Positions 1-64,000 of a DNA stretch of 64,000 nucleotides are shown one piece after another. Under the pieces are notes generated by a model. The model saw only the letters and a program-made list of their open reading frames with translations, did no database searches and was not told the origin of the DNA. Numbering within the stretch: position 1 is the stretch's first letter; every line of letters starts with the position of its first letter. A program made the position numbers and the translations under genes. Source of the DNA: Comamonas terrigena NBRC 13299 (GTDB lineage: Bacteria > Pseudomonadota > Gammaproteobacteria > Burkholderiales > Burkholderiaceae_C); contig NZ_AP019749.1 of NCBI RefSeq assembly GCF_006740045.1, forward strand, positions 577,001-641,000. The letters run 5' to 3'.

Positions 1-1472
1 GGCTGCAGGCGGGCCTGCCGCTGAACCCGCTGGCGATCGCGGCGCAGTCCCCGGATCTGGCCTTCAACACCGCCGCCTCCTTTATCACCAATACCAACTG
101 GCAGGCGTACGCGGGCGAGAACAGCCTGAGCAATGCCACGCAGATGGTGGTCATCACCTTTCTGATGTTCGCCGGAGCGACCACGGGGGTGGCGGCCGGC
201 GCGGGCTTTGTACGCGGTCTGGCACGTTCGAGTGCCCAGGACATCGGCAACTTCTGGGTGGACTTCGTGCGCGTGTTCTGGCGCGTGCTGCTGCCGCTGT
301 CCTTCCTGCTGGCGCTGGTCTATGTGTGGCAGGGCATTCCGCAGACGCTGCACACCGAAGCCGTGGCGACCACGCTGGAAGGCGCCAGACAGCAGCTGCT
401 GGTGGGGCCGGTGGCCAGCCTGGAAAGCATCAAGCACCTGGGCACGAATGGCGGCGGCTTCTTCAGCATGAATGCCGCCCACCCGTTCGAGAACCCGACG
501 CCGCTGACCAATCTGCTGCACATTCTGGCGATGCTGCTGATCCCGGCAGGCATGACCTATGCCTTTGGCGCCATGCTGCTGCGCCGCAAGCAGGGCTGGG
601 TGCTGTTTGCGGCCTGCATGGTGATGTTCATCGGCTTTCTGAGCCTGGTGTTCGTGGCCGAGCAACAGGGCAGCCAGCTGCTGGCACGTGCAGGCGCCGA
701 TCAGCAGTGGAGCCCGACCCAGTCCGGCGGCAACATGGAAGGCAAGGAGCTGCGTTTCGGCATTGCCGACACGGCCTTGTTTGTCACCGTCACCACGGCC
801 GCCACCACGGGGTCGGTCAACGCCATGCACGACTCGCTGACCCCGCTGGGCAGCATCACGCCGCTGGCGCAGATGATGCTCAACTGTGTGTTCGGCGGAG
901 ACGGTGTGGGCCTGATCAATCTGATCCAGTACGCCATTCTCACGGTGTTTCTGGCCGGCATGATGATTGGGCGGACCCCCGAATTCCTGGGCAAGAAGAT
1001 CGAGGTGCGCGAGATCAAGCTGGTCATGCTCGCGGTGCTGGTGCCCCCGGCCTGCATTCTGGGCTTCACGGCGCTGGCCGTGCTCTGGCCCGATGCGGCT
1101 GCCAGCCTCAACAACCGCGGCCCGCATGGCTTCTCGGAGATTCTCTACGCCTATGCCTCGGGCACGGCCAACAACGGCTCGGCCTTTGCCGGACTGAATG
1201 CCAACACGCCGTTCTTCAACACCACCATCGGCCTGGCCATGCTGGCGGGGCGCTTTCTGACGCTGCTGCCCATGCTGGCCGTCGCCGGCAGCCTGGCCGC
1301 CAAGGCCACCGTACCCGCCGGCCCCGGCACGTTCCCGACGGCCACGCCGCTGTTCATGGGGCTGCTGGTGTTTGTCGTGCTGGTGGTGGGGGGGCTCACC
1401 TTTCTGCCGGCGCTGGCGCTGGGCCCGGTGATCGAGCATCTGCAGATGCTGGTCGGCCACCTGTACGCATAA
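1..1472 (+). CDS. kdpA: KdpA, K+-translocating subunit of the Kdp pump (5' end cut by window)
   Basis: KdpA is the channel-like subunit that carries K+ through the inner membrane in the high-affinity KdpFABC pump. The frame is open from base 3, and 489 codons are visible out of a usual 560-600, so only the N-terminal part is missing. The filter loops that line the ion path are readable: [10 protein letters not shown] near the left edge, then [17 protein letters not shown] and ANNGSAFAG, each between long hydrophobic segments. The gene heads a same-strand run with kdpC, kdpB, kdpD and kdpE. In this operon kdpC follows kdpA directly, which is not the usual A-B-C order. Promoter and kdpF, if present, lie outside the window. 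Confidence 0.96.
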
Positions 1473-1528
1473 CGCCCATCCTGCCAACGGTCTGCCGCCC
1501 TGTGTGGCGGCAGACCCCGGAGCAAACC

Positions 1529-2242
1529 ATGAAAACATTGAATCAAACGCTTTCCGCTGCCCTGGTCCCCCACCACGCCGCAGCACAGCCGCAGGCGCCA
1601 TCCGCCTCCTGGCCCCGGTTACTGGGTAGCAGCGTCCGCGCTGCCGTGCTGGTGATGGTGGTCTCGGGCATTGCCTACCCCTTGCTGACCACGGGGGTGG
1701 CGCAGGCGCTGTTCCCCCAGGCGGCCAATGGCAGCCTGGTGGAGCGGCAGGGGCAGATCGTGGGCTCCGCCCTGATCGGCCAGCAGTTCACCGGGGCGCA
1801 GTACTTCCATGGCCGCCCCAGCGTCACCATGGCCCCGGATCCGCAGCAGGACGGGGCCAGCATTCCCGCCCCCTACAACGCCGGCCTCTCGGGTGCCAGC
1901 AACCAGGGGGTGACACACCAGGATCTGTCAGCGGCCGTGGCGCAGCGCGTGGCGCAGTACCGCGCCGACAACGGCCTGGCGGCCGATGCTGCGGTGCCGG
2001 TGGATGCGGTCACTGCCTCGGCCTCGGGGCTGGATCCACACATCTCGCTGGCCAATGCCTTGCTGCAGCTGCCGCGCGTGGCGCAGGCACGCCAGTTGCC
2101 TCCGGAACGGGTGCAGGTCCTGATGGAACAGGCCACCGCGCCGCGCAGCCTGGGTGTGCTGGGCGAGCCGCGGGTGCATGTGCTGCAACTCAATCTGGCA
2201 CTGGATGCCCTGCAGTCCAGCCACCAACCGGGGAAGGAGTAA
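1529..2242 (+). CDS. kdpC: KdpC, accessory subunit of the Kdp pump
   Basis: KdpC is the single-span periplasmic subunit that stabilises the KdpA-KdpB complex and is needed for ATP-driven K+ uptake. The ATG at 1529 gives 237 aa, longer than the usual 190-200. The extra length is an Ala/Pro/His-rich N-terminal stretch of about 30 residues before the one membrane segment (about 36-55, ending GIAYPLLTTG). Family hallmarks follow: LVERQGQIVGSALIGQ, YFHGRPS and SGASNQG, then the conserved tail SASGLDPHISLANALLQLPRVA. It lies between kdpA (56 bases upstream) and kdpB (3 bases downstream), so it is surely cotranscribed. The frame stays open far upstream of 1529, but that part only shadows kdpA. Confidence 0.95.
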   Translation: MKTLNQTLSAALVPHHAAAQPQAPSASWPRLLGSSVRAAVLVMVVSGIAYPLLTTGVAQALFPQAANGSLVERQGQIVGSALIGQQFTGAQYFHGRPSVTMAPDPQQDGASIPAPYNAGLSGASNQGVTHQDLSAAVAQRVAQYRADNGLAADAAVPVDAVTASASGLDPHISLANALLQLPRVAQARQLPPERVQVLMEQATAPRSLGVLGEPRVHVLQLNLALDALQSSHQPGKE

Positions 2243-2245
2243 GCC

Positions 2246-4336
2246 ATGCGTGCTCAGAAAATGGGGGCAGGCCACAGCCTGCTGGATGCCCAGCTGGTGA
2301 AGTTGGCGCTGTGGGATGCGGTGCGCAAGCTCTCGCCCCGGACGCAGTGGGCCAACCCGGTGATGTTTGTGGTGTACCTGGGGGCGGTGCTGACCAGTCT
2401 GCTGTGGGGACAGAGCCTGCTGGCACCGGATGGCCAGAGCGATGGATTTGTGCTGGCGATTGCGCTGTGGCTGTGGTTCACCGTGCTGTTTGCCAACTTC
2501 GCCGAGGCCTTGGCCGAGGGCCGCAGCCGCGCCCAGGCGGCCAGCCTGCGTGGCATGAAGCGGGACACCGTGGCCAAGGTACTGCAGCAACCGCAGGTGG
2601 GCAGTGCATGGATTCCGATACGGGCCAGCGAGCTGCGCAAGGGGGTGGTGATCTATGTGGAGGCGGGTGACACCATCGCCCTCGATGGCACGGTGATCGA
2701 TGGCGTGGCGTCGGTGGACGAAAGCGCGATCACCGGCGAGTCGGCCCCCGTGATCCGCGAGGCCGGCGGCGACTTCTCGTCCGTGACCGGCGGCACGCGG
2801 GTGCTGTCGGACTGGCTGGTGGTGGAGGTCACGGTCAATCCTGGCGAGTCGTTTCTGGACCGCATGATCTCCATGGTCGAGTCGGCCAAGCGCCAGAAGA
2901 CGCCGAATGAAATGGCGCTGACGATCCTGCTCGTGGGGCTGACGCTGGTGTTTCTGCTGGTCATTGTCACGTTGTGGCCGTTCTCGGCTTTCGCGGTGGC
3001 GCAGGCCGGCACCGGGTCGGTGGTCGGCATGGCGGTGCTGATTGCGCTGCTGGTCTGCCTGATTCCGACCACGATCGGCGGCCTGCTGTCGGCCATTGGC
3101 GTGGCGGGCATGAGCCGCATGATGCAGGCCAATGTCATCGCCACCTCGGGCAGGGCGGTGGAGGCGGCTGGCGACGTGGATGTGCTGCTGCTGGACAAGA
3201 CCGGCACCATCACGTTGGGCAACCGCCAGGCCAGCGAATTCCTGCCTGCCCCGGGCGTGAGCGCCGCGCAGCTGGCCGAAGCGGCCCAGCTGGCCTCGCT
3301 GGCCGATGAAACCCCGGAAGGCCGCAGCGTGGTGGCCCTGGCCAGGGAGCGCCATGCCCTGCCGGAGCGCCGCAGTGCGGATTTTCCGGGCGTGTTCGTA
3401 CCCTTCACGGCCCAGACGCTCATGAGCGGGGTGGACCTGCAGGGCCCGCAAGGGGAGCGCAGCCTGCGCAAAGGGGCCGCGGATGCCGTGCGCCGGCATG
3501 TCGAGGCGCTGGGCGGCAGCTTTCCCGCTCCGGTGCAGCTGTCGGTGGACAACGTCTCGCGCAAGGGCAGCACGCCGCTGGTGGTGGCCGATGGCGCCAG
3601 GGTGCTGGGCGTGATCGAGCTCAAGGATGTGGTCAAGCCCGGCATGCGCGAGCGCTTTGCCGAGCTGCGCCGCATGGGCATACAGACGGTGATGGTGACC
3701 GGTGACAACCCGCTGACGGCTGCCGCGATTGCCGCCGAAGCCGGGGTGGACGACTACCTGGCCGAAGCCCGACCCGAAGACAAGCTGCAGCTGATCCGCT
3801 CGCACCAGGCGGCAGGCCGGCTGGTGGCCATGACCGGGGACGGCACCAATGACGCACCGGCCCTGGCCCAGGCCGATGTGGCCGTGGCCATGAACAGCGG
3901 CACCCAGGCGGCGAAAGAGGCCGGGAACATGGTGGACCTGGACAGCAACCCGACCAAGCTGATCGAGGTGGTGGAAACCGGCAAACAGATGCTGATGACG
4001 CGGGGGGCGCTGACCACCTTCAGCATTGCCAACGATGTGGCCAAGTACTTCGCCATCATTCCGGCGGCCTTTGTGGGCACCTACCCGCAGCTGGCCTCGC
4101 TCAATGTGATGCAGCTGCACAGCGCGGATTCCGCCATCCTGAGCGCGGTGATCTTCAACGCGCTGATCATCATCGCCCTGGTGCCGCTGGCCTTGCGGGG
4201 GGTGCAGTACCGCGCCGTGGGCGCCGCCATCCTGCTGCGCCGCAACCTGCTGATCTACGGTCTGGGCGGGCTGGTTGTGCCATTTGTCGGCATCAAGCTC
4301 ATCGATCTGTTGCTGACCGCGCTGGGGCTGGTATGA
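2246..4336 (+). CDS. kdpB: KdpB, P-type ATPase subunit of the Kdp pump
   Basis: KdpB hydrolyses ATP to power K+ import and is the P-type ATPase (P1A class) of the complex. It has 696 aa, close to the family length of about 680. The actuator motif TGES is present; its serine is the inhibitory phosphorylation site in the E. coli protein. The phosphorylation motif DKTGTIT has its aspartate at about residue 317. [10 protein letters not shown] and the hinge [12 protein letters not shown] follow, with hydrophobic segments at both ends. It starts 3 bases after kdpC and is followed after 28 bases by kdpD. The catalytic subunit therefore lies last of the three pump genes, a rearranged order. No broken motif is seen. 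Confidence 0.97.
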
Positions 4337-4364
4337 CACGGAAATCTTCGACAATGACTGTACA

Positions 4365-7061
4365 ATGCCATTGACACCCAGCACCAGCTCCGCGCCTGCG
4401 CGCCCGGATCCCGATGTCCTCGTGGCCCAGCTGCAGGCCCAGCAGGCCCAGGCCGGGCGGGGCAAGCTGCGCATCTACTTCGGCTCCAACGCCGGAGTGG
4501 GCAAGACCTACGCCATGCTGGCGGCCGCGCAGCGTGAGCGGCTGGCCGGGCGCCGCGTGCTGGTGGGGCTGGTGGAAACACATGGCCGCGCCGAGACCGA
4601 GCAGCAGCTGCATGACCTGGAGCTGCTGCCGCGGCGCCCGCTCAACTACCTGGGCAAGCAGTTGGCGGAGTTCGATCTGGATGCCGCATTGGCACGCCAC
4701 CCGGATGTGCTGCTGCTGGACGAGTTGGCGCACAGCAATGTTGCCGGCTCGCGCCACCCCAAGCGCTGGCAGGATGTGCAGGAGCTGCTGGAGGCGGGAG
4801 TCGAGGTGTGGACCACGCTCAACGTCCAGCACCTGGAGAGTCTGAACGATGTGGTGAGCGGCATCGTCGGCATCAAGGTCCATGAGACCGTGCCCGACCA
4901 TCTGTTTGACGATGCCGACGAGGTCATCGTGGTCGACATTCCCCCGGAAGAGCTGCTCAAGCGCCTGAAGGCGGGCAAGGTCTACCCGCTGGAGCAGGCC
5001 GAGCGGGCCTCGCGCAACTTCTTCCGGCAGGGCAATCTGCTGGCGCTGCGGGAGCTGGCGTTGCGCCGCACGGCCGACCGGGTCGATGAAGACATGCGCG
5101 ACTACCGGCGCGAACGCGCCATCGGCGATGTCTGGCCTACGCGGGAGCGCCTGCTGGTGGGCGTGGGCGGCCGCGCCGGTGACGATGCCCTGGTGCGCCA
5201 GGTGGCACGCCTGGCACGGCGGCTGGAAGCCGACTGGGTGGTGGTCTATGTGGATGCACCGCAGCGCCAGCACCGCCCCCGGGCGGCGCAGGAGGCCGTG
5301 CTCAAGACCCTGGCGCTGGCCGCGCGCCTGGGGGCGGAAACGGCCACCATTCCGGGAGCCCAGGTGGCGCAGGCCTTGGTGGACTTCGCACGCGAACGCA
5401 ACGCCAGCCATCTGGTGCTGGCCAGGGTGGACCAGCCTTGGAACCGCTGGCTGCCTTGGCGTCCGGCCAGCCTGTCGGAGCAGATCGCCTTGCTGGACCC
5501 CGGTCTGGATGTGCTGCTGCTGTCCGTCAAAAAGGTCAAGCCTGACAGCAGCGTGCGCTTTCCCGTGGTGCGCGAGCAGGCGATTCCCTGGAAGGGCTAT
5601 GGGGGCGTGACACTGGCCTGCCTGGCCGCGACCGCGCTGGCCGAGCTGCTGCTGCAGGTGTTCGACCCGGCCAATGTGGTCATGCTGTTCCTGCTGGTGG
5701 TGGTGCTGTCGGCCGTGCGCTGGGGGCGCGGCCCCGGGGCCTGGGCGGCCCTGTTGTCGGTACTGCTGTTCGACTTCTACTTTGTGCCGCCGCGCAATTC
5801 TTTCAGCGTCAACGACACACAGTACCTGTTCACCTTCTGCCTGATGCTGGGGGTGGCCCTGGTCTGCGGCCAGCTGACGGCGCGATTGCGCCATGAGGCG
5901 CGGGTGGCCGCCGAGCGCGAGCGGCGTGCCGGCGCACTGGCCAGGCTGGCGCGGGATCTGTCGGGTGCACTGACGCAGCAGCAGGTCACGCAGATTGCGC
6001 TGACCACGATTTCCGGCGTCTTTGGGGCACAGACTGGCTTGCTGCTGCCCGATGCCGATGAGCAGTTGCAGCTGGCGCAGGGCAGCGCAGGCGCGATCGA
6101 TGCCAGCGTGGGGCGCTGGAGCATGGAGCATGGCCAGATGGCGGGTCAGGGAACGGACACCCTGGCCGCCGCGCCCGCGCTGTATGTGCCGCTGATGGCC
6201 CCGGTGCGCTCCCGCGGCGTGCTGGTGCTGCAGCTGAGCGCACCGCAGAAGCTGCGGGTGCCCGAAGAGCGCCGTCTGCTCGATGCCTGTGCCAGTCAGA
6301 TTGCACTGGCGCTGGAGCGGGTGCATTTTGTGGACGTGGCGCAGCAGACCCAGATTGCCATGGAAGGCGAGCGCATGCGCAACACCTTGCTCTCCGCCGT
6401 GTCGCACGACCTGCGCACACCGCTGACCGGCATTCTGGGGGCGGCCCAAGCCGCACTGCCCCATGCGCCGCAGGGCCCGGTGCACAGCATGCTGGTGCAG
6501 ATCCGCAACCAGGCACAGGCCCTGCAGCAGCTGGTGGACAACCTGCTGGCCATGGCGCGCCTGCAGCAAGGTGGCGTGCACCTGAAGCGCGAGTGGCTAC
6601 CGGTGGATGAACTGGTGGGCAGCGCCCTGGCGCAGATGCGCGAGCGCCTGGCTGGGCATGTGCTGCACACGGCGCTGCCGACCGGTCTGCCCTTGCTGGA
6701 GCTCGACGCCGTGCTGATGGAGCGCGTGCTGGTCAATCTGCTGGACAACGCCATCAAGTACACCCCCGCAGGTACGGCGATCACCGTGGCGGCGGGTGTG
6801 GAGGGCGGAGACTGTGTGCTCAGCGTGCAGGACGCAGGCCCGGGCCTGCCCGCCCACCTGTCGGCGCAGCAACTGTTCGAGCCCTTTACCCGCGGGCAGT
6901 CGGAGAGCGCTGTGTTTGGCATGGGGCTGGGGCTGGCTTTGGCGTTGCGCATTGTGCAAGCCCATGGCGGCCGTCTGGAGGTGGAAGCGGCGGAGCCCGG
7001 GCCGGGAGCGGTCTTCCGCGTGCGCCTGCCTGTGCCCGAGCAGCCATCCATGGACGATTGA
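4365..7061 (+). CDS. kdpD: KdpD, K+/turgor-responsive sensor histidine kinase
   Basis: KdpD senses K+ limitation or ionic strength and phosphorylates KdpE to switch on the kdp operon. It has 898 aa, the normal length. In order: the N-terminal KdpD domain with Walker A GSNAGVGKT (40-48) and Walker B LLLDELAHSN (about 115-124); a USP-like domain (GVGGRAGDDALVRQ); four membrane segments (about 410-505); a GAF-like linker; the HisKA helix with SAVSHDLRTPL (His about 681); and an ATPase domain with NLLDNAIKYTP, DAGPG and GMGLGLAL. Start ATG 4365 lies 28 bases after kdpB without a clear ribosome site. The last bases overlap a possible TTG start of kdpE, which suggests translational coupling. Confidence 0.96.
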   Translation: MPLTPSTSSAPARPDPDVLVAQLQAQQAQAGRGKLRIYFGSNAGVGKTYAMLAAAQRERLAGRRVLVGLVETHGRAETEQQLHDLELLPRRPLNYLGKQLAEFDLDAALARHPDVLLLDELAHSNVAGSRHPKRWQDVQELLEAGVEVWTTLNVQHLESLNDVVSGIVGIKVHETVPDHLFDDADEVIVVDIPPEELLKRLKAGKVYPLEQAERASRNFFRQGNLLALRELALRRTADRVDEDMRDYRRERAIGDVWPTRERLLVGVGGRAGDDALVRQVARLARRLEADWVVVYVDAPQRQHRPRAAQEAVLKTLALAARLGAETATIPGAQVAQALVDFARERNASHLVLARVDQPWNRWLPWRPASLSEQIALLDPGLDVLLLSVKKVKPDSSVRFPVVREQAIPWKGYGGVTLACLAATALAELLLQVFDPANVVMLFLLVVVLSAVRWGRGPGAWAALLSVLLFDFYFVPPRNSFSVNDTQYLFTFCLMLGVALVCGQLTARLRHEARVAAERERRAGALARLARDLSGALTQQQVTQIALTTISGVFGAQTGLLLPDADEQLQLAQGSAGAIDASVGRWSMEHGQMAGQGTDTLAAAPALYVPLMAPVRSRGVLVLQLSAPQKLRVPEERRLLDACASQIALALERVHFVDVAQQTQIAMEGERMRNTLLSAVSHDLRTPLTGILGAAQAALPHAPQGPVHSMLVQIRNQAQALQQLVDNLLAMARLQQGGVHLKREWLPVDELVGSALAQMRERLAGHVLHTALPTGLPLLELDAVLMERVLVNLLDNAIKYTPAGTAITVAAGVEGGDCVLSVQDAGPGLPAHLSAQQLFEPFTRGQSESAVFGMGLGLALALRIVQAHGGRLEVEAAEPGPGAVFRVRLPVPEQPSMDD

Positions 7062-7096
7062 GCCGACAATCCCGTGCACCACCCGCAAACCCGAAC

Positions 7097-7804
7097 ATGA
7101 CGACCGTCGCTCCCCGCATTCTGCTGATCGAAGACGATGCCAGCATCCGCCGCTTTGTGCGTCTGGCGCTGGAGGACGAAGGCTGGCAGGTCTTCGAAGC
7201 CGAGACCGCCAAGCGCGGCCTGATCGAGGCTGCCAGCCGCCAGCCCGATGCAGTGGTGCTGGACCTGGGGCTGCCCGATGCCGATGGCAAGACCGTGATT
7301 GCCGAGCTGCGCGGCTGGAGTCTGTTGCCGATTCTGGTGCTGTCCGCCCGCGAGCGGGAAGAGGAGAAGGTGGCGGCACTGGATGCCGGTGCGGATGACT
7401 ACCTGACCAAGCCTTTTGGCGTGCCCGAGCTGCTGGCGCGCCTGCGTGCGATGCTGCGGCGCCGCCAGCAGGCGTCGGCCACCGACAAGCCCGGCACCAG
7501 TGCACGCTTTGGCAGCGTGACCGTGGACCTGGCAGCGCACGATGTGGTGCGCGACGGGGTGCCGGTGCACCTGACCCCCATCGAGTTCCGCCTGCTGGCG
7601 GCCCTGGTTGCCGGCCATGGCAAAGTGCTGACGCACCGGCAGTTGCTGCTGCAGGTCTGGGGAGCGGAATACCTGGACAGGCCCCACTATCTGCGCGTGC
7701 ACATGGCCAATCTGCGGCAGAAGCTGGAGCAGGACCCTGCGCAGCCCGCTCACCTGGTGACCGAGCTGCAAGTCGGGTATCGGCTGGTCGGTCTGGCGGC
7801 TTGA
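7097..7804 (+). CDS. kdpE: KdpE, OmpR-type response regulator for kdp
   Basis: KdpE is the DNA-binding partner of KdpD and activates kdp transcription when phosphorylated. It has 235 aa from ATG 7097. The receiver domain shows the acidic pair EDD, phospho-acceptor Asp56 in VVLDLGLPD and the LTKPF lysine. The winged-helix output domain ends RVHMANLRQKLEQDP. A TTG at 7058 would add 13 residues and overlap the kdpD stop. I prefer the ATG because family members start only a few residues before the ILLIEDD strand, but neither start has a strong ribosome site. It closes the kdp operon. Confidence 0.94.
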   Translation: MTTVAPRILLIEDDASIRRFVRLALEDEGWQVFEAETAKRGLIEAASRQPDAVVLDLGLPDADGKTVIAELRGWSLLPILVLSAREREEEKVAALDAGADDYLTKPFGVPELLARLRAMLRRRQQASATDKPGTSARFGSVTVDLAAHDVVRDGVPVHLTPIEFRLLAALVAGHGKVLTHRQLLLQVWGAEYLDRPHYLRVHMANLRQKLEQDPAQPAHLVTELQVGYRLVGLAA

Positions 7805-7818
7805 CCGGTCAGTGCCCG

Positions 7819-7824
7819 TATAAT
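7819..7824 (+). promoter_or_regulatory. -10 box of the ahcY promoter
   Basis: A perfect TATAAT lies 8 bases before the SAH riboswitch, so transcription would start at about 7831, exactly at the aptamer's 5' edge. No good -35 lies 16-18 bases upstream. A TTGACC at 7801 is only 12 bases away, too close for a standard sigma-70 promoter. Confidence 0.6.
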
Positions 7825-7831
7825 CCCAGCT

Positions 7832-7927
7832 CATCCGAGGAGCGTTGCAGCGTTCCCCAGTCCCGCCACCCGCGGGGCGTCAGCGGGGCGTGAGGCTCGG
7901 ATTTCATCCCGCAACGACGCTCACCCA
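7832..7927 (+). promoter_or_regulatory. SAH riboswitch in the ahcY leader
   Basis: This matches the S-adenosylhomocysteine riboswitch class, known upstream of ahcY in beta- and gammaproteobacteria, which turns the gene on when SAH accumulates. Readable elements are ATCCGAG at 7833-7839, which pairs perfectly with CTCGGAT at 7896-7902; GAGCGTTGC at 7840-7848; and GCAACGACGCTC at 7911-7922, which complements it (GAGCGT with ACGCTC, or CGTTGC with GCAACG). Conserved CCGAGG, GAGGCTCGG and CAACGACGCTCACC blocks are in the expected order. About 75 bases remain between the aptamer and the ahcY start, including the ribosome site GGAG at 7994-7997. Confidence 0.9.
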
Positions 7928-8003
7928 CGCTTTCTGTGCGGTGAGACGGTATTTCCCCTTCTGCTTCAGAACGTGGTTTTTCATTCAATTTTTGGAGAAA
8001 ACC

Positions 8004-9434
8004 ATGAACGCTGCTGTTCGCTTCAACCCTGCCGATTCGGCCATCACCGACATTTCCCTGGCCGCCTGGGGCCGCAAGGAAATCAAGATTGCCGAAACCG
8101 AGATGCCCGGCCTGATGGCCGTGCGCGAGGAATTCGCTGCAGCCCAGCCGCTGAAGGGTGCGCGCATCACCGGTTCGCTGCACATGACGATCCAGACGGC
8201 CGTGCTGATCGAGACCTTGACCGCTCTGGGCGCACAGGTGCGCTGGGCGTCGTGCAACATCTTCTCGACCCAGGACCATGCAGCGGCGGCCATCGCTGAA
8301 ACCGGCGTGCCGGTGTTCGCCATCAAGGGCGAATCGCTGAAGGACTACTGGGATTACACCCACAGCATCTTCGAGTTCGGCGCTGCCGGCACCGACAACG
8401 AAGGCCCCAACATGATCCTGGACGATGGCGGCGATGCCACCATGCTGATGCACCTGGGCAAGAAGGCCGAGAAGGACCTGTCCGTGCTGGCCAACCCCGG
8501 TTCGGAAGAAGAGAAGATCGTCTTCGCCGCCATCAAGGCCAAACTGGCCGTGGATCCCACTTGGTACAGCCGCAAGTCGGCCCAGATCCTGGGTGTGACC
8601 GAAGAAACCACCACCGGCGTGCACCGCCTGAACGAAATGTCGGCCAACGGCAGCCTGCTGTTCCGTGCCATCAACGTGAACGACTCGGTCACCAAGTCCA
8701 AGTTCGACAACCTGTACGGCTGCCGCGAGTCGCTGGTGGACGGTATCAAGCGCGCCACCGACGTGATGATCGCCGGCAAGGTGGCCGTGGTGGCCGGCTA
8801 CGGCGACGTGGGCAAGGGCTGCGCCCAGGCCCTGTCCGCGCTGCGCGCCCAGGTGTGGGTGACCGAGATCGACCCGATCAACGCCCTGCAGGCCTCGATG
8901 GAAGGCTACAAGGTCGTGACCATGGAATATGCCGCCGACAAGTGCGACATCTTCGTGACCACCACCGGCAACAAGGACATCATCCGCCACGAGCACATGC
9001 TGGCGATGAAGGATGAGGCCATCGTCTGCAACATCGGTCACTTCGACAACGAAATCGACGTCGCGTCGATCGAGAAGTACGAGTGGGAAGAAATCAAGCC
9101 CCAGGTCGACCACATCACCTTCCCGGACGGCAAGAAGATCATCCTGCTGGCCAAGGGCCGTCTGGTGAACCTGGGCTGCGCCACCGGCCACCCCAGCTTC
9201 GTGATGTCCAACTCCTTCGCCAACCAGACCCTGGCCCAGATCGAGCTGTTCACCCGCCCCGACGCCTACGAAGTCGGCAAGGTCTATGTGCTGCCCAAGG
9301 TGCTGGACGAGAAGGTGGCACGCCTGCACCTGAAGAAGGTCGGTGCCCAGCTGACCGAGCTGACCGAAGCCCAGGCCGCCTACATCGGCGTGAAGAAGGA
9401 AGGCCCTTACAAGCCTGAAACCTACCGTTATTGA
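8004..9434 (+). CDS. ahcY: Adenosylhomocysteinase (SAH hydrolase)
   Basis: AhcY cleaves S-adenosylhomocysteine to adenosine and homocysteine in the cytoplasm, relieving product inhibition of methyltransferases and feeding the methionine cycle. It has 476 aa, the usual bacterial length. The NAD-binding loop [16 protein letters not shown], the substrate-site stretch [18 protein letters not shown] and the C-terminal signature [14 protein letters not shown] ... YKPETYRY are all intact. ATG 8004 sits just after GGAG and the riboswitch leader; a longer upstream frame would run through the riboswitch and is rejected. tlyA and metF lie downstream on the same strand, separated from it by a chemoreceptor gene. 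Confidence 0.98.
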
Positions 9435-9444
9435 TGGGCGGAGG

Positions 9445-9469
9445 CCGTGGCAGCCGTTGGCTGCCACGG
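9445..9469 (+). terminator. Strong hairpin after ahcY
   Basis: An 11-bp perfect stem begins 10 bases after the ahcY stop: CCGTGGCAGCC pairs with GGCTGCCACGG around a 3-base loop. No T-run follows, so it may end transcription weakly or protect the 3' end of the ahcY message. Confidence 0.5.
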
Positions 9470-9589
9470 TGCATGACCTGCGGGCTTGACTTCAGCTTGC
9501 CATGTGAATGCCGAAATCATGGGTGCAAGGCCCCGTACACAGGAGGCCGATTCATTTTCGGATCGCATACAACAAGGAGAAGCCAGGTC

Positions 9590-11572
9590 ATGAGAGGTTT
9601 GTTTCAGCCCGCTGTGGCATTGATGTCGCGTTTGCGACTGGGTCCCAAATTCCTGTTGGCGGGCATTCCGCTGCTGCTGATGCTGGGGCTGGTGGGTGCC
9701 ATGGCGGTGCAGCGCTACCAGGCGCGGGTGCAGGCACTGGAGGCCAAGCGTGCCGCGGTGGCGCTGATGGCCGATCTGGTGGAGTGGAACCAGGTGCTGA
9801 TCGAAAGCCGCCGGGTGGCCATCACCGGCCAGGCCGGCGATGCGGCGCTGATGCAGTCCTTCCAGCGCCAGGCGGCGGTGGTGGACAAAACCCTGGCCAA
9901 GATCGAAGCCCGCGTCGCGGCGCAACAGCGCTATTACGACATGCGCAAGGAAACCGAAGGCCTGCAGCAAGGCTGGAAGGAGTTGCAAGGCAAGATTGCC
10001 GCGCTGCCGGCCGATGCCGACTTCGCGCAAAAAGCCTTTGCCGCCCATGCGCCCGAATACGCGCGCCTTTACGCCTTCATGCGCGATCTGGGCAACCGTT
10101 CCGGTCTGGCGCAGGATCCGGATGCCGATATCTTCTACCTGGGCTACCCGCTGGCCAACCACACGCCGTCCACGGCCGGCATTGCCGTGCGCATTGCTGC
10201 CTACGCGCTGCTCAATGTGAGCCGTGGCGTGGTGGATACCAAGGACAAGGTGTTCTACGAAGTGACCGAGGCGCGCCTGAACGACACGTTCTCGGGCGTG
10301 GAAACCCAGTTGTCGCAGTCCATGCAGGCCAATGCCGCGGTGCAGCAGGCGCTGGGCGCGCGCTTTGACGCGCTCAAGGCCACGTCCAAGGAGCTGCTGG
10401 GCTATGTGCGCAAGCACTTCACGCTGGTGGACCAGGTGGCGGTGTCGCAGCAGGAGGTGCAGACTGCTGCCCAGCCGACTATCGATGCGGCCTGGGCACT
10501 GGTGTCGCAAAACGGCGCAGTGCTGGACCAGCTGCTGGCCGAGCGCGGCGCCGAGGCGGCCACCCAGCGCAACCTGCTGGTGCTGCTGCTGGCGCTGGGC
10601 ATTGGCGCTTCGGTCTATCTGTATGTGGGCGTGTACCTGAGCATGGCGGCCAGTCTGGCCCAGGCTTCGCAGGCGGCCAAGGCGATTGCGGCCGGCGATC
10701 TGGGCACGGTGCAGGCACCGGTGTCCAAGGATGAATTTGCACGCCTGCTGGAAGACCTGCGCAGCGCCGACCGGGCGCTGGCCCAGGTGATTGCCGGGGT
10801 CAAGGAATCGTCGGAATCGATTGCCACGGCGACCAGCGAGATTGCCTCCGGCACACAGTCGCTGAGCAGCCGCACCGAGCTGACCGCCAGCAGCCTGCAG
10901 CAGACGGCAGGCTCCATGGCCCAGCTGACGGATGCGCTGTCGCACAGCCGGGGTTCGGCCGATTCGGCGCGCCAGCTGTCGGTGTCGGCCGGGGATGTGG
11001 CGCGGCGCGGGGGCACGGTGGTGCAGCAGGTGGTGCAGACCATGGATGCCATCAACCAGAGCAGCCGCAAGATTGCCGACATCATCGGGGTGATCGACGG
11101 TATCGCCTTCCAGACCAATATCCTGGCGTTGAACGCGGCGGTGGAAGCCGCCCGCGCCGGTGAGCAGGGCCGGGGCTTTGCCGTGGTGGCCAGCGAGGTG
11201 CGTGCCCTGGCCGGGCGCAGTGCCGAGGCGGCCAAGCAGATCAAGGACCTGATCGGCAGCAGTGTGGGCAAGGTGGACGAAGGCGCCCGCCTGGTCAGCG
11301 AAGCCGGGGCCACGATGCACGAGATCGTGGATTCGGTGGTGCGGGTGGACGCAGTGATCGGGGAGATCTCGGTTGCTGCGGGTGAGCAGAGCCAGGGCAT
11401 TGCGGAAATCAATACCGCCGTGGGCCAGCTGGACGACATGACACAGCAAAATGCGGCCCTGGTCGAACAAAGTGCGGCAGCTGCCGAAAGCCTGCGTGAG
11501 CAGGCCCGGCTTCTGGCCGAGGTGGTGGGCAACTTCCGCATCCATGGCGGTGGGGAGCGCCGCCTGACATAA
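9590..11572 (+). CDS. Methyl-accepting chemotaxis protein (transmembrane chemoreceptor)
   Basis: This inner-membrane chemoreceptor passes ligand binding to the CheA-CheW array. It has 660 aa from ATG 9590, chosen because AAGGAGA lies at a good distance upstream (9574-9580). The first membrane segment is at about 20-40 and a periplasmic four-helix-type sensor of about 300 residues follows. The second membrane segment (LLVLLLALGIGASVYLYVGV) leads to a HAMP linker (QAAKAIAAGDLGTV) and a cytoplasmic signalling domain with the conserved tip FQTNILALNAAVEAARAGEQ. There is no C-terminal CheR/CheB-tethering pentapeptide (it ends GGGERRLT). The ligand cannot be told from sequence. No che genes are nearby, so it is an orphan receptor inserted between ahcY and tlyA-metF. 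Confidence 0.93.
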   Translation: MRGLFQPAVALMSRLRLGPKFLLAGIPLLLMLGLVGAMAVQRYQARVQALEAKRAAVALMADLVEWNQVLIESRRVAITGQAGDAALMQSFQRQAAVVDKTLAKIEARVAAQQRYYDMRKETEGLQQGWKELQGKIAALPADADFAQKAFAAHAPEYARLYAFMRDLGNRSGLAQDPDADIFYLGYPLANHTPSTAGIAVRIAAYALLNVSRGVVDTKDKVFYEVTEARLNDTFSGVETQLSQSMQANAAVQQALGARFDALKATSKELLGYVRKHFTLVDQVAVSQQEVQTAAQPTIDAAWALVSQNGAVLDQLLAERGAEAATQRNLLVLLLALGIGASVYLYVGVYLSMAASLAQASQAAKAIAAGDLGTVQAPVSKDEFARLLEDLRSADRALAQVIAGVKESSESIATATSEIASGTQSLSSRTELTASSLQQTAGSMAQLTDALSHSRGSADSARQLSVSAGDVARRGGTVVQQVVQTMDAINQSSRKIADIIGVIDGIAFQTNILALNAAVEAARAGEQGRGFAVVASEVRALAGRSAEAAKQIKDLIGSSVGKVDEGARLVSEAGATMHEIVDSVVRVDAVIGEISVAAGEQSQGIAEINTAVGQLDDMTQQNAALVEQSAAAAESLREQARLLAEVVGNFRIHGGGERRLT

Positions 11573-11606
11573 GGAGAAGGTGTGGTGCATGCGCCCGCCT
11601 TCATAG

Positions 11607-11628
11607 CACAAGCTGATAGTGGCTTGTG
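11607..11628 (+). terminator. Inverted repeat after the chemoreceptor gene
   Basis: CACAAGC (11607-11613) and GCTTGTG (11622-11628) form a 7-bp stem with an 8-base loop, 35 bases after the chemoreceptor stop. No T-run follows, so this is at most a weak terminator. Confidence 0.35.
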
Positions 11629-11704
11629 TCCATTCATAGAGAGTTGGGCTGTGCTGGGGCACCGGGATCGGTGGTTGCAAGCACAACCCGCTTGGAAAAC
11701 AGGC

Positions 11705-11727
11705 GCAGGCCGCACACAGCGGCCTGC
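11705..11727 (+). promoter_or_regulatory. GC-rich hairpin in the tlyA leader
   Basis: GCAGGCCGC (11705-11713) and GCGGCCTGC (11719-11727) make a perfect 9-bp stem with loop ACACA, 24 bases before the tlyA ATG and just before its ribosome site (AAGGAG, 11740-11745). It could be a terminator of upstream transcription or a 5' leader structure; no T-run is present. Confidence 0.4.
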
Positions 11728-11751
11728 CCGGTGAAGCTGAAGGAGAGCGCG

Positions 11752-12747
11752 ATGCGCGCAGACGTTTTTTTGGTGGAGGCAGGCCATGCCGCCACCCGAT
11801 CGCAGGCCCAGCGCCTGATTGCAGCCGGTGTGCAGTGGCGCACCATGCCCCTGGCCCCGTGGACCCAGGTGGCCAAGAACGGTGACGACATTCCCGCAGG
11901 TGCGCAAGTGCAGCTGCTGGACGCGTCCGAGGCCAAGTACATCTCGCGCGGCGGCCTCAAGCTCGAAGGCGCGCTGGCTGCGGCGGGCCTGCAGGTGAGC
12001 GGCCTGCGCTGCCTGGACGTGGGGCAGAGCACTGGCGGCTTCACCGACTGCCTGCTGCAGGCCGGGGCTGCCCAGGTGATCGGTGTGGACGTGGGCCATG
12101 ACCAGTTGCATGAACGCCTGAAGAGCGATCCGCGCGTGGTGGGCGTGGAAGGGCTGAACGCCCGCGCCATGACTGCCGAATCGCTGGTGCAGGGCTGCGA
12201 GGATGCGCTGTCCGAAGTCATCGAAGAGCAAGAAGACAACGACACCCAGCCCCAGGCCCCCTATGCCTGGATGCGCAATGGCGGCATGGTCGATGAAGAC
12301 TATGACGACAGCGAAGACGCCAAGGAGCAGGACATCGAGTCCTTCAAGGCCGAGCGCGCCGCCAAGGACAAGGCCCGCGCAGACGGTACGGCGCCGGTGG
12401 AGCGCCGCCGCAAGCCGGGGACCGAGGACATCGACATCACGCCGGTGTTCGACTTTGTCACCGGGGATGTGTCCTTCATCTCGCTGACCCTGATCCTGCC
12501 CCAGCTGGTGCCGCTGATGGGCCCGGGCGCGCCGCTGCTGATGCTGGTCAAGCCCCAGTTCGAGCTGCAGCCCGGCCAGATCGGCAAGGGCGGTATCGTG
12601 CGCGACCCGGCGCTGTATGCCGAGGTGGAGCAGCGTATCCGTGCCTGCTGCAAGGAAGTGGGCCTGAAGGTGGTGGGCTGGTACGACAGCGCCATCGAAG
12701 GCGGCGACGGCAACCGTGAATTTTTTGTGCACGCCACCAAAGCGTGA
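11752..12747 (+). CDS. tlyA: TlyA-family rRNA 2'-O-methyltransferase with a charged insertion
   Basis: TlyA proteins methylate ribose of cytidines in 16S/23S rRNA; some members are also called hemolysins. The N-terminal S4-like RNA-binding domain reads MRADVFLVEAGHAATRSQAQ. The Rossmann methylase follows with YISRGGLKLEGAL, SAM motif CLDVGQSTGGFTDCLL, GVDVGHDQLH, and later TGDVSFISL and KPQFE. Length is 331 aa against 240-275 for most relatives. The excess is one block, roughly residues 146-228, very rich in Asp, Glu and Lys, placed between NARAM and the catalytic-side strand. ATG 11752 has AAGGAG upstream. Its stop overlaps a possible GTG start of metF, so the two are probably coupled. Confidence 0.9.
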   Translation: MRADVFLVEAGHAATRSQAQRLIAAGVQWRTMPLAPWTQVAKNGDDIPAGAQVQLLDASEAKYISRGGLKLEGALAAAGLQVSGLRCLDVGQSTGGFTDCLLQAGAAQVIGVDVGHDQLHERLKSDPRVVGVEGLNARAMTAESLVQGCEDALSEVIEEQEDNDTQPQAPYAWMRNGGMVDEDYDDSEDAKEQDIESFKAERAAKDKARADGTAPVERRRKPGTEDIDITPVFDFVTGDVSFISLTLILPQLVPLMGPGAPLLMLVKPQFELQPGQIGKGGIVRDPALYAEVEQRIRACCKEVGLKVVGWYDSAIEGGDGNREFFVHATKA

Positions 12748-12758
12748 GGAAGACCCCG

Positions 12759-13598
12759 ATGGCGCAGAACGATTCGACCGCATTCCCGGTCAGCTTTGAA
12801 TTCTTTCCCACCAAGACCGCCGAAGGCGCAGCCAAGCACGTGAACGTGCGCCAGGAGCTGTACGCCCGCAAGCCGGAATTCTGCTCGGTGACCTATGGCG
12901 CCGGCGGCTCCACCCAGGAAGGCACGTTCCGCATGGTGCAAGCCATCCAGGACGAAGGCGTGGCCGCAGCGTCGCACTTTTCCTGTGTGGGCGCCACCCA
13001 TGCCAAGGTGCGCGAGGAACTGGCACAGCTCCAGACCATGGGCGTCAAGCGCATCGTGGCGCTGCGCGGCGACCTGCCCAGCGGCTACGGTCTGGGCGGT
13101 GAATTCCAGTACGCCAGCGACCTGGTGGCGTTCATCCGCAAGGAGTTCGGGGACTGGTTCCACATCGAGGTGGCGGCCTACCCCGAGACCCATCCGCAGG
13201 CCAAAAGTCCGGATGCCGACCTGCAGGCGTTTGCGACAAAAGTGAAGGCGGGAGCCGATTCGGCTATCACACAATACTTCTTCAACGCCTACTACCGCTT
13301 TGTGGAGGGAATTCAAGCACTTGGCATCCAGATCCCGGTCGTCCCGGGTATCATGCCGATCACTAACTCTTCCCAACTCATGCGCTTTTCCGATGCGACT
13401 GGCGCTGAGATTCCCCGCTGGATCCGCCTGCGACTGCAGGCTTTCGGGGACGACGTGGCTTCCATCCGTGCCTTCGGGCTGGACGTGGTCACGCACCTGT
13501 GCGAGCAGCTGCGCAGCCAAGGCGCGCCGGGCCTGCACTTCTACACCATGAACCAGAGCACAGCGACCTTGGAGCTGTGCCGTCGCCTCGGGCTCTAA
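12759..13598 (+). CDS. metF: Methylenetetrahydrofolate reductase
   Basis: MetF reduces 5,10-methylene-THF to 5-methyl-THF with a flavin, supplying the methyl group that turns homocysteine (made by AhcY) back into methionine. It has 279 aa, the bacterial length. The N-terminal FEFFPTK glutamate motif, VTYGAGGST, HFSCVGA, ALRGDLP and the C-terminal HFYTMNQ signature are present. ATG 12759 is chosen because GAGGA lies 8 bases before it. A GTG at 12744 overlapping the tlyA stop would add five residues. Together with ahcY it covers two steps of the activated-methyl cycle. Confidence 0.97.
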   Translation: MAQNDSTAFPVSFEFFPTKTAEGAAKHVNVRQELYARKPEFCSVTYGAGGSTQEGTFRMVQAIQDEGVAAASHFSCVGATHAKVREELAQLQTMGVKRIVALRGDLPSGYGLGGEFQYASDLVAFIRKEFGDWFHIEVAAYPETHPQAKSPDADLQAFATKVKAGADSAITQYFFNAYYRFVEGIQALGIQIPVVPGIMPITNSSQLMRFSDATGAEIPRWIRLRLQAFGDDVASIRAFGLDVVTHLCEQLRSQGAPGLHFYTMNQSTATLELCRRLGL

Positions 13599-13629
13599 GG
13601 GCTGCGGTTTGTTCCGCTGATTCCGCCTG

Positions 13630-13646
13630 CGGTGGTGGCACCACCG
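13630..13646 (+). terminator. Hairpin between metF and rlpA
   Basis: CGGTGG (13630-13635) and CCACCG (13641-13646) form a 6-bp GC stem with loop TGGCA, 32 bases after the metF stop. There is no T-run, so terminator function is uncertain. Confidence 0.3.
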
Positions 13647-13670
13647 TCTGTGCGTGACAGAGGACATTGC

Positions 13671-14438
13671 ATGCCATCCATCTGCCAAACTGCGGGAATC
13701 GTCTCCCGGGCGGCACGCCATCGCTGGGCAGCGGCCTGGACGGTGACGTTATTCATCAGCGGCTGCGCCCCGCTGCCCACCACGCCGGAAGGCACCGCCA
13801 CAGCCACGCCCACCCAGGCGGGTGCGCCCATTCCCGAAGGCACCAACGCCCGCCCCAGCCGCTGGGGCTGGTGGAGCCACGACCGCAAGGGGGCCGAGGC
13901 CCTGGCCAAGGCCGCTCCCAAGCCGCCCAAGCTCAGCGACAAGCTCGATCCGGCGGCGCAAACCGCGCCGGATGCCCGGGACAGCGACCAAAAGGGGTTG
14001 GCCTCCTGGTACGGCCCCGGTTTTCACGGCAAGCTGACCGCCAATGGCGAGCGTTTCAACAGCGGCGAGCTGACCGCTGCCCACCGCTCGCTGGCCTTTG
14101 GCACGCGGGTGTGCGTGCGCAGCTCGGTCACCGGCAAGACGGTGGTGGTGCGCATCAACGACCGGGGGCCGTTTGCCAAGAACCGGGTGATCGACCTGAG
14201 CCAGGGTGCGGCCGAGCAGCTGGGCATGGTGGGCCTGGGGATCAAGCCGGTGGAGCTGTGGGCCCTGGCTGACGACGAATCCCAATGCCCGGGTGAGGAC
14301 GATGATCTGGACGGCCAGCTCGAAGCGCGCCTGTCCGACCTGAGCCCCGACGCCCGCCGCGCGGTGGAGGCACACCGCCAGGCCCATGGCGAATCCACCA
14401 GCACGGTGGCCAAGCAGGTCAGCAAAAAGAAGAAGTGA
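13671..14438 (+). CDS. rlpA: RlpA-family septal ring lytic transglycosylase lipoprotein
   Basis: RlpA-type proteins are outer-membrane lipoproteins that cleave glycan strands at the septum. The 255-aa product has a positively charged start, a hydrophobic stretch and the lipobox LFISGC (lipidated Cys about 32). A Pro/Ala-rich linker follows, then a double-psi beta-barrel domain: GLASWYGPGFHGKLTANGERF, LAFGTRVCV and the catalytic-loop INDRGPFAKNRVIDLS. It lacks the C-terminal SPOR domain of some relatives and ends in a charged tail KKKK, so septal targeting by SPOR is not expected. ATG 13671 follows AGAGGA. Confidence 0.9.
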   Translation: MPSICQTAGIVSRAARHRWAAAWTVTLFISGCAPLPTTPEGTATATPTQAGAPIPEGTNARPSRWGWWSHDRKGAEALAKAAPKPPKLSDKLDPAAQTAPDARDSDQKGLASWYGPGFHGKLTANGERFNSGELTAAHRSLAFGTRVCVRSSVTGKTVVVRINDRGPFAKNRVIDLSQGAAEQLGMVGLGIKPVELWALADDESQCPGEDDDLDGQLEARLSDLSPDARRAVEAHRQAHGESTSTVAKQVSKKKK

Positions 14439-14461
14439 GCGCCCGGGGTGCATGTGAAAAT

Positions 14462-14489
14462 GGGTTCAAGGCGACACTTCCTTGAACCC
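14462..14489. terminator. Bidirectional terminator between rlpA and rlmJ
   Basis: GGGTTCAAGG (14462-14471) pairs perfectly with CCTTGAACCC (14480-14489) around an 8-base loop, between the convergent rlpA (+) and rlmJ (-). A short T stretch follows on each strand (GCATTTT on plus, CATTTTC on minus), so it can serve both genes. Confidence 0.65.
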
Positions 14490-14557
14490 TCTGTGCATTT
14501 TGGGGGAGGCCCCTCCGCTCCGCTTGGCGCAGCGGCGGGCCGCAGCCCTTTCTGGCT

Positions 14558-15460
14558 TTATTGGCCGGATTCCAGCGTGAACGCGGCGTGCTTGTCCTGG
14601 CCGAGCAGCTTGACCATCTGCGGCAGGGCGGTCTTGAGCTTGTCCTTGACGGTGTAGGGCGGGTTGATCAGGAACATGCCGCTGGCCGGCAGGCCGGGGC
14701 GCTTGCTGGGTTCGTCCTCGGTGGCGGACAGGGCGGCCGACTGCATCTTGCTGGATTTGACGGTCAGCGTGGCGTGCAGCCAGCCCTTGCCGGCCTTGGT
14801 GGCCAGGGTCTTGAGGCGGCGCGGCAGATCGTGCGCGTCCTGGCGGGCGATGATGGGGTACCACACGGCATAGGTGCCGGTGGCAAAGCGCGCCAGCGCG
14901 TCCTGCACCATGTCGGCCACGCGCAGGTAGTCGGTCTTGATCTCATAGCTGGGGTCGCACAGCACCAGACCGCGGCGCGACGGTGGGGGCAGCAGTTTCT
15001 TGACGCCGGTGAAACCGTCTTCCTGCGCAATCAGGATGCGCTTGCCCGGGTCGAGCTGGGCGATGTTGCCGGCCAGCGTGCGCGAATCGGTGGGGTGCAG
15101 CTCGAACAGGTGCATCTTGTCCTGGGGGCGCAGCAGGCTGTGGCTGATGAACGGCGAGCCGGGGTAGACGCGCAGCTTGTTGCCCTGGTTGAAGCTGGCC
15201 AGCACCTGCAGATAGTCCTGCAGCGCGGGCGCCAGCTGGTCAAACGGGGTGTCCAGCAGGCGCTGCACGCCTTCGGTCGCCTCGCCGCTGGTGTTGGCGT
15301 AGTCACCGTCCAGGCGGTACAGGCCGGCGCCGGCATGGGTGTCGATCACGCTCAGCGCCGTGTCCTTCTGCGTCAGGTGTTGCAAGGTGGCGATCAGCAC
15401 GGTGTGCTTGAGCACATCGGCGTGGTTGCCGGCATGGAAGGCGTGGCGGTAGCTGAACAT
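14558..15460 (-). CDS. rlmJ: 23S rRNA (adenine-2030 N6)-methyltransferase RlmJ
   Basis: RlmJ methylates A2030 of 23S rRNA. The 300-aa product starts with the family hallmark MFSYRHAFHAGNHADVLKHTVL. It continues with DTHAGAGLY (SAM-binding) and QEDGF. LCDPSYE takes the place of the catalytic DPPYE-type motif; Pro-to-Ser within it is tolerated in related enzymes. ATG is at 15460; an upstream open stretch on this strand only crosses the rplM leader. The gene is divergent from rplM across 307 bases and convergent with rlpA. Confidence 0.93.
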   Translation of the reverse strand: MFSYRHAFHAGNHADVLKHTVLIATLQHLTQKDTALSVIDTHAGAGLYRLDGDYANTSGEATEGVQRLLDTPFDQLAPALQDYLQVLASFNQGNKLRVYPGSPFISHSLLRPQDKMHLFELHPTDSRTLAGNIAQLDPGKRILIAQEDGFTGVKKLLPPPSRRGLVLCDPSYEIKTDYLRVADMVQDALARFATGTYAVWYPIIARQDAHDLPRRLKTLATKAGKGWLHATLTVKSSKMQSAALSATEDEPSKRPGLPASGMFLINPPYTVKDKLKTALPQMVKLLGQDKHAAFTLESGQ

Positions 15461-15602
15461 GGCAGTCGAAGGCGGTGGCCGCGGGGCGGCAGATGGTGTG
15501 AGGGTAGGGCGAGCAGGCCTTTCCCGGTGTGGTGTGGTCGCCACCGTGGCACAAAAACGGGTGCACTGGTAGGGGCGTTCCCCCCTATTGGACGCTATTT
15601 CG

Positions 15603-15608
15603 TATAAT
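15603..15608 (+). promoter_or_regulatory. -10 box of the rplM-rpsI promoter
   Basis: A perfect TATAAT sits in the 307-base space between rlmJ and rplM. No convincing -35 lies 16-18 bases upstream (C-rich there). The predicted transcript would have a leader of about 150 bases before rplM. Nothing else gene-like is seen in 15461-15767. Confidence 0.55.
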
Positions 15609-15691
15609 GGCGGGCTTCGCAGCGATTTTATGGGTCCCGCGGCGAAGGTTGAAACTCCGGTTTGAACATCCCCGCCTAAGAGGCTTCCTTT

Positions 15692-15707
15692 AAAAGACTT
15701 GTCTTTT
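15692..15707 (+). promoter_or_regulatory. A/T-rich hairpin in the rplM leader
   Basis: AAAAGAC (15692-15698) and GTCTTTT (15701-15707) are perfect complements two bases apart, followed by one more T. The element resembles a small intrinsic terminator placed 60 bases before rplM. It could act as an attenuator in the long ribosomal-protein leader; no known leader family is recognised. Confidence 0.35.
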
Positions 15708-15767
15708 TCAAGAAGAAGCACCGACCGCGGAAAAGGGCCCGCCAAACCCTCTTGAAAGAGAAAACTC

Positions 15768-16196
15768 ATGTCTACATTCAGCGCAAAGCCCGCTGAGGTG
15801 CAACACGAGTGGTTTGTGATTGACGCCACCGATAAGGTGCTCGGACGTGTCGCCAGCGAAGTGGCACTCCGTCTGCGCGGCAAGCACAAGGCCATTTACA
15901 CACCTCACGTTGACACCGGCGACTTCATCGTCATCATCAACGCCTCCAAGCTCAAGGTCACTGGCACCAAGAACCTGGACAAGGTGTACTACCGTCACTC
16001 CGGTTTCCCCGGCGGCATCACTGCCACCAACTTCCGCGATCTGCAAGCCAAGTTCCCTGGCCGTGCTCTGGAAAAGGCCGTCAAGGGCATGCTGCCCAAG
16101 GGTCCCCTGGGCTACGCCATGATCAAGAAGCTGAAGGTCTACGGCGGTGCTGAGCATCCTCATACCGCACAGCAGCCTAAGGCTCTGGAAATCTAA
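15768..16196 (+). CDS. rplM: 50S ribosomal protein L13
   Basis: L13 is an early-assembly protein of the large ribosomal subunit. The 142-aa product equals the E. coli length, with [17 protein letters not shown] at the start, the [10 protein letters not shown] loop and [22 protein letters not shown] near the end. It starts after GAAAGAGAA and is followed after 10 bases by rpsI, the normal L13-S9 operon. Confidence 0.99.
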
Positions 16197-16206
16197 GGAG
16201 ACTTGA

Positions 16207-16599
16207 ATGATTGGTGATTGGAACAATGGTACCGGCCGTCGCAAGTCCAGCGTCGCCCGTGTATTCCTGAAGAAGGGCTCCGGCAAGATCACTGTGAATG
16301 GCAAAGACATTCAGCAGTACTTCGGCCGCGAAACCTCCATCATGATCGCAAAGCAGCCCCTGGTGCTGACTGGCAATGTCGAAGCTTTCGACATCCAGAT
16401 CAACGTCCACGGCGGCGGTGAATCCGGCCAGGCTGGCGCTGCCCGCCACGGTATCACCCGCGCTCTGATCGATTACGACGCTTCCCTGAAGTCCGCACTG
16501 AGCCAAGCCGGCTACGTGACCCGTGACGCTCGTGAAGTCGAACGTAAGAAGGTCGGTCTGCGTTCTGCACGCCGCGCCAAGCAGTTCTCGAAGCGTTAA
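16207..16599 (+). CDS. rpsI: 30S ribosomal protein S9
   Basis: S9 binds the small subunit head, and its C-terminal tail reaches the P-site tRNA. It has 130 aa with [29 protein letters not shown] and the basic tail ending KQFSKR, whose terminal arginine is the conserved tRNA contact. AAGGAG lies just upstream. It is cotranscribed with rplM and followed by a clear terminator. Confidence 0.99.
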
Positions 16600-16646
16600 T
16601 CCGCTTCTGCTGCAGGATGGTCTTCCTCCGGGAAGGCCATCCGCCA

Positions 16647-16684
16647 AAAAAAGCCGCCAAGCCTTCGGGTTCGGCGGCTTTTTT
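16647..16684 (+). terminator. Intrinsic terminator of rplM-rpsI
   Basis: AAAAAAGCCGCC pairs with GGCGGCTTTTTT around an inner AGCC/GGTT stem closed by a TTCG loop, a textbook rho-independent terminator 48 bases after rpsI. The flanking A- and T-runs make it symmetrical. Confidence 0.9.
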
Positions 16685-16864
16685 GTGGTCGCTCCCGCGC
16701 CGGCATGGTCCGGTACGGCCGCCCCTCCCTGGTCCGGGCGAAGTCCCCAGCGTCCTCCGGGGGCAAAGCCCCCACTTGCACTGTCGTCAAAGCTGGAAGC
16801 GGCAGCAATTCCCGAGCCCTTTGCTGTACCATTCGGGCCAATTCAGAACCATCGGAGTATCCCC

Positions 16865-17230
16865 ATGAGCGCCGTTGCCGAAAACACCATCACCGAAATG
16901 CCGGCCCCCATCCTCTTCACCGACAGCGCAGCTGCCAAGGTGGCGGATCTGATTGCCGAAGAAGGCAATCCCGACCTGAAGCTGCGCGTCTTTGTGCAAG
17001 GCGGCGGCTGCTCGGGTTTCCAGTACGGTTTCACCTTCGATGAGATCACCAACGACGACGACACTACGATGACCAAGAATGGTGTGTCGCTGCTGATCGA
17101 CGCCATGAGCTACCAGTACCTGGTCGGCGCAGAGATCGATTACAAGGAAGACCTCCAAGGTGCCCAGTTCGTGATCAAGAACCCCAATGCCAGCACCACC
17201 TGCGGCTGCGGTTCCAGCTTCTCGGTGTAA
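16865..17230 (+). CDS. erpA: Iron-sulfur insertion protein ErpA (A-type carrier)
   Basis: ErpA carries Fe-S clusters to target enzymes such as those of isoprenoid synthesis. The 121-aa product has the three conserved cysteines of A-type carriers: GGGCSGF, and CGCGSSFSV at the C-terminus. ATG 16865 follows GGAG (16854-16857). An open frame that extends upstream crosses the rpsI terminator and is ignored. It lies alone between two terminators, so it is probably monocistronic. Confidence 0.97.
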
Positions 17231-17287
17231 GCGCTTTCTGCCTGTCACGCGGGATGCCGCCGACACTGCGCCATCCCCTCCGATCCA

Positions 17288-17312
17288 GCCGCTGCACGCC
17301 AGCGGCTTTTTT
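17288..17312 (+). terminator. Intrinsic terminator of erpA
   Basis: GCCGCTG (17288-17294) pairs with CAGCGGC (17300-17306) around CACGC and is followed by six T, 57 bases after erpA. Confidence 0.88.
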
Positions 17313-17359
17313 GCGTCTGTTGCACGCATTGCCGTGCGAGTTTTGCTTCCCTGTTTCCC

Positions 17360-18766
17360 ATGAGTGAATCCCTTGCCCCCCACCGTGAACGCCTGCTGTG
17401 GCTGGTGGCCATCGCCTTCTTTTTGCAGTCGCTGGATGCCACCATTCTGAACACGGCACTGCCGGCGATGGCGCAGTCGCTGGGCCAGAGCCCGCTGAAG
17501 ATGCAGTCGGTGATCGTGGCCTATTCGTTGACCACGGCCATGCTGATCCCGGCCTCGGGCTGGGTGGCGGACCGTTTTGGCACCCAGCGGGTCTATGCCA
17601 CGGCGATCGCGCTGTTTGTGCTGGGCTCGGTGCTGTGCGCGCTCTCGCCCAACCTGGGCTTTCTGGTGGCCGCGCGCGTGGTACAAGGGGTCGGGGGCGC
17701 CCTGATGATGCCGGTGGGCCGGCTGGCGGTGCTGCGCAGCCACCCCAAGGGTGAATTCATCCGTGCCATGAGTTTCATTGCCATCCCGGGCCAGGTGGGC
17801 GCGCTGCTGGGCCCCACGCTGGGCGGTGCACTGGTGGAAGTGGCCAGCTGGCACTGGATCTTCTGGATCAATGTGCCGGTGGGGCTGTTCGGAATGTGGG
17901 CCACACGCCGCTGGATGCCCGTGGGCGCGGAGCAGCCGCGCCGCAGTTTCGACGGCTGGGGCTATGCGCTGCTGTCGTTCGGCATGGTGGCGGTGTCCGT
18001 GGCGCTGGACGGCCTGTCCGGCATGGGTCTTGGTACGGCCCTGGTGGCGGTGCTGATGGTGTTTGGTCTGGCCAGTCTGGCGGCCTACTGGATGCACGCG
18101 CTGCGGGTGCCCGAGCCGCTGTTTCCGCCCGCGCTGTTCAGCGTGCGTTCGCTGCGGGTGGGCCTGCTGGGCAATCTGTTTGCCCGCTTCGGTAGCGGCG
18201 CTGCACCGTTCCTGATTCCGCTGCTGCTTCAGGTGGGCCTGGGCATGTCGCCCTTCCACGCCGGGCTGATGATGCTGGCCACCGTGGTGGGCAGCATGCT
18301 GGTCAAGCGCATCGCCGTGCGCACGGTGCAGCGCTATGGCTACCGCCGGGTGCTGCAGGTCAATTCGGTGCTGCTGGGTCTGGTGCTGGCCAGCTTCGGC
18401 CTGGTGTCGCCGCAGCAGCCGCTGGGCTTGCTGCTGGCCCAGCTGTTTGTGTTTGGCGGCATCAACTCGATGCAGTTCTCGGCCATGAATTCGGTCACGC
18501 TCAAAGACGTGGAAGGCGAGTTCGCCAGCAGTGGCAACAGCCTGCTGTCCATGGTACAGATGCTGTCCATGGGCATGGGGGTGGCGCTGGCCGGCGCACT
18601 GCTGGGCGGGTTCTCCGATGTCTGGAGCGCACTGGGCGACCAGTCGCTGCGTGCCATCCATGCCACCTTTGCCACCGTGGGGCTGATGACCTTGGCGTCC
18701 ACCCTTGTGTTCAGCCAGCTCGATGGCGACGAGCGCGTGCGCCCGGCCCCGGACAGCGGCGACTGA
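17360..18766 (+). CDS. MFS drug-efflux transporter, DHA2 (EmrB/QacA, MdtD-like) type
   Basis: This is a 468-aa inner-membrane proton-driven exporter with about 14 hydrophobic segments. The first helix carries SLDATILNTALPAMA and the loop 2-3 motif GWVADRFGTQRV. Motif C (GQVGALLGPTLGG) marks drug:H+ antiporters, and WHWIFWINVPVGL is typical of the DHA2 group. Together with the high similarity to MdtD/YegB-like sequences this suggests multidrug or organic-compound export; the substrate cannot be told. ATG 17360 has no strong ribosome site. It is convergent with anmK. No local regulator is adjacent. Confidence 0.87.
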   Translation: MSESLAPHRERLLWLVAIAFFLQSLDATILNTALPAMAQSLGQSPLKMQSVIVAYSLTTAMLIPASGWVADRFGTQRVYATAIALFVLGSVLCALSPNLGFLVAARVVQGVGGALMMPVGRLAVLRSHPKGEFIRAMSFIAIPGQVGALLGPTLGGALVEVASWHWIFWINVPVGLFGMWATRRWMPVGAEQPRRSFDGWGYALLSFGMVAVSVALDGLSGMGLGTALVAVLMVFGLASLAAYWMHALRVPEPLFPPALFSVRSLRVGLLGNLFARFGSGAAPFLIPLLLQVGLGMSPFHAGLMMLATVVGSMLVKRIAVRTVQRYGYRRVLQVNSVLLGLVLASFGLVSPQQPLGLLLAQLFVFGGINSMQFSAMNSVTLKDVEGEFASSGNSLLSMVQMLSMGMGVALAGALLGGFSDVWSALGDQSLRAIHATFATVGLMTLASTLVFSQLDGDERVRPAPDSGD

Positions 18767-18832
18767 AAAAAACCTGCCAGCCTGCGGGCGGGAGTCTGGC
18801 GATGCCCGCCAGATAGCGACAGTCCGGCAGGT
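18766..18832 (-). terminator. Terminator of anmK (also ends the MFS gene)
   Basis: On the minus strand ACCTGCC and GGCAGGT (18826-18832 and 18772-18778) close a stem containing an inner CTGGC/GCCAG hairpin. The last arm is followed by seven T (A-run at 18766-18772). It serves anmK on the minus strand; the plus-strand MFS gene ends at its edge. Confidence 0.75.
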
Positions 18833-18871
18833 GCCTGCCGCGCAGGCCGCGGTGCTGTTGAAAAGCTTTTT

Positions 18872-20008
18872 TCAGGCCGGGTAGATGGCGCCCAGCACGC
18901 GTGGGCCGCGCGCACCGGTCACCGCCGGCAGATTGCCCGGCAGGCCGCGCAGGCACTGGCGCGCGAGCCAGGCGAAGGCGGCGGCTTCCACCTCCAGCGG
19001 CGGCAGGCCGCGCGCGGCGGTGCTGCCCACCTGCACGCCTGGCAGCAGGGAGGCGATACGCTGCATCAGGTGGGCATTCAAGGCGCCGCCTCCGCAGACC
19101 AGCAGGGCACTGCCGCCCCGGCCCCAGCGGCGCACGGCATCGGCACAGCTGGCGGCGGTCAGCTCGGTCAGTGTGGCCTGGACATCCGCTGCAGCGGCTG
19201 CGGCTGCCTCTGGTATGGCGGCCAGGTGTGCAGTCAGCCAGTCGGTGTGGAACAGGTCGCGGCCCGTGCTTTTGGGGGGCTGCTGCGCAAAGAACGGCTC
19301 GGCCAGCAGGCGCTGCAGCAGAGGCTGCAGCACACGCCCGCTGGCAGCCCAGCGCCCGCCGTCGTCATAGGGCTGGCCGGTGTGGTGCAGGCACCAGCCG
19401 TCCATCAGCGCATTGCCGGGGCCGCAATCAAAACCTTGCACGGCACCGTCCGCACCCAGCACGCTCAGGTTGGCAATGCCGCCGATGTTCAGTACCAGCG
19501 TGGTCCGGCCGGCCTGGCCGAAGACGCCCTGGTGGAAGGCCGGCACCAGGGGAGCCCCCTGGCCCCCGGCGGCCACATCGCGGCTGCGCAGATCGGCGAC
19601 CACGGTGATGCCGCTGCGTTCGGCCAGCAAGGCCGGGGCGTTGAGCTGCAGCGTGTAGCCCGTGCCGTCGAACAGCTGCGGGCGGTGGCGCACGGTCTGG
19701 CCGTGGGCGCCGATGGCGGCCACCTGGTCGGTCGCCACGCCGCTGCGTTGCAGCAACTGCTGCACCACCTGGGCGTAGTGGGCCACCAGGGCATTGGCCG
19801 CCAGGGCGGCGCGGTGCAGCTCGTCCTGGCCGCCGGGGGTGTTCAAGGCCAGCAGTTCGGCGCGTAGGCCGGGCGTGAAGCCGCAGCTGGCATGCTGCAG
19901 CACGCGGGTGCCGTGGCGGAAGTCCACCAGCACCCCGTCCACCCCGTCCAATGAGGTGCCGGACATCAGGCCGATGAAGAGGTCGGAAGCGGGAGTGGCA
20001 ACGGTCAT
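18872..20008 (-). CDS. anmK: Anhydro-N-acetylmuramic acid kinase
   Basis: AnmK hydrolyses the 1,6-anhydro ring of anhMurNAc and phosphorylates it, recycling cell-wall sugar released by lytic transglycosylases. The 378-aa product has FIGLMSGTSLDGVD (ATP site), AIGAHGQTVRH, LNIGGIANLS and GFDCGPGNALMDGW with the catalytic aspartate, then LLVCGGGALN. ATG is at 20008; 19 further upstream codons are open but have no ribosome site. It sits just downstream of the M23 peptidase gene, so two cell-wall genes share the strand, with a hairpin between them. Confidence 0.95.
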   Translation of the reverse strand: MTVATPASDLFIGLMSGTSLDGVDGVLVDFRHGTRVLQHASCGFTPGLRAELLALNTPGGQDELHRAALAANALVAHYAQVVQQLLQRSGVATDQVAAIGAHGQTVRHRPQLFDGTGYTLQLNAPALLAERSGITVVADLRSRDVAAGGQGAPLVPAFHQGVFGQAGRTTLVLNIGGIANLSVLGADGAVQGFDCGPGNALMDGWCLHHTGQPYDDGGRWAASGRVLQPLLQRLLAEPFFAQQPPKSTGRDLFHTDWLTAHLAAIPEAAAAAAADVQATLTELTAASCADAVRRWGRGGSALLVCGGGALNAHLMQRIASLLPGVQVGSTAARGLPPLEVEAAAFAWLARQCLRGLPGNLPAVTGARGPRVLGAIYPA

Positions 20009-20062
20009 GGCGGACGGAAACGGTCGGGGCAACAGCAAAGGCGCAGTATGCCCCGGAAACGA

Positions 20063-20085
20063 CAAAGGCCCCGGAGGGGCCTTTG
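20063..20085 (-). terminator. Hairpin between the M23 peptidase gene and anmK
   Basis: CAAAGGCCCC and GGGGCCTTTG form a perfect 10-bp stem with loop GGA, 20 bases after the peptidase stop. There is no long T-run, so it may only partly terminate and let some transcription into anmK. Confidence 0.55.
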
Positions 20086-20104
20086 CAAGAGAGGGTGGCG
20101 GCGC

Positions 20105-21499
20105 TTACTGGGCGCTGGCCTGCTGCACGGTCTGGGCCGAATCCAGCTGCATGCGCATCTGGGCAGAGTACTGCTTGAAGGCGGCTTCGTTCCGGCGGTC
20201 GATCGGTGCATCGGCCGCGTTCTTGGCCATCACCACCAGCGGATCTTCGTGCTTGCCGTTGACGCGGAACTCGAAGTGCAGGTGCGGGCCGGTGGCCCAG
20301 CCGGTGGAGCCCACGGCGCCAATGGTCTGGCCCTGTTCCACGCTCTGGCCCTTGCGCACATCGATGCGGCTCAGGTGGGCGTAGACGGTGACATGGTCGG
20401 CATTGGCATGCTTGACGAACACCACGTTGCCGAAGCCGTTCTGCACACCTGCGAATTCCACCACGCCGTCGCCGATGGTGCGGACCTTGGTGCCGGTGGG
20501 GGCCGCAAAGTCAGTTCCCAGGTGGGCCTTCCAGGTCTTCTGGATGGGGTGCAGGCGCATGGCAAAGCCGCTGGACACGCGCGAGAATTCCACGGGTGAC
20601 GTCAGGTAGGCTTGGCGCAGGCTGCGGCCGTCCAGGTCGTAGTAGCTGCCGCGGCTGGCGCCTTCGGGCTGGTACCACATGGCCTGGTGGGTCTTGCCGT
20701 TGTTGTGGAATTCGACGCTCAGCAGGCGGCCGGCGCGCAGGGGCTCGCCGTCGGCTTCCAGGCTTTCGTAGACCACGGAGAAACGGTCACCCTTGCGCAG
20801 CGAACGGCGGAAGTCGATGCTGCCGGACAGCACATCGGCCATCTGCACGGCCACGCTGTCGGGAATGAACGCGGCATCGGTGGCTGCAAACAGCGAACTG
20901 CGGATGGTGCCGCCCGCCAGGCGCGAGCCCACGGTCAGCTCGGCCGTCTCGATGGAGGCCGTGAACTTGCCGTTGGCGTCGCGTTCCACGACCAGGCGCT
21001 GGAATTCATCGCTGTCGTCACTGGTGGTCCAGCGGGCGGTGAGCTTTTGCAGCTGGTGGTCGTTGGTGGCTTCGGCAGACACCAGACGGCCAGCGCGGCC
21101 CAGCAGGTTCTGGCGCACATTGCTGTCTGCACGCAGGAAGGCGGAAGCCGAGGGATCGGCAATGCCCAGGCGTTGCAGCAGCGCTTCTGCCGTGTCCGTG
21201 CCGCGCGTGTAGTCGCTGCGGTACAGGGTGAAGCTGTTCAGATCGGCCAGGTCGGCGAGCGATGTGTCTTCCACGAGGGAAGGCACAGTCTGTGTGATGG
21301 TGCGCACCGGCATGTCGGCCACGTCGGGGCCCAGCGATGCCACTGCAAACGCAGCACCGCCTCCGGAGAGCAGCAGGGCTGCCACTCCGCTGGTGACGCG
21401 CTTGGGGTGCTTTTGCACCAGAAGGGCCAGCCGTGCTAGCAAAGCACTGCCGGCAGATATCAAGCTGTCTTTCAAAACGATGTCCCTAGGGTCTGGCAC
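20105..21499 (-). CDS. M23-family (LytM-type) peptidoglycan endopeptidase, membrane-anchored
   Basis: This is a zinc metallopeptidase of the family that cuts peptide cross-links in peptidoglycan. The 464-aa product has one N-terminal membrane span (about residues 35-57), a linker, an OapA/LysM-adjacent-type middle domain and a C-terminal M23 domain. Zinc ligands are intact: [12 protein letters not shown] and [12 protein letters not shown]. The GTG at 21499 is chosen because GGGGGA lies 6 bases upstream. A TTG at 21544 would add 15 residues. It is related to MepM and the paired peptidases next to tyrS in many betaproteobacteria. It is divergent from tyrS and upstream of anmK. Confidence 0.9.
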
Positions 21500-21660
21500 A
21501 CCACTGTCCCCCTGCGCGAGATAGCGTAGGAATGGTGTGTGCAAGGTGTCGGATAGCAGCCATACGGCGGAGTAGATACGGGATGCCTACTAGAATCCGC
21601 CACTGCGACCGAGCCCGGAGTATAACGGGCGACCTCTCCATCGCATCCAAGAAAACCCTT

Positions 21661-22893
21661 ATGAATCAAGATAGTGTTAAGACGTTCCCGTTGACGGAAG
21701 GTGTAGGACAAGCGCTGGAAGTGACGTTGCGCGGAGTGGATGAACTGCTGCCCAAGGACGAGTGGATCCAGAAACTGGCAAAGTCCGAAGCCACGGGCGT
21801 GCCCCTGCGCATCAAGCTGGGCCTGGACCCCACGGCCCCCGACATCCACCTGGGCCACACCGTGGTCCTGAACAAGATGCGCCAGTTGCAGGACCTGGGC
21901 CATCAGGTGATTTTCCTGATCGGCGACTTCACCACGCTGATCGGTGACCCGTCGGGCCGCAACAGCACGCGCCCGCCGCTGACTGCCGAGCAGATCAAGG
22001 CCAACGCCGAAACCTATTACACCCAGGCTGCCAAGGTGCTGGATCCGGCCAAGACCGAGGTGCGCTACAACAGCGAATGGTGCGACCAACTGGGCGCGCG
22101 CGGCATGATCCAGCTGTCGGCCAAGTACACCGTGGCCCGCATGATGGAGCGCAACGACTTCCACACGCGTTTCACCGAAGGCAGCTCCATCAGCCTGCAC
22201 GAGTTTCTCTATCCTTTGTTGCAGGGTTATGACTCGGTGGCGCTCAAGGCCGACCTGGAGCTGGGCGGCACGGACCAGAAGTTCAACCTGATGATGGGGC
22301 GCCATCTGCAGGCAGAGTATGGTCAGGAGCAGCAGTGTGTGCTTACTATGCCGCTGCTGGTGGGCCTGGACGGCGTGCACAAGATGTCCAAGTCCAAGAA
22401 CAACTACATCGGCATCACCGAAGACGCCAACACCATGTTTGCCAAGGTGCTGTCGATTTCGGACGACCTGATGTGGGACTGGTACACGCTGCTGTCCTTC
22501 CAGAGCCTGGAACACATCGCCCAACTGAAGGCGGACATTGCCGCCGGCGGCAACCCCAAGCATGCCAAGGTGGCGCTGGCCAAGGAAATCACTACGCGCT
22601 TCCACAGTGCGGCGGCGGCCGATGCGGCCGAGCAGGATTTCACCAACCGCTCCAAGGGCGGCATTCCCGACGATATCCCGGAAGTCAGCCTGTCCGGCGC
22701 CCCGCTGGGCATCGGCGCCTTGCTCAAGCAGGCCAATCTGGCCCCGTCGACCAGCGAGGCCAACCGCCTGATCGACGGCGGCGGCGTGCGCATCGACGGC
22801 ACGGTCATCAGCGACCGCGGCCTGAAACTGGATGCTGGCAGCTTTGTGCTGCAGGTGGGCAAGCGCAAGTTCGCCCGCGTGACGCTGGCCTGA
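21661..22893 (+). CDS. tyrS: Tyrosyl-tRNA synthetase
   Basis: TyrS attaches tyrosine to tRNA-Tyr. The 410-aa protein is of the class carrying HLGH (63-66) as its HIGH motif and KMSKS at 241-245. It ends in an S4-like RNA-binding domain ([18 protein letters not shown]). ATG 21661 is the family start; the 43 codons open upstream are rejected for lack of similarity and because they overlap the divergent promoter region. A TATAAC at 21621 may be its -10 box. Strong inverted repeats follow the gene. Confidence 0.98.
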
Positions 22894-22909
22894 GCGGACG
22901 TGCTCGGCC

Positions 22910-22923
22910 GCCCCGTTCGGGGC
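22910..22923 (+). terminator. Small GC hairpin just after tyrS
   Basis: GCCCC and GGGGC flank GTTC, 17 bases after the tyrS stop, with no T-run. It may work together with the larger inverted repeat that begins 30 bases later. Confidence 0.35.
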
Positions 22924-22952
22924 TACCGGGCCAGCGAGCCTGAAAACCCAAG

Positions 22953-23024
22953 CAGCCTGTGCACAGGCGCCCAGCATGTCGGATGGTGTCCCGTCCGATA
23001 GGCCGGGTGCTGGTGCACAGGCTG
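22953..23024. repeat. Long inverted repeat between tyrS and the diguanylate cyclase gene
   Basis: Outer arms CAGCCTGTGCAC (22953-22964) and GTGCACAGGCTG (23013-23024) are perfect 12-bp complements. Inside them CCAGCA/TGCTGG and TCGGA/TCCGA offer further pairing, so the whole 72 bases can fold into one long hairpin on either strand. It lies between two convergent genes and most simply acts as a bidirectional terminator, though no T-run is present. Confidence 0.6.
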
Positions 23025-23084
23025 TTCTGTTTCTGGTGGGGCGAGCGGGTCAAGGCCCATGCCACGCCGGGGGGCTGAACGCGG

Positions 23085-24152
23085 CTACACCTGCAGTTCC
23101 GCCACAGGAACGGGGCGTTCCACGGTGCTGTCCTGCACCTGGTTGCGGCCGGCGGCCTTGCCGCGGTACAGCGCTTCGTCGGCCCGGTGCACGGCGGCTT
23201 GTAGCGGCTCTCCCGGACCCAGGTGGGTCAGGCCGACGGTGACGGTGATGAACAGCAGTTCGCCGGACAGAAGGCGCACCGAGGTCCGCTCCACGCTGGC
23301 GCGCAGGCGGTAGGCGACCATGCGGGCCACGGCCATGTCGGTCTGGGGCAGCAGCACCAGAAATTCCTCGCCGCCCCAGCGGCACACATGGTCGCCGCCG
23401 CGCGTACATTCCAGCAACTGGCGGTAGAAGGCCTGCAGCACCTGATCGCCGACTGAATGGCCGTACTGGTCGTTGACCAGCTTGAAATGGTCCAGGTCGC
23501 ACAGCAGCAGCGCGCTGTGGGTGTCGGCGGCGGGGGGCAGCGTGGCCACCTGGGCCAAGCGGCGGCGGTTCAGCGCACCGGTCAGCGGGTCGGTGAAGGC
23601 CTCATGCCGCAGCATCTCGTGTGCCTCCACGATGATGTCGTGGTAGCGCAGGGCGATGGTGATGAAGGCCAGGAACAGGGTGACCAGGCAGCCGTATTCC
23701 AGCGCCTGCAGCAGTCCGTCGGACAGCCGGTAGAAGGGAGGGTGCCGGCTGCTCCAGAAACGCAGCCCGATATAGGCCAGCGAAATGCACAGCACGATGC
23801 CCATGCGCGCCGCCCGCGGTCGGGTGGCGGACAGCATGCACACCGGCACCATGGGGATCATCAGGTAGTGAAAGCCGCTGCTCCAGCCGATGGCCAGTGT
23901 GGCAGCAACGGCGTGCAGCCCGATTTCCAGGGCAATCACATCGGCTGCCAAGCGCACATTGCCCTGGGGCCGGCTTTGCCAGTAGGCGTAGCCATAGGCC
24001 AGGACACTCAGCACATTGCCGGCGGCCAGCGCATGCACCCCCGTACCGGCAAAGATGGGAATGAAGGCCAGGTGCACCAGACAGACCACTACTGCGCAAA
24101 AGCGGATCAGCAGGCGGTAGCTTTCGTGCAGCGGCTGGGCGGTGGTGGACAT
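23085..24152 (-). CDS. Membrane-bound diguanylate cyclase (GGDEF)
   Basis: It makes the second messenger c-di-GMP from two GTP. Of 355 aa, the first 170 form five or six membrane segments with no recognisable ligand domain. A C-terminal GGDEF domain follows (HEAFTDPLTGALNRR, CDLDHFKLVNDQYGHSVGD). The active site GGEEF is intact at about 260-264, and the inhibitory I-site RGGD stands at 251-254, so the enzyme should be active and product-inhibited. There is no EAL domain. ATG is at 24152. It is convergent with tyrS; the LysR gene lies 111 bases upstream on the same strand. Confidence 0.93.
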   Translation of the reverse strand: MSTTAQPLHESYRLLIRFCAVVVCLVHLAFIPIFAGTGVHALAAGNVLSVLAYGYAYWQSRPQGNVRLAADVIALEIGLHAVAATLAIGWSSGFHYLMIPMVPVCMLSATRPRAARMGIVLCISLAYIGLRFWSSRHPPFYRLSDGLLQALEYGCLVTLFLAFITIALRYHDIIVEAHEMLRHEAFTDPLTGALNRRRLAQVATLPPAADTHSALLLCDLDHFKLVNDQYGHSVGDQVLQAFYRQLLECTRGGDHVCRWGGEEFLVLLPQTDMAVARMVAYRLRASVERTSVRLLSGELLFITVTVGLTHLGPGEPLQAAVHRADEALYRGKAAGRNQVQDSTVERPVPVAELQV

Positions 24153-24263
24153 AGGCAGATGGGGCTGCTGCCATTATGGAAAGCGCCTCCCGCACGCAGG
24201 GCCCCGCCGCAACCGGCTGCGCCCGCTGTGGCGCCGAATGGTGGGTGTCGCCGGGCGGCGTGG

Positions 24264-25250
24264 CTAAGCCGGATCGTCCACCGGCGCCATGGCCTGGCGG
24301 GTGTCATGGGCCTGCTGCTGCAGCCACTGTGCAAACGCCTGCACTTCGGGCCGCTGGCCGCTGCGCGGACCGGTCAGCAGCCAGTAGGCCAGCGGGGAAT
24401 CCAGCCGCTGGCGCGGGAACACTTCCACCAGCCGGCCGTCGGCCAGGGCCTCGGCCACCAGCGGCAGGCGGGTCAGGGCCAGGCCCTGGCCGGCCAGAGC
24501 GGCCTGCACGATCTGGTGGGCATAGCGCAGATAGACCCAGCGGCGTGGCTGCAGGTCGGCGCAGTCCTGGTCACGCAGCCAGCGGTGCCAGCTGAGCCAC
24601 TGCAGGTGCGGGTGCTGGTCGGCGTCGGTGGCTTCGATCAGGCTCCAGCCCACCAGATCCTGCGGCCGGCGCGGGGCGGTGGCCGATTGCAGCAGCCAGG
24701 GGCTGGCGACCACGGCCAGCTGCTCGCCAAACAGCTCGGTCACGCCGCGCAGTGCGGCCGTGGGCCGGCTGTAGCGGATGGCCAGGTCCACGTCGGTGGT
24801 CTCCAGATCGACCAGGCTGTCGGTGGTGTCGATGCGGATGTCGATGTCCGGGTGCTGGCGCTGGAAGTCCTCCAGCCGCGGGATCAGCCACATGGCAGCA
24901 AAGCTGGCCCAGGTGGTGATGGACACGCTTTTGCGCCCGGCGCTCTGGCGCACGCTGCGCACGGCGGTGTCGATGCGCTCCACCGCCGGCGTCCAGGCGC
25001 GCAGCAGCTGGGCACCGGCGCTGGTCAGCTCCACGGCACGGGTGTGGCGCAGAAACAGGGGCAGACCCACCTCGTCTTCCAGCCCCTGGATCTGGCGGCT
25101 GACCGCAGATTGCGTCAGCGCCAGTTCTTCGGCAGCGGCACGGAAGTTCAGGTGCCGCGCCACGGCCAGAAAGGCACGCACATGGCCGATGGCGATGGGG
25201 CGGGTGCGCAGGGTCAGACCGGATGCGCTGGAACTGGAGGCGGTGGACAT
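24264..25250 (-). CDS. LysR-type transcriptional regulator (GcvA-like)
   Basis: This 328-aa regulator has an N-terminal winged helix (HVRAFLAVARHLNFRAAAEELALTQSAVSRQIQGLE) and a periplasmic-binding-like effector domain. The layout is close to GcvA-group regulators (DLAIRYSRP, the acidic site after GVTELFGEQL). Target genes are unclear: the nearest genes are the diguanylate cyclase on the same strand and glmU, divergent, 244 bases away. ATG is at 25250; a TTG 20 codons upstream is possible but unneeded. The effector is unknown. Confidence 0.9.
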   Translation of the reverse strand: MSTASSSSASGLTLRTRPIAIGHVRAFLAVARHLNFRAAAEELALTQSAVSRQIQGLEDEVGLPLFLRHTRAVELTSAGAQLLRAWTPAVERIDTAVRSVRQSAGRKSVSITTWASFAAMWLIPRLEDFQRQHPDIDIRIDTTDSLVDLETTDVDLAIRYSRPTAALRGVTELFGEQLAVVASPWLLQSATAPRRPQDLVGWSLIEATDADQHPHLQWLSWHRWLRDQDCADLQPRRWVYLRYAHQIVQAALAGQGLALTRLPLVAEALADGRLVEVFPRQRLDSPLAYWLLTGPRSGQRPEVQAFAQWLQQQAHDTRQAMAPVDDPA

Positions 25251-25493
25251 GGTGGCGGCTGCAGGGCCGGAAAAAAGGGAGGGATGGCGCTGCACGGTGC
25301 GTTCTGCCAAAGCGCCATATTACGCAGGCCCGCGCCGTCCACCAAGCGGCCGGCGGTGTGCCGAACATGCTGCGGGGGACAGCCAGCGCTCACAGCCTGC
25401 GCGCAGGGGCGGATAATCGCCCGGTCTTGCAGTCCCGGTGTGCCTGCCATGCAGCGCCCGGTTCTGCCTTCTGTCCACCACACTCCATCCTCT

Positions 25494-26924
25494 ATGACCG
25501 CAGCATTGGACCTCATCATCATGGCCGCCGGCAAAGGCACGCGCATGAAAAGCCGCCACCCCAAAGTCTTGCAGAAGCTGGCGGGACGGGCACTGCTGCA
25601 GCATGTGCTGCACACGGCGGGCCAGTTGCAGGCGCGTTCGGCGGTGGTGGTGACCGGCCATGGTGCCGCGGACGTCGAAGCGGCCCTGGCCAGCGGCCCG
25701 GGCGCCGATGCCGGTTTTGAACTGAAGTTTGTGCGCCAGGAGCCGCAGCTGGGAACCGGCCATGCCGTGCAGCAGGCCGTGCCCGCGCTGGCGGGCGATG
25801 GTATGGCCATCGTGCTGTCGGGCGATGTGCCGCTGACGCAGGCCGATACCCTGCAAGGGCTGCTGGATGCGGCGGGCGGCGACAAAATGGCGCTGCTGAC
25901 GGTGGCCATGCCCGATCCGACGGGCTACGGCCGCATTGTGCGCAACAGTGCGGGCACCGTGCAGCGCATCGTGGAGCAGAAGGACGCCAGCGAGGTCGAG
26001 CGCGCCATCACCGAGATCTACAGCGGCATCATGGCCGTGCCGGTCCGGCACCTGACGCAGTGGCTGGCCAAGCTGAACAACAACAACGCCCAGGGCGAGT
26101 ACTACCTGACCGACATCGTGGCCATGGCCGTGGCCGACGGCGTGCCCGTGGTGGGCCACCGCATCAGCGATGTGCTGCAGGTGGCCGGTGTGAACAGCCC
26201 GCTGCAGCTGGCCGAACTGGAGCGGGCCCACCAGTTGCGCGCCGCCAAGGCGCTGATGGAGCAAGGCGTGCGCCTGGCCGATCCGGGACGCTTTGACCTG
26301 CGTGATGACGCCCGTGGCACATTGGCCCAGCTGCAGTGCGGCCAGGACGTGGATATCGATGTGGGCTGCATCTTTACCGGCCAGGTGCGCATTGGCGACG
26401 GCGCGCAGATCGGTGCCTACTGCCACATCAGCAATGCCACGATTGCGGCGGGCGCGGTGATCCACCCCTTCACCCATATCGACGGCGAAAAGGCCGGTGC
26501 CAGCGTGGGTGAGGGTGCGCTGATCGGCCCGTTTGCCCGTCTGCGCCCCGGTGCGCAGCTGGGCCGCGAAGTGCACATCGGCAACTTTGTGGAAGTGAAG
26601 AATTCCACGCTGGCCGATGGGGCCAAGGCCAACCACCTGGCCTATCTGGGGGACGCCACCGTGGGCGAGCGCGTGAACTACGGCGCCGGCTCCATCACCG
26701 CCAACTACGACGGGGCCAACAAGCACCGCACGGTGATCGAGGCCGATGTGCACATCGGCAGCAACTGCGTGCTGGTGGCGCCCGTGACCATTGGCGCGGG
26801 CGGCACCGTGGGCGGCGGCTCCACCATCACCAAGAGCACCGAGCCGGGCGCCCTGAGCGTGGCCCGTGGCAAGCAGATCAGCAAGGCCAACTGGGCGCGC
26901 CCGGTCAAGCCCCCCAAGGCCTGA
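25494..26924 (+). CDS. glmU: Bifunctional GlcNAc-1-P uridyltransferase / GlcN-1-P acetyltransferase
   Basis: GlmU acetylates glucosamine-1-P and joins it to UTP, giving UDP-GlcNAc for peptidoglycan and LPS. The 476-aa protein has the nucleotidyltransferase loop IIMAAGKGTRMKSRHPKVLQ at its start, GTGHAVQQA, SGDVPL and NNNNAQGEYYLTD. A left-handed beta-helix follows (IGDGAQIGAYCHISNATI ... GEGALIGPFARLRPG), then the acetyltransferase NYDGANKHRT region. ATG 25494 is the family start. ATG 25449 in the same frame would add 15 residues without similarity. It is followed after 3 bases by a histidine kinase gene. glmS, which supplies the pathway, lies 1.6 kb downstream. Confidence 0.97.
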   Translation: MTAALDLIIMAAGKGTRMKSRHPKVLQKLAGRALLQHVLHTAGQLQARSAVVVTGHGAADVEAALASGPGADAGFELKFVRQEPQLGTGHAVQQAVPALAGDGMAIVLSGDVPLTQADTLQGLLDAAGGDKMALLTVAMPDPTGYGRIVRNSAGTVQRIVEQKDASEVERAITEIYSGIMAVPVRHLTQWLAKLNNNNAQGEYYLTDIVAMAVADGVPVVGHRISDVLQVAGVNSPLQLAELERAHQLRAAKALMEQGVRLADPGRFDLRDDARGTLAQLQCGQDVDIDVGCIFTGQVRIGDGAQIGAYCHISNATIAAGAVIHPFTHIDGEKAGASVGEGALIGPFARLRPGAQLGREVHIGNFVEVKNSTLADGAKANHLAYLGDATVGERVNYGAGSITANYDGANKHRTVIEADVHIGSNCVLVAPVTIGAGGTVGGGSTITKSTEPGALSVARGKQISKANWARPVKPPKA

Positions 26925-26927
26925 GCC

Positions 26928-27722
26928 ATGGAGCGCGACTGCCTGCCCGATGGCGCTGCCGTCCCGTCGCCCCAGGAAACAGTGCGGGCCGAGCTGGCGG
27001 CCTGCCAGCAGCAACTGGCGCAGTTGCAGGACGCGCACGAAGGGCTGCTGCGTGCCGTCTCGCACGATCTGCGTGCGCCGCTGCGGCATCTGACCTCGTT
27101 TGCGCCGCTGCTGCGCGAGTCCGTGGAGCAACTGGCCGCGGCTGCACCCGGGGAGGCCGCAGATGAGGCCCAGGAATTTCTGGGCACCATGGAGCAGTCT
27201 GCCCACAAGATGGGCCGCATGCTGGATGCGCTGATGCAGCTGTCCCGCGCGGTGCGCCAGCCCTTGGATCCGCAGCCCGTGGATGTGTGTGGCGTGCTGC
27301 AGTCCTGCGCCGCCCGCAGCCTGCCACAGGGGGACACCGTGGCCTGGGAGCTGCCGGCCCAGCCTGCGCTGCTGCAGGCCGATCCCACCGCGCTGCACAC
27401 GGTGCTGGGCGAGCTGCTGGGCAATGCTGCCAAGTTCACCGCCCGGCAGATGCTGCCCCAGGTGCAGGTCAGCCTGTCCATGCCCGTTCCCCGCTTGTGG
27501 CGCATTGCCATCCGTGACCAGGGCGTGGGCTTTGAATCGTCCCGCATGGCGGTCAGCTGGCCGCCGTTCCAGCGCATGCACCGCGAGAACGACTTTGCCG
27601 GCATGGGCTGTGGCCTGGCCCTGGTGCACGCCCTGGCCCAGCGCCATGGCGCCAGCTTGCAGCTGCACTCCCGTCCCGGCGAAGGCTGCACGGCGGTGCT
27701 GGAGTGGCCGGCCGCGGGCTGA
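26928..27722 (+). CDS. Small soluble histidine kinase without a sensor domain
   Basis: This 264-aa cytoplasmic protein begins with a short coiled-coil-like stretch (about 17-40) and enters the dimerisation/phosphoacceptor helix at once: AVSHDLRAPLRHL with His46, the form typical of bacteriophytochrome-like kinases. The ATPase domain has LGELLGNAAKFTA (N box), RDQGVGF and GMGCGLALVHAL. There is no membrane span, PAS or GAF domain and no neighbouring response regulator, so input and partner are unknown. The ATG lies 3 bases after the glmU stop, so the two genes are almost certainly cotranscribed and coupled. Confidence 0.88.
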   Translation: MERDCLPDGAAVPSPQETVRAELAACQQQLAQLQDAHEGLLRAVSHDLRAPLRHLTSFAPLLRESVEQLAAAAPGEAADEAQEFLGTMEQSAHKMGRMLDALMQLSRAVRQPLDPQPVDVCGVLQSCAARSLPQGDTVAWELPAQPALLQADPTALHTVLGELLGNAAKFTARQMLPQVQVSLSMPVPRLWRIAIRDQGVGFESSRMAVSWPPFQRMHRENDFAGMGCGLALVHALAQRHGASLQLHSRPGEGCTAVLEWPAAG

Positions 27723-27822
27723 TTGATGTGACCGCGGTGGTGCCGCGTTCCTGCCGGGCAGTGCTGCATGGCATGGGATGCCTGGACCTTGCTAGCGCCC
27801 CGCGCACCCGCGGTGCGGGTGT

Positions 27823-28359
27823 TCAGCGGGGCAGGGTGTGCTGGTCGCCGCGGTCCGGCTCCGCTGCCAGCAGCGGCAGGTGCGGGCTGAACTTGGCGCG
27901 CTTGGTGGCGAAGAACGCCTTCACATTGCGCACATTGGCATGCTGGGCAAACAGGCGCTGTGACAGCGCCAGATAGGCCGGCATGTCCCAGCAATGCAGC
28001 ACCAGCATGAAGTCTGGTCCGGGCGAGACCCTCCAGCACTGCTGCACCGCATCTTCGGCTACGGCCAGGGCCTCGAAGGCGTCCAGCGCCTCGGCACTCT
28101 GGCGGTCCAGCGTGATTTCCACCAGCGCCTGCAGACCGTGGCCCAGCAGGCTGGCCGCCCGCTCGGGTTGCAGCACCGTCACCGAGCGTTCGATCAGACC
28201 CAGTGCATGCAGCCGGCGAACGCGGCGCAGGCAGGTGGGGGCCGACAGACCCAGCCGTTCAGCCAGTGTCTGGTTGCTCAGGCTGGCATCGCGCTGCAAG
28301 GTATCGAGCAACTGCAGGTCTGTGTAATCGAGTGTTTCGTTTTCTTTATTTTCTTTCAT
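27823..28359 (-). CDS. Lrp/AsnC-family transcriptional regulator
   Basis: This 178-aa protein has an N-terminal helix-turn-helix (LLDTLQRDASLSNQTLAERLGLSAPTCLRRVRRL) and an AsnC/RAM effector domain (LVEITLDRQSAEALDAFEALA ... GPDFMLVLHC). Such proteins bind amino acids and control amino-acid genes, often including their own. It is divergent from glmS, across a 137-base AT-rich gap that contains an inverted repeat, and could control itself, glmS or both. A 6-bp hairpin (27803-27817) lies after its stop, between it and the convergent kinase gene. The C-terminus is about 15 residues longer than typical. Confidence 0.92.
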   Translation of the reverse strand: MKENKENETLDYTDLQLLDTLQRDASLSNQTLAERLGLSAPTCLRRVRRLHALGLIERSVTVLQPERAASLLGHGLQALVEITLDRQSAEALDAFEALAVAEDAVQQCWRVSPGPDFMLVLHCWDMPAYLALSQRLFAQHANVRNVKAFFATKRAKFSPHLPLLAAEPDRGDQHTLPR

Positions 28360-28360
28360 T

Positions 28361-28388
28361 TGAAATTGATTATAGAAATTTAATTTCA
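28361..28388. promoter_or_regulatory. Inverted repeat between the Lrp-type gene and glmS (possible operator)
   Basis: TGAAATT (28361-28367) and AATTTCA (28382-28388) are perfect 7-bp arms 14 bases apart. They start 1 base upstream of the regulator's ATG in a strikingly AT-rich gap. Size and composition fit an Lrp-type operator. The glmS promoter must lie in the same gap; its ribosome site GGAG is at 28484-28487. Confidence 0.5.
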
Positions 28389-28496
28389 GAATCGATGTGG
28401 GGTGAAAGAAGTTTTCAAAAATTGCATTTTAGTTTTTTAAAAATTACTTTTTAAAGCTTCTAGCATTCGCCATCCTTTTGAACCGGAGCTTGTTTT

Positions 28497-30395
<1,899 letters not shown>

Positions 30396-30542
30396 GAGCC
30401 GCGACACCTCTTTCTGCTGGGACGGGCATCAGGCATCGGCGCTGTGCCCGCCTGGCAGACCACCCGCTGGCACAGCGCTGAGGCGACAGCGATGCCCCTG
30501 TGGGATCGGCGGGGCTTGCTGCGCTCTGCCGGGTCGATTCCA

Positions 30543-30668
30543 TCAGCGCTTTTGCACGCCTTCAGCAGTATGCGCGACAGCGCGCTCGATGTAGGTTCTT
30601 TGCTGCTCGGGTGAACCCACATCGAGTCCCAGCAATGCATGGGCTTGGGACGGGTCGCAATCATGGAC
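30543..30668 (-). pseudogene. Possible C-terminal coding remnant, unknown family
   Basis: Read on the minus strand, about 41 codons before a TGA at 30545-30543 give a protein-like sequence (VHDCDPSQAHALLGLDVGSP, then QQRTYIERAVAHTAEGVQKR). It has no start or ribosome site. A different frame just upstream reads MEFGDLEQPRDFTTV, so a frameshifted older gene is possible. I recognise no family. Confidence 0.3.
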
Positions 30669-30762
30669 GTGAAGACTCTCACCGTGGTGAAGTCTCTGGG
30701 CTGCTCCAGATCGCCAAATTCCATGCGGAGGATTTCTTGAAGAAAAGCATGGAAGTCATTCA

Positions 30763-30939
30763 GCGCGGGTGCTGGAGCCCTTCTACCGCCTGGAGCATTC
30801 GCGCAATGCGGATTCGGGCGGCATGGGTCTCGGCCTGTCCATTGCGCAGACCGTGGCGCATGCGCAGGGTGGCCAGTTGCTGCTGCGCAATGAGCCAGAG
30901 GGAGGCTTGGAGGTGACGCTGAAGCTGCCGCAACGGTGA
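30763..30939 (+). pseudogene. C-terminal fragment of a sensor histidine kinase
   Basis: In one frame this stretch reads ARVLEPFYRLEHSRNADSGG, then MGLGLSIAQTVAHAQGGQLL and ends EVTLKLPQR with a proper TGA stop. That is the F-box, G2 box and last strand of an EnvZ/OmpR-class HATPase domain. The phosphoacceptor domain, N box and everything upstream are absent, and no start codon or partner regulator is nearby. It is therefore the 3' end of a deleted gene. A terminator-like hairpin still follows it. Confidence 0.75.
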
Positions 30940-30956
30940 TGGCTTGGGGTGGCTGC

Positions 30957-30995
30957 GGCTGCGGTTTCAGCCTGTAGGCAGCCGGCTATTTTTTT
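30957..30995 (+). terminator. Terminator-like hairpin after the kinase remnant
   Basis: GGCTGC (30957-30962) and GCAGCC (30978-30983) pair across a 15-base loop. Seven T end the element (30989-30995). It probably once ended the deleted kinase operon. Confidence 0.5.
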
Positions 30996-31134
30996 GCCGT
31001 CGCTTGGAAGTTGCCGAGCGCGTTACGCCAAGAGCACCCAGGGTCTCACCTCCACGGCCTTCTTGCCCAGCAGGCGCGTCTCCATCCATCCTGCGTTTGG
31101 GGGCTGACAGGAGCTCTGAATCCTGTGTGTCGCT

Positions 31135-32112
31135 TCAGGCTTGCACCTCATCCGTGCGGTCTGCCAGACGCTTGGAGAGCACCGCGCAGACAAACAGCTG
31201 AATCTGGTGAAAAAGCATCAGAGGCAGCAGCAGCGTGCCCATGGAGCCGCCTATGAACAGTACCTGGGCCATGGGGACGCCCGTGGCCAGGCTCTTCTTG
31301 GAGCCGCAGAACAGGATGGTGATGCGGTCGGGGAGGTCAAAGCCCAGGCGGTGGCCCAGCCACCAGGTCGTGCCCAGCACCAGGGCCAGCAGCACGCAGC
31401 AGGCCAGGGCCAGCACCAGAATCTGCTGCAGTGGCAGCTGTGACCACAGGCCCTCGACCACGGCGCTGCTGAAGGCCGTGTAGACCACCAGGTAGATCGA
31501 GGTCTGGTCCACATGCTTGAGCACGGCCTTGCGGCGGTCCACCCAGGCGCCGATCCAGCGGCGCGCCAGCTGGCCCAGCACAAAAGGCAGCAGCAGCTGC
31601 AGCATGATCTTGAGCACGGCATCGCCAAACGGCAGGCTGTGCGCGCTCTGACCCAGCATCAGCAGCACCAGCAGGGGGGTGATGAAGATGCCCATCAGAC
31701 TGGATGTTGCGGCCGAGCAGATGGCCGCCGGGATGTTGCCGCGCGCGATCGAGGTGAAGGCGATGGACGACTGCACGGTCGAGGGCAGGGCGCTGAGGTA
31801 CAGCATGCCGCGGAACAGGTCCTGTCCCAGCAGGGGCAGCAGCACGGGCTTGAGCGCCAGCGTCAGCAGCGGAAAAAGCAGGAAGGTGCAGGCGAACACC
31901 AGCGAATGCAGGCGCCAGTGCCCCATGCCCTTGACAATGGCGTTCAGCGACAGCTTGGCTCCGTGCAGGAAGAACAGCAGGGCGATGGCCATGTTGGTCA
32001 CCGTGCTCGCATAGTCGGCATAGACACCGCGCACGGGCAGCACGCTGGCCAGCACCAGCATGGCCAGCAGGATGAGCATGAAATTGTCGGGGAGAAAACT
32101 AGGGCGTCGCAT
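31135..32112 (-). CDS. SBF-like (bile acid:Na+ symporter family) membrane transporter
   Basis: This 325-aa inner-membrane protein has nine or ten hydrophobic segments. It resembles the SBF-like branch of the bile-acid:sodium symporter family (YfeH-like): LSALPSTVQSSIAFTSIARGN is the conserved substrate/ion region, and ILFCGSKKSLATGVPMA the second crossover motif. The substrate is unknown; members move organic anions with sodium or protons. ATG is at 32112 (MRRPSFLPDNF). The AraC-type gene starts divergently 112 bases away and is the likely regulator. Confidence 0.88.
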   Translation of the reverse strand: MRRPSFLPDNFMLILLAMLVLASVLPVRGVYADYASTVTNMAIALLFFLHGAKLSLNAIVKGMGHWRLHSLVFACTFLLFPLLTLALKPVLLPLLGQDLFRGMLYLSALPSTVQSSIAFTSIARGNIPAAICSAATSSLMGIFITPLLVLLMLGQSAHSLPFGDAVLKIMLQLLLPFVLGQLARRWIGAWVDRRKAVLKHVDQTSIYLVVYTAFSSAVVEGLWSQLPLQQILVLALACCVLLALVLGTTWWLGHRLGFDLPDRITILFCGSKKSLATGVPMAQVLFIGGSMGTLLLPLMLFHQIQLFVCAVLSKRLADRTDEVQA

Positions 32113-32224
32113 GGCAGAGGCAGAAAGACAAAGCCGCAAGCGGATTGCGGCCAAAAGCGGCACGGGGCCGCGATGGGCCTCACTCTAGTACGCTAGAAAC
32201 TTTCCTGCTAACGACATCAGGCGT

Positions 32225-33034
32225 ATGAATATCGCTGAAACGACAAAACGCCGGGACCTGGCCTCGCGCCCCGTGCCCGTGCTGGCCCGGCTCCCGCGGA
32301 CCGTCTACGCCCGCGCCGAGCAGATGCAGCGCAAGGCCGCCACCGTGGCGCATGCCCACGACTGGGTGCAGTTCTCCTATGCCAGCCAGGGCGTGCTGCA
32401 GGTACAGACCCACCAGGGCCTGTTCATTGCGCCGCCGCAGTGGGCCATCCTGATTCCGCAGCAACTGGTGCACAGCGTGGTCAATGCGCCGCGCACCGAA
32501 ATTCGCAGCCTGTACATCGCGACCCCTGCTCTGCAGGACCTGGGAGGGGCGTGCCGGGTGCTGGAAGTGTCGCCGCTGCTGCGCGAGATGATCCGCCACT
32601 TTGCCACCTTGCCCGTGGAATATGCCGAGGAAGGGGCCGACGGGCGCCTGGTGCAGGTGCTGCTGGACCAGATCCATGCCGCGCCCCAGGCCGCACTGCG
32701 CCTGCCCTGGCCGGAGGACGAACGCCTGCGTGCCTGGTGCCGCCACCTGCTGGACGTGCCCGATGCCCCGCTGCAGCTGGCGCAGTGGAGCCAGGAGCTG
32801 GGGGTGTCCGAGCGTACGCTGGGCCGCTGGTTCCAGAGACAGACGCAGATGAGCTTTCGCCAATGGCGCCAACGCGCGCGCCTGCTGGCGGCCTTGCCCC
32901 AGTTGCAGGACCTGCAGAGCGTGACCGAGGTGGCCCTGGTCTGCGGCTATGACTCGACCTCGGCCTTCATCGCGGCGTTTCGCCAGCTGTTCGGACGTAC
33001 GCCGGGACAGTTGTTGCGTGCTGCTGCGGCCTGA
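32225..33034 (+). CDS. AraC/XylS-family transcriptional regulator
   Basis: This 269-aa protein has an N-terminal cupin-type sensor (AHAHDWVQFSYASQGVLQVQ, IPQQLVHSV) and a C-terminal double helix-turn-helix (LAQWSQELGVSERTLGRWFQ and VALVCGYDSTSAFIAAFRQLFGRTPGQ). The arrangement resembles NimR-type regulators, which control a divergent exporter. Here the divergent gene is the SBF-like transporter, a natural target. The effector is unknown. Confidence 0.9.
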   Translation: MNIAETTKRRDLASRPVPVLARLPRTVYARAEQMQRKAATVAHAHDWVQFSYASQGVLQVQTHQGLFIAPPQWAILIPQQLVHSVVNAPRTEIRSLYIATPALQDLGGACRVLEVSPLLREMIRHFATLPVEYAEEGADGRLVQVLLDQIHAAPQAALRLPWPEDERLRAWCRHLLDVPDAPLQLAQWSQELGVSERTLGRWFQRQTQMSFRQWRQRARLLAALPQLQDLQSVTEVALVCGYDSTSAFIAAFRQLFGRTPGQLLRAAAA

Positions 33035-33154
33035 ATCCGTCGTTTCTGGTGCTCTCCCTGCGTCGGTTCTTTCGCATTCGCAATTCAACGCTGCGTAGAC
33101 GCGACCGTTCCCCGCCAGGCAGAGCCGCATGCGGTGGTGCCCGTTGACGCCTGC

Positions 33155-33175
33155 GTCACCTGCCGTGTCACCTGC
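33155..33175 (+). repeat. Tandem GTCACCTGC repeat upstream of the Bug gene
   Basis: GTCACCTGC occurs at 33155-33163 and again at 33167-33175, a 12-base period, in the 283-base gap between the AraC-type gene and the Bug gene. It may be a regulator half-site pair. Nothing else is recognised in this gap except the strong ribosome site before the Bug gene. Confidence 0.3.
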
Positions 33176-33317
33176 AGGACGGCGCAAAAGGGTTTGCCCC
33201 ACGCACACCCGCTCCCGGGACACGCACTAATGCACCGGTGGATAGCAATTCGCACGCCGGCGGCGGCCTATCCGCCACGGGCGCCTGATCGCAAGCTGCT
33301 TGTACAAGGAGGTGCAC

Positions 33318-34316
33318 ATGGTGAAGTCGTGGAACCAGGCCGGCTGGATGGCATGGACGGTGGCTGTGGCGGCCGGATGGAGTGCCGGGGCCATGGCCGC
33401 GGAGACGTTTCCTTCCAAGCCCATCCGCATCGTGGTGGGCAATGCCGTGGGCGGTGTCGACGATATCTGGGCGCGCCGCTATGCACAGCAGATGAGCGAG
33501 CGGCTGCAGCAAACGGTGGTGGTGGACAACCGCCCCGGTGCATCAGGCACACTGGCGGCGATGGAGGTGCTCAAGGCCCCCAAGGATGGCTACACGCTGC
33601 TGTATGGTGGCATGGCTTCGCTGATCCAGTTTCCGTCGGCCGGTGGAACGGTGCGCTACAAGCCCAAGGAAGACTTCGAACCCGTGGCCATGGCCACGCT
33701 GGGCTATCCGGTGCTGACGGCGGGCAGCAACTCCTGGGCCAAGAGCATCCAGGACCTGGTGCACAAAGCCAAGGCCGCGCCAGCCAACGCGGATGCCTAT
33801 AGCTGCGGCACCAGCGGCCAGGCGGCCACCAGCCACTTTGCCTGCATGATGGTGGCCAAGGCCGTGGGCGCAGAGTTCAAGCCCGTGCCCTACAAAGGGG
33901 GCTCGTTGGCGGCCACGGATGCCGCTTCCGGGCATGTGGATTTTGCGGTGGGCTTCTACGGCGAGATCAGCCCGCTTACGCTGGGCAAGCGCCTGACGCC
34001 CCTGGTGGTGTTCAGTCCAAAGCGCTTTCCGTTGTACCCCGATACGCCAACGGTGAAAGAGGTGGGGCTGGAAGGACTGGAGATGGTCAGCTTCAGCGCC
34101 TTCTTTGCGCCCAAGGGCACGCCGGCCGAGGTGGTGCAGCGGCTCAATACCACCGTAATCCAGTCGTTCCATACGCCGCAGATGGAGCGCTGGTTGAGCG
34201 ATGCCGGAGCCTTCTACCAGGACATGTCTCCGGCCGAGCTCAAGGCGTTCTACTTCAAGGAAATCGACCTGTGGAAGCAGCGCTCGGTGGAGCACGGTAT
34301 CCGGGTGGAGCAGTGA
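33318..34316 (+). CDS. Tripartite-tricarboxylate-transporter receptor (TctC/Bug) family periplasmic protein
   Basis: This secreted solute-binding protein of the large Bug family is abundant in Bordetella and Comamonadaceae. ATG 33318 is chosen for the excellent AAGGAGG 6 bases upstream. A signal peptide ends GAMA-AETFPSKPIRIVV. Family features include VDNRPGASG, DGYTLLYGG, PYKGGSLAATDAASGHVDF and the LYPDTPTVKEVG motif. The mature protein of about 300 residues is of normal size. No TctA/TctB membrane genes are near, so it is an orphan receptor. The ligand is unknown. A strong terminator separates it from the convergent ABC cluster. Confidence 0.93.
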   Translation: MVKSWNQAGWMAWTVAVAAGWSAGAMAAETFPSKPIRIVVGNAVGGVDDIWARRYAQQMSERLQQTVVVDNRPGASGTLAAMEVLKAPKDGYTLLYGGMASLIQFPSAGGTVRYKPKEDFEPVAMATLGYPVLTAGSNSWAKSIQDLVHKAKAAPANADAYSCGTSGQAATSHFACMMVAKAVGAEFKPVPYKGGSLAATDAASGHVDFAVGFYGEISPLTLGKRLTPLVVFSPKRFPLYPDTPTVKEVGLEGLEMVSFSAFFAPKGTPAEVVQRLNTTVIQSFHTPQMERWLSDAGAFYQDMSPAELKAFYFKEIDLWKQRSVEHGIRVEQ

Positions 34317-34436
34317 GCGAGTGCGCAGCGTGTGGGAGCCTGGGCCGCGGAGGCTTTGAACCTGCTCCATGAGGCTGCCCCTCACTGCGGATTCGGGGGG
34401 CCTCGCGTCAGCCCTCTCCCAGTGGGTGTAATCATG

Positions 34437-34464
34437 AAAAAAGCGCTTCATCGGAGCGCTTTTT
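34437..34464. terminator. Bidirectional terminator between the Bug gene and the ABC operon
   Basis: AAAAAGCGCT and AGCGCTTTTT (34438-34447, 34455-34464) flank TCATCGG. A-runs and T-runs on both sides make it work in both directions, ending the Bug transcript and the ten-gene minus-strand operon. Confidence 0.88.
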
Positions 34465-34534
34465 CTTGGGCAGGGCGGTGGCAGGGACTGCGGTGTCAGG
34501 CAGGGTCCTGGCCATTGGGGCTGAAAAAATGTCT

Positions 34535-36163
<1,629 letters not shown>

Positions 36164-36221
36164 AGAAGGTCTTCGGAATTCAAACGGCGGAACATGCAAT
36201 ACAGCACATGCGGTCGGCGCA

Positions 36222-36986
36222 TCAGATGCGCTGGCCGCCACTGGCGTCGATGCGCTGCGCGGTCACCCAGCGGGCGGCATCGCTGGCAAGGAAAGCCACA
36301 ATGCCCGCGATGTCGTCTGGCTGGCCCACGCGGCCCAATGCCACGCTCTGGGCAATGACGGCCGCCTGCGCGGGGTCTCGGGCCCGGGTGTTCAAGTCGG
36401 TGGCGGTCGCACCGGGCAGCACCGCATTCACGGTGATGCCTCGCACGCCCAGTTCGCTGGCCAGCAACAGCGTCAGTGCTTCCAGCCCGGCCTTGGCGGG
36501 GGCGTAGACGCTCATCTCCGGATACGCGGCACGCGTGCCCATCGACGAGATGTTGATGATGCGCCCCCCGTCCCTCAGCACGGGCAGCAGGCGCTGGATC
36601 AGGAAGAACGGTGTTTTCAGGTTCACCTGCAGCACGTGGTCGAAATCGGCGGGCTGCACATCGGCAATGCGTGCCTTCAGGCCCACCCCGGCGTTGTTCA
36701 CCAGGATGTCCAGACCGCCAAGGCCAGCGGCCTGCAATTGCCCGGTGAGGGCATCGGCGAGCTGGTCCGCGCCTTGCGGGAGGCTCAGATCGGCGGCCAG
36801 CACCGATGCCTGGCCACCGATCTGCGCGATCTCGGCCTCCAGCGACCGGGCGGCATCGGCCGCCTGGTGATAGTGGATGAACACCTGCGCGCCCTGCTGA
36901 GCCAGCGCCAGGGCAATGCTGCGCCCGATGCCGCGGCTTGCGCCGGTGACCAGGGCCGTCTTGCCGCTGAGGTCAAAGCCGCTCAT
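36222..36986 (-). CDS. SDR-family NAD(P)-dependent oxidoreductase (FabG-like)
   Basis: This 254-aa classical short-chain dehydrogenase has the cofactor loop TGASRGIG at about 14-21, NNAGVG, the catalytic serine in NISSMG and the YAPAK Tyr-Lys pair. LPGATATDLNT and the C-terminal VTAQRIDASGGQRI close the fold. It probably oxidises or reduces a hydroxyl/keto group on the compound handled by this operon; the substrate is not inferable. Its ATG overlaps the ligase stop by 4 bases (ATGA), showing translational coupling. Confidence 0.92.
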   Translation of the reverse strand: MSGFDLSGKTALVTGASRGIGRSIALALAQQGAQVFIHYHQAADAARSLEAEIAQIGGQASVLAADLSLPQGADQLADALTGQLQAAGLGGLDILVNNAGVGLKARIADVQPADFDHVLQVNLKTPFFLIQRLLPVLRDGGRIINISSMGTRAAYPEMSVYAPAKAGLEALTLLLASELGVRGITVNAVLPGATATDLNTRARDPAQAAVIAQSVALGRVGQPDDIAGIVAFLASDAARWVTAQRIDASGGQRI

Positions 36987-38521
36987 GCCAGCACCTCCGT
37001 GCCGTGCTGGTGCCAGGCCTGGCGCTTTTCCAGATCGCGGGCCAACTGCACCAGGGCATGCCGGTCGACCTTGTTGGTGCCTGCCCAGGGCAGGTCCTGT
37101 ACAAAGCAGACGCGGCGTGGGTGCTGGTAGGCCGGGCCGTGTGCCAGTGCATGCTGCTTCAGCGTTTCCGCATCCACCGAAGTGCCTTCGCGCCGGACCA
37201 CAAAGGCCACGGGCACCTGCGCACGTTCCTCGTCGGGCAGCGGCACCACGCTGCACTGGGCCACGTCAGGGTGCTTTTCCAGCAGCTTCTCCACTTCCAC
37301 GGGGTAGATGTTCTCGCCCGCGCAGACAAACATGTCATCGGCGCGGCCGATGAAGTAGTAAAAGCCATCGACATCGCGGCGCATGACATCACCGCTGTAG
37401 TACCAGCCGTTCTGCAGCACCTGGGCGCTTTTCTCCGGGAGGTTGTGGTAGCCGGACAGCAGGGCCGGATTGCGCATCAGCAGCACCCCTTCGTCGTCGC
37501 TGGGGCCGTCCACCAGCCGCACCTGGGCCGGGTCGATGGGATGGCCCAAGGCCAGTCCGGGCGTCGGAATGCCGGCAGGGTGCGGTCCGAACACGGCGGG
37601 GCCGGCCTCCGTGGTGCCATAGCCATGCGTCACGCGGGCGTCGGGGAAGGCGTGCTGGATGCGCTGGAGCAGGTCCAGCGTCATGGGGGCCGAGCCCAGC
37701 ATGACCCGTTTGAGCGCGGAGAAGTCCCGTCCTTGCAGCTTGAGCGGATCCTTGATGATGCGCGCGAACATGGTCGGCACTGCCGTCAGCACCGTGATGC
37801 GGTAGCGCTCCAGCGCGTCGATGTAGGCATCCACATCGAACCCGGGCTGGATCACCAGCAGCCCATGCACGGCGAATGCGCGCTTGGACATGAAGAGTCC
37901 GTTCATGTGGAACAGCGGTTGTGCCAGCAGGTAGCGCGCCTGCACGGGGCCGGGCACTTCCGTGGTGGCCTGCAGCGCCCAGAGCTGGCCCGCATGCGTG
38001 AGCGGAACCCCCTTGGGCTTGCCGGTGGAGCCGGAGGTGTAGAGCATCTGCGCCACATCGTCGTGCGCCGGGCGCACACTGTCCAAGTCGGCAGGCACCA
38101 TGCGTGCGGTAAACCCATCGGGTCCGGCATCATCGAAATCGATCACCGGCACATGGCTTGCCAGCGCGGCACGGCGTGCGCCGTCGGTGAAGGCCAGCAC
38201 CACGTCGGCATCCTGCAGCACATATTCCAGAATCTCCGGCGACTGCTTGATGTTGATGGGCACGGCCACATGGCCGGCACGCATGATGCCGAAATAGGTG
38301 ATGAGGTATTCGGCGCGATTCAGCGAGGCGATCGCCACGCGCGAGCCTGGGGGAAATACCTGTTCCGTCAGCCAGCGGGCCACCCCGCCGGCCAGTGCGC
38401 GCACCTCCGCATGGCTGTAATGGCGCGGCAGGGCGGGTTCGCGCAGGTCGATGATGGCGGTGCTTTCCAGCGAAAGCGCGGGATCGTTGAGATCCCCCAG
38501 GTTGTAGCGGTGAGAGGTCAT
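36983..38521 (-). CDS. AMP-dependent acyl-CoA synthetase/ligase family protein
   Basis: This 512-aa adenylate-forming enzyme activates a carboxylic acid with ATP and normally transfers it to CoA. The AMP-binding loop is LYTSGSTGKPKG. Further motifs are HGYGTTEAGP, YYSGDVMRRDVDGFYYFIGR and GENIYPVEVEKLLEKH, and the C-terminal lysine region GTNKVDRHAL. It resembles CaiC and fatty or aromatic acyl-CoA ligases. ATG is at 38521 (MTSHRYNL). It lies between the permease gene (29 bases) and the SDR (4-base overlap), so the imported compound or its hydrolysis product is likely its acid substrate. Confidence 0.92.
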   Translation of the reverse strand: MTSHRYNLGDLNDPALSLESTAIIDLREPALPRHYSHAEVRALAGGVARWLTEQVFPPGSRVAIASLNRAEYLITYFGIMRAGHVAVPINIKQSPEILEYVLQDADVVLAFTDGARRAALASHVPVIDFDDAGPDGFTARMVPADLDSVRPAHDDVAQMLYTSGSTGKPKGVPLTHAGQLWALQATTEVPGPVQARYLLAQPLFHMNGLFMSKRAFAVHGLLVIQPGFDVDAYIDALERYRITVLTAVPTMFARIIKDPLKLQGRDFSALKRVMLGSAPMTLDLLQRIQHAFPDARVTHGYGTTEAGPAVFGPHPAGIPTPGLALGHPIDPAQVRLVDGPSDDEGVLLMRNPALLSGYHNLPEKSAQVLQNGWYYSGDVMRRDVDGFYYFIGRADDMFVCAGENIYPVEVEKLLEKHPDVAQCSVVPLPDEERAQVPVAFVVRREGTSVDAETLKQHALAHGPAYQHPRRVCFVQDLPWAGTNKVDRHALVQLARDLEKRQAWHQHGTEVLA

Positions 38522-38550
38522 GGTTCGAGGGTGGATGGAGCTGCTGCGCC

Positions 38551-39456
38551 TCAGCGCTTGCGCAGCTTGGGGTTGAGGGCGTCGTTGAGCCCGTCGCCGA
38601 CCAGATTCAGAGAGAGAACCGCCAGCATGATGGCCACGCCGGGTACGGCGCACAGGTACCAGGAGGTGCGGATCAGGCTGCGCCCTTCGCCCACCAGCCG
38701 TCCCCAGCTGGCGACATTGGGGTCGCCGAGGCCGAGAAACGACACCACGGATTCATAGAGGATGGCGCCCGCCGCCACCAGCGACGACATGACGATCACC
38801 GGGGGCAGCGCATTGGGTAGGATTTCCTTGAAGATGATGTGTGCCGGATGCAGGCCGACCGAACGGCAGGCCTGGACGAACTCCCGCTCCTTGAAGGACA
38901 GGAATTCCGCGCGTGTGAGCCGTGCAATCGGTGGCCAGGAGACCAGGCCGATGGCCAGGGTGATGGCTTCGATGTGGGGGCCGAGAATCGACACCACCGT
39001 GAGCACGAAGACCACATTCGGGATGATCTGAAACAGCTCCGTCACCCGCATCAGCACCTCATCGACCCAGCCACCGGCCCAGGCGGATGCCGCGCCAATG
39101 CCCACGCCCAGCAGGGTGGCGGTGGTGGCCGCCACCAGGCCGATGAGCAGGGTGGCACGCGCACCGTGGGCGATCATGGCCGCAATGTCCCGGCCCAGCG
39201 AATCGGTGCCCAATGGATGGCTCCACTGGCTGAAAGGCCAGATCTCGGGCGTCGCCACGATGCGCAAGGGATCGGTGGGGAACAGCAGGTCCGCCGCCAG
39301 GGCCACGGCCGCGATGGTGCACAGGATCACCGCGCCGATCACGGCGCCGCGGTTGCGCGCAAAGCGGCGCAGGAACGGGCCAATGGCGCCCGCAGCCTTG
39401 CGGGCTGCTTGTGAGGCGCTGGGCCCCGCAGGAATGGGGGTAGAGATGGAACGCAT
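38551..39456 (-). CDS. Peptide-type ABC transporter permease (DppC-like)
   Basis: This 301-aa inner-membrane permease has six membrane segments and the N-terminal cytoplasmic OppC-type stretch ending FLRRFARNRGAVIGAVIL. GTDSLGRDIAAMIAHGARATLLIGL and the EAA loop REFVQACRSVGLHPAHIIFKEILPN are typical. ATG is at 39456, one base after the stop of the DppB-like gene. The two would pair as a heterodimer. Confidence 0.94.
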   Translation of the reverse strand: MRSISTPIPAGPSASQAARKAAGAIGPFLRRFARNRGAVIGAVILCTIAAVALAADLLFPTDPLRIVATPEIWPFSQWSHPLGTDSLGRDIAAMIAHGARATLLIGLVAATTATLLGVGIGAASAWAGGWVDEVLMRVTELFQIIPNVVFVLTVVSILGPHIEAITLAIGLVSWPPIARLTRAEFLSFKEREFVQACRSVGLHPAHIIFKEILPNALPPVIVMSSLVAAGAILYESVVSFLGLGDPNVASWGRLVGEGRSLIRTSWYLCAVPGVAIMLAVLSLNLVGDGLNDALNPKLRKR

Positions 39457-39457
39457 G

Positions 39458-40429
39458 TCAGAGCGCCTTGATGCGCGGGTCAAGCCGTGCGTACAGAATG
39501 TCCACGGCAATATTGGCCAGAATCACCACGGCTGAGCTCAGGACCAGAATGCCCAGCACGACCGGGTAGTTGCGGCTCATCACGCTGTCGAACAGCACAC
39601 TGCCGATGCCCGGCCAGCTGAAGACGGCTTCCACCACGATGCTGCCGCCCAGCACGGCACCCAGCTGCAGCCCCAGCAGCGTGACGATGGGAAGCACCGC
39701 ATTGCGGGCCATGTGCCGCAGCACGATGGCCACGTCCTTCAGGCCCTTGGCCTTGGCCGTGCGCACATAGTCCATGCGGCTGACTTCCAGCATGGAGGCA
39801 CGCATGACGCGGGCGTAGCTGGCGCTGTAGAACAGCCCCAGGGTGATGGCCGGCAGTGCCAGGTGGTGGAGCACATCCAAGGTCTGTTGCCAGAGTCCGC
39901 CATCGAGCCCGATGGTGACCATACCACCCACCGGAAACCAGCCCAGCTTCACCGCGAACAGGACGATGAGCATGATGCCCAGCCAGAAACTGGGCGCCGC
40001 AAAGCACAGCGTGGCAAAGAGGGAGACCGCCGTATCCCACCAGGTGTTGACCTTGATGGACGAGACGATGCCCGCAGCCACCCCGACCAGCACCGCAATC
40101 GCCAATGCGGACAGCATCAGAACCAGCGTGGCCGGCAGGTGGGCACCGATCACGTCGATGACCTGGGTGTTGTGCCGGTAGGAATAGCCCAGGTCCAGCT
40201 GTGCCACCGAAGCGATGTATTTGAGCAGCTGCACGCTGGCAGGCTGGTCCATGCCATAGGTCACGCGCAAGCGCTCGATGAGTGCCGGATCTGTGACCTG
40301 GCGCTCCGCCGTCATGACATCCAGAAAGGTGCCGGGCACCATCTGGATGAGCAGGAAGTTGAGCACCACCACCCCCAGCAGGAGCGGAACCGCCTGTCCC
40401 AGCCGCCGCAAGATGAGGTTCACCAGCAT
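39458..40429 (-). CDS. Peptide-type ABC transporter permease (DppB-like)
   Basis: This 323-aa inner-membrane permease has six spans. Family landmarks are the N-terminal RRLGQAVPLLLGVVVLNFLL, LDLGYSYRHNTQVIDVI, YARVMRASMLEVSRMDYVRTAKAKG (EAA loop) and FSWPGIGSVLFDSVMSRNYPVV. It follows the binding-protein gene after 9 bases and precedes the DppC-like gene, the standard oligopeptide-importer order. Confidence 0.95.
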   Translation of the reverse strand: MLVNLILRRLGQAVPLLLGVVVLNFLLIQMVPGTFLDVMTAERQVTDPALIERLRVTYGMDQPASVQLLKYIASVAQLDLGYSYRHNTQVIDVIGAHLPATLVLMLSALAIAVLVGVAAGIVSSIKVNTWWDTAVSLFATLCFAAPSFWLGIMLIVLFAVKLGWFPVGGMVTIGLDGGLWQQTLDVLHHLALPAITLGLFYSASYARVMRASMLEVSRMDYVRTAKAKGLKDVAIVLRHMARNAVLPIVTLLGLQLGAVLGGSIVVEAVFSWPGIGSVLFDSVMSRNYPVVLGILVLSSAVVILANIAVDILYARLDPRIKAL

Positions 40430-40438
40430 GTGCTCACC

Positions 40439-42061
40439 TCAAGCGCCCAGCCATACGTCGTCCAGCGATCCGCCCTGGACATCGGCCACGGAGGTGAAGT
40501 TGTGCAGCTTCTTGCTGGCCAGCGTGAAGGCCTGGATTTCCACCAGGGGCACGAGCGGGACTTCGGTGGACGCCAGCTTTGCAAAGGCATGCACCAGTTT
40601 CTTGCGTTCCTGGGGTTTGGTTTCCACTGTGATGCGGCCGACCAGTGCATCCATCTCAGGGCTGGAAAACCCGGTCGCGTTGCGGAATGCACCGCCACGG
40701 ACAATGCCGTCGGTGGTGAAGTACTGCGTGACGGTGGGGACTGGTTCCAGCGGCGCCGTGAAGTTGGAAATGGCGATGTCGTAGTCGTAGTCGCTGTAGA
40801 TGCGCTTCAATGCGGTTGCGCGGTCCACCGAGTCCAGCTTCACCGCAATCCCCACGTCCTCCAGCGCCTGCTTGAGGTACTGCCCCAGCTTGGCGTTCTC
40901 TTCAAACCATGCTGCGGCCAGCAGATTCACGCTGAAGCGCTTGCCGTCCTTGAGCGGCAGGCCTGCTGCATCCAGCAGTGCGCCGGCCTTCTTGGGGTCG
41001 AAGGCATAGCGCGGCACATCGTCCGTGAAGAAGATGGGGTTGCTGCTGAAGATCGGCGAAATGGCAGGCTTGCCGCGGCCGTAGTAGATGGTGTCGACAA
41101 TGAACTGGCGGTTGATGGCGTGCAGGATGGCCTGCCGCACTTCACGGCGCTTGACATGCTCGCGGCGCTGGTTGAATTCCGCGGTGACCGTCCAGGCTGC
41201 GTTCTCGTAGCCACGGGTCTCCAGGGTCACCTTGCCGGTCTTCACCAGCCGGTCGATGTCGCGGGCTGGCACGGGGCTGGAGTAAGCCAGCCCCAGCTCG
41301 CCGGTCTCCAGGGCGGCGCCGCGGGATGCGGCATCCGCCCACCAGCGCACGATGAGCTTGTCGATATAGGGCTGTCCCTGGCGCCAGTACTGTTCATTGC
41401 GCTGGTATTGCACGTGGCTGCCACGCACCCATTGCCCGTACTTCCAGGGGCCGGTGCCGACCGGCGTGTTGTTGGCCGGGTTGGTGATGATGTCCTTGCC
41501 TTCGTACAGGTGGCGCGGCAGTACCAGCTGGTACGCTCCGGCCAGGGTGGACTTCAGGAAGAACTCCGGCACCGGGGTCTGGAAGGTCAGCAGCACGGTG
41601 TGGCTGTCCACCGCCTTGGCGTCCGTCAGCGCTTTCAGCGCAATGCCGGCGGAAATGGGTTTCCAGTGCTGCAGCGCGTTGAAGACCACATCTTGCGCGG
41701 TGAAGTCCTTGCCGTCGTGCCATTTCACGCCCTGGCGCAGCTTGATGGTGTACTGCTTGAAATCGGCGGAGGGTGTCACCGACTCGGCCAGCACGGGCTG
41801 GAACTGCAGCTTGTCGTCGATGCGCAGCAGGCGTTCCAGGATCTTGGTGGACGTCTGGTAGGGCGCGGAGCCGCCGCCGCCGGGCACATAGAGCGCCTGT
41901 GGCTCCAGTCCCCCCCAGGAGATGACCAGCGTGCCGCCACGCCGGGGGGCGGTAGCCTGGGCCTGGGCGGGCAGGCCCCAGCTGTAGCTGGCAGCGGCGG
42001 TCAGGCCTGCAGCGCTGCGAATCAGAACGTCACGGCGTGACAAAGCGGTGGGTTGGGTCAT
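40439..42061 (-). CDS. Peptide-type ABC transporter substrate-binding protein (SBP_bac_5), probable Tat substrate
   Basis: This 540-aa periplasmic receptor is of the family binding peptides, opines, nickel chelates and similar. The signal peptide starts MTQPTALSRRDVLIRS, a twin-arginine type motif, and ends near AQAQA, so export folded through Tat is likely. The mature part shows LAESVTPSADFKQYTIKLRQGVKWHDGKDFTAQDV, the family signature, and GTGPWKYGQW. The ligand is unknown; neighbours suggest an amide, acyl or aromatic compound rather than a plain peptide. The stop lies 9 bases before the permease start. Confidence 0.93.
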   Translation of the reverse strand: MTQPTALSRRDVLIRSAAGLTAAASYSWGLPAQAQATAPRRGGTLVISWGGLEPQALYVPGGGGSAPYQTSTKILERLLRIDDKLQFQPVLAESVTPSADFKQYTIKLRQGVKWHDGKDFTAQDVVFNALQHWKPISAGIALKALTDAKAVDSHTVLLTFQTPVPEFFLKSTLAGAYQLVLPRHLYEGKDIITNPANNTPVGTGPWKYGQWVRGSHVQYQRNEQYWRQGQPYIDKLIVRWWADAASRGAALETGELGLAYSSPVPARDIDRLVKTGKVTLETRGYENAAWTVTAEFNQRREHVKRREVRQAILHAINRQFIVDTIYYGRGKPAISPIFSSNPIFFTDDVPRYAFDPKKAGALLDAAGLPLKDGKRFSVNLLAAAWFEENAKLGQYLKQALEDVGIAVKLDSVDRATALKRIYSDYDYDIAISNFTAPLEPVPTVTQYFTTDGIVRGGAFRNATGFSSPEMDALVGRITVETKPQERKKLVHAFAKLASTEVPLVPLVEIQAFTLASKKLHNFTSVADVQGGSLDDVWLGA

Positions 42062-42084
42062 GGTGGTTTCACTTGCTTGCGTGG

Positions 42085-42546
42085 TCAGCCCAGCGTGGCG
42101 TAGCTGGCGCGGCCGATGGCGACCAGGACGCCCTGGTCATTGAATAGATCGACATCGGCCACGCCCACCGTCTTGCCCACGCGGCGGGCCTTGGCGACCG
42201 CCTTGAGGTTGGTGTCGATGGCAGGGCGCAGATAGTCCACCCTGAAGTTGATGGTGGGCAGGCCGCGTCCCACCAGCATGCCGACGGCGAAATCGCCCAC
42301 GGTGTCGATCACGGCGGCCAGCGGGCCGCCATGCCATTGGCCGGTGTTGGCACTGCGGCCCAGTGCATCCTGAAAAGGCGCATGCACCGTCAGCTCACCC
42401 GCTTCGTGGTCGACCTCCAGCGCTTGCAGCTGGAGCCAGGCAATGAAGGGGGAGCTGTCAAAGTGCGCTTGGATCTGTTGCAGATCCAGGCATTCCGGGG
42501 GGGCAGAAGCCTGCGCCTGCGCAGGCAGGGTGGCGGCTTCGCTCAT
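42085..42546 (-). CDS. PaaI-type hotdog thioesterase
   Basis: This 153-aa single-domain hotdog protein is of the 4HBT/PaaI group that hydrolyses acyl-CoA or aryl-CoA thioesters in the cytoplasm. The active-site region GQWHGGPLAAVIDTVGDFA carries the HGG-helix typical of the family. INFRVDYLRPA and AKARRVGKTVGVADVDLF follow. Its ATG overlaps the dehydrogenase stop by 4 bases. With the CoA ligase in the same operon it suggests a CoA-bound intermediate. Confidence 0.9.
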   Translation of the reverse strand: MSEAATLPAQAQASAPPECLDLQQIQAHFDSSPFIAWLQLQALEVDHEAGELTVHAPFQDALGRSANTGQWHGGPLAAVIDTVGDFAVGMLVGRGLPTINFRVDYLRPAIDTNLKAVAKARRVGKTVGVADVDLFNDQGVLVAIGRASYATLG

Positions 42547-43556
42547 GCGGCCACCAGCACCTTGCCGAAGACCTTGCGGTCTTCCAGGGAGGCCAGCGCC
42601 TTGGCGCCGTCATCCAGCGGCCACTGGCGGTCGATCAGGACCTTGAGCTGCCTGGACTGCACCAGCTCCAGCAGCTCATGCAGGTCCTCGCGCTCCCAAC
42701 CGTTGGAGCCGCGGATTTGCAGTTCGAACGTCCAGATGAAGCGCAGATCTTCCTTGGGGTCGAAACCTGCCGTGGCCCCGCAGGTCAGAGCCCGGCCGCC
42801 CAGGCGCAGGCAGCGCAGCGACTTCACCCAGGTGTCGCCACCGGTGAAGTTCACCACCACATCCACGCCACCGCCGGCCTGGCCGCGCCGGCGCGCAGGC
42901 TTGCCATAGCGTGTCTGCACCGCCTTGAGGAAGTCTTCTTCCGTGTAGAGGATGACATCATCGGCGCCCAGCTGGCGCAGCTGTTCGGCCTTCTCTGGGG
43001 TGCCTGCACAGGCAATCACCGTGGCGCCGGCCAGTTTGGCAAGCTGCACCGCGCAGACGCCCACACCGCCGCTTGCGCCCAGGATCAGCACCTTTTCGCC
43101 GGCCTTGACCTGGCCGATGCGGTTCATCATGCGCAGCGCCGTGCCGTAGGCCACCGGGAGTGCCGCCGCTTCACCGAAGCTGACCTGGTCAGGCAAGCGG
43201 ATGAGCTGGTGCGCGGGCACCCGGCATAGCTCGGCCAGGCCGCCATGGATGGTTTCGCCGACCAGCCCGCCATCGACACGGTCAATGGGGTCCACCAGCA
43301 CCCGGTCGCCGGGTTTCCAGTCGGTGACGTTGGTACCCACCTGTTCCACCTCGCCGGCCACGTCGAGGCCGATGATGACGGGAAAGGACAGGCGGATGCC
43401 GGGCATGCCGCGGCGGGTGAAGACGTCGTGGTAGTTCAGCGATGAGGCCTTGACGCGGATCACCACGTCATCGGCGCCCGGTGTCGGGTTGGGGAATTGG
43501 GGTTCCAGCGTCAACTTTTCGTTGTCGCCATGTTCACGCAGTACGAGAGCTTTCAT
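42543..43556 (-). CDS. Zinc-type alcohol dehydrogenase / quinone oxidoreductase family (MDR) protein
   Basis: This 337-aa medium-chain dehydrogenase/reductase has the GroES-like domain (KALVLREHGD, SSLNYHDVFTRRGMPG, GLDVAGEVEQVG) and Rossmann motif ILGASGGVGVCAVQLAKLAGATVIAC. The catalytic-zinc cysteine of classical alcohol dehydrogenases is not evident (SSLNYHD replaces the Cys-containing loop). It is therefore more likely a zinc-independent NADPH-dependent reductase of the quinone/enone type. A short Arg/Gly-rich stretch (KPARRRGQAGGGVDVV) interrupts the Rossmann domain. ATG 43556 is the family start; a long open frame upstream lies over the neighbouring gene. Confidence 0.9.
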   Translation of the reverse strand: MKALVLREHGDNEKLTLEPQFPNPTPGADDVVIRVKASSLNYHDVFTRRGMPGIRLSFPVIIGLDVAGEVEQVGTNVTDWKPGDRVLVDPIDRVDGGLVGETIHGGLAELCRVPAHQLIRLPDQVSFGEAAALPVAYGTALRMMNRIGQVKAGEKVLILGASGGVGVCAVQLAKLAGATVIACAGTPEKAEQLRQLGADDVILYTEEDFLKAVQTRYGKPARRRGQAGGGVDVVVNFTGGDTWVKSLRCLRLGGRALTCGATAGFDPKEDLRFIWTFELQIRGSNGWEREDLHELLELVQSRQLKVLIDRQWPLDDGAKALASLEDRKVFGKVLVAA

Positions 43557-43582
43557 GGGGATGTATGTCGCTTGGGGTTCAA

Positions 43583-44692
43583 TCAGTTCCACTGGGCCAG
43601 GCCATGCAGGGCCTGGTCGGTGATTTCCACGCCGTGCCGGAGCACGGATTGGCGCCAGATGCCGGAATAGGGGACGAAGGTGTCGATCAGGTCGTGCCGT
43701 AGCTGGGCGTCTCGGGCCGCATCGGCCTGCTGCGGCGCGCGAAAGCGCAGCCACTGGTCCAGGCGCAGGGATTCGCTGGTGTTGCTGCCGCGGGTGCCGA
43801 ACTCGATCACGGCACCGGCGACCTTCCTGCCCGGCAAAAAGGCCTCGACACCCCGGAACACCAGCCCCTGGTAGTCGGGGCGTGCCAGTCCATGTGGGCG
43901 CTGGCCCAGCACGCGCTCATGGCTCCACCATTGCGCGGCCTGCTGCTGTTCTTCGCTGCCGTCGGCGTTGAAGCACAGGAAGAAGGGCTCGCCGTACTCC
44001 CCGATGCCGGTGTGCCAATCGATCAGGGCCACCCGCTCGGTGTGGGGCAGGTGCTCGCCGAGAATGCGCTCCAGCGTGAGGTTGGACCATTCGCGCTGCT
44101 GGCCGCCAAAGGCCAGGCCCTGGGCGTGGCGGTACTGGCCGCTGGCCATGGCATTGAAGGTGGCATCGGCCCCATGCGCGTCGCGGAAGGCCTGGATGGC
44201 GCTCTGCACACCTTGGCGGCCGGTGGCCGTCCAGCTGTCCGGCACCAGTTGCTCATGCAGCGCGTCGTAGGCGGTGTTGGAGGGCCGGGGGGCGGCGTGG
44301 TCGATGAAGTTGCGGTTCAGGTCGACATTGCTTTCGTTGGTGCGGGTGTCGTGCGACCAGCCGAAGGGATTGAGTGCGTGCACCAGCAGCACATTGGTGT
44401 CGGGCGGCAAGGACTGCGCGGTCTGGCTGGCCAGCCAGGCATTCTGTACGGCAGAGCCGGCGGCGCCTTCCAGGCCATGCGTGCCGCTGATGAGCAGCAG
44501 CGTGCGGGTGGCGTCCGCCGGGCCCAGGCGGGCCACGTCCAGCGTCAGCGGCTGACCGTCCGGCGTGCTCAGAGTGGGGTGTGCGTAGTGCGAGAGCTCT
44601 GCACCGGCGCGCTGGGCCTGGGCAATGAAGCGCTGGCGGCCGTCGTTGTAGTCGTTCGCAAAGGCTTCCCAGATTTCCAGAACGGTGCTCAT
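43583..44692 (-). CDS. DUF2817 family protein, M14-like zinc carboxypeptidase fold
   Basis: This 369-aa cytoplasmic protein has no signal peptide. It shows the M14-type zinc site HGLEG (His and Glu ligands, about 72-76), a third candidate ligand in LIDWHTGIG and a catalytic-glutamate candidate in AVIEFGTRGSN. NESNVDLNRNF is the conserved arginine-containing loop. Family members are predicted peptidases or amidohydrolases; no reaction is established to my knowledge. In this operon it could cleave an amide bond of the imported compound and pass an acid to the ligase. The ATG overlaps the VOC gene stop by 4 bases. Confidence 0.85.
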   Translation of the reverse strand: MSTVLEIWEAFANDYNDGRQRFIAQAQRAGAELSHYAHPTLSTPDGQPLTLDVARLGPADATRTLLLISGTHGLEGAAGSAVQNAWLASQTAQSLPPDTNVLLVHALNPFGWSHDTRTNESNVDLNRNFIDHAAPRPSNTAYDALHEQLVPDSWTATGRQGVQSAIQAFRDAHGADATFNAMASGQYRHAQGLAFGGQQREWSNLTLERILGEHLPHTERVALIDWHTGIGEYGEPFFLCFNADGSEEQQQAAQWWSHERVLGQRPHGLARPDYQGLVFRGVEAFLPGRKVAGAVIEFGTRGSNTSESLRLDQWLRFRAPQQADAARDAQLRHDLIDTFVPYSGIWRQSVLRHGVEITDQALHGLAQWN

Positions 44693-45552
44693 GCGTGGGA
44701 CTCCTGCACGAACACTTGCAAGGCACCTGCCGCATCGGCGGGGTTCACCACCAGCTCGCCGTAGGCGTTGTCCTGGGCCTGTACGCCGTTGGTGGCAAGG
44801 ACGTGGCGGGTCTGCACCAGATCGCGCACACCGATGATGGAACCGGCGAACCAGGTCCCATCTGCAGTAGCCGGTTGCGGGATGCCCGGGAACCGGGCCT
44901 GGAAGGCCTGGGGTGTGAGAAACAGCAGCCGCAGCGAGCCACGGCGCAGCGTCCAGCCATCCGGGCCGGTGTTGCCGATGGAAATGCGGCCGAAGGCCTG
45001 TTCGTAGGCGCTGCGCAGACTCAGCGGATCGGGGTGGACCACGACGAGTGCTTCAATGCGGCGCGCCGTGTTGGGATGGTCCTGCCATTCCGGGCGATAG
45101 ACCAGGTGGCGTGTCAGATGCCCGCAGGTGAAGAAATCCGGCGCGCCCAAGGTACCGGTGGGAAAGCGCGTGTTCAGCCAGGCCGCATCCTCGGAGCCAT
45201 CCTGCAGATGCACCGGGCGGCCGCCGCCTTCGGGCGCTTCGGCGTGGATGCCGACCTGTGCCAGTTCACGGTGCACGGCTGCACTGTCGGTGGTCTGCAG
45301 TGCGACTGCCACCGGCCCTTGATACGACTCAGGGTAATGCGCGAAGCGGGAGGTGGATTGCAGCGCAGGGGGGAAGTACAGCAGTTCCAGGTAGTTGGCA
45401 TCCAGAATCAGCGTCTGGTTACGGGTGCCCTGGTGGTGCACGCCCTGTGGTGCCAGCGCGAATCCCAGCTTGCGGTACTGCACAGTGGCAGCGTTCAGGT
45501 CGTTGACCCGGATGATGTAGTGGTCCAACCCTGTGACCGATGGCAAAGACAT
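44689..45552 (-). CDS. VOC (glyoxalase/extradiol-type) superfamily protein
   Basis: This 287-aa protein starts GLDHYIIRVNDLNAATVQYRKLGF, the first beta-alpha-beta-beta-beta unit of the VOC fold. A second unit is in the C-terminal half (EALVVVHPDPLSLRSAYEQAFG), as in the glyoxalase-like domain group of about 280 residues. The His and Glu positions of the first unit could bind a metal. The reaction is unknown (isomerase, dioxygenase and lyase are all possible). It heads the ten-gene operon, and its ribosome site AGCGAGG lies in a hairpin. Confidence 0.85.
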   Translation of the reverse strand: MSLPSVTGLDHYIIRVNDLNAATVQYRKLGFALAPQGVHHQGTRNQTLILDANYLELLYFPPALQSTSRFAHYPESYQGPVAVALQTTDSAAVHRELAQVGIHAEAPEGGGRPVHLQDGSEDAAWLNTRFPTGTLGAPDFFTCGHLTRHLVYRPEWQDHPNTARRIEALVVVHPDPLSLRSAYEQAFGRISIGNTGPDGWTLRRGSLRLLFLTPQAFQARFPGIPQPATADGTWFAGSIIGVRDLVQTRHVLATNGVQAQDNAYGELVVNPADAAGALQVFVQESHA

Positions 45553-45559
45553 ATGTTTT

Positions 45560-45586
45560 CCTCGCTTGGCAGCTAAGGCAGCGAGG
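45560..45586 (-). promoter_or_regulatory. Leader hairpin that covers the ribosome site of the VOC gene
   Basis: On the minus strand CCTCGCT (45586-45580) pairs with AGCGAGG (45566-45560). The second arm is the only ribosome-binding sequence, 7 bases before the ATG. The 7-bp stem has a 13-base loop. When folded it would hide the start of the first gene of the operon. Confidence 0.5.
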
Positions 45587-45623
45587 TTCCCACCGGGTGG
45601 GCATTTCGGAAAAGAATGCTTGT

Positions 45624-45637
45624 GCGTATCGATATGC
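45624..45637. promoter_or_regulatory. Near-perfect palindrome upstream of the ten-gene operon
   Basis: GCGTATCGATATGC is symmetrical about CG with one mismatched pair. It lies 72 bases before the operon's first ATG, where a repressor or activator site would be expected. No regulator gene is adjacent. Confidence 0.35.
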
Positions 45638-46099
45638 GGAACCGTTCATTGACATGCCGGGGTGCGGTTTGTAAGCAATGTGTAGGGTTGCCTGGGATTT
45701 CGGTGCGGATGGCAGCCTGCCCAGAGGGCAGAAAGCCACTGGGTGGCGCGGTGTCGGGCCTTGCTCCGGCGTGCGGATGGCAGGTCCATGGCGGGTGAGG
45801 GGCTGGACCCATCCGGCGCTTCCGCCCGCTGTGTGGGCGGCATGTCCCGGAGGCTGAAAGGGTGTTTGCGGCGCAGGAGGCCGCGCTGGGCAGTTCCAGG
45901 GGGGAGGAACTGCGAAGGTCCTGGGGGTGGCCCGGCGGTATTGGGCAGGTGCGCACCAGGCCGGGCAGGACTGCCCGTTCCCAGCACTGCGGCGGGCCCT
46001 GCAAGGGATGCGTGACCCGGGCCGCAGAACCAGAGCGGCGCCCTCGGCAGGCGCGTCACGAGCCGCGGGGAACGCGGGCCGTGGCGCAGGCCGCCGGTA

Positions 46100-47011
46100 T
46101 CACGCCGTACCGGCTACCATGGGCAGGGCCATGCGGATGATGCGGATCACTGCAGGCCCCAGGACGACCATCACAATCGCCGGGAAGATGCAGGTCACCA
46201 GGGGCAGCAGCATCTTGGTGGGGATCTTGGAGGCCAGTTCTTCGGCGCGCATCTGGCGTTTGTGGCGCAGGTCTTCCGAGAACACGCGCAGCGACTCGCC
46301 AATGCTGGTGCCAAACCGGTCGGCCTGCGTCAGCATGGCGGCAAAGGTGTGGATCTCGTCCACGCCGGTGCGTGCGGCCAGGTTGCGCAGTGCTTTTTCA
46401 CGGGCACTGCCGGCCCGCATCTCCAGGTTGGTCCAGTGCAGTTCCTCGGCCAGGGCGTCACTCTGAAGGCGGATTTCCTCTGCCACCTTGGTCAGGGCCG
46501 CATCCAGACCCAGCCCGGCCTCGACGCACACCAGCATCAGATCGGCTGCGTCCGGAAAGTTTTCGAAGATTTCGCGTTTGCGGCGCGAGGCCATCCAGCG
46601 CAGGACCAGGTTGGGCAGGTAGCAGGCCACCAGGGCCGCCACCAGCGGGTAGAACATGCGTTCGTTGCTGCTGGCCTTGCTGACGGTCAGCATAAAGGAG
46701 TAGACGGCCAGGGCGGCGCCCACGGGCAGCAGCGTCTTGATGCCGAAGTACAGCATGGGGGCGCTGTGGTGGCGGATGCCGGCATTCAGAAAGCGCAGGC
46801 GCAAAGGCGTGGCATCGATGCCCGCAGTCGGCGATGACAGGTGGGCGAAAGGACCGATCAGCCTGACGGCCGTCTCGGTCCAGTTGCTATGGCCGGCCGT
46901 TGGCGCCAGTGCTTGCAGGCGTTGCGCCGCGGCGGTGGGGGTGAGCCAGAAAAACAGAGCCCCCGCAGTGAGCATGACCGCGGCAAAGGTGAGCAGGGCG
47001 AAGATCAGCAT
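46100..47011 (-). CDS. tadC: TadC, inner-membrane platform protein of the Tad pilus
   Basis: TadC and TadB form the inner-membrane platform on which the ATPase TadA drives Flp pilin assembly. The 303-aa product has membrane segments at the N-terminus, at about 90-150 and at the C-terminus, and the GSPII_F domain (FPDAADLMLVCVEAGLGLDAAL ... GTSIGESLRVFSEDLRHKRQMRAEE). Start ATG 47011 is preferred over 47026 because AAGGAG lies just before it. It is the last tad gene here; the tadD gene that often follows is not present. Confidence 0.93.
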   Translation of the reverse strand: MLIFALLTFAAVMLTAGALFFWLTPTAAAQRLQALAPTAGHSNWTETAVRLIGPFAHLSSPTAGIDATPLRLRFLNAGIRHHSAPMLYFGIKTLLPVGAALAVYSFMLTVSKASSNERMFYPLVAALVACYLPNLVLRWMASRRKREIFENFPDAADLMLVCVEAGLGLDAALTKVAEEIRLQSDALAEELHWTNLEMRAGSAREKALRNLAARTGVDEIHTFAAMLTQADRFGTSIGESLRVFSEDLRHKRQMRAEELASKIPTKMLLPLVTCIFPAIVMVVLGPAVIRIIRMALPMVAGTA

Positions 47012-47037
47012 GGTGACTCCTTGCATTCAAGACAGGC

Positions 47038-48027
47038 TCAGACCCGGATACGGATGATGCGGCGCAGCATCAGCATGCCGATCACCATCATGACGGCCAG
47101 CCACTTCAGGATGGTGATCCCGATGGGGTCCTTCCACATGGCAGACATGAATTCCGGATTCATCAGGTTGAGCAGGGCAGCCAGGGCAAACGGCATCAGC
47201 CCCAGGATCCAGGCAGACATCCGGCCTTCGGAGGAGAGCACCCGCACCTTGGCGTAGAGCTTGTGCCGCTCCCGGATCAGGTGGCTCAGGTTGGACAGGA
47301 TCTCGGTGAGGTTGCCCCCCGATTCGCGCTGGACCAGCACCGCCACAATGAAGTAGCGCAGGTCCGTGATCGGCACCCGCTCCCCCAGGTTGTTCAGTGC
47401 CTGCTGCAAGGAGGTGCCGTAGTTGATCTCGTCGTGCACCAGCCGGAACTCACCGGCAATGGGGTCGGGCAGCTCGTCGCCGGCCATCTGCAGGCCTGCC
47501 GAGAAGGCATGGCCGGCACGCAGCGCGCGCCCGATCAGGTCCAGTGCCTCGGGGAGCTGGCGCTCCATCAGCACTAGGCGCTGGTGCCGTTTGCGCTGCA
47601 GATAGAGCCAGGGCAGCGCGGCCAGCGCGGCGCCGGCGGCCACCGCCAGTTCCAGGGGCTGGCGGAGCATGCTCAGGGTCAGCGCTCCTGCGGCCCACAG
47701 CACGGCGCTGGTGAGCAGCAGCCCCGACACCGTCCACTCCAGGCCCGATTGCACGATCAGCCGGTCCAGCTGGTGTGCATGCGGCATGCGCTGCAGCGTG
47801 CGTTGCAGCCCCGGCATGTCGCTGAGCACCCTTTCCTTGACCAGCTTGGACGGGGTGCTGCGGTCATCGGCTGCCGAGAGGGCGCGCAAACGGCGTTCCA
47901 GCTGCTTGGCTTCCGGACTTTTGTACTGTCGCCACAGCACCTGGCAGGCTTCCAGCAGCAGCAGCAGGGCCACAAACACCAGGGCGACGATCACCAGTGC
48001 CGAATGGGTGGAAAAAAAGGATGACAT
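47038..48027 (-). CDS. tadB: TadB, inner-membrane platform protein of the Tad pilus
   Basis: This 329-aa partner of TadC has an N-terminal span, central spans (about 98-145) and a C-terminal GSPII_F domain: LPEALDLIGRALRAGHAFSAGLQMAGDELPDPIAGEF, then RESGGNLTEILSNLSHLIRERHKLYAKVRVLSSEGRMSAWIL, a classic TadB sequence. It lies 21 bases after tadA and 26 before the tadC start. Confidence 0.95.
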   Translation of the reverse strand: MSSFFSTHSALVIVALVFVALLLLLEACQVLWRQYKSPEAKQLERRLRALSAADDRSTPSKLVKERVLSDMPGLQRTLQRMPHAHQLDRLIVQSGLEWTVSGLLLTSAVLWAAGALTLSMLRQPLELAVAAGAALAALPWLYLQRKRHQRLVLMERQLPEALDLIGRALRAGHAFSAGLQMAGDELPDPIAGEFRLVHDEINYGTSLQQALNNLGERVPITDLRYFIVAVLVQRESGGNLTEILSNLSHLIRERHKLYAKVRVLSSEGRMSAWILGLMPFALAALLNLMNPEFMSAMWKDPIGITILKWLAVMMVIGMLMLRRIIRIRV

Positions 48028-48048
48028 GGCGGCTCCTTTTCGGGGTGT

Positions 48049-49467
48049 TCACTGGTAGTGGCGTGTCGGGTCGAAGACGGTGTCCGGCAGCGCGATGCCG
48101 AAGCCTTTGAGCCGCTCGGCGAACTTGGGGCGCACGCCCGTGGCATGGAAGTACCCCTGCACGTCGCCGCCCGAGCCGATGCCGGTCTGGGTGAAGGCAA
48201 AGATTTCCTGCATGGTGACCACATCGCCTTCCATGCCGGTGATCTCCTGGATGCTGGTGATCTTGCGCTTGCCGTCGGTGAGGCGCAGCGCCTGCACGAT
48301 CACGGTGATGGCAGAGGCGATCTGCTGGCGGGCCGCCTGGTGCGGCAGGTTCAGGCCGGCCATGCCGATCATGTTCTCCAGCCGGGACAGCGAGTCGCGC
48401 GGGGTGTTGGCGTGGATGGTTGTCAGCGATCCCTCGTGGCCCGTGTTCATGGCCTGGAGCATGTCCACGGCCTCGGCGCCGCGCACTTCGCCAATGATGA
48501 TGCGGTCCGGCCGCATGCGCAGTGCATTGCGCACCAAGGAGCGCTGCGTGATTTCGCCCCGGCCTTCGATGTTGGGCGGGCGTGTTTCCATGCGCACCAC
48601 ATGGGGCTGCTGCAGTTGCAGTTCGGCGGCATCTTCGATGGTGACCACCCGTTCTGCTTCGGGGATGTAGCCCGAGAGGATGTTGAGCAGGGTGGTCTTG
48701 CCGGCACCGGTGCCGCCCGAGATGATCATGTTCACCTTGGCCTTGGCCAGGGCTTCCAGCACCAGGGCCATGTTTGGTGTCAGGCTCTTGAGGTCCTGGA
48801 TCAGGTTCTCCATGCGCAGCGGGGTGTGGGCAAAGCGCCGGATGGACATCATCGGCCCATCCAGTGCGACGGGGGAGATGACCGCATTCACACGCGAACC
48901 ATCGGGCAGCCGGGCATCCACCATGGGGCTGGATTCGTCGATGCGTCGCCCGATGCGCGAGACAATCTTGTCGATGATGCGCAGCAGGTGCTTTTCATCG
49001 GTGAAGACCACCGGCGTCAGTTCCAGGCGCCCCAGGCGCTCCACATAGATCTGGTCGTGCCGGTTGACCAGGATGTCCGATACCGCCGGGTCTGCCATCA
49101 GCAGCTCCAGGGGGCCAAAGCCCAGCATCTCGTGCTGGATGTCGCGGATCAGCAGCTTGCGTTCCAGATCGTTGACCGCCGCCGAGTCTTCTGACAGCAG
49201 CCGCTCGGTCATGCCGGCGATTTCCTGGAGCAGTGTGGGCTTGGGAAGGGTTTCCAGTGCCGCTAGGTCGAAGCGCTCCACCATCTTGGCGTGGATCCGG
49301 CCCCGAAGCGTCAGGTAGGCCGCAGACTGTCCGTAGAGCGGTGGTGCAGGAGGCTGGACGGCCTCTGCCGCCGGTGCATCCGGCGTGTCCGCATTGTCGG
49401 CCACGAGCTGAAGCGACGGCTTGGGGTTCCGGGCGGCGGAGGTGGCAAGAAAGTCTCGTAGCGACAT
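48049..49467 (-). CDS. tadA: TadA/CpaF, Tad pilus assembly ATPase
   Basis: TadA is the hexameric secretion ATPase that powers pilus assembly and, in some species, retraction. The 472-aa product has an N-terminal variable region, then [20 protein letters not shown], Walker [10 protein letters not shown] (251-259), the Asp box [12 protein letters not shown], Walker [13 protein letters not shown] and the His box [15 protein letters not shown] 49467 is the family start; 65 upstream codons are open but unlike the family. It is placed between tadZ and tadB, as usual. Confidence 0.97.
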
Positions 49468-49495
49468 GGCGGTCTCCTGGTAGGCGGTGGGGTGT

Positions 49496-50656
49496 TCATG
49501 CACGGCGGAAGAGGCGGTTGAGCAGGCCGCTGTGGCCTTCATGCAGCGTGGGTGACAGCGTCTCTGCCCAAGCCCCCAGCTCCCGCACCACCGCGCAGTT
49601 GCGGCTGGAATCGGCCAGTGCGACACCGGCGTTGATGGCGGCCTGGACTTCCTGGGGGGCATCGGAGATGGTCTGCCACTGCAGCGTCTGGCCCAGGGTT
49701 CGCCGGACTTCGTTCAGGCCGATGTCGCTGCGCTTGTCCACCCGGTTCAGCACCGGGTGCAGCCGGTCTTCTGCATAGCCCAGTTCCTGGAGCATGTGCA
49801 GCAGCTTCTGCGCATTGCGTACCGCAGGCACATTGGGCAGCAGCACTGGCGCAATGGTCTGCGCCCGGTCGAGCACGCGCAAGGCCAGGGGGTCCAGCAC
49901 ACGGCCCATGTCCAGCAGCACGAAGTCATAGTGGGCGGTGGCCAGCGCCACGATGGCGTCCACATGTTCGGGCGTGACGCCCATGGCCTGGATGGCGTTG
50001 TCCGGTGCCGCCAGCACATGCAGGTTGGGGTTCACCTTGACGGCGCAGGCGGTGAGGAACGAGGCATCGAGACGGTGGATGTCGGTCGCGATGTCGCCCA
50101 ATGTCAGGCTGGGCCTGCCTTCGTGCAGATAGGACAGCGCATCGCCGTATTGCAGATTCAGGTCGATCAGCAGCACGGAATGCCTGCGTGCCAGCGCCCA
50201 CCCCAGGTTGGTGGCCAGAAAAGTGGCTCCGGCACCGCCCTTGCAAGGCAGGAGCGCCACGGTCCGGCCCTGGGCCACGTGGGGCGTGGCATCCTGCAGC
50301 TTGGCTGCAATGCGTTGCACGGCATCCAACAAGGTCTGGGGCGCCGCGGTGGAGGGCAGGACTTCGCGCACCCCGGCACGCATGGATTGCAGCAGGAACT
50401 CGGGCGACTGCTGGGCGCACAGCAGCAGCACGGCAGTGCGTGGGTAGCGCGTGGTCACCTGCTCCACCGGCGCCAGGTCGGCTGGGTCGCAGCACATGCC
50501 GTCCACCATCATCAGGTCGGGGCGCTCGTGTTCGGCAATCGCCGGCATGCGGGTCTTGCCGCCCTCGAAGACATGCACCTGGTGAGAGTGGGTCTGCAGC
50601 ACCTGCACCATCTCTTGCAGATGGGCAGGGCGGGGGGAGATGATGACGATCTTCAT
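49496..50656 (-). CDS. tadZ: TadZ/CpaE, pilus-localising ParA/MinD-type ATPase
   Basis: TadZ positions the Tad machine at the pole. The 386-aa product has an N-terminal receiver-like domain lacking a clear phosphoacceptor context (DLMMVDGMCCDPADL). A MinD-like ATPase with deviant Walker A CKGGAGATFLATNLG follows, with LLIDLNLQYGDALSYL and FVLLDMG. The lysine of the deviant loop (KGGAGAT) is present, so nucleotide binding should be intact. Confidence 0.93.
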   Translation of the reverse strand: MKIVIISPRPAHLQEMVQVLQTHSHQVHVFEGGKTRMPAIAEHERPDLMMVDGMCCDPADLAPVEQVTTRYPRTAVLLLCAQQSPEFLLQSMRAGVREVLPSTAAPQTLLDAVQRIAAKLQDATPHVAQGRTVALLPCKGGAGATFLATNLGWALARRHSVLLIDLNLQYGDALSYLHEGRPSLTLGDIATDIHRLDASFLTACAVKVNPNLHVLAAPDNAIQAMGVTPEHVDAIVALATAHYDFVLLDMGRVLDPLALRVLDRAQTIAPVLLPNVPAVRNAQKLLHMLQELGYAEDRLHPVLNRVDKRSDIGLNEVRRTLGQTLQWQTISDAPQEVQAAINAGVALADSSRNCAVVRELGAWAETLSPTLHEGHSGLLNRLFRRA

Positions 50657-50674
50657 GGTGTGGGGACTCGCGGT

Positions 50675-51124
50675 TTAGTTGGTGCAAGCGGTGTTGCTGT
50701 TGGGGTCCTGCCGCATGATTTCCCGTGGGAGCGCAGTGGCAAAGCTGGGGGTCGGAATCGCAGCCTGCATGCCGGAGCCCACGATGGGCGAAATCCACTG
50801 AAACTGCAGGCCGGTGACCGCCACGGTGACGCTCTGGCAGGTGGCTGCCGTGCAGCCGGTCGGAGTCCAGCTGGTGCTGATGCTCTGGATCTGGGGCAGC
50901 AGCGCCTGCATGCGGGCCAGCACCTGGGCCTGTTTGGTGGTGTCGTCGCAGACCGCGGCATAGCGTGCACCGGCACGCGCCGTCTCGTTGGCGGCCACCC
51001 AGGTGAAGAGCATGCGGCTGAAGTCCAGGATGCCCAGCAGGAACATCAGGAAGACCAGCAGAGCCAGGGCGAATTCGATGATGGTGGCGCCGCGCTCTGT
51101 ACGGCGGTGGTGTGAGGCTCTCAT
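50675..51124 (-). CDS. TadE-family minor pseudopilin
   Basis: This 149-aa TadE-like protein has the prepilin-type site RRTERG-ATIIEFALAL with Glu at +5 of the mature protein, so the local peptidase can cut it. A hydrophobic helix and the TadE core ETARAGARYAAVC follow, then a small periplasmic domain with three cysteines. The start overlaps the stop of the next TadE-like gene by 4 bases. The two TadE-like proteins probably act together as minor pilus components. Confidence 0.88.
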   Translation of the reverse strand: MRASHHRRTERGATIIEFALALLVFLMFLLGILDFSRMLFTWVAANETARAGARYAAVCDDTTKQAQVLARMQALLPQIQSISTSWTPTGCTAATCQSVTVAVTGLQFQWISPIVGSGMQAAIPTPSFATALPREIMRQDPNSNTACTN

Positions 51125-51564
51125 GTCTGGGTCCTCATGGTGGCGGCGATGTTGCTGAGGGTCAGTCCGTCGTTGGCATCGCCGAGCTTCAGGCCGAAGA
51201 CACTGGCCGTCATGAACTGGAAGCGGTAGCTGTTGACGGTGACAGTGACGGTATTGATCAGCGGATAGGTCCCTGCGGTCTGCCAGGAGCAGGTCACTGA
51301 ACCGGTGGTCAGGCCGCGTGCCAGCGGCGTGGTGCCGGCGGTGGTCTTGCCATACACCACCAGGTTCTGGGCCTGGGCGCAGTTGGTGTTGGGCAACTGG
51401 ACCGACAGGTAGCGCACCGCGTCACGGACAGACTTGGCGACGGTGTTGTATTCGTAGAGCGCGCGGCCGAACTCCACAACCAGCATGCTCAACAGAATCA
51501 GGAAGGGCAGGATCAGCGCGAGCTCTACCAGCTCCACGCCTTGTTGACGGTGGTGGGCGCGCAT
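51121..51564 (-). CDS. TadE/TadF-family minor pseudopilin
   Basis: This 147-aa protein has cleavage site RQQG-VELVELALIL (Glu at +5), a hydrophobic helix and the family stretch EFGRALYEYNTVAKSVRDAVRYL. The periplasmic part has two cysteines (NCAQ, VTCSW) that could form a disulfide. It starts 5 bases after tadG, with a 4-base overlap to the other TadE-like gene. Whether it corresponds to TadE or TadF of other systems cannot be decided. Confidence 0.88.
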   Translation of the reverse strand: MRAHHRQQGVELVELALILPFLILLSMLVVEFGRALYEYNTVAKSVRDAVRYLSVQLPNTNCAQAQNLVVYGKTTAGTTPLARGLTTGSVTCSWQTAGTYPLINTVTVTVNSYRFQFMTASVFGLKLGDANDGLTLSNIAATMRTQT

Positions 51565-51568
51565 GACA

Positions 51569-52825
51569 TCACCTCACGAGGACAGGGACCAGGGGGCCGG
51601 CCGATCCGCCAGCGAGTCCGCTGGTGGTGCAGGGACTGCCGACCGCCCCCGCATTGCCCAGGAATTCCAGCTGCACGTCATTGACGGGGATGGTCATGGG
51701 CTGGAGCATCAGCATGCAGGCAAAGTCGATCAACCTGCGGCTGGAGTTGACGATGGGCACGGTCACGATGCGGCGGTCTGCCCCGTAGGCCTGGTGCTCG
51801 GCGGAGGTGGCAATTTTGGAGAAGCCACCGCCCTGCATGCCGCACTGCGAAGCGTTGTTGCCGCAGCGCGTGAAAGCCAGGCGCTGGGCAAGAAAGTTGG
51901 GCGTGCTGCCGGAGGTGCCGCTGTAGGCGTTGCGCCCTGCCGACCAGCTGGCCGAGGTGTAGATGAAGCCGGTGTAGTCGGGCCGGTTGACGGCGGGGTC
52001 GCTGTTGTTCTTGTAGATGCCGAAGCGGTAGTTCCAGATTTCCACCACGGAGGCCTGCACGCCGGGCGTACCCAGGGTGTCGCCAATCTTGCTGCCGCAG
52101 TGGCCGTTGAGCTCATTCGCCGTCTCCGACGCACTGTTGGAGCCATCCAGATTGGCCCAGCCGAAGGTGCTGCCGCCATTGGACTTGGACAGCAGGGTCA
52201 GCCAGTCGCCCACGGTGTAGCCATAGTTCGGGCTGGTGGCGCCGGGCGTTTTCGGCTGCAGTGCGACGGGAATGGGGCAGGCGCTCTGTGCGCTGGCGCG
52301 GGTGGCCACGGCCGTGGTGCGCACGCTGCGGGTGGATGGAAAGTCGGCGGTGTTGCCGGAGAAGGCGCCCATGGCCTGCAGCAGCCACAGGCGGATGTTG
52401 GGCTGGGTGTGGGTGCACTGGGCATAGACCGCCGCAGTCGGGGCGGTGGTGTCGATGTAGCTGCTGTTGCGGAAGGTGATGTCGGCCGCGGTCACCTTGC
52501 CTTGGCCGTTCCAGGTGGCGGACTGCAGGTTCACGCCGTTTACGTTGGCGGCGGTGCTGCCGGCGCTCACGGCGCGGGTGATGGCATCGGACTTGCCATT
52601 GAGTTCACGTGCGGCCGCCAGTGCGCAGCTGTCCAGGGCGGTCTGCAGTTCGGTCTTGACGATGAACAGGCGGCCGAAATCCAGTGCGATGCCCATGAAG
52701 CCCAGCAGCAGCAGCAGGGCCAGTGCGGCGGTGATGATGATGGCTCCCCGCTGGCGCCGGTGTCCGCGGCAGCCAGTGAGTCCGGCAGGCCGCGCCAATC
52801 TGGGGGCTAGTGTGCGGGTGCTCAT
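51569..52825 (-). CDS. tadG: TadG-like pilus assembly protein
   Basis: This 418-aa protein has the TadG-type N-terminus RRQRGAIIITAALALLLLLGFMGIALDFGRLFIVKTELQTALDSCALAAAREL, a single membrane helix. A large periplasmic part follows (WNYRFGIYKNN ... NFLAQRLAFTRCGN) ending in a small Cys-containing region. Unlike true pilins it lacks Glu at +5. It follows the second flp gene after 97 bases, the largest gap within the tad run, so a local promoter or processing site is possible. Confidence 0.88.
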   Translation of the reverse strand: MSTRTLAPRLARPAGLTGCRGHRRQRGAIIITAALALLLLLGFMGIALDFGRLFIVKTELQTALDSCALAAARELNGKSDAITRAVSAGSTAANVNGVNLQSATWNGQGKVTAADITFRNSSYIDTTAPTAAVYAQCTHTQPNIRLWLLQAMGAFSGNTADFPSTRSVRTTAVATRASAQSACPIPVALQPKTPGATSPNYGYTVGDWLTLLSKSNGGSTFGWANLDGSNSASETANELNGHCGSKIGDTLGTPGVQASVVEIWNYRFGIYKNNSDPAVNRPDYTGFIYTSASWSAGRNAYSGTSGSTPNFLAQRLAFTRCGNNASQCGMQGGGFSKIATSAEHQAYGADRRIVTVPIVNSSRRLIDFACMLMLQPMTIPVNDVQLEFLGNAGAVGSPCTTSGLAGGSAGPLVPVLVR

Positions 52826-52922
52826 GATGGAACCTCATCGGGTGGAGAAAGGGTGGTGTGTGTGGACGCCGGGGGCGTCGGCACGGCAGCAGGCTGCCGT
52901 GCCGACCCCGTCGACATGGCCT

Positions 52923-53120
52923 CTAGGTGCATGTGCCCGTCAGGCAGTCCGAGACTCGGGTGATGAAGTCCGCGAACTGGCCGCCGGCCAGGCCCTGCAG
53001 TGCCAGCACCAGTGCAATGGAAACCACTGCAATGATCAGCGCGTATTCCACGACCTGTGCGCCTTCCTCATCCTTGAGGAAGTGGTGCACAGCGCCGCGC
53101 CATTGAGGTGATAAGTACAT
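52923..53120 (-). CDS. flp: Flp-type pilin (second copy)
   Basis: This 65-aa Flp pilin has a short basic leader cut after EEG, mature start AQVVEYALIIAVVSIAL with the Glu5-Tyr6 Flp motif, then a small tail with two cysteines (SDCLTGTC). It is nearly identical in the helix to the upstream copy but differs in leader and tail. The two genes are 47 bases apart. Confidence 0.95.
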   Translation of the reverse strand: MYLSPQWRGAVHHFLKDEEGAQVVEYALIIAVVSIALVLALQGLAGGQFADFITRVSDCLTGTCT

Positions 53121-53167
53121 GGTTTCCTCCTGTGAGGGGTGTCAGGGCGAACGCTTGCTGCGTCAAA

Positions 53168-53377
53168 TCATTCGCAGGTCGACGTGGTCAGGCAGGCGGA
53201 GACCCGGTCAATGAAATCGCTGAAGCCGCCACCGTCTTCAGTGAGTGCCTTGAGTGCAATCACCAGCGCAATGGAGACCACGGCGATGATCAGTGCGTAC
53301 TCGACGACCTGTGCGCCTTCTTCGTCGCGGACAAAGGACAGCAGGGAATTGCCAAATTGATGAGCGATATGGGACAT
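53168..53377 (-). CDS. flp: Flp-type pilin (first copy)
   Basis: This 69-aa Flp pilin has leader MSHIAHQFGNSLLSFVRDEEG, mature AQVVEYALIIAVVSIAL and the tail ending SACLTTSTCE with a cysteine pair like that of the second copy. ATG 53377 follows GAGG at good distance; the long upstream open frame has no merit. Either copy could be the major pilin. Confidence 0.95.
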   Translation of the reverse strand: MSHIAHQFGNSLLSFVRDEEGAQVVEYALIIAVVSIALVIALKALTEDGGGFSDFIDRVSACLTTSTCE

Positions 53378-53535
53378 GGTGAACCTCAGTGTGTTGAAGG
53401 GTTGGAGACACGTGTGAAACATTGGCTCTAGGCCGTTAGCTGGCGTGCAAGGCCGGTGTGCGGTCTGGACTCCTTTCGAACTCAGGTTTTTGTGGCGTGT
53501 GGTGATGGATACAGCGGGTGTAGGAGGCTGAGGCG

Positions 53536-53868
53536 TCACGGCGTGCCGCCACTGCCACCGCCGCCGCCACCACCGCCACCCGCGCCGCTCAGGGAGCCGC
53601 CGATATTGATGACGTTGACGGCCTGGGGCGGGCTCTTGTAGCTTTGCTGGTAGCGCTCCAGGGTGTGCCGGGTGGCCCGGCCATCCATGCCGCTGGCGGC
53701 GTCGGCGCCGGTGCCCGGCGTCTTGCCCGCATCGGGGTTGATGGTCATCTGCATGCGGGCAGACCGGACGGCGTCTCCGAAGCGGGCGTCGTAGTGGGGG
53801 GTGGTGCTGCCGCAGCCCGCCAGCAGCGCGGCGGTGGCCAGTGGAAGCAAGGTGGTGCGAATGGACAT
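53536..53868 (-). CDS. Small lipoprotein of the tad locus with a poly-glycine tail
   Basis: This 110-aa protein has lipobox ALLAGC (Cys19), so it is a predicted outer-membrane lipoprotein. The rest reads DARFGDAVRSARMQMTINPDAG, a short stretch known in small Tad-linked lipoproteins, and ends in a run of nine glycines followed by SGGTP. By position (after the secretin, before the pilins) it may be a secretin-assisting protein, a role filled elsewhere by RcpB, but I see no RcpB likeness. It begins 13 bases after the secretin stop. Confidence 0.75.
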   Translation of the reverse strand: MSIRTTLLPLATAALLAGCGSTTPHYDARFGDAVRSARMQMTINPDAGKTPGTGADAASGMDGRATRHTLERYQQSYKSPPQAVNVINIGGSLSGAGGGGGGGGGSGGTP

Positions 53869-53881
53869 GGCGGCCTCCGGT

Positions 53882-55480
53882 TCAGGTGGGCGGGTTTTGG
53901 GGGGCCGGACGGCTGGCTGGGGGCTCAGCCGAGGGCAGCGTCTGCATGTCCGGTGTGGCGGCCGCCGGAACCGGTGTCGCCATCGAGGCCGGTGCAGGCG
54001 CCGGGGCTGGCGTGGGCGAGGGCGGCGGTGTGGAGCTTTCCAGCGCACCGTTCAGGTACACCTCGGCACGTGAAGGCGGCACATGGTTGTCGGTGGGGAC
54101 AGAGGGCGCTTGGGCCAGTGCCTGTACCAGGCGCGGGGTGATGATGAACATCAGCTCGGTCTGGTCCGTCTGGAACTCGGTGCTGCGGGCCAGTGCCCCC
54201 AGCACGGGAATCTCGCCCAGTCCCGGAAAGCGCTTGATGGCTTCGGTGATGTTGTTCTTGATCAGCCCTGCAATGACCAGGCTCTGACCGTCGTTGAGCT
54301 GCACCGTGGTATCGGCCCGGCGCACCGACAGCGAGGGGATGATGGAGGTGACTCCATTGATGGCGGTGAAGGGGGACCCGGTCTGGGACAGGTCGGACAC
54401 TTCGGACACCAGCTTCAGGTTGACGCGTGCATTGCCCAGCACCGTGGGGGTGAACTTGACGCCGATGCCGAACTCTTTTTCCTCCAGCGTCATCACCGGC
54501 ACACCGTTGGTATTGGTCTGCGCCACCGGGATGAAGATCTTCCCGCCGGACAGGAAGCTGGCCTGCTGGCCGCTGATGGCCATGATGTTGGGCTCGGCCA
54601 GGATGCGCACCAGGCCATCGTCCTTCTGTCCATCGATGTTCAGCGCGCCTTTGCCGACGCGCAGGGCGCTCAGCAGGCCGCCGCCGCCGCTCAGGAAGTT
54701 CGACACGACGGAGTAGGAGTTCATGCCACCGCTGGTGATGCGCTGGCCGCTGAAGCTGGAGCCCAGCTTGTCGAGCAGGGTCTTGCTGACTTCGGCGATC
54801 TTGACTTCCAGCATCACCTGGTGGGGCGAGGTGGTGCGCAGCAGGTTGACGATCTTCTTGCTGTCGCTGTAGGCCCCTGCCAGGGTGACGATGTCGTCCA
54901 GGCGCAGCGGATTGCTGATCTCGCCGCTGAGCACCAGGGCGTTGTCGGCGCCCTGGATGCGGATGCCGCGTTCTTCAGGCATCAGTTCAGCGAGCTTGGC
55001 TTGCAGCGGTCCCGGGTCGATGGTAACCACCACATCCTTGATGAAGCAGGTGCCCTGGGCGTTCTGCAGGATGACGTTCATGGCACCCGACTTGCGGCCG
55101 CGGAAGAACAGGTCGCGTGGGCTGAGCAGCTGCACTTCGATGTCGGCAATGCCGTTCTGTGCCTGTGCCTGGCCGCCCATGGCAGTGGCGGGGGCTGCCT
55201 GGCCGGCTGCGGGTGTCTGGCCGCTCACCAGGATGCGCGCCATCGGTGAGCTCAGGGGAATGACGACGGATTTGCCCAGCGTGACGGTGGCGGGTTCCTC
55301 CATGCGGATGGCGGTGCATTGCCGGGTGGGCGAGGCGGCACGTGGTGCCGCAGACGCTGCGGCGGGTGCCGCCATGGCCATGGCAGGGGATGCGCCAGCG
55401 GGCTGGGCATCGGCGGCCAGCGCGGATGATGCGCTGACCAGCAGCAGGTTCACTGCTGCACAGAGATGGTGGTATTTCAC
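53882..55480 (-). CDS. rcpA: RcpA/CpaC, outer-membrane secretin of the Tad pilus
   Basis: RcpA is the secretin channel through which the Flp pilus leaves the cell. The 532-aa protein is read from GTG 55480, chosen because GAGAGAGG lies 6 bases upstream and a signal peptide follows at once (LLLVSASSALA). Periplasmic N-domains follow (EEPATVTLGKSVVIPL, NPLRLDDIVTLAGAYSDSKKIVNLL), then the secretin domain (VMLEVKIAEVSKTLL, VRRADTTVQLNDGQSLVIAGL, LGEIPVLGALARSTEF, ELMFIITPRLVQ). The last 55 residues are an unusual Pro/Ala-rich tail. Confidence 0.94.
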   Translation of the reverse strand: MKYHHLCAAVNLLLVSASSALAADAQPAGASPAMAMAAPAAASAAPRAASPTRQCTAIRMEEPATVTLGKSVVIPLSSPMARILVSGQTPAAGQAAPATAMGGQAQAQNGIADIEVQLLSPRDLFFRGRKSGAMNVILQNAQGTCFIKDVVVTIDPGPLQAKLAELMPEERGIRIQGADNALVLSGEISNPLRLDDIVTLAGAYSDSKKIVNLLRTTSPHQVMLEVKIAEVSKTLLDKLGSSFSGQRITSGGMNSYSVVSNFLSGGGGLLSALRVGKGALNIDGQKDDGLVRILAEPNIMAISGQQASFLSGGKIFIPVAQTNTNGVPVMTLEEKEFGIGVKFTPTVLGNARVNLKLVSEVSDLSQTGSPFTAINGVTSIIPSLSVRRADTTVQLNDGQSLVIAGLIKNNITEAIKRFPGLGEIPVLGALARSTEFQTDQTELMFIITPRLVQALAQAPSVPTDNHVPPSRAEVYLNGALESSTPPPSPTPAPAPAPASMATPVPAAATPDMQTLPSAEPPASRPAPQNPPT

Positions 55481-55520
55481 GGCCGGCCTCTCTCTCTTGG
55501 ATATGTGGGTAGCGTGGATG

Positions 55521-56369
55521 TCAGAAGCAGTTGAGGGTGCTGGTGCCGCCCTGGATGACTTCGACACAGGTGGCTGCCGATGGCAGTGGTGCGGGCCGGG
55601 CGCGGGGCGCGGCGGGCTTGGCCACAGCCACCTTGACGGGGGCGCTGGGCGGTGTGGGTTCGGCCGTGCCGAACAGCTGGTGCTTGGTGATGCCCGTGGT
55701 GCTGACGGGATCCTTGTCAATCTGGTTGCGCAGCACCAGGGACAGATTGCCTACGCTGCGTGCCAGATCCAGTTTCTCGGCCTCTTCCGGGCTGAGTTCG
55801 AGCGTGACGGCGCTGACCACCTTGGGCTTGGTTTCGTCGCGATCGGCTTCCTGCGCCACGGCCAGGACCAGCACGTTCTCCAGCACGGTCTTGCTGATCT
55901 GGCGCGCATCGTCCGATTTGCCACCTTGCTCTGTTTGGGCGTTGACCACCACGTCCACGTGGTTGCCTGGCAGGGCAAAGCCCGCCACGCCCACCACATC
56001 GTTCACCCGCACGGTCATGGCCCGCTTGCCCGGGGCGATGACGGCGGCCAGGCCGCCCCGGGTTCCCACGGGGGCCAGCTTGCCTTCCAGTACGGCCTCC
56101 CCGCGCAGCACGCCCACCTTGACGACGCGGTCCTGCAACTGCTGGATGTCATGGAAGGCGCCGTTCGGGATGGATCCCCGGGGCCAATCCACCGTGCTGA
56201 GCATGGTGGGAAGAATCTTGCTGCCCAGAGGGATGTCGCTGGCGGCGACGATCACCTTGTCGGCATCGATGCTGCCGCGCTGGGCAACCCAGTTGGCGGC
56301 GTAGACCGCAGCGGCCAGGCTGGCAAGTGCAGCGAGGACGAACAGACCCAGGGCCTTGAGGTTTTTCAT
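55521..56369 (-). CDS. rcpC: RcpC/CpaB, SAF-domain periplasmic protein of the Tad pilus
   Basis: This 282-aa protein has an N-terminal membrane anchor (LGLFVLAALASLAAAVYAANWV), an SAF domain (VIVAASDIPLGSKILPTMLSTVDWPRGSIP) and a CpaB C-terminal beta domain (RAMTVRVNDVVGVAGFALPGNHVDVVV). It works next to the secretin in the periplasm. The C-terminus carries two cysteines (ATCVEVIQGG, LNCF). It starts 29 bases after the prepilin peptidase gene and ends 40 bases before the secretin start. Confidence 0.93.
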   Translation of the reverse strand: MKNLKALGLFVLAALASLAAAVYAANWVAQRGSIDADKVIVAASDIPLGSKILPTMLSTVDWPRGSIPNGAFHDIQQLQDRVVKVGVLRGEAVLEGKLAPVGTRGGLAAVIAPGKRAMTVRVNDVVGVAGFALPGNHVDVVVNAQTEQGGKSDDARQISKTVLENVLVLAVAQEADRDETKPKVVSAVTLELSPEEAEKLDLARSVGNLSLVLRNQIDKDPVSTTGITKHQLFGTAEPTPPSAPVKVAVAKPAAPRARPAPLPSAATCVEVIQGGTSTLNCF

Positions 56370-56398
56370 GGGGACCTCCCGCTATACCGTAGTGATGG

Positions 56399-56989
56399 TT
56401 AAACCCAGGTGAATTGCCGGGCGACGAGAAACGATGCCGTGCCCAGCGCGATGCTGACCCCGTAGGGCAGCGTGCCCACGGATGGCGCTGAACTGGTGCG
56501 TGCATCGGGACGGATCCCCGCGGCGACGGAGATGAACAGCAGCTGTGTGGTCTGCCGTGTGTTGTGCAGCAGCTTCCTGGCGGCCCTGTGCCACAGCGCG
56601 TAGACCAGGGCAGCGATGCCGCCAGCGATGAAGACGAAGACCACGGCATGCCAGGCGCCGTCGGGACCCAGGAATGCGCCCGCCATGGCCATGAGCTTGA
56701 CGTCCCCTGCACCCATGGCGCGCAGCAGGTACAGCGGCAGCATGAGCACCAGACCCAGGCACATGCCGCCCAACGCCCAGAAGAATCCGCCGCCGTGGTG
56801 GGAGGAGGAGGTCAGGCTGTACAGCAGGGCGATGGCCGCACCACCGAAGGTCAGGGCATTGGGGATGCGGCGGCTGCGCAGATCGCAGATGGCGGCGGCC
56901 AGCAAAAGCAGCAGCAGCAGCAGCGAGCGTGGCTCGGTGAGCAGTGCGCCCACCAGCTCGGCTCCGGCGCGAAGTTCTGAAAAGTCCAT
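56399..56989 (-). CDS. tadV: TadV/CpaA, prepilin peptidase of the Tad pilus (A24 family)
   Basis: This inner-membrane aspartyl peptidase cuts Flp and TadE-type leaders. It has 196 aa with about six hydrophobic segments and both catalytic aspartates: Asp36 in CDLRSRRIPN and Asp96 in GAGDVKLM. It lacks the N-terminal methylation domain of PilD, as TadV proteins do. It is the first gene of the operon, with a leader of about 120 bases. Confidence 0.94.
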   Translation of the reverse strand: MDFSELRAGAELVGALLTEPRSLLLLLLLLAAAICDLRSRRIPNALTFGGAAIALLYSLTSSSHHGGGFFWALGGMCLGLVLMLPLYLLRAMGAGDVKLMAMAGAFLGPDGAWHAVVFVFIAGGIAALVYALWHRAARKLLHNTRQTTQLLFISVAAGIRPDARTSSAPSVGTLPYGVSIALGTASFLVARQFTWV

Positions 56990-57073
56990 GACCAGCCTCC
57001 ACTCTCTGTGCTTGCTGAACCGTGTCCGTCACCGTGGCCGGTGTTGATCGGATGCGATCCAAAAGTGACATTG

Positions 57074-57108
57074 CAAGATAGATAATCTCTATCGGAATAT
57101 TTATCTTG
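57074..57108. promoter_or_regulatory. Nested inverted repeats at the tad promoter (possible operator)
   Basis: Outer arms CAAGATA (57074-57080) and TATCTTG (57102-57108) enclose inner arms GATAGA (57077-57082) and TCTATC (57088-57093). They lie just downstream of the predicted tad transcription start, where a repressor would block transcription. Confidence 0.5.
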
Positions 57109-57117
57109 TTTTGAGAA

Positions 57118-57146
57118 ATATTAGGCCTGGTGGATATTTTTCACAA
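57118..57146 (-). promoter_or_regulatory. Candidate sigma-70 promoter of the tad operon
   Basis: On the minus strand TTGTGA (57146-57141) and TAATAT (57123-57118) are separated by exactly 17 bases, each matching the consensus at four of six positions. Start of transcription would be near 57111, 122 bases before tadV. Confidence 0.4.
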
Positions 57147-57184
57147 TCGAATAGTGCGTAAGAAATCTCCGATACCCATCGACG

Positions 57185-57198
57185 CGGTTACATAACCG
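57185..57198. promoter_or_regulatory. Perfect palindrome CGGTTA-CA-TAACCG
   Basis: Six-base perfect arms around CA, about 40 bases upstream of the predicted -35 of the tad operon. Position and symmetry suggest a binding site for a dimeric activator or repressor; the protein is unknown. Confidence 0.4.
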
Positions 57199-57336
57199 TC
57201 GCTGTAGGCTAAATCGCATCTGACCCCATATGTAATTGCGACGTATTTGTATTTTGTTTACGGTTGGCCGATTCAATAAAGTGGAAAAGACCTTGTATGT
57301 CCGGGTGTGCCTGCGCTGGTCGCCAGGCGGGTCGGA

Positions 57337-57345
57337 GGGGGGGGG
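57337..57345. repeat. Run of nine G in the tad upstream region
   Basis: A homopolymer of nine G about 350 bases before tadV. Runs of this length are prone to slipped-strand length change; here it lies in non-coding sequence. Confidence 0.6.
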
Positions 57346-57583
57346 CTACCTGGCCCTACCTGGTTTGCGCCGGATGCCCAGGGTTTGCGCGCCGTGCAGG
57401 GCAAATTCATGTGCGCTTTGGCGCTCCACTTTTGCAAGCAAATCCAGTGTGCCGGCGGCCGATCATCTAGGGATTTAATGGGTATTTATTATTTAAAAAG
57501 ATAAATATAAGTGGCAATCTATAGGCAGAACTGAGAATTTTTTGAGATGTGAATAGTAGTTTCTTGTGTAACTGAAAAAATAG

Positions 57584-57652
57584 ATATTCACAATTAGTTC
57601 AGGTGATATTTGGTTTTTACCAACCAGATAAATATTCAGAATCCGTTCAGGT
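57584..57652. repeat. Two imperfect 21-base direct repeats 48 bases apart
   Basis: Copies at 57584-57604 and 57632-57652 share ATATTCA, then six bases with three differences, then GTTCAGGT (18 of 21 identical). Same orientation, 48 bases start to start. They lie in the AT-rich segment between tad and the TRAP operon. Confidence 0.55.
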
Positions 57653-57956
57653 CAATCACATGGTCCATGGTATTTCCACCTATTTGGAAGTGGCTGCTGG
57701 AAAATGCGAGCCAGAAAAAAATCTGCTGTCGCGGAACGCGAACCATCCTTGCGTATCTCCACGCTGCTTTCGGAAAGGTCCGGTGGAAGGGGCCAGCGGG
57801 GCAGGCCGCAGTGCTTCACCGCAGATTGCGGCGTGCTTTGCCGGTGCATTCCTGCTGGGAGTGCAGGGCACAGTGGTGGCGCGGCATGCTGCAGAAGCGG
57901 CATGGGGAAAGCCGCTGTGGAGGCTGGAGCCGGCACCGCACCGTTGCACGGCCAAG

Positions 57957-57987
57957 AAAAAAAAGAGCGCTTCACAGGAAGCGCTCT
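57957..57987 (-). terminator. Intrinsic terminator of the dctPQM operon
   Basis: On the minus strand AGAGCGCTTC and GAAGCGCTCT form a 10-bp stem with a 4-base loop, followed by eight T, 23 bases after the dctM stop. Confidence 0.93.
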
Positions 57988-58009
57988 GGGTGCGGGGCGT
58001 AGACGGGGT

Positions 58010-59305
58010 CTACATGTTGTTGGGCAGTGCAGTCACGATCTGCGGGAAGAACCACAGGATCACCAGGGCCAGCACCATCAGGAAGAAGTAGGGTGCGCAG
58101 ACGCGGGCGATATAGGTGATCTGCTTGCCCGTCATGCCTTGCAGCACAAACAGGTTGAAGCCCACCGGCGGCGTGATCTGCGCGGTCTCCACGGTGATCA
58201 CCAGGAAGATGCCGAACCACAGGGGGTCGATGCCAGCGGCCTGGATGATGGGCAGCACCACGCTCATGGTCAGCACGATGGTGGAGATGCCGTCCAGGAA
58301 GCAGGCGATCACGATGTAGAAGATGCCCAGCACGATGATCAGCATGGCGGGCGACAGGTGGAGGCTGCCCACGAATTCCGCCAGCTGGCGCGGCAGGCCG
58401 ATGTAGCCCATGGACAAGGTCATGAAGGCAGCCCCGGCCAGGATCAGCGCGATCATGCAGTACAGGCGCGTAGCGCCAAACAGGGCGTCCTTGAAGTTCT
58501 TCCAGGTCAGCGCGCCTTGCACGGCCGACAGCACCAGCGAGCCGACCACGCCAATGGCGGCCGCCTCGGTTGCCGTGGCAATGCCCGAATAGATGCTGGC
58601 GATCACCGCCGCAATCAGCAGCACGACCGGAATCAGGTGGCGCGATTCGTAGATCTTCTCCTTGAAACTCATGGTCCCGTCGGCCTTGGGCACCTTCTCG
58701 GGGTTGAGCAGCGCCCAGATCATGATCCAGCCGCTGAACATGACCGCCAGCATGATGCCCGGCAGTACGCCGGCCATGAACAGCTTGGAGATCGACATCT
58801 CGGCCGACACGCCGTAGACGATCAGGATGATCGATGGCGGAATCAGCAGGCCCAGGGTGGCCGGGCCGCCCAGCGAGCCAATTACCTGGTCCTGCGGGTA
58901 GCCGCGCTTGAGCAGCTCGGGCACATTCATCTTGCCCACGGTGGCGCAGGTCGCGGCGGAGGAACCCGACACGGCGGCAAAGATGGTGCAGCCGATCACA
59001 TTGGTGTGCAGCAGGCGGCCGGGCAGGGCGTTGACCCAGGGGGCCAGGCCGCGGAACATGCTCTCCGACAGATTGGTGCGGTAGAGGATTTCGCCCATCC
59101 ACACAAACAGCGGCAGCGCGGTCAGTGTCCAGCTGCTGGCCGATCCCCAGATGGTCATGGCCATGGCATCACCGGCGGCGCGCGCGGTGAAAAACTCCAT
59201 GCCGAACCAGGCCACGCCGGCCAGGGTCAGGCCGACCCAGACGCCGCCCGTGAGCAGGGCCAGCAGCACCACGATCAGTGCAATGCTTGCGGTAATTTCA
59301 TTCAT
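58010..59305 (-). CDS. dctM: TRAP transporter large permease subunit (DctM)
   Basis: DctM is the 12-span membrane subunit of tripartite sodium-dependent importers for organic acids. The 431-aa product has the conserved SGSSAATCATVGKMNVPELLKRGYPQDQVIGSLGGPATLGLLIPPSIILIVYG region and the second half-motif EITPPVGFNLF-like sequence (TAQITPPVGFNLFVLQG). ATG 59305 is chosen; it overlaps the dctQ stop by 8 bases. A strong terminator follows. Confidence 0.96.
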   Translation of the reverse strand: MNEITASIALIVVLLALLTGGVWVGLTLAGVAWFGMEFFTARAAGDAMAMTIWGSASSWTLTALPLFVWMGEILYRTNLSESMFRGLAPWVNALPGRLLHTNVIGCTIFAAVSGSSAATCATVGKMNVPELLKRGYPQDQVIGSLGGPATLGLLIPPSIILIVYGVSAEMSISKLFMAGVLPGIMLAVMFSGWIMIWALLNPEKVPKADGTMSFKEKIYESRHLIPVVLLIAAVIASIYSGIATATEAAAIGVVGSLVLSAVQGALTWKNFKDALFGATRLYCMIALILAGAAFMTLSMGYIGLPRQLAEFVGSLHLSPAMLIIVLGIFYIVIACFLDGISTIVLTMSVVLPIIQAAGIDPLWFGIFLVITVETAQITPPVGFNLFVLQGMTGKQITYIARVCAPYFFLMVLALVILWFFPQIVTALPNNM

Positions 59306-59804
59306 GGTGCGCGTCCTCGTTCGCAACGGCCTTGCGCTTGCCCATCAGCTCCAGCACCAGTTCGTCGCAAAAAGCGATAAAGAAAACAATGGTGCCCAGG
59401 GCCATGAAGATCTGGGGAATCCACATCGGCGTGGCATCGATGCCCACCGAGATATCGTCAATCTCCCACGACTGGAACACCAGGCGTGTGGAATAGAACG
59501 CCAGAAAGCCGGCCAGCGTGGTGGCGATCACCAGGGCAGTCACTTCCATGGTCTTGAGCGCCTTGCCTTTGAGGGCGCCCAGCAGCAGGGTGACGCGGAT
59601 GTGCTCGCCCTTCTTGAGCGTGCTGGCCAGGGCCATGAAGCCGCAGCCGGCCATGGCATAGCCCGCATAGGCATCGGTGCCCGGGGCGTTGAAGCCGATG
59701 ACGCGGCTCAACACCGTGAGCAGCACCATCACCAGAATTCCGATCATTCCCAGGCCCGCCAGCCAGGCCGTAGATCCGTACAGACCATCTAAAAATTTGC
59801 GCAT
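59298..59804 (-). CDS. dctQ: TRAP transporter small permease subunit (DctQ)
   Basis: This 168-aa, four-span membrane protein pairs with DctM. The family pattern is visible: MIGILVMVLLTVLSRVIGFNAPGTDAYAGYAMAGCGFMALASTLKKGEHIRV with the Gly-Glu-His turn. ATG 59804 follows from the pattern; 22 upstream codons are open over the preceding hairpin. It overlaps dctM. Confidence 0.94.
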   Translation of the reverse strand: MRKFLDGLYGSTAWLAGLGMIGILVMVLLTVLSRVIGFNAPGTDAYAGYAMAGCGFMALASTLKKGEHIRVTLLLGALKGKALKTMEVTALVIATTLAGFLAFYSTRLVFQSWEIDDISVGIDATPMWIPQIFMALGTIVFFIAFCDELVLELMGKRKAVANEDAHHE

Positions 59805-59843
59805 GCTTGTGTTCCGCAGCAGGGGTTGAACCGGTCCCATCGG

Positions 59844-59884
59844 ACAAGGCCCTTGCGCTGCCTGGTGCAATGCAAGGGCCTTGT
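59844..59884 (-). promoter_or_regulatory. Strong intra-operon hairpin between dctP and dctQ
   Basis: ACAAGGCCCTTGC and GCAAGGGCCTTGT are perfect 13-bp arms (59844-59856, 59872-59884) with a 15-base loop. It lies right after the dctP stop and before the dctQ start, without a T-run. Such elements often protect the upstream message, so the binding protein is made in excess over the membrane subunits. Confidence 0.6.
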
Positions 59885-59901
59885 TTCAGGGCTGCAACCG
59901 A

Positions 59902-60885
59902 TTACTTGGCCTTCTTGTAGGCGTCCAGAATGGCCTGCCCGTCCGCACCGGCCTTTTCGGTCCACTCCTTGACCACGGTCTCGCCGACCTTGGCCAGATC
60001 GGCCTTCAGCTGGGCGGAGCCGGTTTCGATGCTCATGCCACCGGCCTTGAGCGCGGCGATGGACTTGGCATCCACTTCCTTGGATTCCTTCCAGCCGCGG
60101 GCTTCCGCGTCGGCTGCGGCCTTCAGCACGGCGTCCTGCGTGGCTTTGTCCAGCGCGGCAAAAGCCTTCTTGCTCACGGTCACGGCATTCTTGGGGATCC
60201 AGGCCTGCACGTTGTAGTAGTACTTCAGGTTTTCAAACAGCTTGTTGTCGGCACCGGTGGCGCTGGAGGTGATCAGGCCGTCCACCACACCAGTGGCCAG
60301 GGCTTGCGACAGCTCGGCTTCCTGCACGGTCACAGGCTGTGCGCCGATCAGCTCGCCGATGCGGGCGGTGGTGGGCGAGTACACGCGCCACTTCATGCCC
60401 TTGAGGTCTGCCACCGAGTTGACGGGCTTCTTGGTGTAGATGCCCTGGGGCGGCCAGGCCACCGAATACAGCAGCACCTGGCCTTGCTTGTCCAGCAGCT
60501 TTTGCAGCGCAGGCTTTTGCGCCTGGTAGAGCTTGAAGGCTTCGTCGTAGCTGCTCACCAGGAAGGGCAGGCCGTCTGCGCCGAAGATCTGCGATTCGTT
60601 CTGGAAGCTCACCAGAAAGAACTCGCCCATCTGCGCATTGCCGGTTTGCACGGCGCGCTTGATCTCGGGCATCTTGAACAGCGATGCGCCGAAGTGCGGC
60701 GTGATCTTGAGCTTGCCGCCGGTGGCAGCGTCCACCTCTTTCACAAACAGCTCGTTGTTCTTGGAGTGGAAGTTGCCGGGGCCGTAAGCGGTGGCGAAAT
60801 CCCACTTGGTTTGGGCAGCGGCCGCACCGGCAAAACCGATGCTGGCGACCAAGGTGGCGGTAGCGCAAAAGATGCGACGCTTCAT
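59902..60885 (-). CDS. dctP: TRAP transporter periplasmic binding protein (DctP)
   Basis: This 327-aa protein has signal peptide MKRRIFCATATLVASIGFAGAAAAQ. The mature receptor shows family landmarks GPGNFHSKNNELFVKEVDAATGGKLKI, LKGMKWRVYSPTTARIGELIGAQPVTVQEAELSQALATGVVDGLI and the ligand-binding arginine in the MKWRVYS stretch. Bordetella pertussis DctP6/DctP7 form a known pyroglutamate-binding DctP group. Because pxp genes lie divergently nearby I infer 5-oxoproline as the ligand, unproven. ATG 60885 follows AAGGAG. A sigma-54-like promoter lies 46 bases upstream. Confidence 0.93.
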   Translation of the reverse strand: MKRRIFCATATLVASIGFAGAAAAQTKWDFATAYGPGNFHSKNNELFVKEVDAATGGKLKITPHFGASLFKMPEIKRAVQTGNAQMGEFFLVSFQNESQIFGADGLPFLVSSYDEAFKLYQAQKPALQKLLDKQGQVLLYSVAWPPQGIYTKKPVNSVADLKGMKWRVYSPTTARIGELIGAQPVTVQEAELSQALATGVVDGLITSSATGADNKLFENLKYYYNVQAWIPKNAVTVSKKAFAALDKATQDAVLKAAADAEARGWKESKEVDAKSIAALKAGGMSIETGSAQLKADLAKVGETVVKEWTEKAGADGQAILDAYKKAK

Positions 60886-60930
60886 GTTGACTCCTTGAGG
60901 AAGGGCTGAAAGATGCAGGTGGTCACGTAA

Positions 60931-60947
60931 GGCAAGTTACGTGCCAA
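60931..60947 (-). promoter_or_regulatory. Sigma-54-type promoter of dctPQM
   Basis: The minus strand reads TTGGCACGTAACTTGCC, matching the -24/-12 consensus TGGCACG-N4-TTGC without a mismatch up to the last base, with the required ten bases between GG and GC. Transcription would begin near 60920, giving a leader of about 35 bases with AAGGAG. Confidence 0.7.
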
Positions 60948-61033
60948 AAGTAGCATTGGTTTCAACAATCATCCATAAGGGATTTCAACGATGATGCAGT
61001 TGCGTAGGTGTTGTAGCTTCTTATTGTTGAGAG

Positions 61034-61045
61034 TCTGAATTCAGA
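61034..61045. promoter_or_regulatory. Palindrome TCTGAATTCAGA, candidate activator or repressor site
   Basis: A perfect 12-base palindrome about 115-125 bases upstream of the predicted dctP start, the distance at which enhancer-binding proteins bind. It is flanked by ATTGTTGA and ATTGTTCAAC, close to the motif found before pxpA. Confidence 0.45.
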
Positions 61046-61102
61046 TTGTTCAACTAAATTGGTGCATACCCCTGTGGCGGTGCACCTTCCTGGGGATCGG
61101 AA

Positions 61103-61774
61103 TCACGGCAGCTGGCGGGCATAGACGGCCAGCACCATGCGTTCGGATTGCACCAGATAGGTCTCCAATTCCTGGGCAGCCTCCTTGGTCTGCCCATCCA
61201 TCAACATCTGCAGCAGGCGCGCGTTATGGTCGACATAGGGGGCATGAAGGTATTCGGGATCGTCCAGCATGCCGAAGGCCAGCCGCAGTTCGGCGGCCAG
61301 GTGGGCAAACATGGAGGACAGGCGTGCACTGTCGCTGAGCGCCACGATGCCCGCATGGAAAGCCATATTGGCCGAGCCCACGGTGCGCCAGTCCTTCACC
61401 TGGCGGGCGGCCAGGGCGTCGTCCACGGCCTGGCGCATGCGTTTGTGCGCAGGGTGCAGCGGCCATGCCTTCTCCAGCGACTGGCATTCGATCAGCCGGC
61501 GCACCCGGTAGATGTCAATGATGTCGGCAATGGAGGGGGTGGCCACGGAGACCCCGCGGTTGGGTTCATGCCGCAGCAGGCCTTCCTTGATCAGCGTGCG
61601 GAAGACCTCCCGCAAGGTGTTGCGCGAGATGTCCAGTTGCTGGCTCAGCGCGGCTTCCGACAGGCGCTGCCCGGCGCGCAACTCGCCGTGGATCAGCTGT
61701 TGGCGGATGCGCTCGGCCACGGCATCGCTCAGGCTCGTGGATTCGTTGCTGGAAGGGTCGCGTGGGCTTGGCAT
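61103..61774 (-). CDS. GntR-family (FCD/FadR group) transcriptional regulator
   Basis: This 223-aa protein has an N-terminal winged helix-turn-helix (DAVAERIRQQLIHGELRAGQRLSEAALSQQLDISRNTLREVFRTL) and an all-helical FCD effector domain with metal/acid ligand histidines (ANMAFHAGIVAL, YVDHNARLLQ). FCD regulators respond to organic acids and usually repress catabolic genes. It lies between dctPQM (same strand, downstream) and pxpA (divergent, 71 bases), so it is the obvious regulator of both, probably responding to 5-oxoproline or a relative. Confidence 0.92.
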   Translation of the reverse strand: MPSPRDPSSNESTSLSDAVAERIRQQLIHGELRAGQRLSEAALSQQLDISRNTLREVFRTLIKEGLLRHEPNRGVSVATPSIADIIDIYRVRRLIECQSLEKAWPLHPAHKRMRQAVDDALAARQVKDWRTVGSANMAFHAGIVALSDSARLSSMFAHLAAELRLAFGMLDDPEYLHAPYVDHNARLLQMLMDGQTKEAAQELETYLVQSERMVLAVYARQLP

Positions 61775-61781
61775 GGCAGAT

Positions 61782-61797
61782 TGGTAAGGAATTTGCT
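61782..61797 (+). promoter_or_regulatory. Sigma-54-like promoter of pxpA
   Basis: TGGTAAGGAATTTGCT keeps the essential GG and GC exactly ten bases apart with TTGCT at -12 perfect; the -24 half departs at two positions from TGGCACG. Start of transcription would be near 61808, inside the adjoining palindrome. It is weaker than the dctP element. Confidence 0.45.
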
Positions 61798-61802
61798 AGA
61801 TA

Positions 61803-61813
61803 TTGTTGAACAA
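61803..61813. promoter_or_regulatory. Operator-like palindrome TTGTTGAACAA between gntR and pxpA
   Basis: Perfect 5-base arms around one G, the size of FCD-type GntR operators. It overlaps the predicted pxpA start of transcription and lies 29 bases upstream of the gntR ATG, so binding could repress both directions. Partial copies occur upstream of dctP (60961-60969, 61024-61031, 61045-61054). Confidence 0.55.
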
Positions 61814-61845
61814 AGCGCTGGCATGTGGCGCAAGGAGCATACAAG

Positions 61846-62598
61846 ATGGATTTGAACAGCGATCTGGGCGAAAGCTTTGGTGCCTGGAGCATGGGCGACG
61901 ATACCGCCATGCTCGATATCGTCAGCAGCGCTAATGTGGCATGCGGCTTCCATGCCGGTGATGCCGCGGGCATTCTCGCCACCCTGAAGGCGGCCAAGGC
62001 GCGCAATGTGGTCGTGGGCGCCCATGTGGCCTACCGCGATCTGGCCGGTTTCGGCCGCCGCAACATGGATGTGGCCAGCAGCGATCTGGTGGCCGACGTG
62101 ATCTACCAGATCGGCGCGCTGCAGGGCCTGGCCCAGGCGGCGGGCACCACAGTGCGGTATGTGAAGCCGCATGGCGCGCTCTACAACACCATTGCCCAGG
62201 ACCGGCGCCAGGCCACCGACGTGATCAACGCCATCAAGGCGATCGATCCCTCGCTGGTGCTGATGGCGCTGGCGGGAGCACCGCTGATCGGCTGGGCGCG
62301 CGACGCCGGCCTGACCGTGGTGGCCGAAGCCTTTGCCGACCGTGCCTACACCCCCCAGGGGGCCCTGGTTTCGCGCCGCGAAGCCGGTGCCGTGCTGCAC
62401 GATGAAACCCTGATCGCCCAGCGCATGCTGACCCTGGTGCGCGAAGGCGTGATCGAGGCCGTGGATGGCTCCATGGTGCGCGTGGAGGCCGATTCGATTT
62501 GCGTGCATGGCGACAGCCCCGGGGCGGTGTCCATTGCCCGTGCGCTGCGCCAGCGCTTTGAAGCAGAAGGCGTGCAGATCGCCTCGTTCGTGGCATGA
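61846..62598 (+). CDS. pxpA: 5-oxoprolinase subunit A (LamB/YcsF family)
   Basis: PxpA with PxpB and PxpC forms the ATP-dependent prokaryotic 5-oxoprolinase, which opens 5-oxoproline to glutamate. The 250-aa product starts [19 protein letters not shown]. It has [37 protein letters not shown] and [17 protein letters not shown], all intact family motifs. ATG 61846 is chosen over a GTG at 61825 because AAGGAG lies 8 bases before it. Its stop overlaps the start of the next gene (ATGA). Confidence 0.96.
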
Positions 62599-64000
62599 GT
62601 GGCATGCGTTTTCTGCCGGTCCACCGCCAGGCCCTCATGGTGGAGCTGGACGATCTGCAGCAGACCCTGGTGCTGCTCCAGTCCCTGCAGGCCGAGCCGA
62701 TTGACGGCGTGCAGGAGCTGGTGCCTGCTGCGCGCACCATCCTGGTGTACTTTGCTCCGCACCGGGTAACGGCGGCGCAGCTGGTGCAGGCAATTGCGGG
62801 CCGCAATCTGCAGGGCAGCGTGCAGCGCTCGGATGTGCTGGTGGAAATTCCCGTGCGCTATGACGGCGAAGACCTGGCCGATGTGGCGCAGATGCTGGGC
62901 ATCAGCGCGCACGAGGTGGTGCAGCGCCACACCGGCAGCGAATGGTCGGTGGCGTTCACCGGCTTTGCACCGGGCTTTGCCTATCTGTCAGGGGGCGACC
63001 CCATTTTCAACGTGGCGCGCCGTACCACCCCGCGCACCAAGGTGCCGGCGGGCGCGGTGGCGCTGGCCGGTACGTTCAGCGCGGTCTACCCTCAGGCCAG
63101 CCCGGGCGGCTGGCAGATCATCGGCGTGACGGATGCCGCCATGTGGGATCTGGCGCGTGACCTCCCCGCGCTGCTGCAGCCGGGCTACCGCGTGCGGTTT
63201 GTCGATGCATCCACCGCCAGCGCCGGGGCAGACCCGCGCCTGGCGGATGCAGCACCCGTCCAGGCTGCGGCGGCGGTGCCCCCCGCAGCCATGGGGGACA
63301 CCGGCCAGGCGCTGTGGGTGCGCGCCACCGGGTTGCTGACCGTGTTCCAGGACTGTGGCCGCCATGGGCAGGCGGGCCAGGGGGTTTCGGCTTCCGGCGC
63401 CATGGACCAGGCGGCTTTCAAGAGCGCCAACCGCCTGGTTGGCAATGCCAGCCACCTGCCGGTGCTGGAGACCGTGGGCGGCGGCCTGGTGCTGCAGAGC
63501 GTGGGCGAGAACGTGGTGGCCGTGACCGGCGCCGACGCGCCCCTCACTATCACCACCGCAGCCGGCCGCCGCTGGAATGCGCCGCGGTACGCGGCCATTG
63601 CGCTGGCCGATGGCGACAGCCTGGGCCTGGGGCAGCCCACGACCGGTGCCCGCTGTTATGTGGCGGTGCGCGGCGGCTACCGGGTGACCCCGGTGCTGGG
63701 CAGCGCATCCACCGATACCTTGGCCCAGGTGGGCCCGCCCGCCCTGCACAGCGGTCAGCTGCTGCCTGTGGAAGCGGCTTGGCATGCCGTGGTGGGCGAT
63801 GCGGCCCTGGCACCAGACCTGCTGCCGGCCCCTGGCCAGGAGGTGGTGCTGGATGTGGAGCTGGGACCGCGCACCGACTGGTTCACGCCCGAGGCCGTGG
63901 CCCTGCTGGCCCGCCAGCGCTGGGAGGTCACGCCCCAGTCCAACCGGGTGGGCCTGCGCCTGGCCGGTGACGAGGCCTTGGCGCGTGCCATCACCAGCGA
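62595..64000 (+). CDS. Fused 5-oxoprolinase subunits B and C (3' end cut by window)
   Basis: One uninterrupted frame from ATG 62595 to the window edge (468 codons) encodes both remaining 5-oxoprolinase subunits. Residues 1 to about 215 are PxpB (carboxyltransferase C/D type): [37 protein letters not shown] and [14 protein letters not shown] linker of about 25 Ala/Pro-rich residues follows. PxpC then starts at about 241: [38 protein letters not shown] and [13 protein letters not shown]. There is no stop or restart between them, so it is a true fusion, as in urea-amidolyase-like proteins. It overlaps pxpA by 4 bases. Confidence 0.93.

Follow-up and report, generated by a model that had tools for sequence, protein, structure and literature searches.

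The pyroglutamate locus analysed here is probably controlled by two sigma-54 promoters that flank the gene of a PxpR-type repressor, with activation by NtrC and sigma-54 gated by PxpR, a reading in which we place reasonable though far from complete confidence and which is drawn from comparative sequence analysis. The window, a stretch of 64,000 nucleotides (C1:577001-641000), comes from a genome of 4.67 Mb in a single contig. On its minus strand lie dctM (TRAP large permease, PF06808, 58010-59326) and dctQ (TRAP small permease, PF04290, 59298-59870), both with uncertain starts, dctP (TRAP solute-binding protein, PF03480, 59902-60885) and gntR (GntR/FCD regulator, PF00392 and PF07729, 61103-61774), followed on the plus strand by pxpA (5-oxoprolinase subunit, NF003814, 61846-62598) and a fused pxpB-pxpC (PF02682 and PF02626), which begins at 62595 and continues past the window end at 64000. 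The pxpA start was set at the ATG at 61846, downstream of an AAGGAG at 61832, and the score above the NF003814 cut-off was obtained for the pxpA frame counted from 61825. The nearest named relatives of dctP are from Comamonas, and the best PDB matches of its product over 300 residues are 2pfz (E 1e-110) and 2pfy (E 2e-82), which we take to be the entries of the pyroglutamate-binding DctP receptors of Bordetella pertussis. Such receptors of B. pertussis are covered by a review whose relevant passages contain nothing on sigma-54 control there (PMC5812351), and the window DctP resembles them through these matches and would be a probable member of the pyroglutamate-binding DctP subfamily.

Scored against the sigma-54 consensus TGGCACG-N4-TTGCW, the -24/-12 box of dctP, TGGCACGTAACTTGCC at 60931-60946 on the minus strand, agrees at 11 of 12 positions, which confirms the near-consensus element that the first-pass annotation had noted there (TTGGCACGTAACTTGCC, 60947-60931). 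This score was reached by 5 of 5000 dinucleotide shuffles of the 217-nt stretch upstream of dctP. On the dctP side no sigma-70-like site was found at the threshold of the tool. The predicted transcription start lies at about 60920 and the ATG at 60885, leaving a leader of about 35 nt. For a comparison with relatives, 41 named loci from a scan for DctP relatives were considered, of which L156 and L165 were dropped (start unusable), as were L147, L150 and L159, where no operator was found by any of four stepwise looser patterns; the 36 remaining loci and the window make up 37 operator-bearing loci. Of these, 18 carry the dctP box, the window among them, and always at the same position. Sense-strand matches of at least 10/12 with GG and GC number 19 over all offsets, 18 of them, each in a different locus, at 109-115 nt past the start of the operator, and the antisense strand of the same 37 loci yields a single match of at least 10/12. 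These 18 boxes comprise 13 different sequences in which GGCA and TTGC are invariant, an invariance partly enforced by the score threshold, while all four spacer columns are variable. The carriers include records of Comamonas, Acidovorax, Paenacidovorax, Lampropedia, Corticibacter, Pseudothauera and Hydrogenophaga. In 19 of the 37 loci the box is absent although operator and gene are kept, and L137 has a decayed GG-N10-GC form (7/12) at the same place. Earlier promoter alignments of congeners, kept out of the 37-locus counts because at least one congener is in both sets, gave the same picture.

On the other side of gntR, the plus-strand element that had been proposed before pxpA is present as TGGTAAGGAATTTGCT at 61782-61797; it shares the GG-N10-GC spacing of the dctP box and agrees with the consensus at 10 of 12 positions, a score attained by 73 of 5000 dinucleotide shuffles of the 71-nt pxpA stretch (about 1.5%). 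With a predicted transcription start at about 61808 and the ATG at 61846 the leader is 38 nt, and both computed leaders agree with the earlier estimate of about 35-40 bases. The comparison set for this box consists of 23 loci in which pxpA and gntR diverge and are no more than 400 nt apart. A pxpA box of at least 10/12 occurs in 12 of them, window included, and the two boxes are concordant (both or neither) in 20. Only the dctP box is present in L158, L162 and L166; in L162 the gap measures 351 nt and the start of pxpA is uncertain. None of the 23 has a pxpA box without a dctP box. The elements recur in some of the relatives, for dctP and pxpA in the fractions just given, and are absent from the remaining loci.

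The arrangement of box and operator at pxpA bears on the rival view that sigma-54 acts at dctP only, the stretch before pxpA being leader or promoter DNA of gntR and pxpA being transcribed from an ordinary promoter under PxpR. That view, which we regard as unlikely, draws on the closeness of the pxpA box to the start codon of gntR (8-23 nt), on its lower score and chance level, on the lack of an NtrC box near pxpA and on the three loci with a solitary dctP box out of 15 dctP-box loci with an adjacent pxpA. In seven loci the pxpA box starts 20-22 nt before the operator, and 33 nt before it in L143. A second main register, however, is found in L154, L157, L161 and L163, where a box of 11-12/12 starts 11 nt before the operator and its -12 TTGC coincides with the opening four bases of the operator TTGCTCAACAA; here the box still faces pxpA, which would not be expected if a gntR leader were being conserved. 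Moreover, no sigma-70-like site reached the threshold of the tool at 61730-61870 on either strand. A third arrangement, an 11/12 box 55-57 nt after the operator, was seen in 5 of 58 further loci scanned (L046, L048, L049, L050 and L057), the gntR of which is more distant and the divergent gene of which need not be pxpA.

It is very improbable that ordinary intergenic DNA produced the boxes by chance. Exact TGGCACGNNNNTTGC does occur 12 times in the whole genome, both strands counted, and since open frames of 90 aa or more enclose 11 of these matches, most are not promoters of that kind. Together with the shuffle frequency at pxpA this speaks for chance; the fixed position, the free spacer bases and the recurrence at both genes in several genera speak against it. 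A composite box-operator pattern, searched for in 399 genomes of the order, matched 11 genomes at up to one mismatch and 1 for the reversed control, and is not counted as evidence because none of the 11 loci hold relatives of the window proteins (six queried, E 1e-5, within 3 kb).

The GntR/FCD protein encoded between the two boxes is best read as PxpR, a probable pyroglutamate-sensing repressor. Its GntR and FCD domains, the adjacency of its gene to pxpA and an operator motif on both sides of the gene support the substrate-specific GntR repressor postulated by the first-pass annotation. PxpR-pxpTABC of C. glutamicum likewise has a GntR-type regulator beside pxp genes for pyroglutamate catabolism, and the parts of that study used here give the PxpR operator as agattgttcaacaatct with the core TTGTTCAACAA, report that reporter output rose 6.5-fold when this operator was changed or deleted and describe binding of pyroglutamate by PxpR (PMC13274462). 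The same core forms the operator motif of the window, and the likeness of the two systems is one of operator and gene context (PMC13274462). In the window the core TTGTTSAACAA is exact at 61803-61813 on the plus strand (TTGTTGAACAA), where it lies over the predicted pxpA start as had been stated, and carries one change at 61046-61056 on the minus strand (TAGTTGAACAA). This second PxpR-type operator, overlooked in the first reading, is located at about -126 to -136 relative to the predicted dctP start and is aligned in relatives, its distance to the sigma-54 box being 109-115 nt. Genome-wide there are four copies of the exact palindrome, one before pxpA, two in a second pyroglutamate-type locus and one inside a reading frame at 3.39 Mb. 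Sites at up to one change from the palindrome are common (48 in the genome, 28 with the reversed control), so the case for the dctP operator depends on its recurrence in relatives. The 12-base palindrome described earlier about 120 bases upstream of dctP is real (TCTGAATTCAGA at 61034-61045) but not conserved, being found among seven aligned promoters in that of the window alone, and was rejected as a GntR operator. The repressor site upstream of dctP would instead be the TTGTTSAACAA-type operator, situated in a putative enhancer and not at the promoter.

Sigma-54 promoters depend on an activator, and the genome contains one rpoN gene and seven PF00158 matches over the cut-off, four of them strong, at 229-238 bits, and three weak, at 26-31 bits; since all 14 control genomes also have PF00158 matches over the cut-off, the weak ones mean little. 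The four strong enhancer-binding proteins are NtrC, which scores over both its NCBIfam cut-offs and is accompanied by a reading frame with histidine-kinase domains, as NtrB would have, two proteins over the NorR cut-off and one orphan. This orphan (L033 1090-2463, minus strand) scores below every NCBIfam cut-off listed, contains GAFTGA and has a seemingly degenerate receiver domain. Upstream of dctP, two NtrC-like boxes are present on the minus strand, TGCACCAATTTAGTTGA at 61050-61066 (10/12), which overlaps the dctP operator by 7 bases, and the weaker TGCACCGCCACAGGGGT at 61068-61084 (9/12). Shuffling the local 63 nt 5000 times yielded a score of at least 10 in 50 cases. In nine other loci the distal box begins 40-43 nt upstream of the operator, compared with 28 nt in the window, so that the positional match of TGCACCGCCACAGGGGT is imperfect. 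Across the 37 loci, NtrC-like boxes of at least 10/12 at the dctP operator are found in 9 of the 18 with a sigma-54 box, window included, and in 0 of the 19 without, while ten scrambled motifs of the same form gave 0-2 of 18 and 0-1 of 19. At a threshold of 9 the figures are 11 of 18 vs 2 of 19, which leaves seven sigma-54-box loci without an NtrC-like box of at least 9/12, C. testosteroni ATCC 11996 included.

A motif check within the clade covered 15 amt loci of 8 genomes, scanned with a close form of the NtrC motif scored at dctP. Five of them, among which is the amt locus of the window genome itself (L174), have an NtrC box (at least 11/13) 80-92 nt upstream of an 11/12 sigma-54 box. The dctP promoter, with its imperfect NtrC-like boxes, would resemble this geometry of glnA/glnK-amtB type promoters, in which the NtrC box lies upstream of the sigma-54 box, although we know of no promoter of that type with a repressor operator inside the enhancer. 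The bare NtrC palindrome was discarded as an indicator, with 1282 sites genome-wide at up to one mismatch vs 232 for the reversed control. There are 12 exact palindromes, and the bare palindrome says little because no sigma-54 box scoring 10/12 or better lies within 600 nt of the sites inspected, L099, L100 and L103.

NtrC, put forward earlier as one candidate, is the likeliest activator because it is one of the four strong enhancer-binding proteins and because NtrC-like boxes lie upstream of dctP; we infer the dependence itself, and near pxpA no convincing NtrC box was found, the best (9/12) lying inside gntR. It is conceivable, if rather doubtful, that the sigma-54 promoters and PxpR are real and that a different enhancer-binding protein activates them, a NorR-like protein or the L033 orphan, possibly through the conserved 11-mer GTTGAAATCCC at 60979-60989 on the minus strand. 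Three further strong enhancer-binding proteins are indeed encoded, the NtrC boxes of the window are imperfect and absent from seven of the 18 sigma-54-box loci, and where both occur GTTGAAATCCC precedes the sigma-54 box by about 43 nt. However, the NtrC-like boxes do track the sigma-54 box, NorR responds to nitric oxide, and GTTGAAATCCC is exact in 18 of the 37 loci irrespective of the box (11 of 18 with it, missing in seven, and 7 of 19 without), for which reason it is not favoured as a site for a sigma-54 activator. The element, defined by alignment and genome search, occurs once in the 4.67-Mb genome, is invariant in both promoter alignments (7 and 11 promoters) and, in the 13 loci for which both are listed, keeps a distance of 66-67 nt to the start of the operator. 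Its first half resembles half an operator, which makes a weak additional PxpR site possible and leaves the conserved CCC unaccounted for; an assignment as an IHF site was dropped after comparison by eye with the consensus.

The co-occurrence of the boxes has to be read against the kinship of the loci. On a quick DctP tree the dctP box needs at least 8 changes, and with kinship disregarded the association with the dctP box has a Fisher p of 0.0016 for NtrC-like boxes at threshold 9 and of 0.0003 for pxpA boxes. Because the well-supported branches of the tree hold only 2 independent pairs, shared descent may account for some of the association; it is suggestive, hinting at correlated evolution and falling short of a proof independent of kinship.

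The boxes, the operators, their spacing, their recurrence in relatives and the presence of RpoN and NtrC are observed, and from these we infer the occupancy of the sites, the ligand, NtrC as activator, mutual exclusion and the mode of pxpA activation. In the preferred model, activation by NtrC and sigma-54 under the gate of PxpR, the gntR product would be a PxpR-type pyroglutamate sensor encoded between the promoters of dctPQM and pxpA-pxpBC. Under nitrogen shortage, NtrC-P bound upstream of dctP (about -130 to -165) would drive sigma-54 RNA polymerase. As long as pyroglutamate is absent, PxpR would hold both sides off by two routes: at pxpA it would block the transcription start from a site at about -5 to +6, and at dctP, bound at -126 to -136, it would overlap the promoter-near NtrC box and displace the activator. 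Pyroglutamate would then release PxpR from both sites. Weighing against the model are the absence of the dctP box from 19 of the 37 loci, the imperfect NtrC-like boxes of the window and the seven sigma-54-box loci in which none reaches 9/12. Activation of pxpA is the weakest step, since there is no NtrC box near it; for want of a convincing one, pxpA would need another activator or a distant enhancer, perhaps the same enhancer some 740 bp away across gntR. A more tentative version, which we hold to be possible but not likely, makes a single NtrC enhancer between gntR and dctP serve both promoters, so that PxpR inside the enhancer would be an anti-activator for both, besides covering the pxpA start, and GTTGAAATCCC would be a further part of the DNA complex. 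What the repressor controls would then be a shared enhancer, not just a promoter.

A repressor site inside an enhancer is probably a less common mode of repression, and it is this placement, inside the enhancer of the activator, that the favoured model of PxpR-gated NtrC activation would imply at dctP. HutC is also a GntR-family protein, and hutU differs from the locus described here in pathway and operator. Pseudomonas hutU is the closest precedent, a sigma-54-dependent amino-acid catabolic operon on which a local repressor and NtrC both act; as presented in the consulted part of that work, HutC, NtrC and CbrB act there, HutC and NtrC share binding sequences with steric hindrance, and no arrangement with a sigma-54 promoter on either side of the repressor gene is described (PMC8871633). 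The C. glutamicum locus, by the sections of the 2026 study considered, differs from the window in having a predicted -10 region at pxpT, PxpT as transporter and pxp genes that lie outside the nitrogen starvation stimulon, and to the knowledge of its authors the regulation of bacterial pyroglutamate metabolism had previously been unstudied (PMC13274462). Unlike C. glutamicum, the window has TRAP import, sigma-54 boxes and NtrC-like boxes. A word search of the main text on the Burkholderia cenocepacia NtrC regulon turned up no mention of LamB, of an oxoprolinase or of a TRAP gene, which speaks against NtrC control (PMC5491218). Hence a repressor and NtrC on one operon (hutU) and a PxpR-type repressor (C. 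glutamicum) are known already, and their combination, control by sigma-54/NtrC and a GntR-type protein at pyroglutamate genes, is absent from the literature searched, which left most subscription papers outside. The findings suggest that sigma-54 has coupled a repressor of this type to nitrogen control in some Burkholderiales. The locus appears to be a two-input switch with clear and testable sites, on only if nitrogen is short and pyroglutamate is present, and the relatives with and without the sigma-54 layer offer a natural series for the gain or loss of nitrogen control.

The second pyroglutamate-type locus of the same genome (L200, G000 C1:2538000-2556000, 3123-11517) comprises genes for DUF969, DUF979, pyroglutamyl peptidase, pxpA, pxpB-pxpC, biotin carboxylase and a TctC-type receptor, its pxpA being 92% and its pxpB-pxpC 77.5% identical to those of the window. 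Exact PxpR-type operators precede the DUF969 gene and the TctC gene, and an 11/12 sigma-54 box lies before the TctC gene between two PxpR-type operators (4237-4252, minus strand). Its nearest relatives, L203-L213, have no box at the TctC position, L211 and L212 showing a 10/12 match elsewhere, at -377; without a counterpart in these loci, the L200 box was not counted as support for sigma-54 control. In the more distant loci L215, L217, L219 and L220 a box of 10-11/12 is found 88 nt after an exact operator. The pxpB-pxpC of the window continues into L201, and in both loci a biotin carboxylase with a biotinyl domain follows pxpBC (L201 2222-3970, L200 4846-6582). We know of no biotin requirement of 5-oxoprolinase, and the neighbouring biotin carboxylase might point to another lactam as substrate or to a biotin-dependent variant of the reaction. 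Elsewhere in the window, at 53882-56989, minus-strand frames encode, to judge from their translations, what are presumably secretin-like, CpaB-like and prepilin peptidase-like proteins of a Tad pilus.
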